A stretch of DNA of 51,574 bases from Myxococcota bacterium (GTDB lineage Bacteria; Myxococcota_A; Polyangia; Polyangiales; Houyiibacteriaceae). The stretch's first letter is position 1. Each line of letters begins with the position of its first letter. Positions 1 through 51,574 of this stretch are shown in pieces. The notes below the pieces were generated by a model. It was not told where the DNA came from and did no database searches. It saw only the letters and a list, made by a program, of their open reading frames with translations. The position numbers were made by a program, and so were the translations under genes. The stretch spans positions 1 through 51,574 of the forward strand of contig JANQQS010000097.1 of NCBI GenBank assembly GCA_028284955.1, given 5' to 3'.

Positions 1-108
1 CTGAGCGCGAGCGCCCCCACAGCGAACGACTGAGGAAGGCTCCGAGCCTTTCGCAGGGAGAGAGCGAGGAGGAAAGCCGCGCTCAGGCCAAAAGGCCGCC
101 GCTCTAGT
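1..108. other. Short non-coding edge downstream of pilY1
   Basis: I see no gene in this edge fragment. Just after the pilY1 stop there is a small inverted repeat, GGCC-AAAA-GGCC near 86-97. It could be part of a weak terminator on the minus strand, but there is no T tract. Confidence 0.3.
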
Positions 109-3100
109 TTAGTCGACGCTGCCGGCCCAACCTTGCACCCGCGTAAACGCGAGCGGTTGGGGCAGGTCGCGAGTGATTTCCGCAACGGATCCACCCGTCG
201 GCCGGCTGTCTCCCGCGCTCACCTGCGCGACGAGGCGGAAGCTGCCGCCGCCGGTTTGATTGGCGCGGTAGTAATTGCGCGAGCCAACGTAGGGATCGGT
301 TTCAGAGACTTGGACGAGGTCGGTGCAGGTTGGCGCTTGGGCGACCGCTACGCCGAGGACCACTTGGTTGAGCACTGGCGAGAGATTGCGCACGAAGGTG
401 CCTGAGTCGGCGGGCTCCTCGAGAGCGCCGACCGGCAGCTGGGTGCCGTCGGTTTCCGCACGCAGATATTCTACGCCCCAGATTTGACTCTCGCCGAACG
501 CGCAGCTGTCCGTATCGCTCGACGTCGAGCGGAAGGTCGCAAAAAACACGTTGCTCTCGAATAGCTCGAGCGGCCCGGTGACTTGCTCTCCCGTGCGAAG
601 CGGGATTTCCCAGTTCAGCGTCGCGCCCACATCGGTCACCGCGCCGGTACTGCTGAAGGTCAAATCTTCGGTCAGCGATGCGACGCGGTTTGCCGAAGTG
701 CCGTCGAGCACGTCCACGTCGCCGCTCGCCTGAATGATCACGACCTGTCCCTCGGAGTCAGTCGATACGATGGGCGGAAAGTAGGCCGGCTGCCCTGCCG
801 AAGCGCCCGCGTCGTGAAAGAGATCGTGCAAAGGCTCAGCGGTCCAATCGCGGAAGTTCGTTGACGAAACGTCCACCCGCCAAATCACGCCTTCGTTGTC
901 GGTCATGAATGCGCGGGTCGCCACCGAACCGACTTCCCCCGTGAAGAACGACACACCGCCGCTGAGCGGAGCGTTGAAGGTTCGGTCGTCGAGATGGCGA
1001 ATGAGTCGTCCCGTAGCCACATCGATAAAGTACGCTTGCCGGCCTTCGTCTTCCCAGCATCGGTAGCGATCACGAACCGTCGATGTACCGTCGGTTACCG
1101 ATGGAGCGCCCCGTCCATGAGGCAAACATCCCGTCGCGGGCGTTCCTCCGCTGGGCGCGCCGCAAGTTCCCGCCGCGGCCCCGCGGTCGGTGCCTTGGCC
1201 GCCAGGGAGAAGCGCCAACGCGCGCTCTTGTACCTGGCCGTCCGATTCCAACAGAACCTGCGCGAGGCCTGCACGACCGTAGCTCTCTCCCATGTCGGCG
1301 TGGGTGTATTGCCATAGGAACTTCGGATCGAGAGGGTCGGTGACGTCAAGCGCGATATATCCCGCAGCGCCTCCTCGCATGCCCACCACCAATACGGTGT
1401 GGTAAATCGAGCCGTCGGCATCCTGACCGGGCGTGCGGCGGTAGAGCACTTCGCGAACCACCGGGCTGCCATCGACCATCCATTGGTGAGACGCCCGCGC
1501 GGCTTGAAGTTTCTGCAGCAGCAGCGGTGGCACGAAACCCCAGATTTCTTCGCCTGCGGTGAGCGAGGTGCCGGTATGGGGACCTGCGGTGATGGTGACG
1601 TCTTCGGTCGCAAACGCATGCAGCACGCCGTCGTTGGTGCCGACGTAAAGCACCTGGGGACGGTTTTCTACCTCCGGCAGCTGCCGAAAGAGATTGAATG
1701 ACTCGTCGGCGATGTCTTGCTGGGGCGGGCCCACCACCACGGGAGACGAGTGATAGATATCGCCGAGTCGACTGTCGCGCTCTCCGTTGACCCCATGCAC
1801 CCAGTCGATGATCGCGGCACGTTCACGAGCCGTCGTCACGCCGAGGGCGGTCGCGCTGACGCTGGCGTTGGCGAGCGTGAAGGGCTCGAGCGTGAGCCCG
1901 GTTTCCGCGGGGTTCGCCAGCGTGGGAGACGCGGTGCCGGTCGATGTGGGGGTGCCGCAGCTCGCATCGCCACCCGGTCCGAGACCCGACGTTGAAATCC
2001 CGCCCGACGGCACGGTGACCGCAACCACGCCAGTGTCCTCGCCCACCAGATGCCCTTCCAAGTTGCTCAGGTCGGCGGGAACCACGGTCAGTAGCTGTCG
2101 ATCGGTGGTGCGGTTGTCGAGGATTTCGTGAAAGCGATCCGTCGACTCAATCGGCTGCTCTTCGGGCTCAAACGACGTGTTGCATTCAAAGCGGCGCCGC
2201 TCGAGCACGCCGGTCCACGCTTCGCCTTCTTCTCCCAACACAAACCCGGTGTTGAACTGGAGCTGTCGTTGGTTGCTCGATCCCGTCGCCGTGCTGCTGA
2301 ACGCCGGCACGGTACGGGTCGTGGTGCCGGGCGCCGCTTGGTCGAGGGCCGACTGCAAACGACTGACGAGCTCCTCGCGATTGGTGGCGAAGAGGGCTTC
2401 GGTGGTTCCGCCCATATCGGCGATCTCGTTGAGCTCCGCTGTCGCGTTGACGTCGGCGATATCAAACCCGACGACGAAGAGCCCGTTAAGAAGCCCCGTG
2501 CAACGATCGGAAGCACCGTCAAACGCGCACAGCCGAGCCGCGATTTCGGCGGGCCGGTCGTAGGGACAGGTGTAGCCGGGAACGTCGCAGTTGTAGGGTG
2601 ACCCGCGCATGTCGGCGTTGGGAAAACCGTCGGTAAGCAGGATGCCGTAGCGCTGCCGGCACGATTGAAAGAGGTCACCCGTTCCGCCCGCGACGGTCAC
2701 CGGAGCTACGTCGGGATCGTTGTTGAGGTAGTACTCGAAGTCGTCCAGCATGCCGGCGATCGGTGTGGGACCAAAGGGGCGCACGGCGAGGAGGGCGTTT
2801 TGAATTTCGTCGTTGGTCACCCGGTAGTCGACGATGGCATCGCTTCCCACCGAAACCAGTTGACCCATGGTGGCGTTTGTATTGCGGGCGCCGTTGTCGA
2901 GCATGTGGTCTTCGCCGCAACCTGGAAACGAATAGGCTTTGGGTTCCCCGTAGGAAAACATGCCTGGCTCGCCTTGCGAATCCGCAAGGAACGAAGGCGT
3001 ATTGAATACGCTTTGGGTGACCAACGCGGTCTGCGTGCTCAAGGTACCAATGCCATCAAACGTCATCAGGCCGAACTTCACGCGGTCAACGTACACATCC

Positions 3101-3471
3101 AAGATGCCGTCGGTGTTTTGGTCCACGGTGCCGGGATGCGTGAAATGAGGAATGAAATATTCGGCGTCGAACTCGCCCGCAAATGTCGATCGATTCACGC
3201 GCGAACAGGAGAAATTGTTCCAGCTTCCGGTCATCGCTTCGAGCACGGTGGACCAGCGATTGCGATCTGGAGTCGCCAACCCGCAGTTCGGAAAACATTC
3301 CTCGCAGGTCGGCGTGGTGCATACACAGTCGCCGAGCCGCTCCATCGATCCAGACGTATCCACCAGCAGCATCACCAGCGGACGCACGTTGCGTACGTCA
3401 GGCCCTTGCGCGAATGCCGGACTTGCCATCCCGCACAGCAGCAACCCAACAATGACCCTAGCCGAACGCAT
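109..3471 (-). CDS. pilY1: PilY1-like type IV pilus tip/assembly protein
   Basis: The 1120-aa product opens with a signal peptide (hydrophobic stretch ending ASPAFAQ at about residue 22). A von Willebrand A domain follows at once, with the MIDAS motif DTSGSM at residues 38-43. Several Cys-rich segments and an acidic DQNTDG loop lie in the VWA region. From about residue 560 the C-terminal half carries the PilY-type beta-propeller signature LGDIYHSSPVVVG. PilY1 proteins sit at the pilus tip, where they prime pilus assembly and act in adhesion and surface sensing. The gene is last in a minor-pilin operon and starts 10 bases after the pilX stop, the usual place for pilY1. The family is recognised with confidence; whether it binds a metal or acts as an adhesin here is inference. 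Confidence 0.9.
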   Translation of the reverse strand: MRSARVIVGLLLCGMASPAFAQGPDVRNVRPLVMLLVDTSGSMERLGDCVCTTPTCEECFPNCGLATPDRNRWSTVLEAMTGSWNNFSCSRVNRSTFAGEFDAEYFIPHFTHPGTVDQNTDGILDVYVDRVKFGLMTFDGIGTLSTQTALVTQSVFNTPSFLADSQGEPGMFSYGEPKAYSFPGCGEDHMLDNGARNTNATMGQLVSVGSDAIVDYRVTNDEIQNALLAVRPFGPTPIAGMLDDFEYYLNNDPDVAPVTVAGGTGDLFQSCRQRYGILLTDGFPNADMRGSPYNCDVPGYTCPYDRPAEIAARLCAFDGASDRCTGLLNGLFVVGFDIADVNATAELNEIADMGGTTEALFATNREELVSRLQSALDQAAPGTTTRTVPAFSSTATGSSNQRQLQFNTGFVLGEEGEAWTGVLERRRFECNTSFEPEEQPIESTDRFHEILDNRTTDRQLLTVVPADLSNLEGHLVGEDTGVVAVTVPSGGISTSGLGPGGDASCGTPTSTGTASPTLANPAETGLTLEPFTLANASVSATALGVTTARERAAIIDWVHGVNGERDSRLGDIYHSSPVVVGPPQQDIADESFNLFRQLPEVENRPQVLYVGTNDGVLHAFATEDVTITAGPHTGTSLTAGEEIWGFVPPLLLQKLQAARASHQWMVDGSPVVREVLYRRTPGQDADGSIYHTVLVVGMRGGAAGYIALDVTDPLDPKFLWQYTHADMGESYGRAGLAQVLLESDGQVQERALALLPGGQGTDRGAAAGTCGAPSGGTPATGCLPHGRGAPSVTDGTSTVRDRYRCWEDEGRQAYFIDVATGRLIRHLDDRTFNAPLSGGVSFFTGEVGSVATRAFMTDNEGVIWRVDVSSTNFRDWTAEPLHDLFHDAGASAGQPAYFPPIVSTDSEGQVVIIQASGDVDVLDGTSANRVASLTEDLTFSSTGAVTDVGATLNWEIPLRTGEQVTGPLELFESNVFFATFRSTSSDTDSCAFGESQIWGVEYLRAETDGTQLPVGALEEPADSGTFVRNLSPVLNQVVLGVAVAQAPTCTDLVQVSETDPYVGSRNYYRANQTGGGSFRLVAQVSAGDSRPTGGSVAEITRDLPQPLAFTRVQGWAGSVD

Positions 3472-3481
3472 TCATCCTCCC

Positions 3482-4564
3482 TTACTGCCCAAACGGACCA
3501 GAAACTCCTCGAGCCCGCGCATCGCTCGCACCTTCGTTGAACGGACGAGGATCCGTCGCTGTCCCCGCTTCGCCGGGCACGCGTACCCGTCCGCGCGACG
3601 TGTAGGTCGCGCCCAAAAACCTCAGCCGGCTCGCGCCATCGCTTCGATTGCCCGCCACGACGCCGGTGTAGATATGGGTGTCGTACACATCGACCATGAA
3701 GAAAGGCTGATGCGCCGCCCGCGGACCGATGACTTCGTTTTCGACTGGCGCGATGGCGAGGCCGGTGAAGTCGTCGGGGTACATTCGATAGCCTTCTTTG
3801 CCGGCGGCAAGAGCTGGCTCAAAGGGCGACATATCGAGCACCGCGCCAGACGTCGTCGTGCGCCGCATCGCGCTAAGGAGCGCAGGGGCGCCAAAACGAT
3901 CGACCCACGACATGGCGGCGAGCGCCCCGGTTTCGCCGAGATACTGCGTTTGCAGCGACATGCGCCAAAAGCCAGCCGCGCGTACCTCGGTGCTTGTGCT
4001 GTGCACCGCGAATACCGCAGTCGCGGTCGACATCAGCAAGATGAGCAGCACCACCAACATCGCAGCGCCTTCTTTTTTTTGGGAGGGTCTGACCCCGCAG
4101 ACCCTCCCCCCACGCGGGTACGACCCGCGCGGGGCCCCCCGCCCAACGCCGGCCGCTTTCGCGCCCGCCCCATCGCTTCGCGACGGGGACCCGGCAGTAC
4201 AACACTCGTCAACCAGCTCACGTGCATCCTGGCGGGGGAGTTTGGGTGAATCGCCGGGGGCATACCCCGACGAGAGGGTCTGGGTGCCAGACCCTGGAAA
4301 CGCAGCGAAATACGATTCCGCGGGGCCCCCCTCCCAACTCCGGTCGCTTTGCGTCCGCCCCACCGCGAAGCGGCGGGGCCCCAGCAATTCAACCTCACGC
4401 AACCATGTCACGTGGTTCCTGGCGGGGGAGCTTGGGTGAATCGGCGGGGGCGTACCCCGACGAGAGGGTCTGGGTGCCAGACCCTCAGAAAACAGACGGC
4501 CAGACCCTAAAACAACACTGTGTCTGACCCCTTTCCTGAACGGCTCAAAACGATCTGATCTCAT
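3482..4564 (-). CDS. pilX: PilX-like minor pilin with in-frame repeat insertion
   Basis: The mature part begins at a prepilin-like site, KKEG|AAMLVVLLILLMST, with cleavage expected after Gly166. A hydrophobic helix and about 180 residues of PilX-like sequence follow. The only ATG that connects to it is at 4564, overlapping the pilW stop as ATGA, exactly like the other junctions of this operon. Between residue 12 and about residue 160 the frame runs through two to three copies of a dispersed hairpin repeat. Joining the flanks (residues 1-11, MRSDRFEPFRK, to EGAAMLVV) restores a normal 13-residue leader, so the repeat probably inserted in frame. No ATG, GTG or TTG lies in frame within about 90 codons upstream of the leader. 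A run of eight A (complement of 4073-4080) sits just before the leader and may slip. The protein may carry a giant leader or be inactive. Confidence 0.7.
   Translation of the reverse strand: MRSDRFEPFRKGVRHSVVLGSGRLFSEGLAPRPSRRGTPPPIHPSSPARNHVTWLREVELLGPRRFAVGRTQSDRSWEGGPAESYFAAFPGSGTQTLSSGYAPGDSPKLPRQDARELVDECCTAGSPSRSDGAGAKAAGVGRGAPRGSYPRGGRVCGVRPSQKKEGAAMLVVLLILLMSTATAVFAVHSTSTEVRAAGFWRMSLQTQYLGETGALAAMSWVDRFGAPALLSAMRRTTTSGAVLDMSPFEPALAAGKEGYRMYPDDFTGLAIAPVENEVIGPRAAHQPFFMVDVYDTHIYTGVVAGNRSDGASRLRFLGATYTSRGRVRVPGEAGTATDPRPFNEGASDARARGVSGPFGQ
4081..4531. repeat. Dispersed hairpin repeat, locus 1 (inside pilX)
   Basis: The array holds core modules at 4228-4295 and 4418-4485, each preceded by a second module with a 21-base hairpin (4168-4188 and 4358-4378). 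A divergent outer hairpin GGAGGGTCTG/CAGACCCTCC lies at about 4082-4107. The 9-mer TCTGACCCC is repeated at both ends (4088-4096 and 4523-4531). The minus strand stays open in the pilX frame throughout. Compared with locus 3, the hairpin stems read TCGC/GCGA, CCGC/GCGG and CCAC/GTGG, a compensatory series. Confidence 0.85.
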
Positions 4565-5784
4565 GGGCGGATCACTCGGCTGGTTAGGTTGGGGAGAGCG
4601 ATTTCGGTGCGGAGGGTGCGTACGCGGGCGGCTCCGGGGAGGGCGGCGTTGGCGCGGTAGCGGGTGAGGGGATCTCCCGCCCCCCGAGCGACCCAGATGA
4701 AGCGCGGGTCTTGCGCGGCGCCGCGGGCGGAGAGCGAAGCGAATACGGTGCGCAGGTGGTGGGGGCGAATGTCGAGTTCGTCTTGGGCCGCTTGGCCAAA
4801 ACGACGTACCAGGTTCGGCGGGCCGCCAACGGTGACCTGGTCGTCGAACATGAACTGAAAATCGATATTGGCGGCGTATTCGAGCACGATGCGCTCGCTG
4901 CCGGCGATGGGGTTGTCGTTGTTGAAGTTGAGCTCCCGGCGCACCAGCACCGCAGGAATCAACCCCTTGGCGTCGCGCAGCGCGGCGGGCGCGGGCGATA
5001 CAAGATTGGATAGGTTGGCGTCGACGCGCGGGTCGACCACCGCGTATTCAATGCGCGCCAGCGGCGCCACCACCGCCCCCGCGGCGAGGCCCCCCACGCA
5101 GTTGCCGCCCACGCCGAGGCCTGGCTGAAAGCTAATCGACTGGCTGGCCGCGTTGACGCCAGTGATGGTCACGAAGAAGTGATTGTTTTCCAGCGTGCGG
5201 ATATGAAGCATGCGTCCAGGAAGAAATACTTCTTGGAACGTGGTGGCATTGAACGTCGATCCAACGATGCCAAAGTCACGTCGAAATCCCTGCCAGTCGG
5301 TTTGCAAAAAGATCGCGCTGCCCACGCTATTGAGCCCTCGCGCGAAATAGGCGCCCCCCGTCATATAGTTGCCCACCAAACGAATGCGGTCGGCGGTGAC
5401 CAGATTTTCGGCAGCGTTGGGCAACGCGGCGGTGTCTTGGTTGTCGAGAAACTCCACCGCCTGAATCTCTTGCGGCGGCGCGGCGCAGCGTTGCTCCACT
5501 TGGGAATTCGGCGTCCCATGAAAGCCGGCTCGGGCAATATCGCGCCGCAGCTGCTCCATCGCCATGCGCACCGACATCTGCGTTTGCGCCACCCGCTGCT
5601 GCTCATGAAAATGCCGCGTCGACCCCGCGCTGACGAAATAGATCGCGGTGATCGCAATCAGCCCCGCGATCAGCGCAACCATCAGCTCGAGCAACGTGAA
5701 CCCCGCCTGCGCCTTCGGCCTGTCCGCGCGACGCGAACGGCGACGAGGGGAACGAGTGCCTGTTCTGTGTTGGGCGCTCGTCAT
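4561..5784 (-). CDS. pilW: PilW-like minor pilin
   Basis: The product is 407 aa with a class III/type IV prepilin signal: a basic leader, then QAG|FTLLELMVALIAGLIAI, cleavage after Gly28 and the conserved Glu at +5 (residue 33). The long C-terminal globular region (about 360 aa) fits PilW rather than PilV or FimT. I chose the ATG at 5784 because it overlaps the pilV stop as ATGA and gives a leader of sensible length; the open frame extends further upstream without a better start. PilW, PilV, PilX and FimT form the priming complex at the pilus tip together with PilY1. The gene order here, fimT-pilV-pilW-pilX-pilY1, matches the proteobacterial cluster. Confidence 0.85.
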   Translation of the reverse strand: MTSAQHRTGTRSPRRRSRRADRPKAQAGFTLLELMVALIAGLIAITAIYFVSAGSTRHFHEQQRVAQTQMSVRMAMEQLRRDIARAGFHGTPNSQVEQRCAAPPQEIQAVEFLDNQDTAALPNAAENLVTADRIRLVGNYMTGGAYFARGLNSVGSAIFLQTDWQGFRRDFGIVGSTFNATTFQEVFLPGRMLHIRTLENNHFFVTITGVNAASQSISFQPGLGVGGNCVGGLAAGAVVAPLARIEYAVVDPRVDANLSNLVSPAPAALRDAKGLIPAVLVRRELNFNNDNPIAGSERIVLEYAANIDFQFMFDDQVTVGGPPNLVRRFGQAAQDELDIRPHHLRTVFASLSARGAAQDPRFIWVARGAGDPLTRYRANAALPGAARVRTLRTEIALPNLTSRVIRP

Positions 5785-6374
5785 TGCAAAGGCTGCCACC
5801 GGATAAGCGTCGATGCATGGACCGCGCGCAAACGGCTCGTGGGCGCGGCGAGCTCTGCCGTCACCGCAGCTTCCGCCCCTTGACCGCAGTTTCCGAATAG
5901 CCGGCGGTCGCCTTGGGTGTTGTCGCGCCCGCCCGCGCGACGATGCCAAAACGTGCGCACGTCGGCCCGAATGGTGTCGCCCGGAACCACCCAGCTGAGC
6001 CGGACATGCGCGCAGTACACCATCTGCGCGACCGTGGTGGTGTCCTGTCCTTGGTAATCAAAACCGTAGGATTCGTTGTTGTCGACGGGGTCGCGGGCCA
6101 GCGCGTACCAGTTGCCGTCGACGGTTTGCAGGTATTCGGTCGTGGCCCGCGTAGCGACGTTGGCGCCTTGTTGATTCCACCGCACCGCGTCGCGGCGAAG
6201 ACGCTCGAGCCACGAACGAGTCACCTGAGACGCCACGCCGAGCTCACGCGATTCCATATTGCCGCGGGTGGCGGCTTGCTGGAGCGACATGATGCCTACC
6301 GCGCCGACCGTCATGATACCCAAGGCCATGATGATCTCGATAAGCGTGAAACCTTCGCGGTTGCGCTTGGTCAT
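5781..6374 (-). CDS. pilV: PilV-like minor pilin
   Basis: The product is 197 aa with a short basic leader, MTKRNREG|FTLIEIIMALGIM, cleavage after Gly8 and Glu at +5. This is the textbook PilV/GspI-type prepilin start. The ATG at 6374 overlaps the fimT stop by four bases (ATGA), and its own stop overlaps pilW in the same way, which implies translational coupling through the operon. The C-terminal globular part is Trp- and Arg-rich, with few family landmarks. PilV acts in the initiation complex of the type IV pilus, in the inner membrane and then at the fibre tip. Confidence 0.82.
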   Translation of the reverse strand: MTKRNREGFTLIEIIMALGIMTVGAVGIMSLQQAATRGNMESRELGVASQVTRSWLERLRRDAVRWNQQGANVATRATTEYLQTVDGNWYALARDPVDNNESYGFDYQGQDTTTVAQMVYCAHVRLSWVVPGDTIRADVRTFWHRRAGGRDNTQGDRRLFGNCGQGAEAAVTAELAAPTSRLRAVHASTLIRWQPLQ

Positions 6375-7090
6375 CGCAACACCCGCGCGTCGCCGCCAAG
6401 CGGTAAAAGAACCCGCCGCAGCACGCCCGCGTTGGCGCCTCCGACCTGTCGCTGAAATGAAAACACAAACCCACCCCGCAAGTTGGTTCCGTTCGGCGCG
6501 ATGTTGAGGTCCAAGAATCGGTCGGCCACATTGACGCGCCAGCGGGTGATGCCCGTGGGCTCGAAGCAGATATCGAGATCGTCGAATCCGCCGACCGACG
6601 CCATCACCACGGTGTGCGTGCCTCGGGTGTAGTCGGTCATGTTCAACCACTGGCGGCACGCGGCGTTTCCGTTGCAGCCGCCCGCGGTAATCGCGGCCCA
6701 GTTGTTTGCGTTGCAGCCGTTGTTGATGCCGCGATACATCTCGATCGTGCCCAGACCGCCGGCCGCGCCCGCCGCATAGCGAGCTAGATGGGCCCGCCCG
6801 TAGCCCGCCGCGCTCGACCGAGCGGCCCGCAACAAACGAACCAAATCGAGCGTCGCCTCAGACGTCCGCCGCTCCGCCATCGCCGTGCCGATGGTGGGCG
6901 CGGCAAGCATCGCCGCAAGCCCGATGATGATCACCACAATCATCAGCTCGAGTAGCGTAAACCCGTCCTCCCGCCGCTCAGCCTCCCGCCGCCCAGCCTC
7001 CCGCCGCCCATCCTCCCGCGACCTGGAGAATCGACGAACCGAATGCCGGCCGCGTGCGAACTTGGAACCTGATGGTCGATGAGGATTCAT
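6371..7090 (-). CDS. fimT: FimT/GspH-type pseudopilin, repeat-expanded leader
   Basis: The product is 239 aa with prepilin site REDG|FTLLELMIVVIIIGLAA (cleavage after Gly43, Glu at residue 48), followed by a GspH/FimT-like globular domain with several Cys residues. It is the first gene of the minor-pilin operon. The leader is unusually long (43 residues) and Arg/Glu-rich because of three tandem 15-bp units (6967-7011) that encode the EAxRR/EDGRR pattern. The ATG at 7090 is the only upstream ATG found before the frame leaves sensible sequence. A shorter form starting inside the repeats would need a non-standard start. In other bacteria FimT can bind DNA for uptake; nothing here shows that directly. 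Confidence 0.78.
   Translation of the reverse strand: MNPHRPSGSKFARGRHSVRRFSRSREDGRREAGRREAERREDGFTLLELMIVVIIIGLAAMLAAPTIGTAMAERRTSEATLDLVRLLRAARSSAAGYGRAHLARYAAGAAGGLGTIEMYRGINNGCNANNWAAITAGGCNGNAACRQWLNMTDYTRGTHTVVMASVGGFDDLDICFEPTGITRWRVNVADRFLDLNIAPNGTNLRGGFVFSFQRQVGGANAGVLRRVLLPLGGDARVLR
6967..7011. repeat. 15-bp tandem repeat in the fimT leader
   Basis: Three units of the form CCTCCCGCCGCYCAK (15 bp each: 6967-6981, 6982-6996, 6997-7011) are followed by a partial fourth. Each encodes five residues (E-D/A-G/E-R-R) of the FimT prepilin leader on the minus strand. Copy-number change would lengthen or shorten the leader without breaking the frame. Confidence 0.85.
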
Positions 7091-7350
7091 CCGGAGCGGA
7101 ACCTTGCAATGGTCGTACCGAAGGTCACAAAACCAAGCAAATCGCTGATCTAACTAGGTTTTTCTTTCTGAGAGGCCACCCCAATCCCGCATCGGATGCG
7201 TGAGTACGCAAAGTTTTCTTAGCCGGCCCGCCAGAACCATGCCGCCGAGGTACCCCCGCTCTGCCGTCGCTCCTTCGCGCCCGAGCTCGAGCGACTTTCC
7301 GTTGACAGCCTCGCAGGACCCGTCTATCCCCGCACTCTTCCATCATTCCC
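7091..7350. other. Divergent intergenic region, pil operon / tRNA-Leu
   Basis: No credible gene lies here. The region must carry the minus-strand promoter of the pilin operon and the plus-strand tRNA promoter, since the two transcripts diverge. A small inverted repeat TGCGT-GAGT-ACGCA lies near 7198-7211. A sigma-54-like match at 7105-7120 is too close to the fimT ATG to accept. Confidence 0.5.
7302..7330 (+). promoter_or_regulatory. Putative sigma-70 promoter of tRNA-Leu
   Basis: A perfect -35 box TTGACA (7302-7307) is followed after 17 bp by TATCCC (7325-7330), a weak -10 box. Transcription would start about 14 bases before the tRNA 5' end, a usual short leader. The -10 match is poor, so this is a likely but not certain call. 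Confidence 0.5.
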
Positions 7351-7434
7351 GCGGAAGTGGCGGAATTGGCAGACGCGCATGATTCAGGTTCATGTGAGGT
7401 AACACTCGTGGAGGTTCGAGTCCTCTCTTCCGCA
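7351..7434 (+). tRNA. tRNA-Leu (anticodon CAG)
   Basis: The full cloverleaf can be drawn. The acceptor stem is GCGGAAG (7351-7357) with CTTCCGC (7427-7433) and discriminator A7434. The anticodon stem CATGA/TCATG has loop TTCAGGT and anticodon CAG. A class II variable arm is present, as expected for leucine. The T arm is GGAGG-TTCGAGT-CCTCT with one G-U pair. CCA is not fully encoded (the genome reads CCG), so CCA addition is needed. It reads CUG codons. It sits alone between a pilin operon and an accessory block, and its 3' end is duplicated downstream. Confidence 0.95.
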
Positions 7435-7588
7435 CCGGGCTCCTCGCGGAGCCCTTGGGATTTTTCGTCTCGGCGGAGCTAAGCTCCGGAGCGAGTCCTC
7501 TCTTCCGCACCGATGCTCCCCAACTAGGGCTCCTCACGGAGCCGGTAGATTCTTTCGTGTCTCGGCGGAGCTCCGCTCCGGGCGAATC
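7417..7588. repeat. Degenerate tandem duplication containing the tRNA-Leu 3' end
   Basis: The 20-mer GAGTCCTCTCTTCCGCACCG, the T-arm and acceptor 3' half of tRNA-Leu, occurs at 7419-7438 and again at 7493-7512. The sequence after each copy is also related: a GGCTCC/GGAGCC hairpin, then a TCGTCTCGGCGGAGC or TCGTGTCTCGGCGGAGC block with a second hairpin. The units are about 75 and 90 bp. A repeated tRNA 3' end is what site-specific integrases leave as att sites, so this may be a decayed attachment site. No integrase gene is present in the window. Confidence 0.75.
7437..7465 (+). terminator. Intrinsic terminator of tRNA-Leu
   Basis: A 7-bp stem GGGCTCC (7437-7443) pairs with GGAGCCC (7448-7454) around loop TCGC. 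It is followed by TTGGGA and a run of five T. The stem starts three bases after the discriminator base. Confidence 0.7.
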
Positions 7589-8083
7589 CTACGCTGCCTG
7601 ATACCAGTCGTCCCGATACTCCAGGCGAGTCGGCTGAGGTTCGGGAATCGGATCGCGTGACTTGCGGGTCTCCCCGGGAAGCGATGCGAGATCGTCCGCG
7701 CCATACTCGGTCATCGCGTCACCCTTTGCGACAAGCAAACGCAGAATCCGATCGCTGCTGAAGCCTATCGGCTCTTTGTCGTTCTCCCAGCGCGAAACCG
7801 TCTCGGGCCGCTTGCCAAGAACCTGCGCGAAACGTTCACCCGAATAGCCGAGATACTTTCGAAGAAACCGAACCTCGGCACCGGCCAGCCGGTCCCCTTT
7901 GCGAATCAGAAGATGCGCGAGCAACCGAAACAGCGCCTCTTGATTCGGAATCACGACCTCTTCATCCCCGCATTCGGCGCAACGCCTCACTGGAATTACC
8001 AGCGTGACCGAAGGAAGAGCGCGAAACGGCACGTTGGTCATCTCTTCTATCCAGTGTTCCGAGCCGCATTCGATACAGTTCAT
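7589..8083 (-). CDS. YgiT/MqsA-type zinc-finger HTH antitoxin
   Basis: The product is 164 aa. The N-terminus is a CxxC...CxxC zinc finger (Cys3, Cys6, Cys35, Cys38) of the YgiT/MqsA type. A Cro/C1-like helix-turn-helix follows at about residues 75-110 (LRKYLGYSGERFAQVLGKRP, then ETVSRWEN). The ATG at 8083 is preferred over longer forms because it has an AGGTGAGG ribosome site and overlaps the upstream toxin stop as ATGA. Such proteins neutralise the toxin and repress their own operon. Toxin-first order is typical of the mqsRA-like arrangement. The Asp/Pro-rich C-terminal tail (about 30 residues) is not assigned. Confidence 0.8.
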   Translation of the reverse strand: MNCIECGSEHWIEEMTNVPFRALPSVTLVIPVRRCAECGDEEVVIPNQEALFRLLAHLLIRKGDRLAGAEVRFLRKYLGYSGERFAQVLGKRPETVSRWENDKEPIGFSSDRILRLLVAKGDAMTEYGADDLASLPGETRKSRDPIPEPQPTRLEYRDDWYQAA

Positions 8084-8388
8084 CGCCTCACCTTTTTCTC
8101 CCGCCAAGCAGTCACGACTCGTATCTCGCTCTCGGATCGAAATGCGACGACTACCGTGATGGTGCCGGTCGTACATCGGTATCTCCATGAATGCAGGCCC
8201 CTATGCTCTCGCTTTTCGGAGAACTCGACCCAGCCGCCCCGAATCACGTTTCGCACATCAGCCTCGTCCAGATCATCTGCCGCCATCTCTTCGCGAGCGT
8301 GCGTGGAATAACTGACGGTCCCTCCACCAAGGACGATTTCCTTTGCTTTCTTTCGCGCGGCAACGTCGTCAAAGGGCTCGCGGTCCAT
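8080..8388 (-). CDS. DUF4258-family toxin of a type II TA pair
   Basis: The product is 102 aa with the compact alpha/beta pattern of DUF4258 proteins: a YSTHAREEM helix, DLDEADVRNVI, then strands ending VVVAFRSESEIRVVTAWR. These are RelE/MqsR-like small proteins usually paired with a YgiT-type zinc-finger antitoxin, which is the next gene here. The stop overlaps the antitoxin ATG (ATGA). The GGAGG at 8402-8406 (complement) is 13 bases from the ATG, slightly far. RNase activity is inferred from the family; no catalytic residue can be pinned down from sequence alone. Confidence 0.75.
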   Translation of the reverse strand: MDREPFDDVAARKKAKEIVLGGGTVSYSTHAREEMAADDLDEADVRNVIRGGWVEFSEKREHRGLHSWRYRCTTGTITVVVAFRSESEIRVVTAWREKKVRR

Positions 8389-8404
8389 CGAGCCCGGCTT
8401 ACCT

Positions 8405-8430
8405 CCTAACTTGATATAATGTCAATATTA
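8405..8430 (-). promoter_or_regulatory. Candidate TA operator/promoter
   Basis: An AT-rich island upstream of the toxin contains the imperfect palindrome TTGATATAATGTCAA (8411-8425, plus strand). Read on the minus strand it holds TTGACA and TATAT-like boxes next to the ribosome site. Position and symmetry fit autoregulation by the HTH antitoxin; the exact -35/-10 assignment is unclear. Confidence 0.4.
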
Positions 8431-8674
8431 GCCAAGGGTACTCTGGGATGCAATCCGAGCGCCGTCACCCCTGGTCCCTCTCTCAAGATCACGATCTCGA
8501 CTACTGATGGCCAGCTTCAGGGTCATCTGCGACACCTGCATGCTGGTTCCTGCACACTCCGTTGATCTAGAGAGTTGCAATGCGTAGGGTCGACACGCAA
8601 CCGTCAGCAGGGTCACATTCCGGGCTCGGCAGTCGGCTCGCTGCGTCTCGCGCTAGCGAGATCTAGGTGGATTT
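8431..8674. other. Divergent spacer between TA pair and OLD nuclease
   Basis: I see no credible gene; the only open frame on the minus strand lacks coding character. The region should contain the promoter of the plus-strand nuclease gene. The ribosome site AGGTGG is at about 8665-8670, five bases before the GTG start. Confidence 0.4.
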
Positions 8675-10396
8675 GTGCCCTACCAATTTCGCATCAACCA
8701 ACTTCGTTTCAACGACGGTTCGTCAATAGAGCCGAGTCATCTGACCGTCCTCATCGGTCCCAACAACGTTGGCAAGAGTTGTATCCTTAAGGAGATTGCA
8801 GCTCGGATGACGGGTTCGCTAGCTCCGCCCATCCTGGTCAAGGACATGCAAGTGGAGCTGCCAAAGCAGCTCGGAGATCTCACGGATACACCGCACACGT
8901 TCTCCCTCGAGCCTGCTGAACAGAACTATGTCCGGCATGATTTCTCCCCCGACTTGTGTAGTAGCCAAAAAAAGCTGTTTAAGGGTCCATTCCCTGCGGG
9001 TTTTGACTACCTATTCAACACAACCCCTGAATCGAAAGAAAAAGACTTCTTTCGATGGTTTGGCGCTAGTTTGGTCGCTCACCTTACAACCGAGAGGAGA
9101 CTCCAGCTGTCGAAACGTTGCGCTACAAACAACGAGTACGCGCAATCGCTGCTGGAGCTACTGGTGTTCGACGAAACGTCTCGAGAGTCCGTCGAGGACA
9201 CGTTTCGAGAGGTGTTTAGGGAAGAAATTGTCCTGGACTACAGTGGATTGTCTCACGTGGCATTTCGCGTTCTGCCCGAAAAGCGAGAGCTTCCCAAGCA
9301 TCCGGGCGATTTGAAAGAAGCATTAAACGGTGTGCCTTTTTTGGATGACCAAGGCGATGGCATGCGCTCCTACGTTGGAATTACGGCCGCCATAGAAGCC
9401 GTACGTCGCCCCTTAGTCCTCATCGATGAACCAGAGACGTTTCTTCATCCTCCTCAATCACGCGCGATCGGACGACTTGTCGCGAACGCACAACTACAGA
9501 ATCGCCAAGTATTCATTGCAACGCACAGTGTCGACGTGCTTCGCGGAGTGCTCTCGGCCGAGAAATCGGTGAGCATCATCCGGGTCACTCGGAAAGGAAC
9601 TACGAATCGCTTCGACGTCTTGGACAGCAAGTTTCTTTCTGAGGTTGCGGCCGATCCGCTAAAGAGTTCCGCCCGTGTTCTGAATGGACTGTTTCACCGA
9701 AGCGTCGCGGTGGTCGAGGGCGAGAGCGACGAACGACTTCTTGCCGCGATAGCTTCCCAAGTGGGAGGCGATCGGATCCATTTCGTAAGCGCAGGGGGCA
9801 AGCAGGCCACAAATGGCATCATTCAAATGTACAAGCAGCTTCACGTGCGATGCGCGTCGGTTCTTGACTTCGACGTGCTGCGGGATGAGAGCGAGTTATC
9901 TGCATGTCTGAAGAGCCACGACATAACCGACATCGATGCCGCAACGAAAGTTCATCAGGAACTTAAAGCGGTAGCGTCCGGCCCATCAGAAGTCGAACAT
10001 CGTGCCAAACAGCTGAGGTCGAGGTTGTCGACGCTGCTTTCCAAAATGGATGCGCTGAATCCCTCAGAAGCACTGTCGGTGGTCCGCGCCGAGCGGTCGT
10101 GGATAAACAAAGTCACAGACCCCTGGAGTAATCTGAAACACCGCGGCTTGGGCGCTCTTGAAGGCGAGTTGCAAGATCGAGTGAAGCACCTCCTAGACGA
10201 GCTTCGCGCAACCGGAATATTCATCAACCCGAAAGGCGAGCTTGAATCGCTGCTCCCCGAGGAAGTCTCGCCTCTAGGTGACAAGCAGGAATGGGTACGA
10301 CGCGCGATTCCACTCGTGTATCGATTAAAGGCCAACCCTAACTCATTGCCATGGTCGTGGATTAGGCAGCTGGTTGAATACCTCGAGCGTCCATGA
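8675..10396 (+). CDS. OLD-family ATP-dependent nuclease (AAA + TOPRIM)
   Basis: The product is 573 aa starting at GTG. It has an N-terminal SMC/ABC-like ATPase with Walker A GPNNVGKS (residues 28-35), a signature-like QGDGMRSYVGI near residue 230, Walker B LVLIDEPE near 247-254 and a switch histidine in ATHSVDVL near 285. A C-terminal TOPRIM domain follows, with VVEGESDER near 346 and DFDVL near 395. The tail holds GIFINPKGELESLLPE, typical of OLD nucleases. OLD proteins cut or nick DNA in phage defence (P2 Old; GajA of Gabija). No UvrD-like GajB helicase is adjacent, so this is a stand-alone OLD rather than Gabija. The gene looks more AT-rich than its neighbours, in keeping with horizontal acquisition. 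Its function here is inferred. Confidence 0.85.
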   Translation: MPYQFRINQLRFNDGSSIEPSHLTVLIGPNNVGKSCILKEIAARMTGSLAPPILVKDMQVELPKQLGDLTDTPHTFSLEPAEQNYVRHDFSPDLCSSQKKLFKGPFPAGFDYLFNTTPESKEKDFFRWFGASLVAHLTTERRLQLSKRCATNNEYAQSLLELLVFDETSRESVEDTFREVFREEIVLDYSGLSHVAFRVLPEKRELPKHPGDLKEALNGVPFLDDQGDGMRSYVGITAAIEAVRRPLVLIDEPETFLHPPQSRAIGRLVANAQLQNRQVFIATHSVDVLRGVLSAEKSVSIIRVTRKGTTNRFDVLDSKFLSEVAADPLKSSARVLNGLFHRSVAVVEGESDERLLAAIASQVGGDRIHFVSAGGKQATNGIIQMYKQLHVRCASVLDFDVLRDESELSACLKSHDITDIDAATKVHQELKAVASGPSEVEHRAKQLRSRLSTLLSKMDALNPSEALSVVRAERSWINKVTDPWSNLKHRGLGALEGELQDRVKHLLDELRATGIFINPKGELESLLPEEVSPLGDKQEWVRRAIPLVYRLKANPNSLPWSWIRQLVEYLERP

Positions 10397-10443
10397 TCCT
10401 GCGGGGCCATCACTAATTCCGAAACCCTACGATCACTCAACGA

Positions 10444-10461
10444 GCTGATCCGAGGATCAGC
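10444..10461. terminator. Perfect inverted repeat between convergent genes
   Basis: GCTGATCC-GA-GGATCAGC is an 8-bp perfect stem with a 2-base spacer. It lies between the convergent nuclease and methyltransferase genes and overlaps the methyltransferase stop. It may act as a bidirectional terminator, but no T tract follows on either side. Confidence 0.4.
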
Positions 10462-11320
10462 GACCCTCCACCCCCAATACCTCAGGCTCCGCATCGCGAA
10501 GACGATTCTCCATCACCCCGATCGCTTCGGGGTTGTCGTCTATCAGCACGAATCGCCGGCCGTGGCGGGCTGCGGCGTCGCCGGTGGTGCCGCTTCCTGC
10601 GAAGAAGTCGAGCACAGTGTCGCCCGGATCTGAGTGGACTTTGATGATTCTTTCGAGAATGGCGACGGGTTTTTGGGTGGGGTAGCCGGTTCTTTCGCGG
10701 CCATTGGTGGGCACGATGGTTTGCCACCAGACGTCGGTGGGGACTTTGCCGCGGGCGGCTTTTTCAGGGGTGACGAGGGAGGGCGCCATGTAGGGCACGC
10801 GATCGATGGCGTCGTAGTTGAAGCAGTAGTTCTCTGGGTCTCTGGCGTACCAGAGAATGTTGTCGTGCTTCGCCGGCCATCGACGCTTCGAGCGGCCGCC
10901 GAAATCGTATGACCAAATGATTTCGTTGAGGAAGCTCGCGCGACCGAAGATCGTGTCCATCAAGACTTTGCAGTAGTGAACCTCGCGCGGGTCGACGTGC
11001 AGGAAGAACGATCCGTCGGGAGTGAGGAGGTCGCGCGCGATGGCGATTCGCTCTTCGAGAAACTCCAGGTAGTCATCGTGCCGATCGTCGTAGGACCTAC
11101 GACCCACTTCGACGGTCGCGTATCGACGGCCTCCGAAGCCATGGCGATCGCCCTGTTCGTCGTCTCGCACGGTTCGGATGGACCGAAGTTCCCGCCGCTG
11201 CCCGGTGTTGAATGGAGGGTCGATGTAGATCAGCCGAAAGCCCGCGGCGACCTGGTCGCGCAACCACGCGAGGTTTTCTGCGAGTACTATCTGCGAGCGC
11301 ATATGCTGCAGCCGTTCCAT
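10457..11320 (-). CDS. Orphan beta-class DNA methyltransferase (N6-A or N4-C)
   Basis: The product is 287 aa. The catalytic motif IV comes first, IDPPFNTGQ at residues 33-41, and the SAM-binding motif I comes last, LDFFAGSGTTGDAA at 237-250. This is the beta-class order of amino-methyltransferases such as CcrM or YhdJ. A central region (about 140-190) would be the target recognition part. No restriction endonuclease is seen nearby, so it is either an orphan epigenetic enzyme or the protective half of an unknown system with the convergent OLD nuclease. The ATG at 11320 lies inside the coding frame of a truncated ParE-like toxin. A second ATG at 11302 is possible. Confidence 0.85.
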   Translation of the reverse strand: MERLQHMRSQIVLAENLAWLRDQVAAGFRLIYIDPPFNTGQRRELRSIRTVRDDEQGDRHGFGGRRYATVEVGRRSYDDRHDDYLEFLEERIAIARDLLTPDGSFFLHVDPREVHYCKVLMDTIFGRASFLNEIIWSYDFGGRSKRRWPAKHDNILWYARDPENYCFNYDAIDRVPYMAPSLVTPEKAARGKVPTDVWWQTIVPTNGRERTGYPTQKPVAILERIIKVHSDPGDTVLDFFAGSGTTGDAAARHGRRFVLIDDNPEAIGVMENRLRDAEPEVLGVEGR

Positions 11321-11433
11321 CCGTTCGCCTCGGCCAGCAGGGCTGCGCCCAGTCCAGGCTCTTGCTCTTCGTACCAGTCTATCGCTTCGGCTAGCTCAGC
11401 CTCTGCTTCCGGCTCCACAATCAGTTCGTGCAT
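11287..11433 (-). pseudogene. Truncated ParE/RelE-like toxin
   Basis: From the ATG at 11433 the frame reads MHELIVEPEAEAELAEAIDW, then YEEQEPGLGAALLAEA, which is the N-terminal hallmark of ParE toxins. After about 36 residues it runs into unrelated sequence belonging to the 5' end of the methyltransferase gene and stops at residue 48. A full ParE is about 95-100 aa, so the fold's C-terminal half is gone and the toxin should be dead. A 16-bp imperfect duplication (two copies of TGATGCACGAACT) precedes the start codon. The intact antitoxin lies directly upstream. I infer that the methyltransferase segment replaced the rest of this toxin gene. Confidence 0.75.
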
Positions 11434-11448
11434 CAGGGAGTTCGTGCA

Positions 11449-11688
11449 TCAGTCTCGATCGAGACGAGAAGCTAGTCTCTGCCGCACGAAGTGCCAGGGC
11501 TCTCCCTGAGACTGTCCAGCACGGACGCGCTCCGCCCGGCGTTCAATTTCGGACGTCCATTCGGCATCGTTATCCAGAGCTTGATGGTCAGTCCGCTCCA
11601 GGCTTGCCAGGAGCGCAGCGGCCACCTTGGCTCGCAAACTCGCGGGCAGGTCCAAAGCTTCTTCCAGGATCTTCTCGGCTGCCGACAT
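11449..11688 (-). CDS. Addiction-module antitoxin (TIGR02574-like)
   Basis: The product is 79 aa with the pattern of the putative addiction module component family: a helical N-terminus (AEKILEEALDLPASLRAKVA, then AALLASLE) and a C-terminal tail with WTSEIERRAERVRAGQS and PWHFVRQRL. These small proteins precede and neutralise ParE/RelE toxins. The stop TGA overlaps a downstream ATG (TGATG), the usual coupling. The partner toxin is truncated, so this antitoxin is an orphan or protects against a related toxin elsewhere. Confidence 0.8.
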   Translation of the reverse strand: MSAAEKILEEALDLPASLRAKVAAALLASLERTDHQALDNDAEWTSEIERRAERVRAGQSQGEPWHFVRQRLASRLDRD

Positions 11689-11769
11689 CTGATTTCACGA
11701 TAGCGCAATCGGAACCGACTGACCATGCGCCGCCCTAGGAGACTGGTGTCAACCCGACCGAAGTCGTGC

Positions 11770-14700
11770 TTACCGCGGCGCGGCGCCGAGGTCGATGAGG
11801 GTGCGTTCGACTTCGGAGCGATCGATGGCGTTGGCGGGGGCGAGCTCGAGGAATCGCTGGTAGTGCTCGATGGCGGAAGCCTTTTCGCTTCCTAGACGAT
11901 GGGCGTCGCCTTGGAGGCGATGGGCGTCGACGAGCCAGCCGGGGGGTGTTTTTTCAGCGTCGCCGAGCACGGTACTGCGGGCCAGTGCTTTGGTGGCTTC
12001 GGCGCGCTTGCCCATTTCGAGACGCAGGCGACCGAGCCGGTACCACCACTGTCCTTGCCGCGGGTTGTGTTCTACCGCGCGTTCGTACGCGCGAATGGCT
12101 TCTGGTCGACGGCCAAGTTGATCGTAGGCTTCGCCCATCGCGGCATTGACTTCGTGCCGACCGGGGTTGAGCGAAAGCGCCTTTTCGAAATCGCGCAGGG
12201 CGTCTTTCACGGCGCCCGTACGCACGTAGATTCGACCGCGCACCCAATACGCATCAGCCAGCGTGTTGTCGAGTTCGAGCGCGAGTTTCACTTCTTCGAT
12301 CGCGCGCCCGAGGTTGTTCGAATCGAGGTTCGCCCAGCCGGAATAGAGATGAAACTGGGCTCCTTGGGGGTCGAGTTGAACCGCGCGATCGAACAGCCGC
12401 ATCGCGGTCGACAGATTGCCGCGAGCGAACGCGACCCGGCCCATAAAATGCTCTACCTCGGCGGAGTTCGGCCGCGATTTGCGTACTTCCTGAAGCGAAC
12501 GTTCGGCATCGTCGATCTGTCCGCCGGCGACCTGCGCCGCCGCCAATCGAAGCAAGAGATTCGGATCATCGGGGCGTTGTTTGAGCGCGCGCTGGTAGCT
12601 TTCGACGGCTTTGGCGGGGTTGCCTTGTGCCTCGTAAATGCGGCCGCGTTCGAGCGCGAGACCAGGGTAGGACGAGTCTTGTTCGGCGAGTTTAGCAAAC
12701 GCCTGTTCCGCATCGCTGAGCTTATCGAGTCGACGCAAGGTCACGCCCAAACTGAAGTACGCGGCGGTGTTTTTGGGGTCGAGCTCGGTCGCCGAACGCA
12801 GCTCGCGCAGCGCGACATCGAGCCGCCCGCGACGCAGCTCGGCCTCGCCCAGCATGCGATGCACGCGCGCATCGACCTCGACATGCTGCCGGGCCTGGGC
12901 CAGCACCGCTCGTGCATCGGCAGCGCGCCCCGCATCGAAATGAAGCTCGGCCAGCGCGTGGTAGCCTTCAAACGCCTTCGGATCGAGTTCGATACTGGCT
13001 CGATAGTGGTCAACGGCTCCGGTCGGATTCTTCAGTGCCTCGGAAACTTTTCCGAGCCACAACTTAGCCGCCGCGTGCTTCGGGTTGGCCTGCACTAGCC
13101 CACTCAGAAGATTTTGTGCTTCTTGGACTCGACCAAGTTTCAACATCGCTTGTGCCGCGCCGAGCTTTGCGGCGATTTCTACGTCGGCATCGCCGGTTTC
13201 GGCGCTTGGCGCTGCGCCCGCACCAGCCGAGTTCTTGTCTGAGCTGAGCGCTTGAACCGCGGCGTCAAAGCGCGTGAGCGCGTCTAGGTATTGATGGTCC
13301 ACCAGCAGCACGTGGCCTACGCCGACGAGCGCATCGAGCGCGAACGGATCCGCCTCGATCGCGCTCTCGAACATCGCGCGAGCCAACCCTCTTCGACCAT
13401 CGTCGTCATACATCTGCCCCAGCAGCGTGAAGGCCTGCGCCCGCTCCGACTTCGAACCCCGAAGCGTTTTGTCTCCCACCGGAGCCGCGCCAGCCGCCTC
13501 CCGTGCCAAGCGAATCGCTTCATCGCGATTTCCTTCCTGGCGCGCGACTCGAGCCTGCGTGACCCGCGCCCCAACGTGCAGCGAGCTCTCGCGCAGCGTT
13601 CGCTCGGCAATCGACGCCTGCCCGGAGAGACCCTCTTCGCGTCCCACCACCCGAGCCAACCCCCAGAGCGCCTGGGCACTGCTCTTCGAAGCTTTTCGAA
13701 AAGCCTCCTCCGCTTTCTTGAGTTCGCCCTGCGCGAGGTAGATTTCGCCCGCGACCAGTGGAAGGTAGGGATCACCAGCAGACTCGGAGCGTGCCTTCGC
13801 AAGATGGCCGATGGCCGTTCCAAACTCTGAGCGACGAGCCGAGTCAGCCGCGAGCGCCAGCGAGATTCCCGGCGCATCCAAACTGCGCTCGGTGAGCCGG
13901 GAAAGAATACCGCTGGCCCGCGCCGCGCTTGCCGGATGAGCTCCGTACCGCAGTTGGAACAACGCTTCGTGCATGAGGCTGCGCGCGAGCAATCGTCGGT
14001 TCAGACCGGCCGTTCGACGAGCCTGAGCCAGTGCAGAAAGCGCGGACCGCGCGTCCGAGTAGGTGTCGCTCTTGGCGAGGTTCTCGGCTTTGTCGATCAC
14101 CGATCGAACGGTCGCTTCGTCACCCGCCGACGGGAGAAACCGCTCCAGAACGTACACGCCGAAGATGCCGTAGGGAGTAAACTTCAGCGCGCCACCAACG
14201 AGCACCAACACCCCCATCACCACGCCGACTGCCAAGAGCGCCTTTCCGCGCTTTTTCGGCGCCGCCACGGGGGACGGGCGCGATCGCCGCTGTTCCGCTT
14301 CAAGCTCGGGCGCAAACGGCGCCGTGGACGAGGATACGCCCGCCGAGGCGTCCATCGCCCCTCCCGGCCCAGGAAGAGCGCCATCCGAAAGGGCACCATC
14401 GTCTTCCGGAAAATCCGCAAACTCGAGTTCGTCTCCGATCCCCTCTTCACCCATACCGGGCGCGCCCAAGCCGGCATCCGCTGTACCCCCGAACGGGTCG
14501 CCTCCCAGGTCGACTTCGCCGTACCCCACCCCGCCGGAATCAAGCTCGGCAGTGGGCTCACGCATGCGCGGCTCCGGCAACGCGAGGTCGTCGTCGAGTG
14601 CGGGAAGACCGTCGCTGAGTGGATCGACTGCACCCGGAGGGTTCAAGCCTCCCAAAGGATCTGACTCACCCGCCGGATTCGTTCGCGCGCCGCCGAGCAT

Positions 14701-15927
14701 CTCCGGCGCAGGCAAATCAAAGCCATCCCGGCCGACGGGAAGATCGGCGCCCGCGCTGGGCATCGGCAAATCTGTGCCCGTGCTCGGCATGGGAAGATCC
14801 AGCCCCTGGCTCGCCACCGGCAAATCTGTGCCCGCGCTCGGCATGGGAAGGTCCAGGCTTTGGCTCGCCATCGGCAAATCCGCGCCGCTGCTCGGCATGG
14901 GAAGATCCAGCCCCTGGCTTGGCATCGGCAAGTCTGCCCCGCTGCTCGGCATGGGAAGGTCTAGAGATTCGCCAAACGGGTCCGCGGCCACGGCGGGCGC
15001 AGGTTTGGGCATCGGTAAATCGAGGCCGCTATCAAAGCTTGCTCCACCCTTGCGGCCAGACCGGCGGCTTCCCGATGGACCACCTGGTGAAGCTTGCGCC
15101 GACGAGGCACCCGACAACGCATGACTGGGCATCGGCAAATCGAGTTCGCCAAAACCTGCTGAACCTGACGGGGCTGGCAAATCGACGAGCCCCCCCTTTC
15201 GCGAAGGGGCGGGAAGATCGGCAAGATCGCCGCGCGGACCCGCCGGGGCGGGAAGATCGGCAAGGCCAGCATCCGAAACGGCCGCATCGGACCGTCCGGC
15301 AGGAGACGACACCGGACCACCAAGCACCGCCGGAAGATCGACCTCGTCCAGCGGGTCGGGCGCGGGGACCTCCGGGGCGATGGGGGCTCGGGGTTTCGCG
15401 GCCGGGGGCTTTGGCGGCGCCGGCGGAGCGACTTTTGGACCCGCGTTCGGAGGAACGGGTGGCGCGATCCGTCGCGGAGCAGGAAGGTCGACGCCGCTCG
15501 ACCCCCCTGATTTGGTGCTCGGCGCCGGTAAATCCGCTAGGTCCGTGCCAAACTTTGATCGAGCCTTTGAGGACCCGGTTTTTGGCGGAGGGACGAGTCC
15601 CTTCGGAGGCGGTGGCTTCCCCGGTTTGTTGGCTCCCGACTTGTTGACCCCTGGCCTGGTTACCCCTGACCTGGCTACGGAGCTAGGCGCGGGAAGATCG
15701 CTCAAGTCTCCGAAACCCGGACCGGAAGCCTTACCTGAGACAGCCTCGGTCGGGACCGGAGGCGCAATAGGCTTCTTTTTCTCCGACGAAGACTCTTGAA
15801 CGCCATCCGGGCCCACTCGAAATGAGGCACTGCATTTCGGACACCGCATTTTGAGACCACCAGCGGGAAGCCTCCGCTCGTCGAAATCGTACGGCGCCGC
15901 GCACGCGGGGCACTCAACGTGAATCAT
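11770..15927 (-). CDS. Zinc-ribbon / DLPMPS-repeat / TM / TPR envelope protein
   Basis: The product is 1385 aa in four parts. An N-terminal MJ0042-type zinc ribbon has Cys6, Cys9, Cys29 and Cys32. A disordered Pro/Ala/Gly-rich region of about 500 residues contains roughly 19 copies of a DLPxP motif (DLPAPS, DLPMPS). One transmembrane helix lies near residues 555-580 (ALLAVGVVMGVLVLVGGAL). A long array of tetratricopeptide repeats runs from about 620 to the end. The zinc ribbon would be cytoplasmic and the TPRs periplasmic. The architecture recalls envelope-spanning regulators such as myxobacterial GltJ/AgmX, which share the zinc ribbon, but no GYF or TonB part is seen. Function is unknown; a scaffold linking a cytoplasmic partner to a periplasmic complex is inference. 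The gene is divergent from zapA. Confidence 0.75.
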   Translation of the reverse strand: MIHVECPACAAPYDFDERRLPAGGLKMRCPKCSASFRVGPDGVQESSSEKKKPIAPPVPTEAVSGKASGPGFGDLSDLPAPSSVARSGVTRPGVNKSGANKPGKPPPPKGLVPPPKTGSSKARSKFGTDLADLPAPSTKSGGSSGVDLPAPRRIAPPVPPNAGPKVAPPAPPKPPAAKPRAPIAPEVPAPDPLDEVDLPAVLGGPVSSPAGRSDAAVSDAGLADLPAPAGPRGDLADLPAPSRKGGLVDLPAPSGSAGFGELDLPMPSHALSGASSAQASPGGPSGSRRSGRKGGASFDSGLDLPMPKPAPAVAADPFGESLDLPMPSSGADLPMPSQGLDLPMPSSGADLPMASQSLDLPMPSAGTDLPVASQGLDLPMPSTGTDLPMPSAGADLPVGRDGFDLPAPEMLGGARTNPAGESDPLGGLNPPGAVDPLSDGLPALDDDLALPEPRMREPTAELDSGGVGYGEVDLGGDPFGGTADAGLGAPGMGEEGIGDELEFADFPEDDGALSDGALPGPGGAMDASAGVSSSTAPFAPELEAEQRRSRPSPVAAPKKRGKALLAVGVVMGVLVLVGGALKFTPYGIFGVYVLERFLPSAGDEATVRSVIDKAENLAKSDTYSDARSALSALAQARRTAGLNRRLLARSLMHEALFQLRYGAHPASAARASGILSRLTERSLDAPGISLALAADSARRSEFGTAIGHLAKARSESAGDPYLPLVAGEIYLAQGELKKAEEAFRKASKSSAQALWGLARVVGREEGLSGQASIAERTLRESSLHVGARVTQARVARQEGNRDEAIRLAREAAGAAPVGDKTLRGSKSERAQAFTLLGQMYDDDGRRGLARAMFESAIEADPFALDALVGVGHVLLVDHQYLDALTRFDAAVQALSSDKNSAGAGAAPSAETGDADVEIAAKLGAAQAMLKLGRVQEAQNLLSGLVQANPKHAAAKLWLGKVSEALKNPTGAVDHYRASIELDPKAFEGYHALAELHFDAGRAADARAVLAQARQHVEVDARVHRMLGEAELRRGRLDVALRELRSATELDPKNTAAYFSLGVTLRRLDKLSDAEQAFAKLAEQDSSYPGLALERGRIYEAQGNPAKAVESYQRALKQRPDDPNLLLRLAAAQVAGGQIDDAERSLQEVRKSRPNSAEVEHFMGRVAFARGNLSTAMRLFDRAVQLDPQGAQFHLYSGWANLDSNNLGRAIEEVKLALELDNTLADAYWVRGRIYVRTGAVKDALRDFEKALSLNPGRHEVNAAMGEAYDQLGRRPEAIRAYERAVEHNPRQGQWWYRLGRLRLEMGKRAEATKALARSTVLGDAEKTPPGWLVDAHRLQGDAHRLGSEKASAIEHYQRFLELAPANAIDRSEVERTLIDLGAAPR
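14740..14965. repeat. 27-bp tandem repeat coding for DLPMPS units
   Basis: On the minus strand, nine-residue units of the form xGxDLPMPS (27 bp) alternate in two flavours (SGAD/QGLD), giving a 54-bp higher-order period. The DNA units are nearly identical here while further copies on either side are degenerate, which points to recent expansion. Confidence 0.8.
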
Positions 15928-15996
15928 CGACCGCAGAATATCATGTTCGCGGTCGATCTTGACGCCCGAACACTGGCGACAGTACTTTCAGCGGTA
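15928..15996. promoter_or_regulatory. Divergent promoter region of TPR protein gene and zapA
   Basis: This 69-bp spacer is the only non-coding DNA between the two divergent genes and must carry both promoters. No box of clear quality was recognised. Confidence 0.35.
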
Positions 15997-16338
15997 GTGA
16001 AACGAACGGTAACAGTGGAGATCGCGGGTGCGAGGTATCGGATGACATCCGACACCGACGACAAGCACATTGCGCGACTGGCGGAGATGATCAACGCGCG
16101 CGTGGCCGAGCTGGGCCAAAAAGCGGCACGGACAGCGTCTCCTTCGCAGCTTTTGGTCGCGGTGGCCTTAGGCCTCGCCGAGGACCTCGACGTCGCTCAG
16201 CAGAGTCGCCGCCACTTCTCAGAAAAAGTTCGGACCACCGTCCGAGCCGCGATCGCGCGCATCGACGAGCGACTCGAACACCAAGCAAAGGCCTCAGCGC
16301 CGGAAGAATCCAGCCTTCACGAGGACAGCCGTTCGTGA
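15997..16338 (+). CDS. zapA: Cell division protein ZapA
   Basis: The product is 113 aa from a GTG start. The pattern VKRTVTVEIAGARYRM, then SDTDDKHIARLAEMINARV and a central helix SPSQLLVAVALGLAEDL, is typical of ZapA, which binds FtsZ and bundles its filaments at the division ring. A coiled-coil C-terminus follows. Upstream starts at 15919 or 15943 would overlap the divergent gene or add a tail foreign to the family, so 15997 is preferred although no ribosome site stands out. Its stop overlaps the next start (GTGA), keeping the zapA-ygfA neighbourhood common in proteobacteria. Confidence 0.8.
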   Translation: MKRTVTVEIAGARYRMTSDTDDKHIARLAEMINARVAELGQKAARTASPSQLLVAVALGLAEDLDVAQQSRRHFSEKVRTTVRAAIARIDERLEHQAKASAPEESSLHEDSRS

Positions 16339-16949
16339 ACCCCGGCGCCGCCGGTCCAACGTCCGAAGAGGCCATCCGTTCGTTCGCCAAACGCGAGCTA
16401 CGGCGCCGTATGATCGCGATTCGCAAAGCCACGCCCAAAGATGCTCGCGCGCGTCGCTCGCAGGACATGTCGCGACGGGTTCAGGAGCTTCCGGAGTTTT
16501 CCCGCGCGACATGCATCGCAGGATTTTTCAGCGTGCGCAGTGAAATCGATCCGCATTCTATACTCGTCGCAGCATGGGAACGGGGCAACACCGTTTGCTT
16601 GCCGCGGGTCGATATCGAACGGAACGAAGTGGTTTTTCACGCCTGCGACCAAACCACCGAGCTTGTGCAGGGCGCATTTGGGATTTCCGAACCGCCTCCA
16701 TCTCGCCCCGAAATCCCTCGCCAGGAGATCGATTTCGTGCTGGTGCCTGCGCTCGCGGTCGATCCGCGCGGCCATCGAGTCGGCTACGGCAAAGGTTTTT
16801 ACGACCGCCTGCTCGAGACACTCACCGGCGCTTTTTCGTGCGCGGTCGCGTTTGAGTTTCAACTGATCTCGGAGGCACCCAACACCAGCCTCGACGTTGC
16901 CGTTCATTGCGTCGTCACGGACAAGCGATCCATTCGCGTCAGCTCATGA
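16335..16949 (+). CDS. ygfA: 5-formyltetrahydrofolate cyclo-ligase
   Basis: The product is 204 aa. It carries the family's ATP/substrate motif VGYGKGFYDRLL near residues 153-164, the N-terminal basic helix KRELRRRMIAIRK, and the FVLVPALAVDPRGHRVGYG strand-turn. It converts 5-formyl-THF to 5,10-methenyl-THF with ATP and so recovers folate. The GTG start at 16335 overlaps the zapA stop by four bases, so 6S RNA, which lies between zapA and ygfA in gammaproteobacteria, is not present here. Length fits the family. Confidence 0.87.
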   Translation: MNPGAAGPTSEEAIRSFAKRELRRRMIAIRKATPKDARARRSQDMSRRVQELPEFSRATCIAGFFSVRSEIDPHSILVAAWERGNTVCLPRVDIERNEVVFHACDQTTELVQGAFGISEPPPSRPEIPRQEIDFVLVPALAVDPRGHRVGYGKGFYDRLLETLTGAFSCAVAFEFQLISEAPNTSLDVAVHCVVTDKRSIRVSS

Positions 16950-16964
16950 CCCCGGGCGCCTGAC

Positions 16965-18452
16965 ATGCCGGGGCGCGTGTTCATCGTCGACGACGACGAC
17001 GGTTTTCGGCGCACCCTGGCGCGAGTACTTCGTCGCGCGGGCTATGACGTGGGCTCCTGTGAAAGCGCCGAGCAAGCTCGAAAGCAGTTTCCTCAAGAAC
17101 AAGCCGATGTCGTCGTGCTCGACTATCAGCTGCCCGACGCAAACGGACTCTCGCTGCTCGAAGAGCTGCACCCGAACGCAGCCGGCGCGGCGTTCTTGAT
17201 GGTCAGCGCCTATCCCGAACTCGATGTCGCGGTGGAAGCGATGCGCCGAGGCGCGTTCGACTATGTCGCAAAAGACGCCGAGCTCAGCGAATGCACGATT
17301 CGGATCGAACGCGCGGCCGAAATGGCGATGCTGCGCAGGCGCATGGCCGAAGCCACGAGCGCATCCGAGATGGGCCCCGACGCGCCGTCGCTGGTCGGCC
17401 AAAGCGCGGTCATGCAGCGGCTACGCAAGCGGCTCGAGGCGCTCGCTGGTTCTGACGACACCACTGTTTTGATCATCGGAGAAACGGGAACCGGCAAAGG
17501 AGTGGTTGCCCGGTGGATTCACGCGAAATCGGGACGGGCATACGAACCGCTCGTCGCGGTCGACTGCACCACCATTCCTGAAACGCTGGTCGAAAGTGAA
17601 TTGTTCGGTCACGAAAAAGGCGCATTCAGCGGCGCGGTGGGCAGCAAAATGGGACGCGTGGAAGCGGCTGGCCGCGGCACGCTCTTTCTCGACGAGATCG
17701 GAGAGCTCGACTTGCCGGTGCAGGTCAAGTTGCTTCGTCTGCTCGAAGAGCGGGAATATACGCGTGTCGGGAGTACGCGAACGAGGCCGCTCGCTGCGCG
17801 GGTCATCGCTGCCACCAACCGAGACCTCGAGCGCGCGCAGGCGGAAGGTCGCTTTCGGGCCGACTTGCGCTACCGCTTGGAAGTCTTTGTGGTCGAGACG
17901 CCCGCGCTTCGCGACCGAGGCGAAGATATTTTCATTCTCGCCGCGCATTTCATTGCGGAGCGGGCGCGGGCGCTGGGCCGCAAAGAACCCCGCCTCGCTC
18001 CCCAAGTGATCCACGCGATGGAGCGCTATCCCTTCCCAGGAAACGTCCGTGAACTCCGAAATATGGTGGAGCAAGCTCTATTGCTTTCCAAGGGCGACAT
18101 CCTCACGCTTTCAGATTTCCCGGTGCTCAGTCGTTCGCGCCCGTCGCGACTGTCCGAGCAACCCGCGGAGCGCGATCGATCCCGAGAGCCGCGCGAGCTA
18201 CGTCACGACTATCGCGCTCGCGATGCGCAGGTACGCGGCGCACCCGTCAACCCACATCCCGAAAGAGCGATCACGGACGTCGGCCAGCCACAGACCCTCG
18301 ATGAAATTCGGGAACGCGCAGAGAACGCGGAACGGACACGGGTCGTCGATGCGCTCGAGTCGTGCGGAGGAAATGTGTCGGCCGCTGCGCGGTCGCTGAG
18401 TTTGTCGCGGTATCAGCTGCTGCGACGTCTTCGGAAATTTGGGCTGCGTTAG
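16965..18452 (+). CDS. NtrC-family sigma-54 response regulator
   Basis: The product is 495 aa. A receiver domain comes first, with the acidic pocket DDDD at residues 9-12 and phospho-acceptor Asp53 in VVVLDYQLPD. The AAA+ domain has Walker A GETGTGKG, the sigma-54 contact loop as GAFSGA instead of the usual GAFTGA, Walker B GTLFLDEIGEL and an arginine finger region. A linker rich in Arg/Glu precedes a C-terminal Fis-type HTH (GGNVSAAARSLSLSRYQLLR). It should activate sigma-54 promoters on phosphorylation. No histidine kinase lies nearby, so it is an orphan regulator. It starts 15 bases after ygfA. A sigma-54 promoter with phased boxes lies just downstream, before a sigma factor gene, and is a natural target. 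Confidence 0.9.
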   Translation: MPGRVFIVDDDDGFRRTLARVLRRAGYDVGSCESAEQARKQFPQEQADVVVLDYQLPDANGLSLLEELHPNAAGAAFLMVSAYPELDVAVEAMRRGAFDYVAKDAELSECTIRIERAAEMAMLRRRMAEATSASEMGPDAPSLVGQSAVMQRLRKRLEALAGSDDTTVLIIGETGTGKGVVARWIHAKSGRAYEPLVAVDCTTIPETLVESELFGHEKGAFSGAVGSKMGRVEAAGRGTLFLDEIGELDLPVQVKLLRLLEEREYTRVGSTRTRPLAARVIAATNRDLERAQAEGRFRADLRYRLEVFVVETPALRDRGEDIFILAAHFIAERARALGRKEPRLAPQVIHAMERYPFPGNVRELRNMVEQALLLSKGDILTLSDFPVLSRSRPSRLSEQPAERDRSREPRELRHDYRARDAQVRGAPVNPHPERAITDVGQPQTLDEIRERAENAERTRVVDALESCGGNVSAAARSLSLSRYQLLRRLRKFGLR

Positions 18453-18469
18453 CCAGATCGTTCGAAGTA

Positions 18470-18544
18470 GTGCGATATTGTGCGGTATTGTTTTTAGCTG
18501 TGCGACTATGTTCTAAAATTTCTTTAGATCGCACAGTTTCGCAC
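18470..18544. promoter_or_regulatory. Helically phased GTGCG box array (candidate enhancer)
   Basis: Five copies of a GTGCG core lie within 75 bp: direct copies at 18470, 18480 and 18500, and inverted copies (CGCAC) at 18530 and 18540. All spacings are exact multiples of 10 bp. Extended forms share tGTGCGAtaTtG. The array ends about 90 bp upstream of a sigma-54 promoter, a normal distance for an NtrC-type upstream activating sequence. Confidence 0.7.
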
Positions 18545-18632
18545 ATCTCCAAAAAATTCGTGCTCTGCCGTGACTGCGGGCAACTGCCGGTTTTCATTGA
18601 GTCTGCGAAAAAATTCCGAAATACCCAAACTT

Positions 18633-18648
18633 TGGCACTGCTCTTGTA
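18633..18648 (+). promoter_or_regulatory. Sigma-54 promoter of the sigma factor gene
   Basis: TGGCACTGCTCTTGTA matches the -24/-12 consensus TGGCACRNNNNTTGCW in 14 of 16 positions. The essential GG is kept, the -12 GC is GT, and the 10-base spacing is correct. It ends 29 bases before the ATG at 18678, leaving room for a start site and the GGAGG ribosome site. Confidence 0.75.
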
Positions 18649-18677
18649 TAAGTCTCTTGTCGCTGGAGGAGGGGACA

Positions 18678-19403
18678 ATGGCAAAGGAGCAAAGCGTGAC
18701 CACCGAGAGAAGCGTACCCGCAAGAACCCGTAAGGACCGTTTGGCTTGGTCGGAAGGGGACGCTCGCGACGCGCTGGCCCGCTACGAAGGAGCGGTCCGG
18801 ACCATTGCTCGACGCCTTCGACCGGTGGCGGCGCTCGGCCAGGCGCTCGACGAAGACGACCTTCGAGCGGAAGGTCGTGTCGCCGTGCTCGAAGCCCTGA
18901 GCAGCTATCAAGGCTTCGGAATCGCCGAACAAACCTGGGTCCGAACCCGCATTCGCCAGCGCATGATCGACGCCATTCGGCGCATGGACCTCCGCAGCCG
19001 AGATGAGATGCGCCTCGCGGTTCGCCATTCAGCAGGAGAAACCGCGGGCACCGCCGAGGAAGAACGCGGCCGGGTGATCGCCGCGCGTCGCCTCGTCTCC
19101 CTCGACGCCGCGCCGGCCGAGCTCGAGCCCATGATCAACCGGCTGCCCGACCCGCAAACTCATCGCCCCGACGACGCAACGCAACAGCGAGGCCGCTGCA
19201 ACCAGCTTCGCGATGCCATGACGCAGCTCCCTTCGCGGCAGCGAGAAGCGCTTCACATGGGTCTGTTTGATGGAATGGCGCTTCGCGAAATCGGCAGCCG
19301 AATGGGCATCAGCGAATCGCGGGTGTGCCAGCTCCAAAAGCGAGCCGTGCAGCATTTGCGCAAGGCGGTCACCGACCACCGCCCGTCAGACGATGCCGCC
19401 TAG
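18678..19403 (+). CDS. FliA/WhiG-like sigma-70 family factor
   Basis: The product is 241 aa. Region 2 includes DEDDLRAEGRVAVLEALSSY and the helix WVRTRIRQRMIDAIRRMD. Region 4 is a clear HTH: LPSRQREALHMGLFDGMALR, then EIGSRMGISESRVCQLQKRA. A poorly conserved region 3 lies between. This layout matches sigma-28-type (FliA/WhiG) group 3 factors. The ATG at 18678 follows GGAGG at 18666-18670 at ideal spacing; a longer open frame upstream runs through the promoter and is rejected. The upstream NtrC-type activator and sigma-54 promoter suggest a sigma-54 to sigma-28 cascade. No flagellar genes are in the window, so the regulon is unknown. Confidence 0.82.
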   Translation: MAKEQSVTTERSVPARTRKDRLAWSEGDARDALARYEGAVRTIARRLRPVAALGQALDEDDLRAEGRVAVLEALSSYQGFGIAEQTWVRTRIRQRMIDAIRRMDLRSRDEMRLAVRHSAGETAGTAEEERGRVIAARRLVSLDAAPAELEPMINRLPDPQTHRPDDATQQRGRCNQLRDAMTQLPSRQREALHMGLFDGMALREIGSRMGISESRVCQLQKRAVQHLRKAVTDHRPSDDAA

Positions 19404-19454
19404 TCTGATCGCGTAGCCCGCGCCCGAATATTTGCGTGGCGCCCCCGGGAACCT

Positions 19455-21365
19455 ATGTTGGGAAACGGGGTGCTTTCCGAAAAACTCAACGCCACGCTGG
19501 ACACGCTGCCTCGCTCACCGGGGGTCTATGTCTTCCGCGACGCCGCCGGAGCGGTGCTGTATGTCGGCAAGGCGCGCAGTTTGCGCAGTCGGGTGAGAAG
19601 TTATTTTCAGCCTGGGAGCTCGGACGTGCGGGCCTTCGTGGCGCGCTTGTCGGCCGAACTCGCCGACCTCGAAACCTTCGTCACCGACACCGAGAAAGAG
19701 GCTGCACTCCTCGAAAATCAGCTCATTAAGCAGCACCAACCTCGCTACAACGTCAAACTTCGCGACGACAAAGAGTTCCTGTCCCTACGTTTGAATCCCC
19801 AGGGAACGTGGCCCCGGCTTGAGGTCGTACGTCGGCCGAGGCCCGACGGCGCGCACTATTTCGGCCCCTACGATTCTGCCACCGCCACGAGGCAAACGCT
19901 GCGTCTGGTCAACCGACATTTCCAACTCCGAACCTGCACCGACACCGAGCTCAAGAGCCGAAACCGCCCGTGTCTGCAGTATCAAATCAAAAGGTGCCCC
20001 GCCCCCTGTGTGAAAGATGTATCGGCTGGGGACTATGGCGCGCACGTCCGCAATGTGGCGCTCTTTCTGAGCGGCCGACACGAAGAGCTCATCGAAAACC
20101 TCAAAGAACGCATGCTGCGGGCATCCTCGCAGCTCGAATACGAGCAAGCGGCTCGCCACCGCGATCAGCTGCGCGCGATCGAACGGGTTCAAGAAACGCA
20201 ACGGGTGTCGACGGTGCGCGATACGGATCAAGATGTGGTGGGGTACTACCGCGAAGCGGATCGCGCTGAGGTCACCATGCTCCGCGTTCGCAGCGGAAAA
20301 CTGGTCGGCGTCTATCGACAAGGTCTGAAAGAGATCTCGGTTCCCGACGACGAACTTATCGCGTCGTTTATCGTCGCCTACTACGAACGCGGCGCGGATA
20401 TCCCCGACGAAGTGATCGTTCCCCTTCCGATCGAAGCCGACGAGGGAATTTCCCAGACGTTGAGCGAACAACGGGGCCGGCGCACCAAGCTCTTGGTGCC
20501 CAAACGAGGTTCCAAAAAGAAGCTTTCGGGTATGGCGATGGAAAACGCGAGCCATGCCTTCCGCGAAAAACGAAGAGCGCAGGAAGATATGGAGGCGCGG
20601 CTACGGGCGATTCAACATCGCCTTCGTTTGCCAAGGCTGCCTCTTCGCATCGAGTGCGTGGATATTAGCCATACCGGCGGCCAAGACGCGGTGGCCGCGA
20701 TCGTCGCGCTCACCGATGGAATCGAAGACCGAAGCCGATATCGAACGTTCCGCATCAAATCCGCACGCGGGGGAGACGACTACGGCGCCATGTACGAAAC
20801 GCTCTCACGCCGATTTCGACGCGGCCGGGATGGTGAGGCGGGCTGGGAGCTACCCGATGTACTGGTGGTGGATGGAGGCAAAGGACAGCTGGGAGTGGCC
20901 CGCGCGGCCCTGTTGGACCTCGAAGTCCGAGATTTGCCGGTCGTCGCGCTGGCCAAGGAAAAAGAAAACGTAGCTGGCGATACGCTGGTCGACCGCGTGT
21001 ACCTCCCTGAACAAAAGAACGCTATCCCTCTGCGCTCGGACCCCGCGTTGACGCTGCTGGCGCGCGCGCGCGACGAGGCCCACCGCTGTTCGAACGCGTT
21101 CCGGAAGAAGATTGCCAATCGACGTACGGTTCGCAGTGAGCTCGACAACGTACCCGGAGTCGGGCCCAAAACACGCGCCAAGCTGCTCAAAGCGCTTGGC
21201 TCGCTCCGCGCGGTGAAGGCTGCCAGCGAGGCCAAGCTCATCGACGCCGGGGCCACGACCCGTCAAGCCAAAGCGATCGTTCACGCGTTCGGCGCGATGG
21301 GCAAAAGCTCGGCCGCCAAAGAAGCCGAGGAGCACGCAATAGAAAACGCTTTTCATCGCGCCTAG
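19455..21365 (+). CDS. uvrC: UvrABC system protein C
   Basis: The product is 636 aa, normal for UvrC. Domains in order are: an N-terminal GIY-YIG nuclease (PGVYVFRDAAGAVLYVGKAR), the Cys-rich region (CLQYQIKRCPAPC), a UVR motif (LIENLKERMLRASSQLEYEQ, then AARHRDQL), the RNase H-like nuclease (CVDISHTGG, VVDGGKGQL), and a helix-hairpin-helix pair at the end (NVPGVGPKTRAKLLKALGS). It makes both incisions around UvrB-bound lesions in nucleotide excision repair. The start could also be the GTG at 19470. It is followed within 60 bases by the ion-transport operon. Confidence 0.95.
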   Translation: MLGNGVLSEKLNATLDTLPRSPGVYVFRDAAGAVLYVGKARSLRSRVRSYFQPGSSDVRAFVARLSAELADLETFVTDTEKEAALLENQLIKQHQPRYNVKLRDDKEFLSLRLNPQGTWPRLEVVRRPRPDGAHYFGPYDSATATRQTLRLVNRHFQLRTCTDTELKSRNRPCLQYQIKRCPAPCVKDVSAGDYGAHVRNVALFLSGRHEELIENLKERMLRASSQLEYEQAARHRDQLRAIERVQETQRVSTVRDTDQDVVGYYREADRAEVTMLRVRSGKLVGVYRQGLKEISVPDDELIASFIVAYYERGADIPDEVIVPLPIEADEGISQTLSEQRGRRTKLLVPKRGSKKKLSGMAMENASHAFREKRRAQEDMEARLRAIQHRLRLPRLPLRIECVDISHTGGQDAVAAIVALTDGIEDRSRYRTFRIKSARGGDDYGAMYETLSRRFRRGRDGEAGWELPDVLVVDGGKGQLGVARAALLDLEVRDLPVVALAKEKENVAGDTLVDRVYLPEQKNAIPLRSDPALTLLARARDEAHRCSNAFRKKIANRRTVRSELDNVPGVGPKTRAKLLKALGSLRAVKAASEAKLIDAGATTRQAKAIVHAFGAMGKSSAAKEAEEHAIENAFHRA

Positions 21366-21423
21366 CGATGCCTGCTCGGCTGACTGCCTGAAATTTCAAC
21401 AAACGCGTCGGACTTCCGCACAA

Positions 21424-22869
21424 TTGGGCACCGTGCACGGAAGTCTATCGAAAACGCGGCTCCCCGCGACCCTTCGGGCGTTCTTTGGGGCAGCCCCTCG
21501 GAGAGCTCAGGCAGCGCGATTTTGCCGCCTCGGGCTCGTCGGCGGCGCCGCGTGGGCCATCGCTCCGATGACCGCGCACGCGGCCGGGGGAGCAGCCTCG
21601 GAGAACGATACCGGATTGGTGGTCGTGCTGGTGATCGGTGTGGCGTTGATGTACCTGGCGGCGCATTTTGTGGTCGACCGATTGCAGCGGACCCTGCTCA
21701 TCGTCGCCGGGCTAGAATATATACTGCTCGGCGGATTGCTCGGCCCCGCGGTGCCCCAAATCCGCGTCCTCGAAGACCTCACCGGGTTGATGCCAGTGAT
21801 TGCGTTGGCCGCAGGGTGGGTCGGACTTCTGCGCGGCACCGAGCTCGACGTCCGCGCGCTGAAGCAGCGCAAGGCATACAAAAATCGGGTGGTGTTCCTC
21901 CACCACATGGTCCCCGGCTTGTTGGTGGCGGCAGCGTCCTGGTACGCGCTGCGTTTCGGCCTGCTCGGTCGCCTTTCGTGGCGCGAATGCGCGATTACCT
22001 CGGCGGTGCTCGGCTGCTGCGCGGCGGCGGATTCGGTCACCCCCGTCGATATGCTCGCGCGCCGCTATCAAATCGATGGCGAAGTCGCCCCGACGCTTCG
22101 ACACGCCGCGCGCCTCGGCGATGTTCTCGTGATTTTCGTGTTTGGGGTGGTGTTTTGCCTTCTTCATCTCGGCCTCGGCGCAGGGCTTGATTCGGCAAGC
22201 CCCATGGCACGGCCCACGGAGTGGGAGTGGGTATTGATTTCGCTCGCCTTAGGCGCCGGCCTGGGTTTTCTGTTTCCGCCGTTTTTGGGCGGCGACCCCT
22301 CCCCGAACGCCCGTTTTCTGGCTTTGGTAGGCATTATCGTATTCGCGTCGGGCGCATCGTATTTTCTCGCGCTGCCCCCACTTGCCGTCAACCTCACGCT
22401 CGGCGCCGTGCTGGTCAATGTCGCGCGCACCGGAGGCGCAATTCGGCACGCTCTGTCATCTACCGAGCGACCGATGACGTTGGTGTTGCTCGTGCTCGCG
22501 GGTGCGCTGTGGCGACCATCCAATGTACCCATCACCGTAGCGGGCATCGCCGCGTTTGTTGGCCTCCGATTTTTGGGAAAGCTGTTTGCAAGCCGCCTCG
22601 CGGCGTTTGGCACCGAGCTTCGCCCCGACCTCTACCGCGGTCTCCTCGCACACGGCGAAGTCACGGTCGCGATGGCCGTCTCCTATCGCCTGGTCTACCA
22701 AGGCCCGTCGGTCGACATCGCCTATTCGGTGGTTTTGGTCTCGGTCGTTCTGCACGACCTACTAAGTCCGCGGTTGCTTCGCTCGCTGCTGGTCGACGCC
22801 GGAGAGCTCACCCGAGAGCTCGCGCCATCGCCCACTTCGTCGTCGTGGCCGGCGGGGGGAGCGCGATAG
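21424..22869 (+). CDS. CPA-type cation:proton antiporter-like membrane protein
   Basis: The product is up to 481 aa, starting at TTG 21424 or GTG 21433. A signal-like segment (LVGGAAWAIAPMTAHA) is followed by about twelve hydrophobic segments and a short soluble tail. Features recalling cation:proton antiporters are GLEYILLGGLLGP in an early helix, ITSAVLGCCAAADSVTPVDM in a discontinuous helix, and RHAARLGDVLVIFVFG, which carries an Asp in the expected core helix. The family call is weaker than for the fused antiporter later in the operon. The trkA start is two bases beyond its stop, so it is co-translated with the potassium genes and may move K+ or Na+ against protons. Confidence 0.65.
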   Translation: MGTVHGSLSKTRLPATLRAFFGAAPRRAQAARFCRLGLVGGAAWAIAPMTAHAAGGAASENDTGLVVVLVIGVALMYLAAHFVVDRLQRTLLIVAGLEYILLGGLLGPAVPQIRVLEDLTGLMPVIALAAGWVGLLRGTELDVRALKQRKAYKNRVVFLHHMVPGLLVAAASWYALRFGLLGRLSWRECAITSAVLGCCAAADSVTPVDMLARRYQIDGEVAPTLRHAARLGDVLVIFVFGVVFCLLHLGLGAGLDSASPMARPTEWEWVLISLALGAGLGFLFPPFLGGDPSPNARFLALVGIIVFASGASYFLALPPLAVNLTLGAVLVNVARTGGAIRHALSSTERPMTLVLLVLAGALWRPSNVPITVAGIAAFVGLRFLGKLFASRLAAFGTELRPDLYRGLLAHGEVTVAMAVSYRLVYQGPSVDIAYSVVLVSVVLHDLLSPRLLRSLLVDAGELTRELAPSPTSSSWPAGGAR

Positions 22870-22871
22870 CG

Positions 22872-24218
22872 ATGTACATCGTGGTCATTGGTTTGGGCGA
22901 AGTAGGCCGGCATTTGCTGGAGGTGTTTGATCAAGAAGGCCACGATGTCGTTGCCGTCGACCGAAACGCCGACGCAGTCGACTACGCCGCCGAACATCAC
23001 GATGTCGCGTCGCTCGTCGGATACGGCGCCAGCCAAGAAGTCCTCGATCGCGCAAACGTACACAAAAGCGATTTGGTGGTCGCGGTCTCGGACCACGATG
23101 AAGTGAACTTGATCGCCGCGCTTGCCGCAAAACAACTCGGTGCGCGACGGGTCATTGCGCGCGCTCAAGGAAACGAATGGGCGCAGTGGACCGACGGCAT
23201 TCGGTATGGGCTGCTCGGCGTCGATGTGGTGATCAATCCACGGGTGTTGGTCGCCCAAGAACTTGCCAAAATTGCACGCTCCCACGGCGCCAGCAATGTC
23301 ATCGATCTTGCCCAAGACCGCGTGGAACTCGTTCGAATCGTCATGAGCGCATCTCGGCTCGCCAATAAGCCGCTCTCCAAAATCGAGCTTCCTCACCAGA
23401 CCTTGGTCGCAGCCGTGGTGCGCGGCGGAGAGCTTTTCGTTCCTGGAGGCGCGGATGTTCTCTTGCCGGAAGATCGCGTGTATTTGATCGGGCAACCCGA
23501 GCATATTCTGGCCGCCGAAGACGTGTTTACCAGTCAGCGGGAAGCGCGGCGGGTCTGCGTGGTGGGTGGCGGGGTGGTGGGCACCGCGCTGGCCCGCGAA
23601 CTTCTTCGCCAAGAAGCCCAAGTGCTGTTGATCGAGCGCGACGCCGAACTCGCACAAACCGTAGCCGCCGAACTCGCCGACGTGCAGGTCGCCCACGGCG
23701 ACGGTACCGATCAACGTTTGCTCGCCGAGCTTGAAGTAGGGTCGTACGACTTGTTTTGCGCCACGACCTCCGCCGACGAAGTGAACCTCATGGCGGTGCT
23801 GATCGGGAAGGGCGCGGGCGTGGCGCGCACCGCCGCGGTGGTGAAACGCGCCGACTACGTCAGCATCTACCGACAGCTGGGAATCGACATTGTGCTGTCG
23901 CCGCGCACCGTCGCGTCGGATCATATCCTGCGGTTTTCACGTTCCGAAACCCTCCACAGTCTTACCGTCATCGAAGACGGGCAGGCGGAGGTTTTGGAGC
24001 TCACCGCGGGCATGGGCTGCCGGGCCGCGCAAACGCCGCTTCGCCGGCTCGACCTTCCTCGCGGCGCGCTCGTGGGCGCGATTATTCACCGCGACCAGGT
24101 CACCATCCCCGGTGGAGACGATGTGGTGCACGCTGGCGACCGCGTCGTAGTCATGACCACCAATGACGCCCGACCGGGCGTCGAGCGTATTTTCAGACCC
24201 CGAGGACGTCGCACGTGA
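22872..24218 (+). CDS. trkA: Trk potassium uptake regulator TrkA
   Basis: The product is 448 aa with two tandem RCK (TrkA-N plus TrkA-C) units. The first Rossmann motif is VVIGLGEVGRHL at residue 4 and the second is VCVVGGGVVGTALARELL near residue 228. Acidic ends of beta-2 (AVDRNAD, LIERDAE) suit NAD(H) binding. TrkA is the cytoplasmic gating ring of the TrkH channel. The ATG at 22872 aligns with the family start; a longer open frame upstream lies inside the preceding gene in another frame and is rejected. The stop overlaps trkH (GTGA). Confidence 0.92.
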   Translation: MYIVVIGLGEVGRHLLEVFDQEGHDVVAVDRNADAVDYAAEHHDVASLVGYGASQEVLDRANVHKSDLVVAVSDHDEVNLIAALAAKQLGARRVIARAQGNEWAQWTDGIRYGLLGVDVVINPRVLVAQELAKIARSHGASNVIDLAQDRVELVRIVMSASRLANKPLSKIELPHQTLVAAVVRGGELFVPGGADVLLPEDRVYLIGQPEHILAAEDVFTSQREARRVCVVGGGVVGTALARELLRQEAQVLLIERDAELAQTVAAELADVQVAHGDGTDQRLLAELEVGSYDLFCATTSADEVNLMAVLIGKGAGVARTAAVVKRADYVSIYRQLGIDIVLSPRTVASDHILRFSRSETLHSLTVIEDGQAEVLELTAGMGCRAAQTPLRRLDLPRGALVGAIIHRDQVTIPGGDDVVHAGDRVVVMTTNDARPGVERIFRPRGRRT

Positions 24219-25696
24219 CCGACCGAAGTTTTCGCGCGATTGGAAGGCCAGTCGGCACGGTGGTCATCGGGTTGGGGGTTGCGATCGGGCTCTGCGCTGC
24301 CGCATCCGCGCTCTGGGATACCGTCGCGCCGCGCCATGCCGGGCCCACCGGGGGAATCGCTGCGCTCCTCGTTGCTGCCGCGGTCGCGACGATCGCCGGC
24401 ATCGCGGTCTATGCGTGGGGTCGAAACGCCGACGCGACGATGACCCGACGAGAAGCAGTGCTCGCGGTCACGGTCATTTGGCTCGCCGCGGGCACCTGCG
24501 GCGGCCTTCCGTTCATGTTTGGCGCAGGGCTTTCTCCGACCGACGCGCTCTTTGAAAGCATCAGTGGTCTTACCACGACAGGGGCGACGGTGATCACCGA
24601 TATCGAAGGTCGCCTTCCCCGATCGCTCCTGCTGTGGCGCTCACTCATTCAATGGCTCGGCGGCATGGGCATCGTGGTCCTTTTTGTGGCGGTGTTTCCG
24701 AGTCTCGGCGCGGGAGGAAAACACCTCTTTCGCGGAGAGGTGCCAGGGACCACCCCTGAAGGCTTGAAACCGCGCATTGCGGAGACGTCGTTCGCGCTCT
24801 GGAAGCTCTACGCTCTGCTCACTGCGCTCGAGACCGCAATCTTATTCGGCTTGGGGATGAGCGCGTTTGAGGCTGTCTGTCATGCGTTCACGACCATGTC
24901 GACCGGAGGCTTTTCTACGCGCGACGCTTCCATTGCCGCGTTCGAAAACCCATCGATCGAGTACGCAGTGAGCTTGTTCATGCTGCTCGGCAGCGTGAAC
25001 TATGGTCTGTATTACGCCGCGATCCAAGGTCGTTCGCTTCGCGTGATTGTACGTTCCATCGAGTTTCGGGCATTCGTGAGCATTGTGGTTCTGGCAGTCG
25101 CTTCGTTGACGCTCCTGAATCTGGGGCTGCATGGCTCCTTGCTGCAATCGTTCCGCTTTGCATTTTTTATGGTGAGCACCACCATCTCATCGACCGGCTA
25201 TGGAACCGACGACTACAGCGCGTATCCAGCGACCGGTTTCGCTATTGTCATCGCCCTGATGTTCCTCGGCGGATGCTCCGGGTCAACGGCGGGGGGCATC
25301 AAAGTCGAACGCGTGGTGCTCATGGCGAAGCAAACCATCGCCCAAATCAAGAAAAACTATACGCCCAGTGTGGTGCAGGTCGTCCGTATTGGACGAGCCG
25401 CGGTAAGCTCCGATGTGCTCGCTGACGTGATGGCGTTCTTGGCGATCTATCTAAGCTGTCTTGCCGCGGGCGTCTTGGTGGTGTGCTCGGTCGAGGGGAC
25501 GAGCGTGCCCACCGCCTTTGGCGCCATGCTCACCTGTCTCAGCAATATGGGCCCCGCCCCGTTCCACGTGGACGCAGACAACTTTGCGAACTACTCGGCG
25601 GTCAGCAAAACGTTTTTTGCACTCGCCATGCTGCTCGGACGCCTTGAGTTTTTCACCATGTTCGCCCTCATTATTCCGGGGTTCTGGAAACGCTGA
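24215..25696 (+). CDS. trkH: Trk potassium uptake channel TrkH
   Basis: The product is 493 aa from a GTG start that overlaps the trkA stop. Four pore-loop repeats can be seen from their filter-like turns: GLTTTGATV, MSTGGFST, ISSTGYGTDD and LSNMGPAPF. Each holds the conserved filter glycine, which marks the TrkH/KtrB superfamily. The flexible gate sequence GGCSGSTAGGIKVERV in the third repeat is also present. It imports K+ under TrkA control. The TGA stop shares its last base with the next ATG (TGATG), so trkA, trkH and the fused antiporter are translationally coupled. Confidence 0.93.
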   Translation: MTDRSFRAIGRPVGTVVIGLGVAIGLCAAASALWDTVAPRHAGPTGGIAALLVAAAVATIAGIAVYAWGRNADATMTRREAVLAVTVIWLAAGTCGGLPFMFGAGLSPTDALFESISGLTTTGATVITDIEGRLPRSLLLWRSLIQWLGGMGIVVLFVAVFPSLGAGGKHLFRGEVPGTTPEGLKPRIAETSFALWKLYALLTALETAILFGLGMSAFEAVCHAFTTMSTGGFSTRDASIAAFENPSIEYAVSLFMLLGSVNYGLYYAAIQGRSLRVIVRSIEFRAFVSIVVLAVASLTLLNLGLHGSLLQSFRFAFFMVSTTISSTGYGTDDYSAYPATGFAIVIALMFLGGCSGSTAGGIKVERVVLMAKQTIAQIKKNYTPSVVQVVRIGRAAVSSDVLADVMAFLAIYLSCLAAGVLVVCSVEGTSVPTAFGAMLTCLSNMGPAPFHVDADNFANYSAVSKTFFALAMLLGRLEFFTMFALIIPGFWKR

Positions 25697-28600
25697 TGAG
25701 CGGATCGTCCAGTACTGAACACACGCTGACCCGAGCGACGATTCTCGCCCTCCTGGTCGGAATGCTCATCGCGCTGCATCGTTTCGCAGTTCCCACCGCG
25801 GCCGGATTCGACCCCACCGCGATGCTCGCGCTGGGGTTCGTGATTCTCGCGAGCTACACGTTTGGCGCATTTGTCGACGTCGTCCGGCTGCCTCACATCA
25901 CTGGGTATTTGCTCGCCGGGTTGCTTTTCGGCTCGTCGGTCGCCGAATTGATTCCCGAAGGCCTCGCGCCGGCACCCTTTGATAAAGGAGTCCTCAATCG
26001 CGAGGTCGTCGGGCAGCTAAGCCTTCTCAATCAACTCGCCGTCGCATTGATCGCCATCAACGCCGGCGGGGAGCTGAAGATCGAAGGCTTGCGCCGTGGC
26101 CTGCGCGCGATCGTAGGGGTGCTTTCCGGCCAGCTCGCGGCTATCGCGGTGTTGATCACTGCGCTCGTGTTCTGTGTCTCGGGGGCATTTCCTCAGATCG
26201 CGCTCCCAGGTCTCGAGCAGATACCGCCCGCGGCCGCGATTGCGCTGGGTTTGATGGTCGCGAGCATTTCTTTTGCTACGTCGCCCGCGGCGACCATCGC
26301 GGTGATTCATCAGACCGGGGCATCGGGGCCGATGGCGCGAACCGTGCTTTCCGCAGTCGTGCTCAAGGATGTGCTGGTGGTGATGGCGTTCGCCGTTTCC
26401 TCCGTCTTCGCACAAAACCTTCTCGGCCTTTCGGGCAGCGACCAGGGCCTCGTCGAGTTTCTATCGATTCATATCGGCGGCTCGCTGCTCGCAGGCGTTG
26501 CGATCGGCCTACTGATGGCAACGTACCTGCGTTTGGTGGGTCGCGAGCTGCTGCTCTTTTTGGTCGGGGTTGTCTACACCACCGGTTACGTCGCAAGCCG
26601 CATGCACCTGGACCCAGTGCTGATTTTCATGGCGGCGGGATTCACCGTCTCGAATTTTTCAAAGTCCGGCCATGCGCTGATCGACTCGGTAGAAAAACTC
26701 GGCATGCCCGTCTACGTCGTGTTCTTTACATTGGCGGGTGCGACCCTTCATTTGCACGACCTCGCCGAAGTCGCGCCCTACGCAGTCGCGCTTGTCCTGC
26801 TGCGCATGTTCTCGCTATGGGTTGGCGTTCGCGTCGGAGCACGGGCCGGGGGCGCCGATCCCGCCACGACCCAATTTGGATGGATGGGGTTTGTCTCCCA
26901 AGCCGGCGTAGCCATTTCGCTTTCTGATATCGTCGGCCGCAATCTCGGGGCGCCTGGAGCCTCATTGCAAACGCTGCTCATCGGCGGCGTGGCGCTCAAC
27001 GAGGTGATCGGCCCTGTTCTGCTAAAGACCGGGCTCAGCCTAGCCAAGGAAGTCGCCAGCGGTCATGCAACAAGCGACGAAACGAAGCCCGGCCCCGAAC
27101 CAACGTCCGAGGACGATACTCCGGACCACAACGCGCCCATCAGTTTGCCGCCGGAACCATGGCCAGAACACCGAGAACGCGCAGACTCGCAAGATATTTG
27201 GGGAGCTGCCACGCGAACCACCACCCCGCGAATCAATGCTTGCCTTCGTGAGCTCGAGGGAGATCTAAAAGCCATCGTGCGGGATGTGTCCGCCGGACCG
27301 CTCGCCACCTTCGAAGAGCAAACCCAGGACTATTTTCGCGACCTCCGCCGCGAGTTTCTCCGGCACCATCGTCGGCTCACGGTGGACGCGCGAGCTGGAA
27401 AACCACGCGACGAACTGGCGACGTCTCTGCGGACGGAACAGGCTGGCTTGGCCGAGCGATGGCGCGGAATCGTGCTCGGTCGCGCCGCACGACTCACGCA
27501 GAACGGTTGGTCCCCTGACAAGATCGTGCACTGGCTCGACGAAGTCGCCGAGGCGCTCCCTGAGTCTATCGATGCGAGTTACGAACCAGAATCGTTCGTG
27601 ATCAAGACGAACGACTCGGCGTGGAAGCAGCTCGCTCGCACATGGCTTCGACTGCGTCGTGCGCTTCAAACGACCTTCTCGCGAACACCCCTAACGCGAC
27701 GCGTTCCGCTGCGCACATTGGGAAGATTTCATCTATCCGGAGTCGCCCCCGCCAAACTCGAAGCGCTCGCCGCGTTGCTCGTACAGGCCGATCGACATGT
27801 GACCGCCCGCACGCGGGGTATTCTCGATGACCTTGTGCGCGCATACGACGTGCTCGCGGCAGACCTTTCCCAACGCGAGCCGGATGATGCGCGCGAGGAC
27901 TACGATGAGGCGGACGCCACGGTCGACGTTTCGGCGCGCCTTCGTGAGATTCGCAAGCAGTTCGAGACTGAGTTGAATCTTGGGCTCGCAGAAATTGACC
28001 GCATCGCGCAAGACGGCAGCTTACGCGTAGCGCGCGTGCTCGCGGAAGCGCTCGGCGAACTGAGTCAGGATACGCGCATCGCCGGGACGGTCGATTTGCG
28101 GGCGTCTTCTCGACGCGGAAGCCGGATTTTCAAGCGCCGCGTGCGCGCGATCCATACGCTCACAGAGCGACTCGATACGCTGCGGAAGTCGAGCGCTGCG
28201 GGGTACTCCATGCTGGCCATGGAGCTCGAGCTTGTCGGTTTGGAGGCGCGAATCAAAGATGCGCTCGAAGAACATGTCTCGCGATTCGAAAGCGAGGTGG
28301 ATCGCCGTGGACGTATCCAAGCAATACGAACGATCGACGCGATCCGCGAGTCCATGGTCCACGTAGAAACTGCGATCGGAAATTCTGAAGAGGATGAATC
28401 TCGCACCGGAGAAGCGCTCGGTCGTTCGCTGCGAGAAATCACCGATTCTACCGAACGCACCATCGGGGAAGCAGCTCGGGTCGCCCGCGGCCTTCGAGAC
28501 GAACTTTCGAGCGAAGAAAAGCTCGCTCCGCTCCTTCAAGCGCTGAGCCGGTCCGCCGGCTCTCTAACCACTCGCTACGAGGTCGTGGCAGGTCGCGTTC

Positions 28601-30258
28601 CACGCGGGGAATATCGCCTTCCGGAAAGCGTCGGCACGGTCGAGGTCAATTTCCGCGAATGGGTATCGACCTACGCGGAGACGGATATCGCTCCCAAACT
28701 CTTTTCCGCGACGCGGACCATGGCCACAAAACTTGGGCCTTTTGTGGGGGCGCTTCAAGAGCTTGAACGCTTGGTTGCGTTTAATGTCGAGCTGGCCACC
28801 GCTGAACTCGAAGCAGTGCACGACGAAGGGGTTCCTGAAGCAACCACCGCGCTTCTTCGAGAAATGATTCTTGGCCAGTTGGAGCGCAGCGGGAGCATGG
28901 TTGAGGGCTATGTCGAGCGAGCCGCGGCCTGGCCCCGCGAGATCGGCAAGGACCTTCGCGACGCGGTGCTCGGCGCGTTGGATACGCTTCGGGGCCAGCT
29001 CGTCGACGGTCAAATCGATCTTGCAAGGCTTGATTCGATCCGGCGCAAGCGAGTGGGCCAAAAGCTGATCCAGCGCGCCGAAAAACTGCCTGGAATCTTC
29101 GACCAAGCTGGATTGCATGGTCGCCGAGCCCTCGAAACACTGGCTGGCGAAGCTCGAATCGAGCGCTGGCGAAGAGCGCTCGGGATTCCACTTCCCGCAC
29201 GCGAAGCGCTCGCGCCCGAGCTCTTTGCCCCGCCCGAACCCGCTTCAGACATTCCGTTGGTCTACCGGAGGCTCTTCGCCGCAGACACCATCGAGGCGGG
29301 CGACGTCCTCACCGGCCGCGAATCTTCTATCGAGCGCGCGCGTCGTGCGCTGAGCGTGAATGCCTCGGGCGGCTGCCTGCGTGCGGTCGCCTTGATCGGG
29401 ATCGACGGAGTGGGCAAAGCCGCGGTCTCGAGCGCAGTAGTCCGCAGCGCGGGTTTTCGCAACGTACGACGCATCCATCTGCGAAAACCGCTGAGTCTCG
29501 ACGAAGTGCGCGTCATGTTCACCGACACTCAACCGGGTCAGCTGATCGTGTTTGAAGGCATTCATTGGTTGCTGTCGGCTCGACCGCGCGGATTCGACCC
29601 GCTTCGCGAGTTCGTGGATCGAGTCATTCAAGACCAGGGACGAACCCGTTGGTTGATCCACGCCGACCTTTTGTTCTGGCGCTACGCGAGCACGATTGCT
29701 CCGCTAGAAGATGCGTTCCCGGAACAGGTTCATTTGCGTCCGTTGAGCGTGGACGAGCTTCAAGCCGCGGTGATGGCTCGGCATCGCCTCAGCGGCTACA
29801 GCCACACCTTCACACGAGCACACGGTCCGTCGCGCATCGAAGGAATCGCCACGCGCAGCGCAGCGCGGTTTCGTCAGCCCTACGACCAATATTTTCGAGA
29901 TCTGCACGTCGCAACGGGCGGCTTGGTGCGCGACGCGCTCCGACTCTGGCTCGCTTCGATTCTTGATATCGAAGGCGAAGATTTGGTTCACGTGGGTACG
30001 GTGCCCGCTTCGGGCTACGCCGCCGTAAGCCGACTTCCCGAACATGTATTGCTCTGCCTGCACCAAATCGCTCGGCAGGGTTGGATGAACGCGGACGTAC
30101 ACGGGCGGCTATTTCGAATCGACGAAGCTTCTGCCGCCGCCCAACTCAGCCGCTTTCAGCATATGGGTCTGCTGACCGAACGCCAGGGCCACTTTCGTAT
30201 TGCCCGGCACCTCCGAGGTTCTGTGGGGCGAGTCATTCAGGAACGAGGGTGGCTGTGA
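25696..30258 (+). CDS. CPA2 antiporter fused to a helical region and P-loop/winged-helix domain
   Basis: The product is 1520 aa. Residues 1-450 are a CPA2/Kef-like membrane domain with GYLLAGLLFGSS and the core segment ATSPAATIAVIHQTG, then VVLKDVLVVMAF (Lys-Asp where Kef proteins have Gln-Asp). An acidic Pro-rich linker (about 455-505) leads into some 670 residues of charged, mostly helical sequence. From about 1190 (YRRLFAAD...TGRESSIERA) a STAND/AAA-like module begins, with P-loop GIDGVGKA near 1235; Ala replaces the usual Ser/Thr after the Lys. A Walker B-like strand LIVFEGIHWLL lies near 1285. A winged-helix-like end (GLLTERQGHFRIARHL) closes the protein. Kef proteins normally end in an RCK domain, absent here. 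ATP-dependent or signal-gated ion efflux is an inference. The next gene overlaps its stop (GTGA). Confidence 0.75.
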   Translation: MSGSSSTEHTLTRATILALLVGMLIALHRFAVPTAAGFDPTAMLALGFVILASYTFGAFVDVVRLPHITGYLLAGLLFGSSVAELIPEGLAPAPFDKGVLNREVVGQLSLLNQLAVALIAINAGGELKIEGLRRGLRAIVGVLSGQLAAIAVLITALVFCVSGAFPQIALPGLEQIPPAAAIALGLMVASISFATSPAATIAVIHQTGASGPMARTVLSAVVLKDVLVVMAFAVSSVFAQNLLGLSGSDQGLVEFLSIHIGGSLLAGVAIGLLMATYLRLVGRELLLFLVGVVYTTGYVASRMHLDPVLIFMAAGFTVSNFSKSGHALIDSVEKLGMPVYVVFFTLAGATLHLHDLAEVAPYAVALVLLRMFSLWVGVRVGARAGGADPATTQFGWMGFVSQAGVAISLSDIVGRNLGAPGASLQTLLIGGVALNEVIGPVLLKTGLSLAKEVASGHATSDETKPGPEPTSEDDTPDHNAPISLPPEPWPEHRERADSQDIWGAATRTTTPRINACLRELEGDLKAIVRDVSAGPLATFEEQTQDYFRDLRREFLRHHRRLTVDARAGKPRDELATSLRTEQAGLAERWRGIVLGRAARLTQNGWSPDKIVHWLDEVAEALPESIDASYEPESFVIKTNDSAWKQLARTWLRLRRALQTTFSRTPLTRRVPLRTLGRFHLSGVAPAKLEALAALLVQADRHVTARTRGILDDLVRAYDVLAADLSQREPDDAREDYDEADATVDVSARLREIRKQFETELNLGLAEIDRIAQDGSLRVARVLAEALGELSQDTRIAGTVDLRASSRRGSRIFKRRVRAIHTLTERLDTLRKSSAAGYSMLAMELELVGLEARIKDALEEHVSRFESEVDRRGRIQAIRTIDAIRESMVHVETAIGNSEEDESRTGEALGRSLREITDSTERTIGEAARVARGLRDELSSEEKLAPLLQALSRSAGSLTTRYEVVAGRVPRGEYRLPESVGTVEVNFREWVSTYAETDIAPKLFSATRTMATKLGPFVGALQELERLVAFNVELATAELEAVHDEGVPEATTALLREMILGQLERSGSMVEGYVERAAAWPREIGKDLRDAVLGALDTLRGQLVDGQIDLARLDSIRRKRVGQKLIQRAEKLPGIFDQAGLHGRRALETLAGEARIERWRRALGIPLPAREALAPELFAPPEPASDIPLVYRRLFAADTIEAGDVLTGRESSIERARRALSVNASGGCLRAVALIGIDGVGKAAVSSAVVRSAGFRNVRRIHLRKPLSLDEVRVMFTDTQPGQLIVFEGIHWLLSARPRGFDPLREFVDRVIQDQGRTRWLIHADLLFWRYASTIAPLEDAFPEQVHLRPLSVDELQAAVMARHRLSGYSHTFTRAHGPSRIEGIATRSAARFRQPYDQYFRDLHVATGGLVRDALRLWLASILDIEGEDLVHVGTVPASGYAAVSRLPEHVLLCLHQIARQGWMNADVHGRLFRIDEASAAAQLSRFQHMGLLTERQGHFRIARHLRGSVGRVIQERGWL

Positions 30259-31760
30259 TCCGGCGCGCTTCGCTGATGACTCTGATCGCGGTGGGCATTG
30301 CGTTCCCGTCTACGATGTTTCTTGTCGCTTCGCGCGCGCAAGAAGCAGGAGTCGGGGCGAGGGCAATCGCTGAGCCTGTACCCGAATCCGAACCGAGACC
30401 ACCCGCCCCGAGACACGACGCCGGTGTAGATCATTCCGACGCGGGCGCTGAAACCGGCGGTGCGATGTCGAGGACGGATGCAGGCGTCGGTGTCGAACCC
30501 ACCTCGCCTCTTGACCAGACAGAGCCCCCGAATCGCAGTGCCGATCCTTCGCGTCTCGAGACTGGCGGCGACCCCGTGGCTCCACCCGTCCAACCAGGAA
30601 GCGCGCAGCCCCCGCAACAACCGAGTGGTTCTCCACATCCCCCCGAACTCTCCCCCGCGCCGGAAGGCGCAGGACCGCCTGCCCCGAGGCGCGATGCGCA
30701 TATCCCTTCGTATTCTCATAGCCAGCGATCCGGTACAGCGGAGCCCTCCACTGGGTCCTCCACTGGGTCCTCAAATGGGTCCTCAAATGGGTCCTCCACC
30801 GGATCCTCAGCTGGGCTCGCTGCGGAGCCCTCCACGTCACATTCCCCCGCCGACCGCCCATCGGCAGGCCATCGCGGTGCGCTTCCGACTCTGAACCCAC
30901 TCTTCAACAACGACGACTCTGGCGATTCGGGTAGCGGACCAGAAATCGCCATGCTGGTCGCACTGCTGCTATTCGCCGCCGCAATGGCCGTCGCGACGCG
31001 ACGTGTTTCGCATCGATTGACGCGCCGCGGGCTCCTTCCTCGCATCGTCCGGACGCTCGACGCATCGCTTCGGGTCGGCGTGTTTCTGTTGGTGCTGGGC
31101 ATCGGCCGCCGCATTGCGGGGGATTCGCCTGCCTACGGCTGGTTTCTGGTCGCTGCATGTGTGGCCGCCGGATGGTCCGCGCGAAACGCGCTTCAAGATC
31201 TCGCCGCGCGCGTGGTGTTGGCGTTCGAGCCGGGCATTCAACCAGGAACCTGGGTCGCTTGCGATGAGTTTAGCGGCACCATCGAGCGCATTGGCCTGCG
31301 TGCAACGTGGCTCGAAGACCGCCACGGACATCACGTGATGGTACCGAACCAGAAACTGGTGAACACCGCCATGGTCGCCGACGAAACCACGGACGGTCTG
31401 ATCGAAGTCGTCGTTGCGCTCGATCATGTCGGGCTCGATCATGTCGGGCTCGACAGCGCTCCGCTCGACAGCGCTCCGCTCGACAGCGCTCCGCTCGACA
31501 GCGCCGCGCTCGACAAGACACCTGTCGCGAACGAATCGGCTTCGAGATCAAACGCACGCGCGCTGCTCGGCGATGCGGTCCTCTCATCACCCTGGATTTT
31601 CCCAGGCTCCCAACCGTTGGTTCTGCGCGACCCCACCAAGCCGAACACCTGGAAAGTACGCTGCCGTTTGCTCGAACCGCGTTTCGCGCTCCAGTTTGAG
31701 GGAGATCTGGTTGAACGCGTCGAGGAGCTCGCGCATGCGCTACCTTGCGTTTCCGGTTAA
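30255..31760 (+). CDS. MscS-family mechanosensitive channel-like protein with repeat insertions
   Basis: The product is 501 aa from a GTG that overlaps the previous stop. A signal peptide is followed by about 170 residues of Pro/Ser/Thr-rich low-complexity sequence including a TGSS/NGSS repeat. Two or three TM helices follow (IAMLVALLLFAAAMAVAT; LRVGVFLLVLGIGRRI; AYGWFLVAACVAAGWSARNA), then the MscS domain, with GTWVACDEFSGTIERIGLRA and the PNQKLVN loop. The last TM and LAARVVLAFEPGIQPG match the pore helix to beta-domain step of MscS. A 15-bp tandem repeat (DSAPL units) interrupts the alpha/beta domain after VVVAL. It would release ions under membrane tension. Family call good; effect of the insert unknown. 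Confidence 0.78.
   Translation: MIRRASLMTLIAVGIAFPSTMFLVASRAQEAGVGARAIAEPVPESEPRPPAPRHDAGVDHSDAGAETGGAMSRTDAGVGVEPTSPLDQTEPPNRSADPSRLETGGDPVAPPVQPGSAQPPQQPSGSPHPPELSPAPEGAGPPAPRRDAHIPSYSHSQRSGTAEPSTGSSTGSSNGSSNGSSTGSSAGLAAEPSTSHSPADRPSAGHRGALPTLNPLFNNDDSGDSGSGPEIAMLVALLLFAAAMAVATRRVSHRLTRRGLLPRIVRTLDASLRVGVFLLVLGIGRRIAGDSPAYGWFLVAACVAAGWSARNALQDLAARVVLAFEPGIQPGTWVACDEFSGTIERIGLRATWLEDRHGHHVMVPNQKLVNTAMVADETTDGLIEVVVALDHVGLDHVGLDSAPLDSAPLDSAPLDSAALDKTPVANESASRSNARALLGDAVLSSPWIFPGSQPLVLRDPTKPNTWKVRCRLLEPRFALQFEGDLVERVEELAHALPCVSG
30745..30816. repeat. 12-bp tandem repeat in MscS-like gene
   Basis: Six units related to CCTCMAMTGGGT (12 bp) lie in tandem and encode the (S-T/N-G-S) repeat of the periplasmic linker. 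Units 1-4 are nearly identical; the last two are degenerate. Copy-number changes stay in frame. Confidence 0.85.
31419..31508. repeat. 15-bp tandem repeat in the MscS domain
   Basis: Six 15-bp units lie in tandem: two CTCGATCATGTCGGG (LDHVG) and then four CTCGACAGCGCTCCG-like (LDSAP). They sit in the cytoplasmic alpha/beta part of the channel, an unusual place for expansion. Confidence 0.88.
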
Positions 31761-31777
31761 GACTACACTTCAACCTG

Positions 31778-32860
31778 GTGGCGCGGCGCTTAGAGAAAAC
31801 CTTGCATTTTTCCTCAATCCTTCGAATTCGTTGGGTTTTGATGGCGGCTTGCGTTCTTCCTGCCGTAACCGCAGCCGGCCAAGCACCCGCTTCGGGACCT
31901 ATTTTGAACGATGAGGAACGCCTCGTCGCTGCAGAAGCCGCCTACGAGCGCGGCTCGCGGGCGTTTCGAGCGGAGAACTATGCGGAAGCGGCTCGCTGGT
32001 ATGAGCGGGCGGACGAACTGGTTCCCGCCGCCAACGCGTTGATCCAATCTATTCGGTCGTACCAGCTTGACGGGAAACCGCTGCAGGCCGCGACCCTCGC
32101 GTACTACCTGCTCGCCCGTCACGGTCAAAACATGATGAAGCATACCGCGTTCATCCACCAGGTCGCGCCCAAGGCGTTCGTGGCCACGGTTTCGTGCGCC
32201 GCGTGTCGCGTAGAATTTCTCAGTCGCGAGGTTCGGTACCGGACCTTTTATCTCGAACCCGAGATGCAGCATCGATTCCGAGTTCACTTCGAGACCGGCG
32301 AACAGTCCCTGAATGTGTCCGGCCAAGCAGGAGAACGCCAGACGTACTTTGTGGAGCCGCCAAAAAACCAGACCCAGGCTGGTTCGCTGGTTCCTCCCGG
32401 TATGCGCGCCGCGCATTCATCAGCCGGCCAACCAACCAACTCGGGTCAAGCTGATTCGATCAAAGCCTCGAGGGACCGCAACAACGTCCGACGACTTCCG
32501 CCGGCCGTGTTCTACACCACGCTTGCGGCAGCCGCCGCGGTCGGCGGCGTCACGATTTGGTCGTGGCTCGATACACGTTCCAAGCGAAATGCCTTCGATA
32601 GCGCCCCCACGCTTGACGGGCTCGAAGCAGGCAACCAAGCGGAACGCCGGACGACAATTCTCATTGCCGCAACGGGTGGAGCGGTGGGGCTCGCCGCGAT
32701 CTTTGCTGCATTCACCGATTGGAAGGGCCTCCACCGCAGTTCAAAAGACGACGAAACGAAGCGCAAAGGTTCGGACAAAAAACACAAACGCAAGCGACCC
32801 CGCGCGTCGGCAGGTCGAATCGCAGGCGGCGGGCTCTTGACCGTGGCGGGCGTGTTCTGA
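31778..32860 (+). CDS. Secreted/envelope protein with TPR-like N-terminus and two TM segments
   Basis: The protein is about 360 aa with a signal peptide (ILRIRWVLMAACVLPAVTAAGQA). A TPR-like helical pair follows (AAYERGSRAFRAENYAEAAR, then WYERADELVPAANAL), then a beta-rich stretch resembling PEGA-type domains (AFVATVSCAACRVEFLSREV, FRVHFETGEQSLNVSG). Two hydrophobic segments (FYTTLAAAAAVGGVTIWSWL and ILIAATGGAVGLAAIFAAF) and a Lys-rich tail complete it. Such proteins often stand next to Hanks-type kinases in Myxococcota, as here. The start is uncertain: GTG 31778 gives a complete signal peptide; ATG 31841 would cut it short. The next start overlaps its stop (TGATG). Function unknown. Confidence 0.65.
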   Translation: MARRLEKTLHFSSILRIRWVLMAACVLPAVTAAGQAPASGPILNDEERLVAAEAAYERGSRAFRAENYAEAARWYERADELVPAANALIQSIRSYQLDGKPLQAATLAYYLLARHGQNMMKHTAFIHQVAPKAFVATVSCAACRVEFLSREVRYRTFYLEPEMQHRFRVHFETGEQSLNVSGQAGERQTYFVEPPKNQTQAGSLVPPGMRAAHSSAGQPTNSGQADSIKASRDRNNVRRLPPAVFYTTLAAAAAVGGVTIWSWLDTRSKRNAFDSAPTLDGLEAGNQAERRTTILIAATGGAVGLAAIFAAFTDWKGLHRSSKDDETKRKGSDKKHKRKRPRASAGRIAGGGLLTVAGVF

Positions 32861-34500
32861 TGAGCCCTACCAGTTCACCGTCTGCCTCGCCGTCTAAGCC
32901 GGGAGCGCTCGCGGGCCTACTGGTCGGTCGCTACCAGCTCCTTCATCGCATCGCTTCCGGCGGTATGGCGACGGTGTATGTCGCGCGCGCGGTCAGCGTC
33001 GGAGGGTTCGAACGTCTGCTCGCGGTGAAAGCGCTGCACGCCGATCTTTCGGATCAGGAAGAGTTTGTCGCGATGTTTTTGGATGAAGCGCGACTGGCCG
33101 CGCAGATCCACCACCCCAACGTCGTCGCGACGCTCGATGTCCTCGAAGCGCACGGTCGATACTTCCTCGCCATGGACTACGTTGAAGGGCTGGAGCTAGG
33201 AGCATTGCTCCGACGCGCGGCCGAGGAAAACGAACGTATTCCGCACGAGGTGGTGGCCAGGATCATGCTCGACGTATTGCAGGGCCTGTCCGCCGCACAT
33301 TCGTTGACCGACCGGGGCGGACGCCCGCTTCACGTCGTGCATCGAGATGTTTCACCCCAAAATATTCTCGTCGGTGTCGATGGAATCACCCGGCTCACCG
33401 ATTTCGGAGTTGCGAAAGCCGAACATCGGTTGTCGTCCACCCGCGATGGAGGATTCAAGGGCAAGATCGCCTACGCCGCACCCGAACAGCTCACCCGGTC
33501 GCTCACCGACCAACGGTCCGACTTATTCTCGTTCGGGGTGGTGCTGTGGGAATCGCTCACCGGCTCTCGCTTGTTTCGCGGCGACGACAAATACGGTGTC
33601 GTGCGCCAGATACTCGAAGATCCGATACCCCTCGTGTCAGAGAAAAGCGCCGGGCTCGAACCGTTCGACGAAGCGGTCTCAGCCGCGCTCGAACGCGAAC
33701 GGGAAAAGCGGGCGGAGAACTCAGAGCGACTCCTCTTCATGCTGGAAGAAGCCACACGGAACGCTGGTGGTGCGGCCAGCCCGGCACTCGTGTCGCGATG
33801 GGTAAGACGCCTCGGCGCCCGAAAACTCGGGCTCGAAGCCGAAGGGATCCGCAACGCGGAAGCGGCGATGGGGACCGACCCGCCCAGTCTAAGCCCCGAG
33901 CAAGCAGCCGAAGTATCGACCGAGGCGCACTCGCTGCTGACTGGTGAGCCACGACCGCGCAGCGAAGTCTCGCGCACCACAACGGTGGACGACCCCGTGG
34001 ATCTGGTAGACGCACCGAGGAACCTCCCCCGGTGGCGCTGGTGGATTCTTGGACCTCTGCTCGCAGCGCTCGCCATTGTCATGACCCTCGTCGCCTTCGA
34101 GCTCTTTCATCAATATGAACGCCCATCGACGCGAAGACCGCAACCGCCAAACCGAGCGTACGTTCCAAGCGCCCCGCGAGCATCCGAAGCGCGCACCGAG
34201 CCACGAACTCCGACCGCCTCGATCGCCACCGCGGCGCGTGAACCCAAACCCGCCGCTCAGCACGACGCATCGGGTCAATCTGCGGCGTCATCTTCCAGTC
34301 CCAAGCGTCCGCGCCGCGCTCGAAGACCCGCGCGGCCGCAAACCAAACGACCAACCCGTGCCATTGAGCGCCCTCAGACAGAACGGGTTCGTCCGCCGTC
34401 GCCGAGCCCACCCGCGCCATGGGTCAATCCTGGAGGCGGCTCGCAAGGTGGCGAAACGATCCTTGTCAACCCATACCAGCGCAACAAAAAAACAAAATAA
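32860..34500 (+). CDS. Transmembrane Hanks-type Ser/Thr protein kinase
   Basis: The product is 546 aa. The kinase domain starts near residue 24 with glycine loop IASGGMATVYVA, catalytic Lys57 (LLAVKALH), HRDVSPQN with Asp163, DFGVAK with Asp181 and APEQ. This is the myxobacterial PknB-like pattern, where SPQN replaces KPxN. A single TM helix lies near 395-417 (ILGPLLAALAIVMTLVAFEL), and a basic, Pro-rich extracytoplasmic tail of about 130 residues carries no recognised sensor domain. The last gene of the ion-transport operon, it may phosphorylate the channels or TrkA encoded upstream; that link is inferred from gene order only. Confidence 0.9.
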   Translation: MSPTSSPSASPSKPGALAGLLVGRYQLLHRIASGGMATVYVARAVSVGGFERLLAVKALHADLSDQEEFVAMFLDEARLAAQIHHPNVVATLDVLEAHGRYFLAMDYVEGLELGALLRRAAEENERIPHEVVARIMLDVLQGLSAAHSLTDRGGRPLHVVHRDVSPQNILVGVDGITRLTDFGVAKAEHRLSSTRDGGFKGKIAYAAPEQLTRSLTDQRSDLFSFGVVLWESLTGSRLFRGDDKYGVVRQILEDPIPLVSEKSAGLEPFDEAVSAALEREREKRAENSERLLFMLEEATRNAGGAASPALVSRWVRRLGARKLGLEAEGIRNAEAAMGTDPPSLSPEQAAEVSTEAHSLLTGEPRPRSEVSRTTTVDDPVDLVDAPRNLPRWRWWILGPLLAALAIVMTLVAFELFHQYERPSTRRPQPPNRAYVPSAPRASEARTEPRTPTASIATAAREPKPAAQHDASGQSAASSSSPKRPRRARRPARPQTKRPTRAIERPQTERVRPPSPSPPAPWVNPGGGSQGGETILVNPYQRNKKTK

Positions 34501-34641
34501 TATCAAATGCCTGGCGTGCGCACACCCGCCTCGTGGAAGTTTCCGAAACGCGGTGAGACAGGCGTTCGGAGGAACCATCACCCCCGCCTCGCCGACTCGC
34601 CGGAAGGTACTATAATGTAGTGAACCCGTAGTACGAAAGCG
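34501..34641. promoter_or_regulatory. Intergenic region with candidate -10 box
   Basis: No gene is seen. A perfect TATAAT lies at 34611-34616, 26-35 bases before the possible starts of the next gene. The matching -35 region is not a good TTGACA. No clear terminator for the kinase operon was found, apart from an A-rich tail at its stop. Confidence 0.4.
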
Positions 34642-35544
34642 TTGTCGATCGTGTCAGCACACTCGCGTTCCGTCTTTCGAGACTCCTGGCGGCTCGGCCG
34701 CTTGATCGCGTGGTCCTCCACGTGCGCCACGCTTCTATGCGCGCCATCCGGATGCTCGCTATTTCCGAGCGAGCTGAGATGTCAACGAAACGAACAATGC
34801 GCGATGGGAACCAATACCGGAGGTCAATGCCGCGAACCCGGTTTCTGTGCGTTCCCCGATCCAGATTGCGTCATGTCCGGTATGCGTTGGCATTCGTCGG
34901 CGGGAAGAGGCTTCGCCGAGCTCTGCCTCGGACAAGAAGGAGCCGTTCCTGGCGGCGGCGCGAACGCATGCGGCGGCACGCGCGTGCTCACCGGGGTGCC
35001 AGGAGAATCGTGCGGGCCGTGCGGCTCTGGAACCTGGGAGTGCGCGGGCCCTGAGGAGCTGCGATGCTCCGATGCGCTCGCTGCGGAACAAGACGTGACG
35101 CACGAAGGCACCGTGGCGGCGTCGACGACGTTCGTGGACGCCACCCAAAGCTACCCTGCGAGCCTCGCCGTCGACGATAAGAACGACACGTCGTGGTTTT
35201 CCTCAGGTCCAGAAAACGGCGGTTCGCCGTCCACGTTTATGTGGATGGCACAGCGGTCGGATTGCGTCACCAACATCCGCGTGACGCCCAACGACGGGCA
35301 CGCTGTAGAACGATTTCGCACCGGGTTCGGCTTCAACTCGATCACTGCGCGGGTGCTTTCAGAAACCGGACAAGTGGTGTACTCCGAGATTCGGGCCGTT
35401 CCCGGTCCTGATGAACTCGTGCGGTATGAGCCCAATGTCGTCGGCAGCAAAATCGAGTTGCTGCTCGATGGGCACGAGGCCGATGACTGCGGAGGGTTCG
35501 CGGAGCTTGAAGTCTCGGTCGTGCGTCCACTTGGCACCAACTAG
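34642..35544 (+). CDS. Cys-rich lipoprotein with discoidin-like C-terminal domain
   Basis: The product is about 300 aa from TTG 34642 or GTG 34651. A signal peptide ends in a lipobox-like LCAPSGC, so it is probably lipidated and exported. A Cys-rich segment with about a dozen Cys (CQRNEQCAMG...CREPGFC; GESCGPCGSGTWEC) resembles small eukaryote-like Cys repeats common in Myxococcota. The last 150 residues look like an F5/8 type C (discoidin) sandwich: YPASLAVDDKNDTSWFSSG is the typical start, where an Ala-Asp-Asp-Trp pattern marks the sugar-binding domain. Surface carbohydrate binding is inference. Confidence 0.65.
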   Translation: MSIVSAHSRSVFRDSWRLGRLIAWSSTCATLLCAPSGCSLFPSELRCQRNEQCAMGTNTGGQCREPGFCAFPDPDCVMSGMRWHSSAGRGFAELCLGQEGAVPGGGANACGGTRVLTGVPGESCGPCGSGTWECAGPEELRCSDALAAEQDVTHEGTVAASTTFVDATQSYPASLAVDDKNDTSWFSSGPENGGSPSTFMWMAQRSDCVTNIRVTPNDGHAVERFRTGFGFNSITARVLSETGQVVYSEIRAVPGPDELVRYEPNVVGSKIELLLDGHEADDCGGFAELEVSVVRPLGTN

Positions 35545-35625
35545 TTCATCGCACCGCGCGGCCCGCGCTGGTCCGCTCGACGGTTCATGCTAGCGTGGGG
35601 GCGCCGCTCGTGGGAGGACGATAGT

Positions 35626-36465
35626 ATGGCGCTCAACCCAGACTCGGTGGGCAAGACCACCTCGGAGATCGTGCATACCTACGGATTTCGAGATGTCATC
35701 CGGTATGCGCTGGGCGTAGGCGCGCGTCGCGATGCCGATCTCAAGTTTCTCTACGAAGGGCTTGGCCCTTTGGTGCTCCCGACCTACGCGGTCGTTCCGA
35801 GCTTCGAAGCACTAGAGCCGCTTCTCGATGTGGTCGGAGGCGACATGCTGGGAGTCGTCCACGGAGCGCAAAGCATCACCTTGCATCAGCCGTTTGAGCC
35901 CTCAGGTAAACTGCGAACCATCGGAAAAGTGGCCGGGATCTACGACCTGCGCCGCATGGCGCAAGGCGTGCTTTCCACCGAAACTCGCGACGAGCAGGGG
36001 GCGTTGATTTGCGAAGCCGAGATGCAAATCATTTTTCGACTCGACGGAGGTTTTGGCGGCGAACGCCCTCCGCCCACCGAACGAGTACGCGCTCCTTCAC
36101 GATCGCCGGACTTTGAAGTGTCTGAACCGACTTCTCCCGAACAAGCGCTCCTCTATCGCTTGAGCGGCGATTTAAATCCTCTTCACGCCGACCCTGAGAT
36201 CGCAACGAAAGCCGGGTTCGACGCCCCGATCTTGCACGGTCTTTGTACCTTCGGGTTTGTGGGGCGCGCGGTGCTTGAACAATGCTGCGCAGGCGACCCA
36301 TCTCGACTGAAGTCGCTAAACGGCCAGTTCCGAAAACCGGTGTGGCCAGGCGACACCATCATCACCCGCGGATGGAACGAAGGCGACCGCATTGTGATTC
36401 AGGCAACGACCAAGGAACGACCCGATGAGTTTCCATTCAGCAACGCATATGCCGTCGTGACTTAA
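35626..36465 (+). CDS. MaoC-family (R)-specific enoyl-CoA hydratase 2-like protein
   Basis: The product is 279 aa, a double hot-dog protein. The hydratase 2 motif YRLSGDLNPLHADPEIA lies near residues 180-196 and has the catalytic Asp and His. The downstream FDAPILHGLCTFGFVGRAV and NGQFRKPVWPGDTI are also typical of peroxisomal MFE-2-like MaoC enzymes. It would hydrate trans-2-enoyl-CoA to (R)-3-hydroxyacyl-CoA. The ATG at 35626 follows GGGAGGA; a longer upstream frame lacks a ribosome site. The next gene is a Claisen-type acyltransferase, so both may serve the same acyl-CoA route. Confidence 0.85.
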   Translation: MALNPDSVGKTTSEIVHTYGFRDVIRYALGVGARRDADLKFLYEGLGPLVLPTYAVVPSFEALEPLLDVVGGDMLGVVHGAQSITLHQPFEPSGKLRTIGKVAGIYDLRRMAQGVLSTETRDEQGALICEAEMQIIFRLDGGFGGERPPPTERVRAPSRSPDFEVSEPTSPEQALLYRLSGDLNPLHADPEIATKAGFDAPILHGLCTFGFVGRAVLEQCCAGDPSRLKSLNGQFRKPVWPGDTIITRGWNEGDRIVIQATTKERPDEFPFSNAYAVVT

Positions 36466-36547
36466 GGTCAACAATGGGGGAAATTCTGCCGGCCGCCAGT
36501 CAAAAGCGGATTTGCCGCCGAAACCGAGCTAGACTGTAACGAAAGGT

Positions 36548-37807
36548 ATGACGGCGGCAGATGACAACGGCGATCTCATTCACGATTGGAATGAGATCGA
36601 TCGGCGCAGGCCGATCGTGCAGCGCCGCGCGTTTGAACTACACGACGAGACACTTCGCGACGGAATTCAGAACCCATCGGTGATCGATCCTCCGGTGGAG
36701 GATAAACTCGAGATCCTCCATCTGCTAAGCGAACTCGGAGTGCATAGCACGGACGTTGGTTTGCCTGGCGCGGGCCCTCGCGCGCAGGGCGACGTGCTCC
36801 GCCTCTGTCAGGAAATCGGTCGTGAGCGACTCTCCATTCGGCCAACCTGCGCGGGAAGAACAGCGGTCTGCGACATCGCACCGATGGTAGAAACCAGCCA
36901 GCGTGCAGGCATTCCGATCGAAGTCATGACGTTTATCGGATCCTCGCCGATCCGGCAGCTCGCCGAAGACTGGTCCCACGAGCTAATCGTGAAGCGTTCG
37001 ACCGCGGCAATCGACTTTGCCGTCCGCGAAGGTCTTCCCGTCACGTTCGTCACGGAAGACACCACCCGCTCCCATCCGGATTTGCTCCGGAAACTTTTTC
37101 GGGTCGCGATCGAACACGGAGCCGAACGGCTGTGCTTGTGCGACACCGTAGGGCACGCCACGCCAGATGGCGTGCGAAATCTCATTCAGTTTACCCGTCG
37201 GGTCGTGGAAGAGACGGGCGCTGACGTGAAAATCGATTGGCATGGACACAACGATCGAGGCCTCGCCCTCGTCAACTCCCTTTTCGCGCTCGAATACGGA
37301 GCCGACCGCATACACGGCTGCGTTCTTGGTCTGGGGGAGCGCGTCGGAAACGCACCGCTTGATCTCATTCTCATCAACCTCAAACTGCTGGGCCAGCTCC
37401 CCGAACACGACCTGAGTGCGCTGGCTTCGCTCACGAAAAAGGTTTCCGAGGCAACCGGGTTTCCCATCCCCGCCAACTACCCCGTGGTGGGCGAGGACGC
37501 GTTCCGCACCGCCACCGGCGTGCACGCCTCCGCAATCATGAAAGCGAGCAAGAAAGGCGACCGGTACCTCGCCGACCGAGTGTACTCTGGCGTCGCCGCA
37601 GGCATGTTCGGCCGACGACAAGAAATCTGCGTCGGTCCGCTTTCCGGAGCCAGCAACGTCGCGTTCTGGCTCGGCGTGCGTGGCCTAGAGGGCACACGGG
37701 GGCTCATCGATTTTATTCTCGACGCCGCCAAGCGCAGCAACCGAAACCTTAGCGACGCCGAGTTGCACGAACTCGCTCGAACGTACGACGCCACCAAGAC
37801 CGCCTAG
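36548..37807 (+). CDS. 2-isopropylmalate/homocitrate synthase-like DRE-TIM enzyme
   Basis: The product is 419 aa. DETLRDGIQ at residues 33-41 holds the metal Asp and the catalytic Arg of DRE-TIM metallolyases. IDWHGHNDRGLALVNSL near 228 gives the two metal His, and GLGERVGNAPLDL the conserved turn. This is the alpha-isopropylmalate synthase group. The C-terminal LeuA regulatory domain (usually ending at about 500-520 aa) is missing, so feedback inhibition by leucine is unlikely. Homocitrate or another 2-oxoacid plus acetyl-CoA condensation is equally possible. GAAAGG precedes the ATG. Substrate cannot be read from the sequence. Confidence 0.82.
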   Translation: MTAADDNGDLIHDWNEIDRRRPIVQRRAFELHDETLRDGIQNPSVIDPPVEDKLEILHLLSELGVHSTDVGLPGAGPRAQGDVLRLCQEIGRERLSIRPTCAGRTAVCDIAPMVETSQRAGIPIEVMTFIGSSPIRQLAEDWSHELIVKRSTAAIDFAVREGLPVTFVTEDTTRSHPDLLRKLFRVAIEHGAERLCLCDTVGHATPDGVRNLIQFTRRVVEETGADVKIDWHGHNDRGLALVNSLFALEYGADRIHGCVLGLGERVGNAPLDLILINLKLLGQLPEHDLSALASLTKKVSEATGFPIPANYPVVGEDAFRTATGVHASAIMKASKKGDRYLADRVYSGVAAGMFGRRQEICVGPLSGASNVAFWLGVRGLEGTRGLIDFILDAAKRSNRNLSDAELHELARTYDATKTA

Positions 37808-37841
37808 CAGGGACCACCGAACAAGGTCCGATGCCGCCACT

Positions 37842-38192
37842 CTACATATCTGTGGCAGGAAGCCAGCGGAGTACCACAAACGCAAGGACAAGCCCGACGA
37901 TCAGAGCCGTGACGATCCAAAGCGTCCATCCCGACGGCAAGCGAGCAAACCGGTCGCGGTAGTAGCGGCCCCCGCTTCGTTGATGCAACTTGTTCTGTAC
38001 CGAGTGAAGCACATCGGGCGTTGTCGATGGGGAAAGCTTGTGGGCGCCGTGAACGATGCGACGAAACGTTTCGTATTCATCTCGAAGCTGGGCATCGTGC
38101 GCAAGCGCGTGCTCAAACGCCTCCTGTTGCGCCGGGTCCAGCATCATTTCAGCCGCTGCGCTGAAGTGCTCTCTTGCTTCATCGGAGGTCAT
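37842..38192 (-). CDS. Membrane anti-sigma factor (short, no zinc ligands)
   Basis: The product is 116 aa with a soluble acidic/helical N-terminus (FSAAAEMMLDPAQQEAFEHA) and one TM helix at the end (WTLWIVTALIVGLVLAFVVL). Its ATG overlaps the stop of the ECF sigma gene by four bases, and this position and topology mark it as the cognate anti-sigma factor. The HxxxCxxC zinc motif of ZAS proteins is absent. It would hold the sigma factor at the membrane until released by an envelope signal. Confidence 0.72.
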   Translation of the reverse strand: MTSDEAREHFSAAAEMMLDPAQQEAFEHALAHDAQLRDEYETFRRIVHGAHKLSPSTTPDVLHSVQNKLHQRSGGRYYRDRFARLPSGWTLWIVTALIVGLVLAFVVLRWLPATDM

Positions 38193-38764
38193 TCGCGCTC
38201 GTTCTCTGAAGCGATGGCTGCAATCAACGCAAGCCGTGCACGATGCAGACGACTTTTCACGGTTCCAGCGGCCAAGCGGGTAATGGACTGAATGTCATCG
38301 TAAGACAGACCTTCCACGTCTCGCAATACCAGGAGTTCACGTTGGTCGCCGGGGAGTCGAGCCATCGCCACACGAAGGCGTGACTCAAGCTCATGACCCT
38401 CGGCGAGTTCATCCGGCCGAGGCAAGCGCGAGTTCGTTCCCGATGCACTGGTTTCCCGATCTGAAAAGTCGTCAAACTCCTGCGTCGCGCCGCGCGCGCG
38501 GCGATTCAGGTACTTGATGCGGTTTCGGCAGTGATTGATGGCGATTCGATAGAGCCAGGTGCTCAGCTTGGAGTCCCCGCGAAAACGGTCGATCGATTTG
38601 AATACCGTAACAAACACTTCCTGCGTGATCTCTTCAGCCTCGGCGGAGTCTCCCAACATCCTGAGGGACAGCCGAAACACTTGCGCTTGGTGCTCACGAA
38701 CCAGTCGGTTGAACGCCGCCTCGTCTCGCGCCTGGAGTTTTCGAAGCAGGGTCGGCTCGTCCAC
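38189..38764 (-). CDS. ECF (RpoE-like) sigma factor
   Basis: The product is 191 aa from a GTG start six bases after the stop of the preceding outer-membrane gene. Region 2 is clear: AFNRLVREHQAQVFRLSLRM, EEITQEVFVTVFKSIDRFRG, STWLYRIAINHCRNRIKYL. Region 4 contains LPGDQRELLVLRDVEGLSYD and TVKSRLHRARLALI. The order is outer-membrane protein, sigma, anti-sigma, all on the minus strand and nearly touching, which suggests that the sigma controls envelope functions and perhaps its own operon. Confidence 0.9.
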   Translation of the reverse strand: MDEPTLLRKLQARDEAAFNRLVREHQAQVFRLSLRMLGDSAEAEEITQEVFVTVFKSIDRFRGDSKLSTWLYRIAINHCRNRIKYLNRRARGATQEFDDFSDRETSASGTNSRLPRPDELAEGHELESRLRVAMARLPGDQRELLVLRDVEGLSYDDIQSITRLAAGTVKSRLHRARLALIAAIASENERE

Positions 38765-38770
38765 GGGGGA

Positions 38771-39712
38771 CTACTGCACGTGGTAACGAAACCCGAATAG
38801 GAGTTCGGTTTCGTTTGGCCCGCTGCCGACATCTTGCCTCAGCGCAATATCCAACCCTAGGCGTTGGTCGACGTAGCCGATCGAAGCTGTGACCTGATTC
38901 AGCTCGCGCCCATTGTCGCGTCGATACCCCGCACGAATCGGAAACTGTCCTGCCACCAAATACTCGCCGCCAAGCCCGAATATGACCTCCGCCTGATCGA
39001 AGGTGGAAAGGTCGACCAACGCATCACCGCCAACGGTAAACGCTTCGGCAAACGAGTAGCTTGCTCCGCCGCCCACCATGCGGGGGGCCAGCGCGGAATC
39101 TCGATCGACCAAGTTGTACGCCAGCGCCGCGATATGCAGCCCGGGAAGTGGCGTAAGCCGGGCTGATGCGTCCACCGTGAACCCGTCGACCTCGTCGGAC
39201 AAATTGCGTCCCATCTCGTCTTGAGCGGCGTTGAGCCGAACATAGCGCCCGCTTACCCCAAGCGAGATCACGTCGGCCAACGGAAATCCGAGCGCAATGC
39301 GTCCATCCCAACCACTGTGATCACGACTTCCTTCACCAAACACTCCGCGAAAACCGACTCCGGCAGCAAGCCAACTCGTCACCGAATCGGTGATCGCGCC
39401 GCCGACCGACCACGCTCCCTCGCCCGGAACGGTCAGAGCCGTCGCTTCAATATGATAGAGCCGTGCAAGAGGGAGGTTTGCGGCATTGTAGGCTAGAGCA
39501 CTCGTCCCAATCACCGAAGCCCGCGTGCCCATGCCCATGCCGAGCCCGCGAGCTGTCTCGTAGGTATCCTCTCGCGCGAGCGGTACCGGCTCCGTGTCGA
39601 CCGGTTCTCCCTGTGCTTCGGCGATGGAATCAAGACTTCCGCTCATCATCGCGACCAACGCGAACGGAAAAACGAGATTGCAGATTCGGCGGCGGCGACT
39701 GACTATCCACAT
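38771..39712 (-). CDS. Predicted outer-membrane beta-barrel protein
   Basis: The product is 313 aa with a signal peptide (FPFALVAMMSGSLDSIAEAQ). Alternating hydrophobic strands run to the C-terminus, which ends in an aromatic-rich strand (TELLFGFRYHVQ), as outer-membrane barrels do. GLGMGMGTRASVIGTSALAY near the start of the mature part and ASARLTPLPGLHIAALAYNL recall PorV/FadL-like families. No enzyme motif is seen. The gene leads the operon with the ECF sigma factor, so it may be a target or a sensor component. Family assignment is uncertain. Confidence 0.6.
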   Translation of the reverse strand: MWIVSRRRRICNLVFPFALVAMMSGSLDSIAEAQGEPVDTEPVPLAREDTYETARGLGMGMGTRASVIGTSALAYNAANLPLARLYHIEATALTVPGEGAWSVGGAITDSVTSWLAAGVGFRGVFGEGSRDHSGWDGRIALGFPLADVISLGVSGRYVRLNAAQDEMGRNLSDEVDGFTVDASARLTPLPGLHIAALAYNLVDRDSALAPRMVGGGASYSFAEAFTVGGDALVDLSTFDQAEVIFGLGGEYLVAGQFPIRAGYRRDNGRELNQVTASIGYVDQRLGLDIALRQDVGSGPNETELLFGFRYHVQ

Positions 39713-40221
39713 GTCCGTACCGAGGCAGAACGTAGCAGTGAGTCGTCAGCGCTCCAAATTCCCTTCGAAACCAGGTGCGTGGCGCGCTTGTCGGACCGTG
39801 AATAACAAGTGAGTTACTTGTGAGTAAGTTGAGAGTAACAATTGTTTGTGGTTTTCTTCGTCCGCCGAAACGATTGGGTCGTGATTAATGGAAGTGATTT
39901 CAGAGGTTTGAGCTGTGTCGAAGATCGGAACGACGACGCCAAAAAAAAAAATGCATTCGGCGCGGCTTTGAATCGTTCGCGATCCTCACCAGTTACCAAC
40001 TTCCTCTCATGAGGGCGTAGACGGGACGAATACATGCTGCTAGCTTCGCTTTCCTTCGCTCGTGGGGACAAACGAAATCGAGTGTGCTCCCGAAGCGGAC
40101 GGAACCTTGCGGACGAGCGTTGCGATCAACGCGGAGTTGCAGCCAGAGATCTGTTTCAAATTGATTGCGCCATCTCGGCGGTCGGGCCGAGGTGGATACA
40201 TTGGGGACAGGGTAGCGTAAC
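39713..40221. other. AT-rich region upstream of dnaA
   Basis: No credible gene lies in these 509 bases. Contents are: four 11-bp tandem repeats at 39798-39841, an A11 run near 39941-39951, and a DnaA-box-like GTGGATAC at 40192-40199. A CTATCCACA (8 of 9 to TTATCCACA) lies just outside at 39703-39711. The dnaA promoter must be here; no convincing -35/-10 pair was recognised. Confidence 0.5.
39798..39841. repeat. Four tandem 11-bp AT-rich repeats upstream of dnaA
   Basis: The units are GTGAATAACAA, GTGAGTTACTT, GTGAGTAAGTT and GAGAGTAACAA. They are exactly contiguous with consensus GTGAGTAACWW and lie 380 bp upstream of dnaA. They include the palindrome ACAAGT-GAGTT-ACTTGT. Iterated short AT-rich units of this kind occur in origin unwinding elements. 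Confidence 0.75.
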
Positions 40222-41607
40222 GTGGCGCTTTCAGAGAGTTTTGACACGAATCAACAGCTGTGGACAAGCGCCCTGGAACAGCTGCGCAATCGGCTCTCGC
40301 TCGAGAACTTCGAAACGTGGCTTGCTCCTGTGGAATGCACTGCCATCGAACGCGAGAGCATCACGCTGCGCATTCCGAATCGATTCTTTCAGGACTGGAT
40401 CAGCGCGCACTATCTCGAGTTGATTCTTGAGGCGCTCGGTAACGAGCTTCCTTCCGGAGTCTCCAAACCAACACAGGTTCGTTGGGAGATCGACGAGGAA
40501 CTCAAGGAGCGAACACAGGCTACGCGGATGGCGAGCAGCCCCGCGCCCGCACCCTCCAAACCGCCGCCGACGCCCGAGCCCACGACCTACAATCTGAAAC
40601 CCAAATACAGTTTCAACCGATTCATTGTGGGCCCATCCAATCAACTCGCGTACGCAGCGAGCGTCGCGGCCGCTTCTGCGCCTGGGCATCGGTACAATCC
40701 GCTTTTTCTTTACGGCGGGGTCGGTCTAGGAAAAACGCATCTCATGAACGCCATGGGACAAGAAGTTCTCCTCGCGAACCCCGCGGCGCGGGTTCTTTAT
40801 CTCTCGGCCGAACGATTTACCAACGAGTTTATCTGGGCGCTGCAAAACCACCGCATCAACGAGTTTCGTGAACGCTACCGGCGCAACTGCGATGTCTTGC
40901 TCATGGACGATATTCAGTTCCTGGCCGGTCGCGAGCAAACTCAGGAAGAGTTCTTCCACACATTCAACGCGCTCTATCATCAAGATAAGCAAATCGCGGT
41001 GACCTCTGATGTCTATCCACAACAGATTCCAGAGATGCAGGAGCGGCTGGTCAGCCGATTCCACTCGGGAATGGTCGCCGACATCCAATCTCCCGAACTC
41101 GATACGCGCATCGCGATTCTGAAAAAGAAGGCCGAAGCCGAAGAAATCGATCTACCAAGCGACGTTGCCACGTTCATCGCCCAGACCGTCAAGGTCAACG
41201 TTCGCGAACTCGAAGGAACCCTGCTGCGCATCGCGGTCAAAGCCGAGCTGTTGTCTCGGCCGATCGATTTGGAACTCGCCCAGAGTACGCTGCAGCCCCT
41301 AAATCGTACTCCCGAGCGGGCGATGAGCGTGGACGAAGTACAACAAGCAGTGTGTGGCTATTTCGGTCTAAAGGTTAGCGACCTCAGGTCCAAACGCCGT
41401 AGCCGCAACGTCAGCTTCCCCCGCATGGTCGCAATGTATCTATGTCGGGAACGGCTCGGAGCGAGCTACCCGTGTCTCGGGGAGTCGTTTGGCAAAGATC
41501 ACACCACGGTCATCAACGCAGTGCGGAAAATCGGATCCCAACTCGAAGAGCGAGACGAACGAGTTGTTGAGGTGGTGGATGCCATCGAACGAAAGCTCGG
41601 GCTTTAG
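40222..41607 (+). CDS. dnaA: Chromosomal replication initiator DnaA
   Basis: The product is 461 aa from a GTG start. Domain I (ALEQLRNRLSLENFETWLAP) is followed by a Pro-rich linker. The AAA+ domain III has Walker A YGGVGLGKTH near residue 164, Walker B LLMDDIQFLAG and sensor/arginine-finger segments. Domain IV binds DnaA boxes: RSRNVSFPRMVAMYLCRERL and GESFGKDHTTVINAVRKI. The signature normally reads FGGRDHTT; here it is FGKDHTT, one residue shorter in the DNA-binding loop. It melts oriC and loads DnaB. A dispersed repeat starts within ten bases of the stop codon, and dnaN and recF follow in the classic order. Confidence 0.96.
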   Translation: MALSESFDTNQQLWTSALEQLRNRLSLENFETWLAPVECTAIERESITLRIPNRFFQDWISAHYLELILEALGNELPSGVSKPTQVRWEIDEELKERTQATRMASSPAPAPSKPPPTPEPTTYNLKPKYSFNRFIVGPSNQLAYAASVAAASAPGHRYNPLFLYGGVGLGKTHLMNAMGQEVLLANPAARVLYLSAERFTNEFIWALQNHRINEFRERYRRNCDVLLMDDIQFLAGREQTQEEFFHTFNALYHQDKQIAVTSDVYPQQIPEMQERLVSRFHSGMVADIQSPELDTRIAILKKKAEAEEIDLPSDVATFIAQTVKVNVRELEGTLLRIAVKAELLSRPIDLELAQSTLQPLNRTPERAMSVDEVQQAVCGYFGLKVSDLRSKRRSRNVSFPRMVAMYLCRERLGASYPCLGESFGKDHTTVINAVRKIGSQLEERDERVVEVVDAIERKLGL

Positions 41608-41937
41608 ATCCGCTGCGTTTCCAGGGTCTGGCACCCAGACCCTCTCGTCGGGGTACGACCCCGCCGATTCACCCAAGCTCCCCCGCCAAGATGCACGGGA
41701 CCTGGCGAGCGGATCGAGGCGTTGTCGTCGTCCGCGGTCCTGCCCTGCAGCTGAATATCAACGAGACCGGGGCCACCTGCCGACGGTCCCCGTGGTGCGG
41801 CAGGGCCCCTGGCAGATTGCCACAACGAAAGCGGGACAGGTGTCTCCTGGCGGGGGAGCTTGGGTGAATCGTCCGGGATTGTATCCCGGACGAGAGGGTC
41901 TGGGTGCCAGACCCTCAGAAAACAGACCCTCAAACGC
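41608..41937. repeat. Dispersed hairpin repeat, inverted pair after dnaA
   Basis: Two core modules face each other: a minus-strand copy (41623-41690) starting just after the dnaA stop, and a plus-strand copy (41846-41915). They share AGGGTCTGGGTGCCAGACCC and CTGGCGGGGGAG blocks with loci 1 and 3. In the plus copy the inner stem is GTCCGGGAT/ATCCCGGAC instead of GGGG/CCCC, a compensatory exchange. The intervening 155 bp holds a diverged form of the second module. Pairing of the two copies would make a large cruciform or RNA hairpin. Confidence 0.8.
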
Positions 41938-42241
41938 TTGTAGCGCTGAGCTCGGTGAAATATACCCGGGTGGTCGGGACTCGGCTCGACCGGTCGTGCG
42001 AGAATAAGGGTGTGAACAAGTATGGGATTGAGGAGTGGATTTTTCGGGTGAATGATTGGGGAATGTTTCATCCCCAATTTGGTCTCGTTTCATTCCAGAA
42101 GAAACAAAACAAAATACTTCTTTTAATTTGATTTGTTATGGGCGTTATTCCCAATTTCACATCGCTTAAGACGACGAAGAATTATTAAATTACTAAAGAT
42201 CTATCCACCTCAGATATGCACATGCACACACAAGGATCGCC
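41938..42241. other. AT-rich dnaA-dnaN spacer, candidate oriC
   Basis: No gene is seen. An inverted repeat ATTGGGGA (42055-42062) / TCCCCAAT (42071-42078) may end the dnaA transcript. A stretch of clearly higher AT content runs from about 42095 to 42200. It ends in the DnaA-box-like CTATCCACC (42201-42209); on the minus strand this is followed by TAG-TAA-TTT-AAT-AAT, which resembles DnaA-trios. The dnaN ribosome site AAGGA is at 42231-42235. Confidence 0.45.
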
Positions 42242-43381
42242 ATGGAGCTGAGCATCCACAAAAGTGATTTCGTTCGTGGCCTGACGAGAGCGCATGGAGT
42301 TGCTGATCGAAAAAGCTCCATGCCTATCCTGTCGAATATTTTGATTTCCACGGAAGGAAAAGATCGCGTACGTCTGTCCGCAACCGACCTCTATATAGGC
42401 ATTAGTTGCCTAATCCCGGCCGAGATCAAAACTGGCGGGAGCGTCGCGGTTTCGGCGCGAACGCTCTATGAAATCGCGCGAAACCTTCCGGAACGAGAAG
42501 TATCGCTGACGGTAGGCGAAAACCGGGCGACCGAAATTCGTTGCGGCAAAGTTCGATACAAACTGCCGGGGATGCCGGGCGATGAATTCCCGCCCCTGCC
42601 CAACGCTGGAGATGTCGAGTTTTCTGAGTTGCCGTCGGAGACGATTGCCGAACTGATTGGGCTCACGCATTACTCCATGTCGAAAGACGATACACGACCC
42701 CATCTCGCGGGCTCCTTGTTCGAACACGACGGACAAATCGTGCGGATGGTCACCACCGACGGTCATCGACTTTCCAAAGCAGAAATGAGCTTGGGGGACG
42801 GCGAAGCGGACCGTACATTTCAGATGCTTGTTCCGCACAAAGGCATCGAAGAACTGCGGAGGGTGCTGGAAGACTCCAAGGGAGGACGTTCCAAGGAGGA
42901 CTCCAGCCCATCGAGCCTCGGCATTGCCACCGCGGCGGGGAGCGCGTTTTTTCGACGCGACGGCCTGCAGCTCAGCATCAAGCTGGCGGAAGACCAGTTT
43001 CCTCCCTACAGCAAAGTGATTCCCCAGCAGCAGACCCGAAAAGTGATCGCCGCGCGGCCGCTCATGGTGGAATCGCTTCGGCGCATTAGTCTCGTGGCGA
43101 ACGACAAGAGCGGAGGCGTTCAGCTCCACATCGAGCCAGGCCTTTTGCGCATCACCAGCCAGAACCCCGACGTCGGCGAAGGGAGCGAAGAACTGGATGT
43201 CGACTACGCTGGAGATCCAGTGAAAATCGGGTTCAACGCTCGCTATCTGCTCGAGGTTCTCACCTCGATGCCCAATGACGAGATAGCTCTCGAACTAAGC
43301 GGGGAGCTGGACCCGGGCGTGGTCAAACCTGTCGGCGACGGCGTAGACTTCGTGGGCGTGATCATGCCCATGCGCATCTAG
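42242..43381 (+). CDS. dnaN: DNA polymerase III beta sliding clamp
   Basis: The product is 379 aa, close to the usual 366-375. It shows the three-domain clamp pattern: MELSIHKSDFVRGLTRAHGV and ILISTEGKDRVRLSATDL in domain 1, KLPGMPGDEFPPLP between domains, and VTTDGHRLSKAEM in domain 2. The C-terminal DPGVVKPVGDGVDFVGVIMP-MRI end forms the protein-binding cleft. A short Ser/Asp-rich insert (SKGGRSKEDSSPSS) lies in domain 2. It tethers polymerases and mismatch-repair proteins to DNA. It is between dnaA and recF, as in most bacteria. Confidence 0.96.
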   Translation: MELSIHKSDFVRGLTRAHGVADRKSSMPILSNILISTEGKDRVRLSATDLYIGISCLIPAEIKTGGSVAVSARTLYEIARNLPEREVSLTVGENRATEIRCGKVRYKLPGMPGDEFPPLPNAGDVEFSELPSETIAELIGLTHYSMSKDDTRPHLAGSLFEHDGQIVRMVTTDGHRLSKAEMSLGDGEADRTFQMLVPHKGIEELRRVLEDSKGGRSKEDSSPSSLGIATAAGSAFFRRDGLQLSIKLAEDQFPPYSKVIPQQQTRKVIAARPLMVESLRRISLVANDKSGGVQLHIEPGLLRITSQNPDVGEGSEELDVDYAGDPVKIGFNARYLLEVLTSMPNDEIALELSGELDPGVVKPVGDGVDFVGVIMPMRI

Positions 43382-43399
43382 AGTCGCGTCTGGGATGTC

Positions 43400-44581
43400 T
43401 TGAGCACGAACGAGCCTCGCGAACCAGGGATCACACCGAGGGTTGTGGAACAGGCAGCGAAGACACCGCCGATTCGGGTGAACCGCCTGGCGGTTCACGA
43501 GTTTCGAAACCTCGAGCGCTTCGACCTCGAGCCTGGGCCTCAGTTCAACGTGATTTTTGGAGACAACGGTTCCGGAAAATCCAATCTGCTCGAGTGCATT
43601 TACTATCTTGGCGCGCTCCGGAGTTTTCGTGGCGCACGGTCTCAAGACATGGTCCGGCTTGGTTCGGAAAGTGCCCAGCTTCACGGTCTCATCGGAGGGC
43701 GGGTAATCGCCGGACAAACTCCGGCTCGGCGGTATTCGGTACAGCTACGGACCAGCGCGGCCAGGGTGCTCAAGCTCGACGCCAAGCGGCCTCGGTCGAC
43801 CGGCCAATGGCTGAGTTCCATTCATATGGTGCTCTTTCATCCGGGTGATTTGTCGCTCTCGGCCGGAGCGCCGGACGGGCGTCGATCGTTTCTCGATCGC
43901 GTGCTGGAACAAGTGGACGCTTCGTACGCCGGCTGGCTGGCCCGCTACGGCAAAGCGCTGCGAAGCCGCAATCGCTTGCTCAAACTCGACCGAGCAGACC
44001 GCGCTTCGATTCAGGCCTACAACCCATTGCTCGCCGAAGCTGGCGCGCACGTCGCGAAGGCGAGGGCGAAACTCATCGAAGAGCTTGCGCCGCTTGTTGA
44101 GCGGGCTTTCTTTGAGGTGATTGGCGATTCGATGCCGCTCTCCATCGACTATCGGCCGCGGGTTCCGCCGGAGCAAGACGCGATTCTGCGCGCGCTCGAG
44201 AAGAGCTTTGAACGCGATCGCGCGCGAGGATTTACGGCCGAGGGGCCGCACGGCGACGACATGGCGATCAGCGTGTCTCGAGAGGGTTCTGAAGTCCATG
44301 CGCGACACCATGCGTCTCAAGGCCAACATCGCGCCATTGTGCTGGCGCTCAAGGTAGCGGAAGTCGACGTGCTCACCCGCAGATCGGGCTGTGTACCGAT
44401 TCTTCTTCTCGACGACGTCTCGAGCGAACTTGACCGCAGCCGCAATCGCCGGCTGTTCGAGATGCTGGCGAGACTCGGAGGGCAAGTATTTCTTACCACC
44501 ACCCATCCCGAGTTCATCTTGCTCGATGAGCATCGATCCGACTTTTCAGTGGAGCGTGGACGGATCAATCAGGTCACTTGA
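43400..44581 (+). CDS. recF: DNA replication and repair protein RecF
   Basis: The product is 393 aa from a TTG start at 43400, or about 378 aa from GTG 43445; the family core begins at LAVHEFRNLERF. Walker A is GDNGSGKSN at residues 54-62. The ABC-type signature is ASQGQHRAIVLALK and Walker B is ILLLDDVSSELD. RecF binds gaps with RecO/RecR to load RecA. It begins 18 bases after dnaN. The gene gyrB, often next, is absent; recF is instead convergent with an ATPase gene on the other strand. Confidence 0.94.
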   Translation: MSTNEPREPGITPRVVEQAAKTPPIRVNRLAVHEFRNLERFDLEPGPQFNVIFGDNGSGKSNLLECIYYLGALRSFRGARSQDMVRLGSESAQLHGLIGGRVIAGQTPARRYSVQLRTSAARVLKLDAKRPRSTGQWLSSIHMVLFHPGDLSLSAGAPDGRRSFLDRVLEQVDASYAGWLARYGKALRSRNRLLKLDRADRASIQAYNPLLAEAGAHVAKARAKLIEELAPLVERAFFEVIGDSMPLSIDYRPRVPPEQDAILRALEKSFERDRARGFTAEGPHGDDMAISVSREGSEVHARHHASQGQHRAIVLALKVAEVDVLTRRSGCVPILLLDDVSSELDRSRNRRLFEMLARLGGQVFLTTTHPEFILLDEHRSDFSVERGRINQVT

Positions 44582-44593
44582 TCGGTCCGGCCG

Positions 44594-45925
44594 TCAGCCC
44601 AGTCTTTTGAGCTGCTCTACGGTGCCTGAAAAATCAGCGTGGGCTTCAAGATCCTGACGCAAAAACGCTTCGATGTCGTCGATGCGCGATAGCGCCGCGT
44701 CGAGCTTTGTGTCGGTCCCCGCGCGATAGGCTCCGAGCAGCACAAGATCTCGTTTTTCTTCGTAGGTCGCAATATGCTCGCGCAGTGCGTGGGCCGCCGA
44801 TAGGTGCGGTTTCTCGACGATGGAGGGCATGACGCGGGACACGCTTTGCAGCGGATCGATCGCAGGAAAGCGACCGCGGGCGGAGATTTCTCGGCTGAGC
44901 ACGACATGACCGTCGAGCATGCCCCGGACCTCATCGGCGACCGGCTCATCCATGTCATCACCTTCGACCAGCACAGTGTAGAACGCGGTAATAGACCCCG
45001 CGGAGGATCGGCCGCTGCGCTCCAGCAATCGCGGCAAGCGGGCAAATACGCTCGGGGGATAGCCGCGACGCGTCGGCGGCTCGAGCGCGGCTAGTCCCAC
45101 CTCGCGGCCCGCGCGGGCAAAGCGAGTGAGGCTATCCATGAGCAGCACCACCCGCTTTCCTTGGTCTCGAAACCATTCTGCGATCGCGGTGGCGGTGTAC
45201 GCGCTGCGCAGTCGAACCGACGCTGGCGTATCGCTTGTCGCGCACACCACGACGCCGCGCGATCGCCCTTGTTCGCCGAGGGCGTCTTCTAAGAACTCGG
45301 CGAGTTCTCGACCACGTTCGCCGATGAGACAGACCACAAAGACATCCGCGTCGGCTTGGCGCGCAATTTGGCCGAGCAAGCTCGTTTTGCCCACACCGCT
45401 GCCTGCGAAAATGCCGACGCGCTGCCCCTCCCCCACGGTGAGCAATGCATCGATGGCGCGAACGCCTACTGAAAGGGGCGCCGAAACCCGAGGTCGATTC
45501 ATAGGGCTCGGGGGGTCGCGCATGACCGACCAAGGCTCACCACGAAGCGGGCCAAGGTCATCAATGGGGGCGCCGAGACCATCGACCACGCGACCCAGTA
45601 GGGACGGCCCGCAGAGAATCTCGAACGCGTGATCTGCGGGCACGACCGGGTCGTCAGGCCCGACCCCAGCGAGCGAGCCCAGCGGTACGAGCGTCGCTTC
45701 GTGACCCACAAATCCGATCACTTGTGCGAGGAGAGGCTCTCGTGCGTCCCCTTGGCTGCGTCGCTTTATTTCGACCATCTGCCCGATATTGAGCCCCGGA
45801 AGCACCGCGCGAATGCTCATGCCCACCAGCGCGGTCACTCGGCCCTGCACTTGGACCAAGTCGGCTCCGGCGATCCGCCTTCTCCACGTTTCGGCGCGCT
45901 CGGCGATTTGGGGGTTGGTCTTCAC
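44594..45925 (-). CDS. FliI/SctN-type secretion ATPase, isolated
   Basis: The product is 443 aa from a GTG start. It is a F1-beta-like ATPase of the flagellar/type III secretion group: Walker A AGSGVGKT at residues 174-181, LIGERGRELAEFLEDALGEQ after it, Walker B VVLLMDSLTRFARAGREVGL, and the signature RRGYPPSVFARLPRLLERSG. The N-terminal beta-barrel domain (VQGRVTALVGMSIRAVLPGL) is complete. Such enzymes unfold and feed substrates into the export gate. No other flagellar or type III secretion gene is within the window, so its partner machinery is elsewhere or lost. Confidence 0.9.
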   Translation of the reverse strand: MKTNPQIAERAETWRRRIAGADLVQVQGRVTALVGMSIRAVLPGLNIGQMVEIKRRSQGDAREPLLAQVIGFVGHEATLVPLGSLAGVGPDDPVVPADHAFEILCGPSLLGRVVDGLGAPIDDLGPLRGEPWSVMRDPPSPMNRPRVSAPLSVGVRAIDALLTVGEGQRVGIFAGSGVGKTSLLGQIARQADADVFVVCLIGERGRELAEFLEDALGEQGRSRGVVVCATSDTPASVRLRSAYTATAIAEWFRDQGKRVVLLMDSLTRFARAGREVGLAALEPPTRRGYPPSVFARLPRLLERSGRSSAGSITAFYTVLVEGDDMDEPVADEVRGMLDGHVVLSREISARGRFPAIDPLQSVSRVMPSIVEKPHLSAAHALREHIATYEEKRDLVLLGAYRAGTDTKLDAALSRIDDIEAFLRQDLEAHADFSGTVEQLKRLG

Positions 45926-45946
45926 GGTCGATACTCGGGCAAGCGG

Positions 45947-47047
45947 CTACTCAAACAAGCTTTTCAGCTTACCCAAAAACGTAGCTTGATGAGGATGGGT
46001 TTCGGTACCCATTTCGCTGGCTAGCTCCTCGATGAGTTTACGTTGGTTCTTGGTCACCTTGGAGGGAACTTCCACCATCACGGTCACGAGCTGGTCGCCT
46101 TTTCCGTAACCGGCGTAGGCGGGAATACCCTTCCCGCGCAATCGAAACACCCGCCCAGACTGGCTTCCGGGAGGCAGTTTCATGCTTACTTTGCCTTCCA
46201 GCGTCGGCACTTCGAGCGTCGACCCGAGCACTGCCTCGGGGAAGCTCACCGGGATCGTGCACCGAATATCGGAGCCGTCGCGTTCGAAGAGAGGATGGTC
46301 TTCGACGGTGAGCTGAACATGCAAATCTCCGGCCCCAGCACCGGTCACAGCGCCTGCCCCCCGAACGCTCCGCACCGCGCCATGCTCAACCCCAGGAGGA
46401 ACGGTAATGTTCAGTGGCGTATCCTCCGTCACCGAGCCTGTGCCCGAACATTTCCCGCATGGCTGCTGAATCAGCACACCAGTGCCGTGGCAGGTGAGGC
46501 AATCGCGCTCGCCAAAAAAGAAACCGCGCTGCACGCGCACCGAACCTCGCCCTCGGCAGCTTGGGCAAGGCGAAGTCGGCGTGCCAGGCTCGGCGCCTCG
46601 GCCAGCACATCGCACACACACCGTGGGCCGCGCTACTGAGATCGTTTTTTCCGCGCCCAGCGCCGCTTCGGTGAAACTGATGGATAGGTCGTAGGTAAGG
46701 TCGGCGCCTTTGCGCCCGCGTCTCCCGCGTCCGCCTCCGAAAATCTCTCCGAAGATTCCTTCGAAAATCTCCCCGACGCTTCCTAAGTCGCTCGGATCAA
46801 ACCCTCCCGGCCCGTTGTTCTCAAACGCGCTATGGCCCAAGCGGTCGTAGCGCCGGCGTTTTTCTGGATCGCCGAGCACCATATAGGCCTCGCTGGCCTC
46901 CTTGAACAGGTCCTCGGCCTGAGGGTTGTCTGGATTCCGGTCGGGATGATGCTGCATCGCAAGCGCGCGATACGCTTTCTTGATCGCCGCGAGATCGGCG
47001 TCGCGGTGGACACCCAGCACATCGTAGTAGTCGCGCTTCGCGCTCAC
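45947..47047 (-). CDS. dnaJ: Chaperone protein DnaJ
   Basis: The product is 366 aa from a GTG start. The J domain has the HPD motif at residues 34-36. A Gly-rich segment (FGGGRGRRGRKG) follows. The zinc domain has four CxxCxGxG-type repeats (CVRCAGRG, CPSCRGRG, CLTCHGTG, CGKCSGTG). The two C-terminal beta-sandwich domains end normally. It stimulates DnaK and holds unfolded proteins. No dnaK or grpE is adjacent. It lies 21 bases upstream of the ATPase gene in the same direction. Confidence 0.94.
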   Translation of the reverse strand: MSAKRDYYDVLGVHRDADLAAIKKAYRALAMQHHPDRNPDNPQAEDLFKEASEAYMVLGDPEKRRRYDRLGHSAFENNGPGGFDPSDLGSVGEIFEGIFGEIFGGGRGRRGRKGADLTYDLSISFTEAALGAEKTISVARPTVCVRCAGRGAEPGTPTSPCPSCRGRGSVRVQRGFFFGERDCLTCHGTGVLIQQPCGKCSGTGSVTEDTPLNITVPPGVEHGAVRSVRGAGAVTGAGAGDLHVQLTVEDHPLFERDGSDIRCTIPVSFPEAVLGSTLEVPTLEGKVSMKLPPGSQSGRVFRLRGKGIPAYAGYGKGDQLVTVMVEVPSKVTKNQRKLIEELASEMGTETHPHQATFLGKLKSLFE

Positions 47048-47144
47048 GGCCGCGCATTGTAGAGCGACCGGATTGCGGCGGCCAGCCTCGGCCCCGAATG
47101 CGTTTTGATGCCGAGGCTCGAGCCAGGCGATACGGTGTCTGCCG

Positions 47145-48077
47145 ATGGGTCAAATCATGCTGGAACCAGTGACCGAAGCGGAAGCTGGGCTGCGCGTCGA
47201 CCAATTTCTCGCGAGACGATTCGCGCACATGAGCGGCGCAAAAGCGAAACAGGAGGCACAAAAAGAGCATGTATGGGTCAATGGTGTGATTGCGAAGAAA
47301 GGCGTGCGCCTTTCGATCGGCGACCAGGTTTCGCTGGCCCGTCTTCCTGAAGCCACCGAATTCGATGTGCGCCCCGATCCGAAACAAGAACTCGTAGTTG
47401 CCTATGAAGACGACTGGATGGTGGTGGTCGATAAAGCCGCCGGCGTGCCCTGTCATCCGCTGCGCGACGGGGAAACGGGCACCGTCGCGAATGGCCTCGT
47501 CGCGCGCTACCCCGAAATGAACTGCGTCGGCTACGGACCGCGGGAACCCGGCTTGGTGCACCGCATCGACGTGCAGACTTCAGGACTCGTGCTCGCGGCG
47601 CGCGACGCAGAAACGTTTTCGTTTCTCACAAACGAACTCAAACGCGGCGCTATCGACAAACGCTACCTCGCCATTTGCGTCGGCATGGTCAAGGCTCCGC
47701 AGCGCATCGAACTTCCCATCGATGCCCGAGGCGGCAAACGAGTTCGCGTGATCTCGACCGAAGCCGCATCACCCCACGCCAAGGAAGCCATCACCGAAGT
47801 GCTTACCGCCTGCCCCGTGCCTCGAGGACACGGGATCGAAGAAGGAAGCGTAATCGAAGCGCGCGCCCACTTCGCGCGCCGCCATCAAATCCGCGTCCAC
47901 CTTGCCGCTATCGGTCACCCGCTCTTGGGCGACGCCCAATACGGCGGCCCCCCTTGGCCGGGCCAAAGCCGTCACGCGCTGCACGCGTCGCGTCTTTCGT
48001 TTGAGCACCCTCGACTGCGGGTCGCTGTAGAAGTTGTATCCCCGCGGCCCAGCGAGTTCGGTCGCGCCGGCATCTGA
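47145..48077 (+). CDS. RluA-family pseudouridine synthase
   Basis: The product is 310 aa. An N-terminal S4 RNA-binding domain (AEAGLRVDQFLARRFAHMSG, VNGVIAKKGVRLSIGDQV) precedes the catalytic domain with LVHRIDVQTSGLVLAARDAE, which carries the active-site Asp (HRLDxxTSG in most relatives, HRID here). The RNA-contact motif is RRHQIRVHLAAIGHPLLGDA. RluA, RluC and RluD modify uridines in 23S rRNA or tRNA; the target cannot be told from sequence. A second ATG at 47157 is possible. The gene is divergent from dnaJ across 97 bases. Confidence 0.9.
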   Translation: MGQIMLEPVTEAEAGLRVDQFLARRFAHMSGAKAKQEAQKEHVWVNGVIAKKGVRLSIGDQVSLARLPEATEFDVRPDPKQELVVAYEDDWMVVVDKAAGVPCHPLRDGETGTVANGLVARYPEMNCVGYGPREPGLVHRIDVQTSGLVLAARDAETFSFLTNELKRGAIDKRYLAICVGMVKAPQRIELPIDARGGKRVRVISTEAASPHAKEAITEVLTACPVPRGHGIEEGSVIEARAHFARRHQIRVHLAAIGHPLLGDAQYGGPPWPGQSRHALHASRLSFEHPRLRVAVEVVSPRPSEFGRAGI

Positions 48078-48096
48078 CGAAGGGCGAACCGCAGTC

Positions 48097-49005
48097 CTAT
48101 CTGCCCGCTGCGGGGGGCATGGGGGCACGCAGGGGAATTTGGCTCGTCTTCCGTTTGAAGCCGAGCGTGACGACTGGTGTTTCCGATTGGATGAACAGTA
48201 TCGATGCGATTCGTATCGATGAGAGATGGTTTTGGGGCGACATGGGTATGTGAATGTCAAACCCAAGTTCCGGAGGATTGGCTTTCGCGTGCACTGCCTG
48301 CATTTGGAAATCGGCCAGGCTGATGGCGCTGCTGGCGGGAAGCAACTCAGCAGGTTGAGATGGATCTCCATCCATCTCATTTCTCACAATTTGTGAAAAC
48401 TGTAGTCGATTGTCGCAGAGGTAGAGCCTCGAGTCAGTCCCGATAACGCCGGGAAGCATTTCAAATAGCGACATCTGGTCGTTCTGTCCCGACAGCCAGT
48501 TCCAATTGGGCGCGGTCACGAAGATGTCTGCGTGATTCAGCAACGAGTAGCGTTCGAGCGGGAATTGCCATTTGAACGTGATGCGGTGTCCGGGTCGGAG
48601 CTGGTTGAGGCGGGTCTCAATTTTCTGCTGATTTCGTCGTGCAACATCGACGGCTCGTGCTTGCACTTGTGCGGTGTTGTACTCGCTCGTTTCCGGGCTG
48701 TCTTTGTCGATGACGAACGTTTCCTTGTAGTGCATCGCAATCGACAAAATATGAAGCGTAGCTTGCGCATCGAGGGGCATCGTTCCGGCGATGATCGCGA
48801 GTGGTCGTGCCTCTCCGCAGTATGGTGTCAGCGTGCGATAATCCTCGTCACGTGGGAACGGCTGCACAGTTCTCGCGGAGGAACTTGCCTGCTTTCTGTT
48901 GCCGTCGTTGTCGACTTCCGAGCCAGCCGGAAAACAGCCGACGGCAGCGCTCGGCAGAAGCAGGAACGCGGCGAGAGGAAACCATGGCGCACTGGTTTTC
49001 GGCAC
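48097..49005 (-). CDS. Predicted lipoprotein of unknown function
   Basis: I do not recognise the family. The GTG at 49005 gives a complete lipoprotein signal peptide, VPKTSAPWFPLAAFLLLPSA then AVGC, so that start is preferred over the TTG at 49074. The mature part is about 280 aa, starting with a polar linker, then a mixed alpha/beta sequence with FVTAPNWNW and a Cys in PYCGEARPL. It contains no repeats or motifs I can name. It is last in a minus-strand run after a second lipoprotein and a DUF3570 barrel, so an envelope role is likely. Confidence 0.65.
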   Translation of the reverse strand: MPKTSAPWFPLAAFLLLPSAAVGCFPAGSEVDNDGNRKQASSSARTVQPFPRDEDYRTLTPYCGEARPLAIIAGTMPLDAQATLHILSIAMHYKETFVIDKDSPETSEYNTAQVQARAVDVARRNQQKIETRLNQLRPGHRITFKWQFPLERYSLLNHADIFVTAPNWNWLSGQNDQMSLFEMLPGVIGTDSRLYLCDNRLQFSQIVRNEMDGDPSQPAELLPASSAISLADFQMQAVHAKANPPELGFDIHIPMSPQNHLSSIRIASILFIQSETPVVTLGFKRKTSQIPLRAPMPPAAGR

Positions 49006-49082
49006 GTTGACTCGAGGCTTCTCGTGAACCCAGCGATTGAGGGTTGCACTTTGAGACGCATTTGCCGATAGCAAAGGGCTAA

Positions 49083-49886
49083 CTATTTGAATTTCAATGG
49101 AATTTCCGCGAGGACGGTGTCTTCGAGACGGATGTTGACCTGGGTTTCTCCGGGGCTGGCTGACTGCAGGCGAAATCGGTTGCTGCGGATTTCTTCTTCG
49201 CGGCCATCTTGGTTGTAGCGGAGCAGCGTGATGTCGCCGTCAGTGAGGGTGATGGAGAGGCGCGTGGGTTCGATGTAGACGTCTTGCGCGTCGCCGCTTT
49301 GCATTCGCAGGTCGCAGAAGTAGGCGTCTGGTCGGGCTGCGAGCTCGACCTGGTCGCGTGGCCCGGCGTTGTCGCAGTTGAGGCGAGTGCTGTCGATCGC
49401 GCCTACGCTGCGAACGGTCAGGCGATCGTAGATGGTTTGGTCAGGCTGTTGCAGCTCGATGTTGGTGGCTCCGGGCGATACGAATTTCATCACGAACACG
49501 TGGTCGCGGGGGTTATCGCGGCAGAGCTCGTTTTCCATTGTGGTTTCGGTGGACGATTCGGTTTCGGTAGATGATTCGGTTTCGGCACCGGCCGATGATT
49601 CGGGGCAGCGCATCTGGCGGACCAGCTCTGCGCTGGATTCGGCAAGCTGAACGGTGAACTCGGGGAGTTCGGTCATTGGCTCGTCAGGCGACACCGCGAG
49701 CGCAACTTCTGAATCTACGAGCACGTGCTCGGGAGCGTCGCAGCCAAGCAAGCAATAGTCGCTGCGCTCGGCGAGATGGAACCGTGCGTTGCCGATTTCG
49801 CCTCTGGTTCCGGAGCTGCAATCGCCGCCCTGCGACGCGCATGCCGCCATACACAAGAAAATCCCTGGATAAGATAAGATACGCAT
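49083..49886 (-). CDS. Predicted lipoprotein with Ser/Thr/Glu repeat
   Basis: The product is 267 aa. MRILSYPGIFLCMAAC ends in a lipobox (LCMAAC), so Cys16 should be lipidated. The ribosome site AGAGGTG is well placed before the ATG. The mature part has eight or so Cys and a short (SSTETE)n low-complexity stretch near residue 105. Two beta-rich halves follow (VFVMKFVSPGATNIELQQPD; TQVNIRLEDTVLAEIPLKF), like Ig-type or periplasmic beta-sandwich proteins. Function is unknown. The gap to the next lipoprotein on the same strand is 77 bases from the preferred start. Confidence 0.65.
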   Translation of the reverse strand: MRILSYPGIFLCMAACASQGGDCSSGTRGEIGNARFHLAERSDYCLLGCDAPEHVLVDSEVALAVSPDEPMTELPEFTVQLAESSAELVRQMRCPESSAGAETESSTETESSTETTMENELCRDNPRDHVFVMKFVSPGATNIELQQPDQTIYDRLTVRSVGAIDSTRLNCDNAGPRDQVELAARPDAYFCDLRMQSGDAQDVYIEPTRLSITLTDGDITLLRYNQDGREEEIRSNRFRLQSASPGETQVNIRLEDTVLAEIPLKFK

Positions 49887-50007
49887 GAATCACCTCTGTC
49901 TTAGAAGTGCGCAACGCGAACGAAGAATGGGACAGTTTAGTTCACGGAGGAGCGCAACGGAGGAGGGTGGTGAAGCGGCCGCGAGGCGTCGATTCGAGGC
50001 TCATTTT

Positions 50008-51171
50008 TCAGAACGGAACGCGCAGACCGATCGTGCTGATTACGCCGTTGCCGAAGCGGTTGGTGTTCCAGATATGGTCAAAGCTAAAGTCGAGCGTCGC
50101 GCCGCGAAACCACGCCATGGCTGGCGCGCGCACGAAGTCAAAGTGAACGAGGAGCTGAGCGCCTCCGAGGTGGCTGTGAAATCTGCTCATCTTGGGGTCC
50201 GCGGTGACGAATACGTCTTCGGCGACGTAGTCTTCGGGCGCCTGGTAGAAAAACGCGCGCGTCTGTCGATAGTGCCGATAGCGCGCGCGAATCGAGAGCG
50301 ACCGACCGATCTCTTGGTAGACCCGAACCTCGGGCGTGATGGCGCCAATATCCCAAGAATCGAAATAGGCGCGGTATAGCGCGTGGAAGCCCGTGCCGGA
50401 TTGAGGAACGTAGTAGATTAGGCGGCCGCTGAGCGTATTGCGGCGACGTGTGGAGGGATGGTTTTCAGGGCGCAGCACATCCGCCACGGATACGCGACGG
50501 TACGCGTTCGCCAAAAAGCCGCGAAGGTAGCCGAATTCATAGGTGACCTGCGCGGTGAGCACGGGAGTGAGAATCTGCTCCCAGCCAACGCTCAGCACCA
50601 CGCCATCAAGATTTTCATCAAACGCGCCGACCGAGGTATTGCCCGATGCATCTGGTCGCGCGCCCGCGCCGCGCCGAAAGTTCTGCCGTATTTCATCGTG
50701 CACCGTTGCCACGGAGGCGCGCAGAATCGTTGCTCGATGGTCGAGCGACAACGCCGCCGATACGTTGGCGCCGAGCGATAAATAGTCGGGTTCCTTACTG
50801 ACTCGCGCGCCGCCGCGCAGTTCGAGCTGCTCTTCGCCGAGATCAAACTCGTACCCCACGCCCAGGCCTACGTCATGACGAAGTTCCGTAAACTCCACAT
50901 CCACGAGTGCGCCCGCGGCCTGGCTTGCGCTGGTGATCGCATCCACCAAATACGCCGCATCGACATCCACCCCGCTCGGCGATTCCAAACGAAGAATCGT
51001 TTCCGGCGCCATTACCCGCGTAGAGCGCTCCCAATAATAGTTCCCCCGCGCCTCCACATGCCCCGTCCAACTCTCAGACACTTCATCCGCACGAATCGGC
51101 GACGAAAGAAGGCACAGCAGCAACACCCCCAACACACTCCGACCAGCGCGGAAGCTGCTTCCTCTCACCAT
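50008..51171 (-). CDS. DUF3570-like outer-membrane barrel
   Basis: The product is 387 aa with a signal peptide (VLGVLLLCLLSSPIRADE). The early mature sequence GHVEARGNYYWERSTRVMAP and YLVDAITSASQAAGALVDV are characteristic of DUF3570 proteins, which often sit in clusters with DUF4266 and FAD:protein FMN transferase genes. Neither partner is seen in this window. Strand-turn patterns with aromatic girdles continue to a C-terminal Phe (IGLRVPF), the classic barrel end. Its role is unknown. Upstream of it lies the third repeat locus. Confidence 0.72.
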   Translation of the reverse strand: MVRGSSFRAGRSVLGVLLLCLLSSPIRADEVSESWTGHVEARGNYYWERSTRVMAPETILRLESPSGVDVDAAYLVDAITSASQAAGALVDVEFTELRHDVGLGVGYEFDLGEEQLELRGGARVSKEPDYLSLGANVSAALSLDHRATILRASVATVHDEIRQNFRRGAGARPDASGNTSVGAFDENLDGVVLSVGWEQILTPVLTAQVTYEFGYLRGFLANAYRRVSVADVLRPENHPSTRRRNTLSGRLIYYVPQSGTGFHALYRAYFDSWDIGAITPEVRVYQEIGRSLSIRARYRHYRQTRAFFYQAPEDYVAEDVFVTADPKMSRFHSHLGGAQLLVHFDFVRAPAMAWFRGATLDFSFDHIWNTNRFGNGVISTIGLRVPF

Positions 51172-51279
51172 CGCTCAGCCCAAGACTGCTCGGCGAGCGA
51201 GAGAATCGAGTTGGCTACGCCGGACGCGGACACGGGCTGCAAATCGGAAGCCGAATCTGCATCTGCCCCTGACTCTGGC
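51172..51279. other. Short spacer between DUF3570 gene and repeat
   Basis: No gene is seen. It should contain the promoter of the minus-strand DUF3570 gene unless that lies within the repeat. No box of clear quality was found. Confidence 0.3.
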
Positions 51280-51574
51280 CGCGGTCGCGTCCGCCCCACC
51301 GCGTAGCGGCGTGGCCCCAGCAGATTACCCTTACGCAACCAGGTCACGTGCCTCCTGGCGGGGGAGTTTGGGTGACTGTGTTGTTTCGGAGGGTTTGAGG
51401 CAAACCCTCCCCCACGCGGGTACGACCCGCGCGGGACCCCCACCCGACTCCGGCCGCTGTCGCGTCCGCCCCACCACGTAGTGGCGTGGCCCCAGCAGAT
51501 TGCCTCCACGAAAGCGTGTCACGTGCCTCCTGGCGGGGGAGTTTGGGTGAATCGGCGGGGTCGTACCCCGACGA
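51280..51574. repeat. Dispersed hairpin repeat, locus 3 (window edge)
   Basis: This locus holds two second modules with hairpins at 51294-51314 and 51469-51489, a truncated core at 51354-51375, and a core at 51529-51574 cut by the window end. Where the first core is cut, a new hairpin GAGGGTTTG/CAAACCCTC replaces the usual GAGGGTCTG/CAGACCCTC: same shape, changed bases. One minus-strand frame again encodes HVTWL and LLGPRR-VGRT segments like those in pilX. Confidence 0.85.

Follow-up and report, generated by a model that had tools for sequence, protein, structure and literature searches.

The gene at 11770..15927 on the minus strand of the window, by which we mean the whole stretch of 51,574 nucleotides analysed here (Myxococcota bacterium, GCA_028284955.1, contig JANQQS010000097.1), raises the question of what a short peptide motif, repeated many times in the linker of a membrane protein, is there for. 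The open reading frame list gives exactly these bounds, with an ATG start codon and a clean frame of 1385 amino acids. Judged from the frame, its domains and its orthologs, the product is composed of a zinc ribbon, a linker with DLPxP motifs predicted to be disordered, one transmembrane helix and a TPR solenoid. The MJ0042-type zinc ribbon (15817..15918, minus strand; aa 4-37) is matched by PF13717 (E 2.5e-11, 43.7 bits against a cut-off of 30.3) and by a PDB entry discussed below, and its cysteines 6, 9, 29 and 32 are invariant in an alignment of 22 orthologs. The linker (14248..15816, minus strand; aa 38-560, about 520 residues) is rich in P, A, G and D. It is probably disordered, judging from this composition and from the array of a homolog (L255, with zinc ribbon, GYF_2 and array), for which AlphaFold gave a pLDDT of 43-62 in the array and mostly above 90 in the heads. 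On the N-terminal side of the membrane helix the alignment delimits a second short conserved stretch (14392..14532, minus strand, bounds approximate), whose pattern is GG-x-(F/Y)-G-E-x-D-L-G ... (D/E)-x-E-F-x-x-(I/L/F)-P; a strict version of it found both halves in 21 of 75 linkers. In many orthologs the stretch reads GG-x-F-G-E-x-D-L-G, then D-x-E-F-x-x-I-P-x-E.

The single transmembrane helix (14185..14241, minus strand; about aa 563-581) was located by hydrophobicity and is a helix in the AlphaFold model. Seven K/R are found in the 20 residues preceding it and two after it, and K/R are commoner on the N-terminal side in every ortholog examined; this charge bias most likely places the linker in the cytoplasm and the TPR part in the periplasm. 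The solenoid, predicted to be periplasmic (11791..14118, minus strand; about aa 604-1379), is matched by many TPR families of Pfam over aa 900-1343. The AlphaFold model of aa 555-1385, built with 29 orthologs, has a mean pLDDT of 90.6 and about 44 helices forming about 21 hairpins. Foldseek retrieved with this model common TPR solenoids alone, such as OGT and Ctr9, and indicated no function from the fold. The zinc ribbon, the one membrane helix and the large TPR array, which a sequence-only reading had already named, are confirmed by PF13717, by the hydrophobic segment, and by Pfam together with AlphaFold, respectively.

The motif array itself (14704..15699, minus strand; aa 77-408) was recognised in the sequence and assessed by shuffling. 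It carries nineteen DLP motifs at aa 77-404, fifteen being DLPxP and four being the variants DLPAV, DLPMA, DLPVA and DLPVG, so that the figure of about 19 given for DLPxP by the sequence-only reading applies to DLP and not to the strict motif. In 5000 shuffles of the linker the mean number of DLP was 0.78 (maximum 5) and that of DLPxP 0.13 (maximum 3). Within the array lies a dense stretch in fixed register (14692..14961, minus strand), made of ten units of nine residues (aa 323-412), delimited by TRF and by its codons. The sequence-only reading saw here near-identical units of 27 bp and a recent expansion. The expansion by blocks stands; the unit is rather one of 54 bp with two motifs, since the match reported by TRF rises from 62% at period 27 to 82% at 54 (88% at 108), and the units are spelled alternately ..CTT CCC ATG CCG.. 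and ..TTG CCG ATG CCx.., which indicates expansion by two-motif blocks of 54 bp.

The nineteen DLP copies are written in nine different DNA spellings. In the ten fixed-register units D, L and P are present ten times out of ten, with differing codons (GAC/GAT, CTT/TTG, CCC/CCG/CCT). The fixed-register units of the window, L037, L262, L255 and L263 all keep their D and P(3) codons free of first- or second-position change, and at most of these codons the third position varies. Since the D, L and P codons change only synonymously, selection appears to act on the peptide, which argues against free drift of a spacer, and the codon data support the view that the short motif is selected for its protein sequence. 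Calling copies by the motif favours those that match it, a bias which the fixed-register test alone largely avoids; slippage can homogenise tandem arrays and mimic conservation, and L065, with identical copies, and L204, whose register is not that of a true array, were uninformative for the test.

A search with the region next to the membrane helix matched 41 of 235 Myxococcota genomes, and in a profile search almost every sampled genome of the order, as well as some other genomes, gave a full-length ortholog. Where the N terminus is complete, nearly all orthologs of the order carry both the zinc ribbon and a linker rich in LP; L202 is an ortholog in which the pattern used found no zinc ribbon. 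The family was defined in this analysis by a zinc ribbon or GYF_2 head, an LP/DLP array, a transmembrane helix and TPRs, and the window protein has all of these, with K/R on the N-terminal side of the helix and a long TPR array. For 56 of the 62 members, none of 500 shuffles reached the DLP count observed. The consensus across members is D-L-P-x-P-[K/R]: in the family logos D occupies position -1 in 46-86% of the motifs of all groups but f4 (27%), P occupies +3 in 32-79%, and K/R recur at +4 in five groups. The LP repeats are looser in f2 and f4; among those of the Polyangiaceae (f2), often no more than 0-5 copies of DLPxP are left. The possibility that the motif varies freely among relatives with no common core is thus at odds with most members, which keep the DLP core. 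What holds constant is this core and not the number, as strict DLPxP ranges from 0 to 23 copies per member and in part of the Polyangiaceae decays to LP repeats.

A DNA pattern of three motifs matched 64 of 377 genomes, with control patterns near zero. With the exception of simple repeats and of the proteins listed further on, the translated hits have head, array, transmembrane helix and TPRs and belong to several Myxococcota classes. The type of head varies (zinc ribbon, GYF_2 or both, with GYF_2 beside the array in cis in f19, f29 and f56), and the array stays. Comparison of C-terminal halves by hhalign gave scores of 124 for f9, 93 for f19 and 88 for f10 against 54 for a generic TM-TPR control, in favour of homology in these three families; the score of f29, 58, is close to the control and not separable from it. 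In f21 and f35, relatives of another class, the zinc ribbon is of a different kind and the array is missing; the remainder of the protein can do without it. The candidates G163 C168, G322, G345 C9 and G249, of which G345 (L277) was the only one translated, look like GC-rich simple repeats and were discarded as arrays, as was L275 (G191), which looks like a wrong-frame repeat. In a literature search for DLPAP, DLPMP and DLPTP, the papers listed contained unrelated uses only.

In the sixteen genomes searched for them, clear arrays occur almost only in this gene, with control patterns near zero, and the other carriers are few. An Hsp70 paralog of f11, a protein unrelated to the one discussed here, has a long disordered insert with DLPxP (four copies in L304, three in L309, seven in L310, one or two in L306-L308); none was found in the f11 paralog L305 or in about 20 other Hsp70s. 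L282 (f34) is an Hsp70 with DFPVPK repeats in a long disordered insert or tail. The presence of the motif in Hsp70 paralogs and other carriers makes a purely passive spacer less likely, these hints being few. Other layouts were also seen: L226 has a short DLP array, a GYF-like head and a C-terminal transmembrane helix without TPR, L281 has a zinc-ribbon-like head, DLPDPT repeats, a transmembrane helix and a PEGA-like tail, and L300 is a further protein with a short DLP array.

Among known systems the nearest is GltJ/AgmX of Myxococcus xanthus gliding, which shares with the window protein a cytoplasmic zinc-ribbon head, a disordered linker and one transmembrane helix. The best PDB match of the window zinc ribbon is the AgmX/GltJ zinc ribbon 7zok (E 2.7e-4), and the GYF_2 domains of homologs best match AgmX 7z3c. 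Unlike GltJ/AgmX, the window protein has a TPR solenoid in place of a TonB-like C-terminal tail and no GYF domain. GYF_2 is absent among the Pfam matches listed, with the DLP linker beginning at aa 38, and NF033761 (AgmX/PglI TonB-like C-terminal, cut-off 450 bits) is absent among the NCBIfam matches listed, the C terminus being TPR. Lacking both parts, the protein is not a GltJ. It may nonetheless work in a similar way, with a docking head in the cytoplasm connected to a part in the envelope; PMC12288465 names GltJ as an effector of MglA. Three other zinc-ribbon proteins are encoded in the source genome, a clear GYF_2 being present in two and a weak one in the third, and its GltJ-like proteins differ from the window protein in having no DLPxP array in the parts examined. 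L003 and L004, like some distant homologs, do have GYF_2. L003 (C187) and L004 (C76) of the source genome, with zinc ribbon, GYF_2 and transmembrane helix, score below the GltJ cut-off and may be related to the gliding machinery. In the Myxococcus xanthus check none of the 187 sampled genomes was GltJ-positive, and the control also matched nowhere.

Envelope TPR scaffolds (PrsT, PgaA, BcsC, LapB, GltE, Tgl) resemble the protein in their long TPR array, and their NCBIfam models match it partially: PrsT (TIGR02917) with 179.2 bits against a cut-off of 312.2, PilW 122 against 154, Tgl 89.4 against 225, GltE 53.7 against 225 and LapB 57.2 against 363. Among the NCBIfam matches listed, no equivalog of this kind exceeds its cut-off; the only model that does is SycD/LcrH (115.6 against 104.8), a chaperone model of 136 positions which covers aa 927-1017 and reflects TPR repeats only. 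PrsT, PgaA, BcsC, LapB, GltE and Tgl are not known to carry such a DLPxP arm. The arm itself is more like those of multivalent short-linear-motif scaffolds, known mainly from eukaryotes, whose proline-rich ligands have SH3, GYF or WW partners and whose disordered arm likewise repeats a short proline-based motif; the window protein differs from these in being bacterial and membrane-anchored, and D-L-P-x-P differs from the classical GYF ligand, PPG-hydrophobic.

We give a probability of about one half to the reading in which the array is a multivalent docking tether of a trans-envelope scaffold for a putative partner. The protein would be a single-pass inner-membrane scaffold whose cytoplasmic arm shows 15-19 copies of D-L-P-x-P-[K/R/S] on a disordered tether, and these would capture, with high avidity, a protein of the cytoplasm whose pocket fits them. 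The zinc ribbon at the tip of the arm would serve as a second docking head, while the membrane helix and the periplasmic solenoid would anchor the whole to some structure of the envelope. The TPRs would bind an envelope partner, the partner of the motif would act in trans, and the scaffold would couple a cytoplasmic system to something periplasmic. Much of this had been proposed from the letters alone; the proposal is borne out as far as a selected motif, a core kept in several classes, a cytoplasmic position by charge bias, a TM-TPR tether and recurrence in Hsp70 go. The motif is the same whichever head the protein has, zinc ribbon or GYF_2, which suggests that the head is not the partner, and no binding domain co-varying with the array was visible. 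A wider version is tentative and less likely than not: D-L-P-x-P-[K/R] would serve throughout the Myxococcota as a docking tag, carried by scaffold arrays and, in one lineage, by an Hsp70 paralog, and a putative adaptor domain would read it, so that cytoplasmic proteins gather at a shared membrane hub; if true, it would be a bacterial counterpart of proline-motif/adaptor networks. The protein belongs to a widespread Myxococcota membrane family whose unit is described by no Pfam, NCBIfam or PDB entry searched, and few such multivalent motif scaffolds are known from bacteria. The motif is conserved well enough for use as bait and, if it is a ligand, could expose its receptor and the cytoplasm-to-envelope system served.

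The linker could instead be an entropic spacer of proline-stiffened, LP-rich repeats which distances the zinc ribbon from the membrane, the repeats having spread by slippage or gene conversion and their exact motif being irrelevant. The range of copy numbers from 0 to more than 20, the great regularity of the repeats with their recent 54-bp blocks, the looser repeats of f2 and f4 and the array-less relatives in other families would all be expected of a spacer. The acidic residue at -1 and the basic one at +4, which recur in separate families, would not, and the same is true of the synonymous-only variation of in-register D and P codons, of the recurrence of the motif in the Hsp70 insert and of the absence of DLPxP from the linkers, in the parts examined, of the three other zinc-ribbon proteins of the source genome. 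We hold the spacer to be rather unlikely; docking is plausible and the better supported of the two. Somewhat less credit still goes to self-assembly, in which the motif would be bound by the protein's own head or by GltJ-like GYF_2 proteins of the same cell and membrane clusters or condensates would result. GYF domains bind proline-rich peptides, GYF_2 adjoins the array in cis in three families, the other zinc-ribbon proteins of the source genome could supply it in trans, and the heads match AgmX/GltJ structures; the same motif accompanies either type of head, though, and the L255 model, weak evidence from 10 sequences, shows no confident cis docking.

A further proposal, that the protein links cytoplasmic ZapA/FtsZ to the envelope and its array binds a divisome component, derives from the gene neighbourhood. 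Divergent from the gene lies zapA (15919..16338, plus strand; PF05164), whose true start is probably near 15994, followed by fau (16335..16949, plus strand), annotated as 5-formyltetrahydrofolate cyclo-ligase, and the same divergent zapA-fau(-uvrC) arrangement occurs in f1, f5, f51 and f53. This adjacency is weak evidence, since zapA-fau is a housekeeping pair, and the neighbours are others elsewhere: part of f2 (Polyangiaceae) has a PpiC-like gene and a giant TPR gene in the divergent position, in f9 and f29 its neighbour is serS, and in f19 the array gene is followed on the same strand by a TPR/weak-DnaJ gene and an Hsp70 gene (order read in L255, 2623-5903), members of this run recurring in six loci (L255, L256-L258, L271, L070). 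A role in cell division is accordingly a very doubtful prospect. No neighbour is common to all families, and synteny was set aside as a guide to function. The search for arrays and their neighbours in Myxococcota that had been suggested thus yielded arrays in several classes, but neighbours which change between families. Downstream of the gene in the window, an N6/N4 DNA methylase and, by eye, an ABC/OLD-like ATPase open reading frame (10457-11320 and 8675-10396) possibly form a defence-type neighbourhood.
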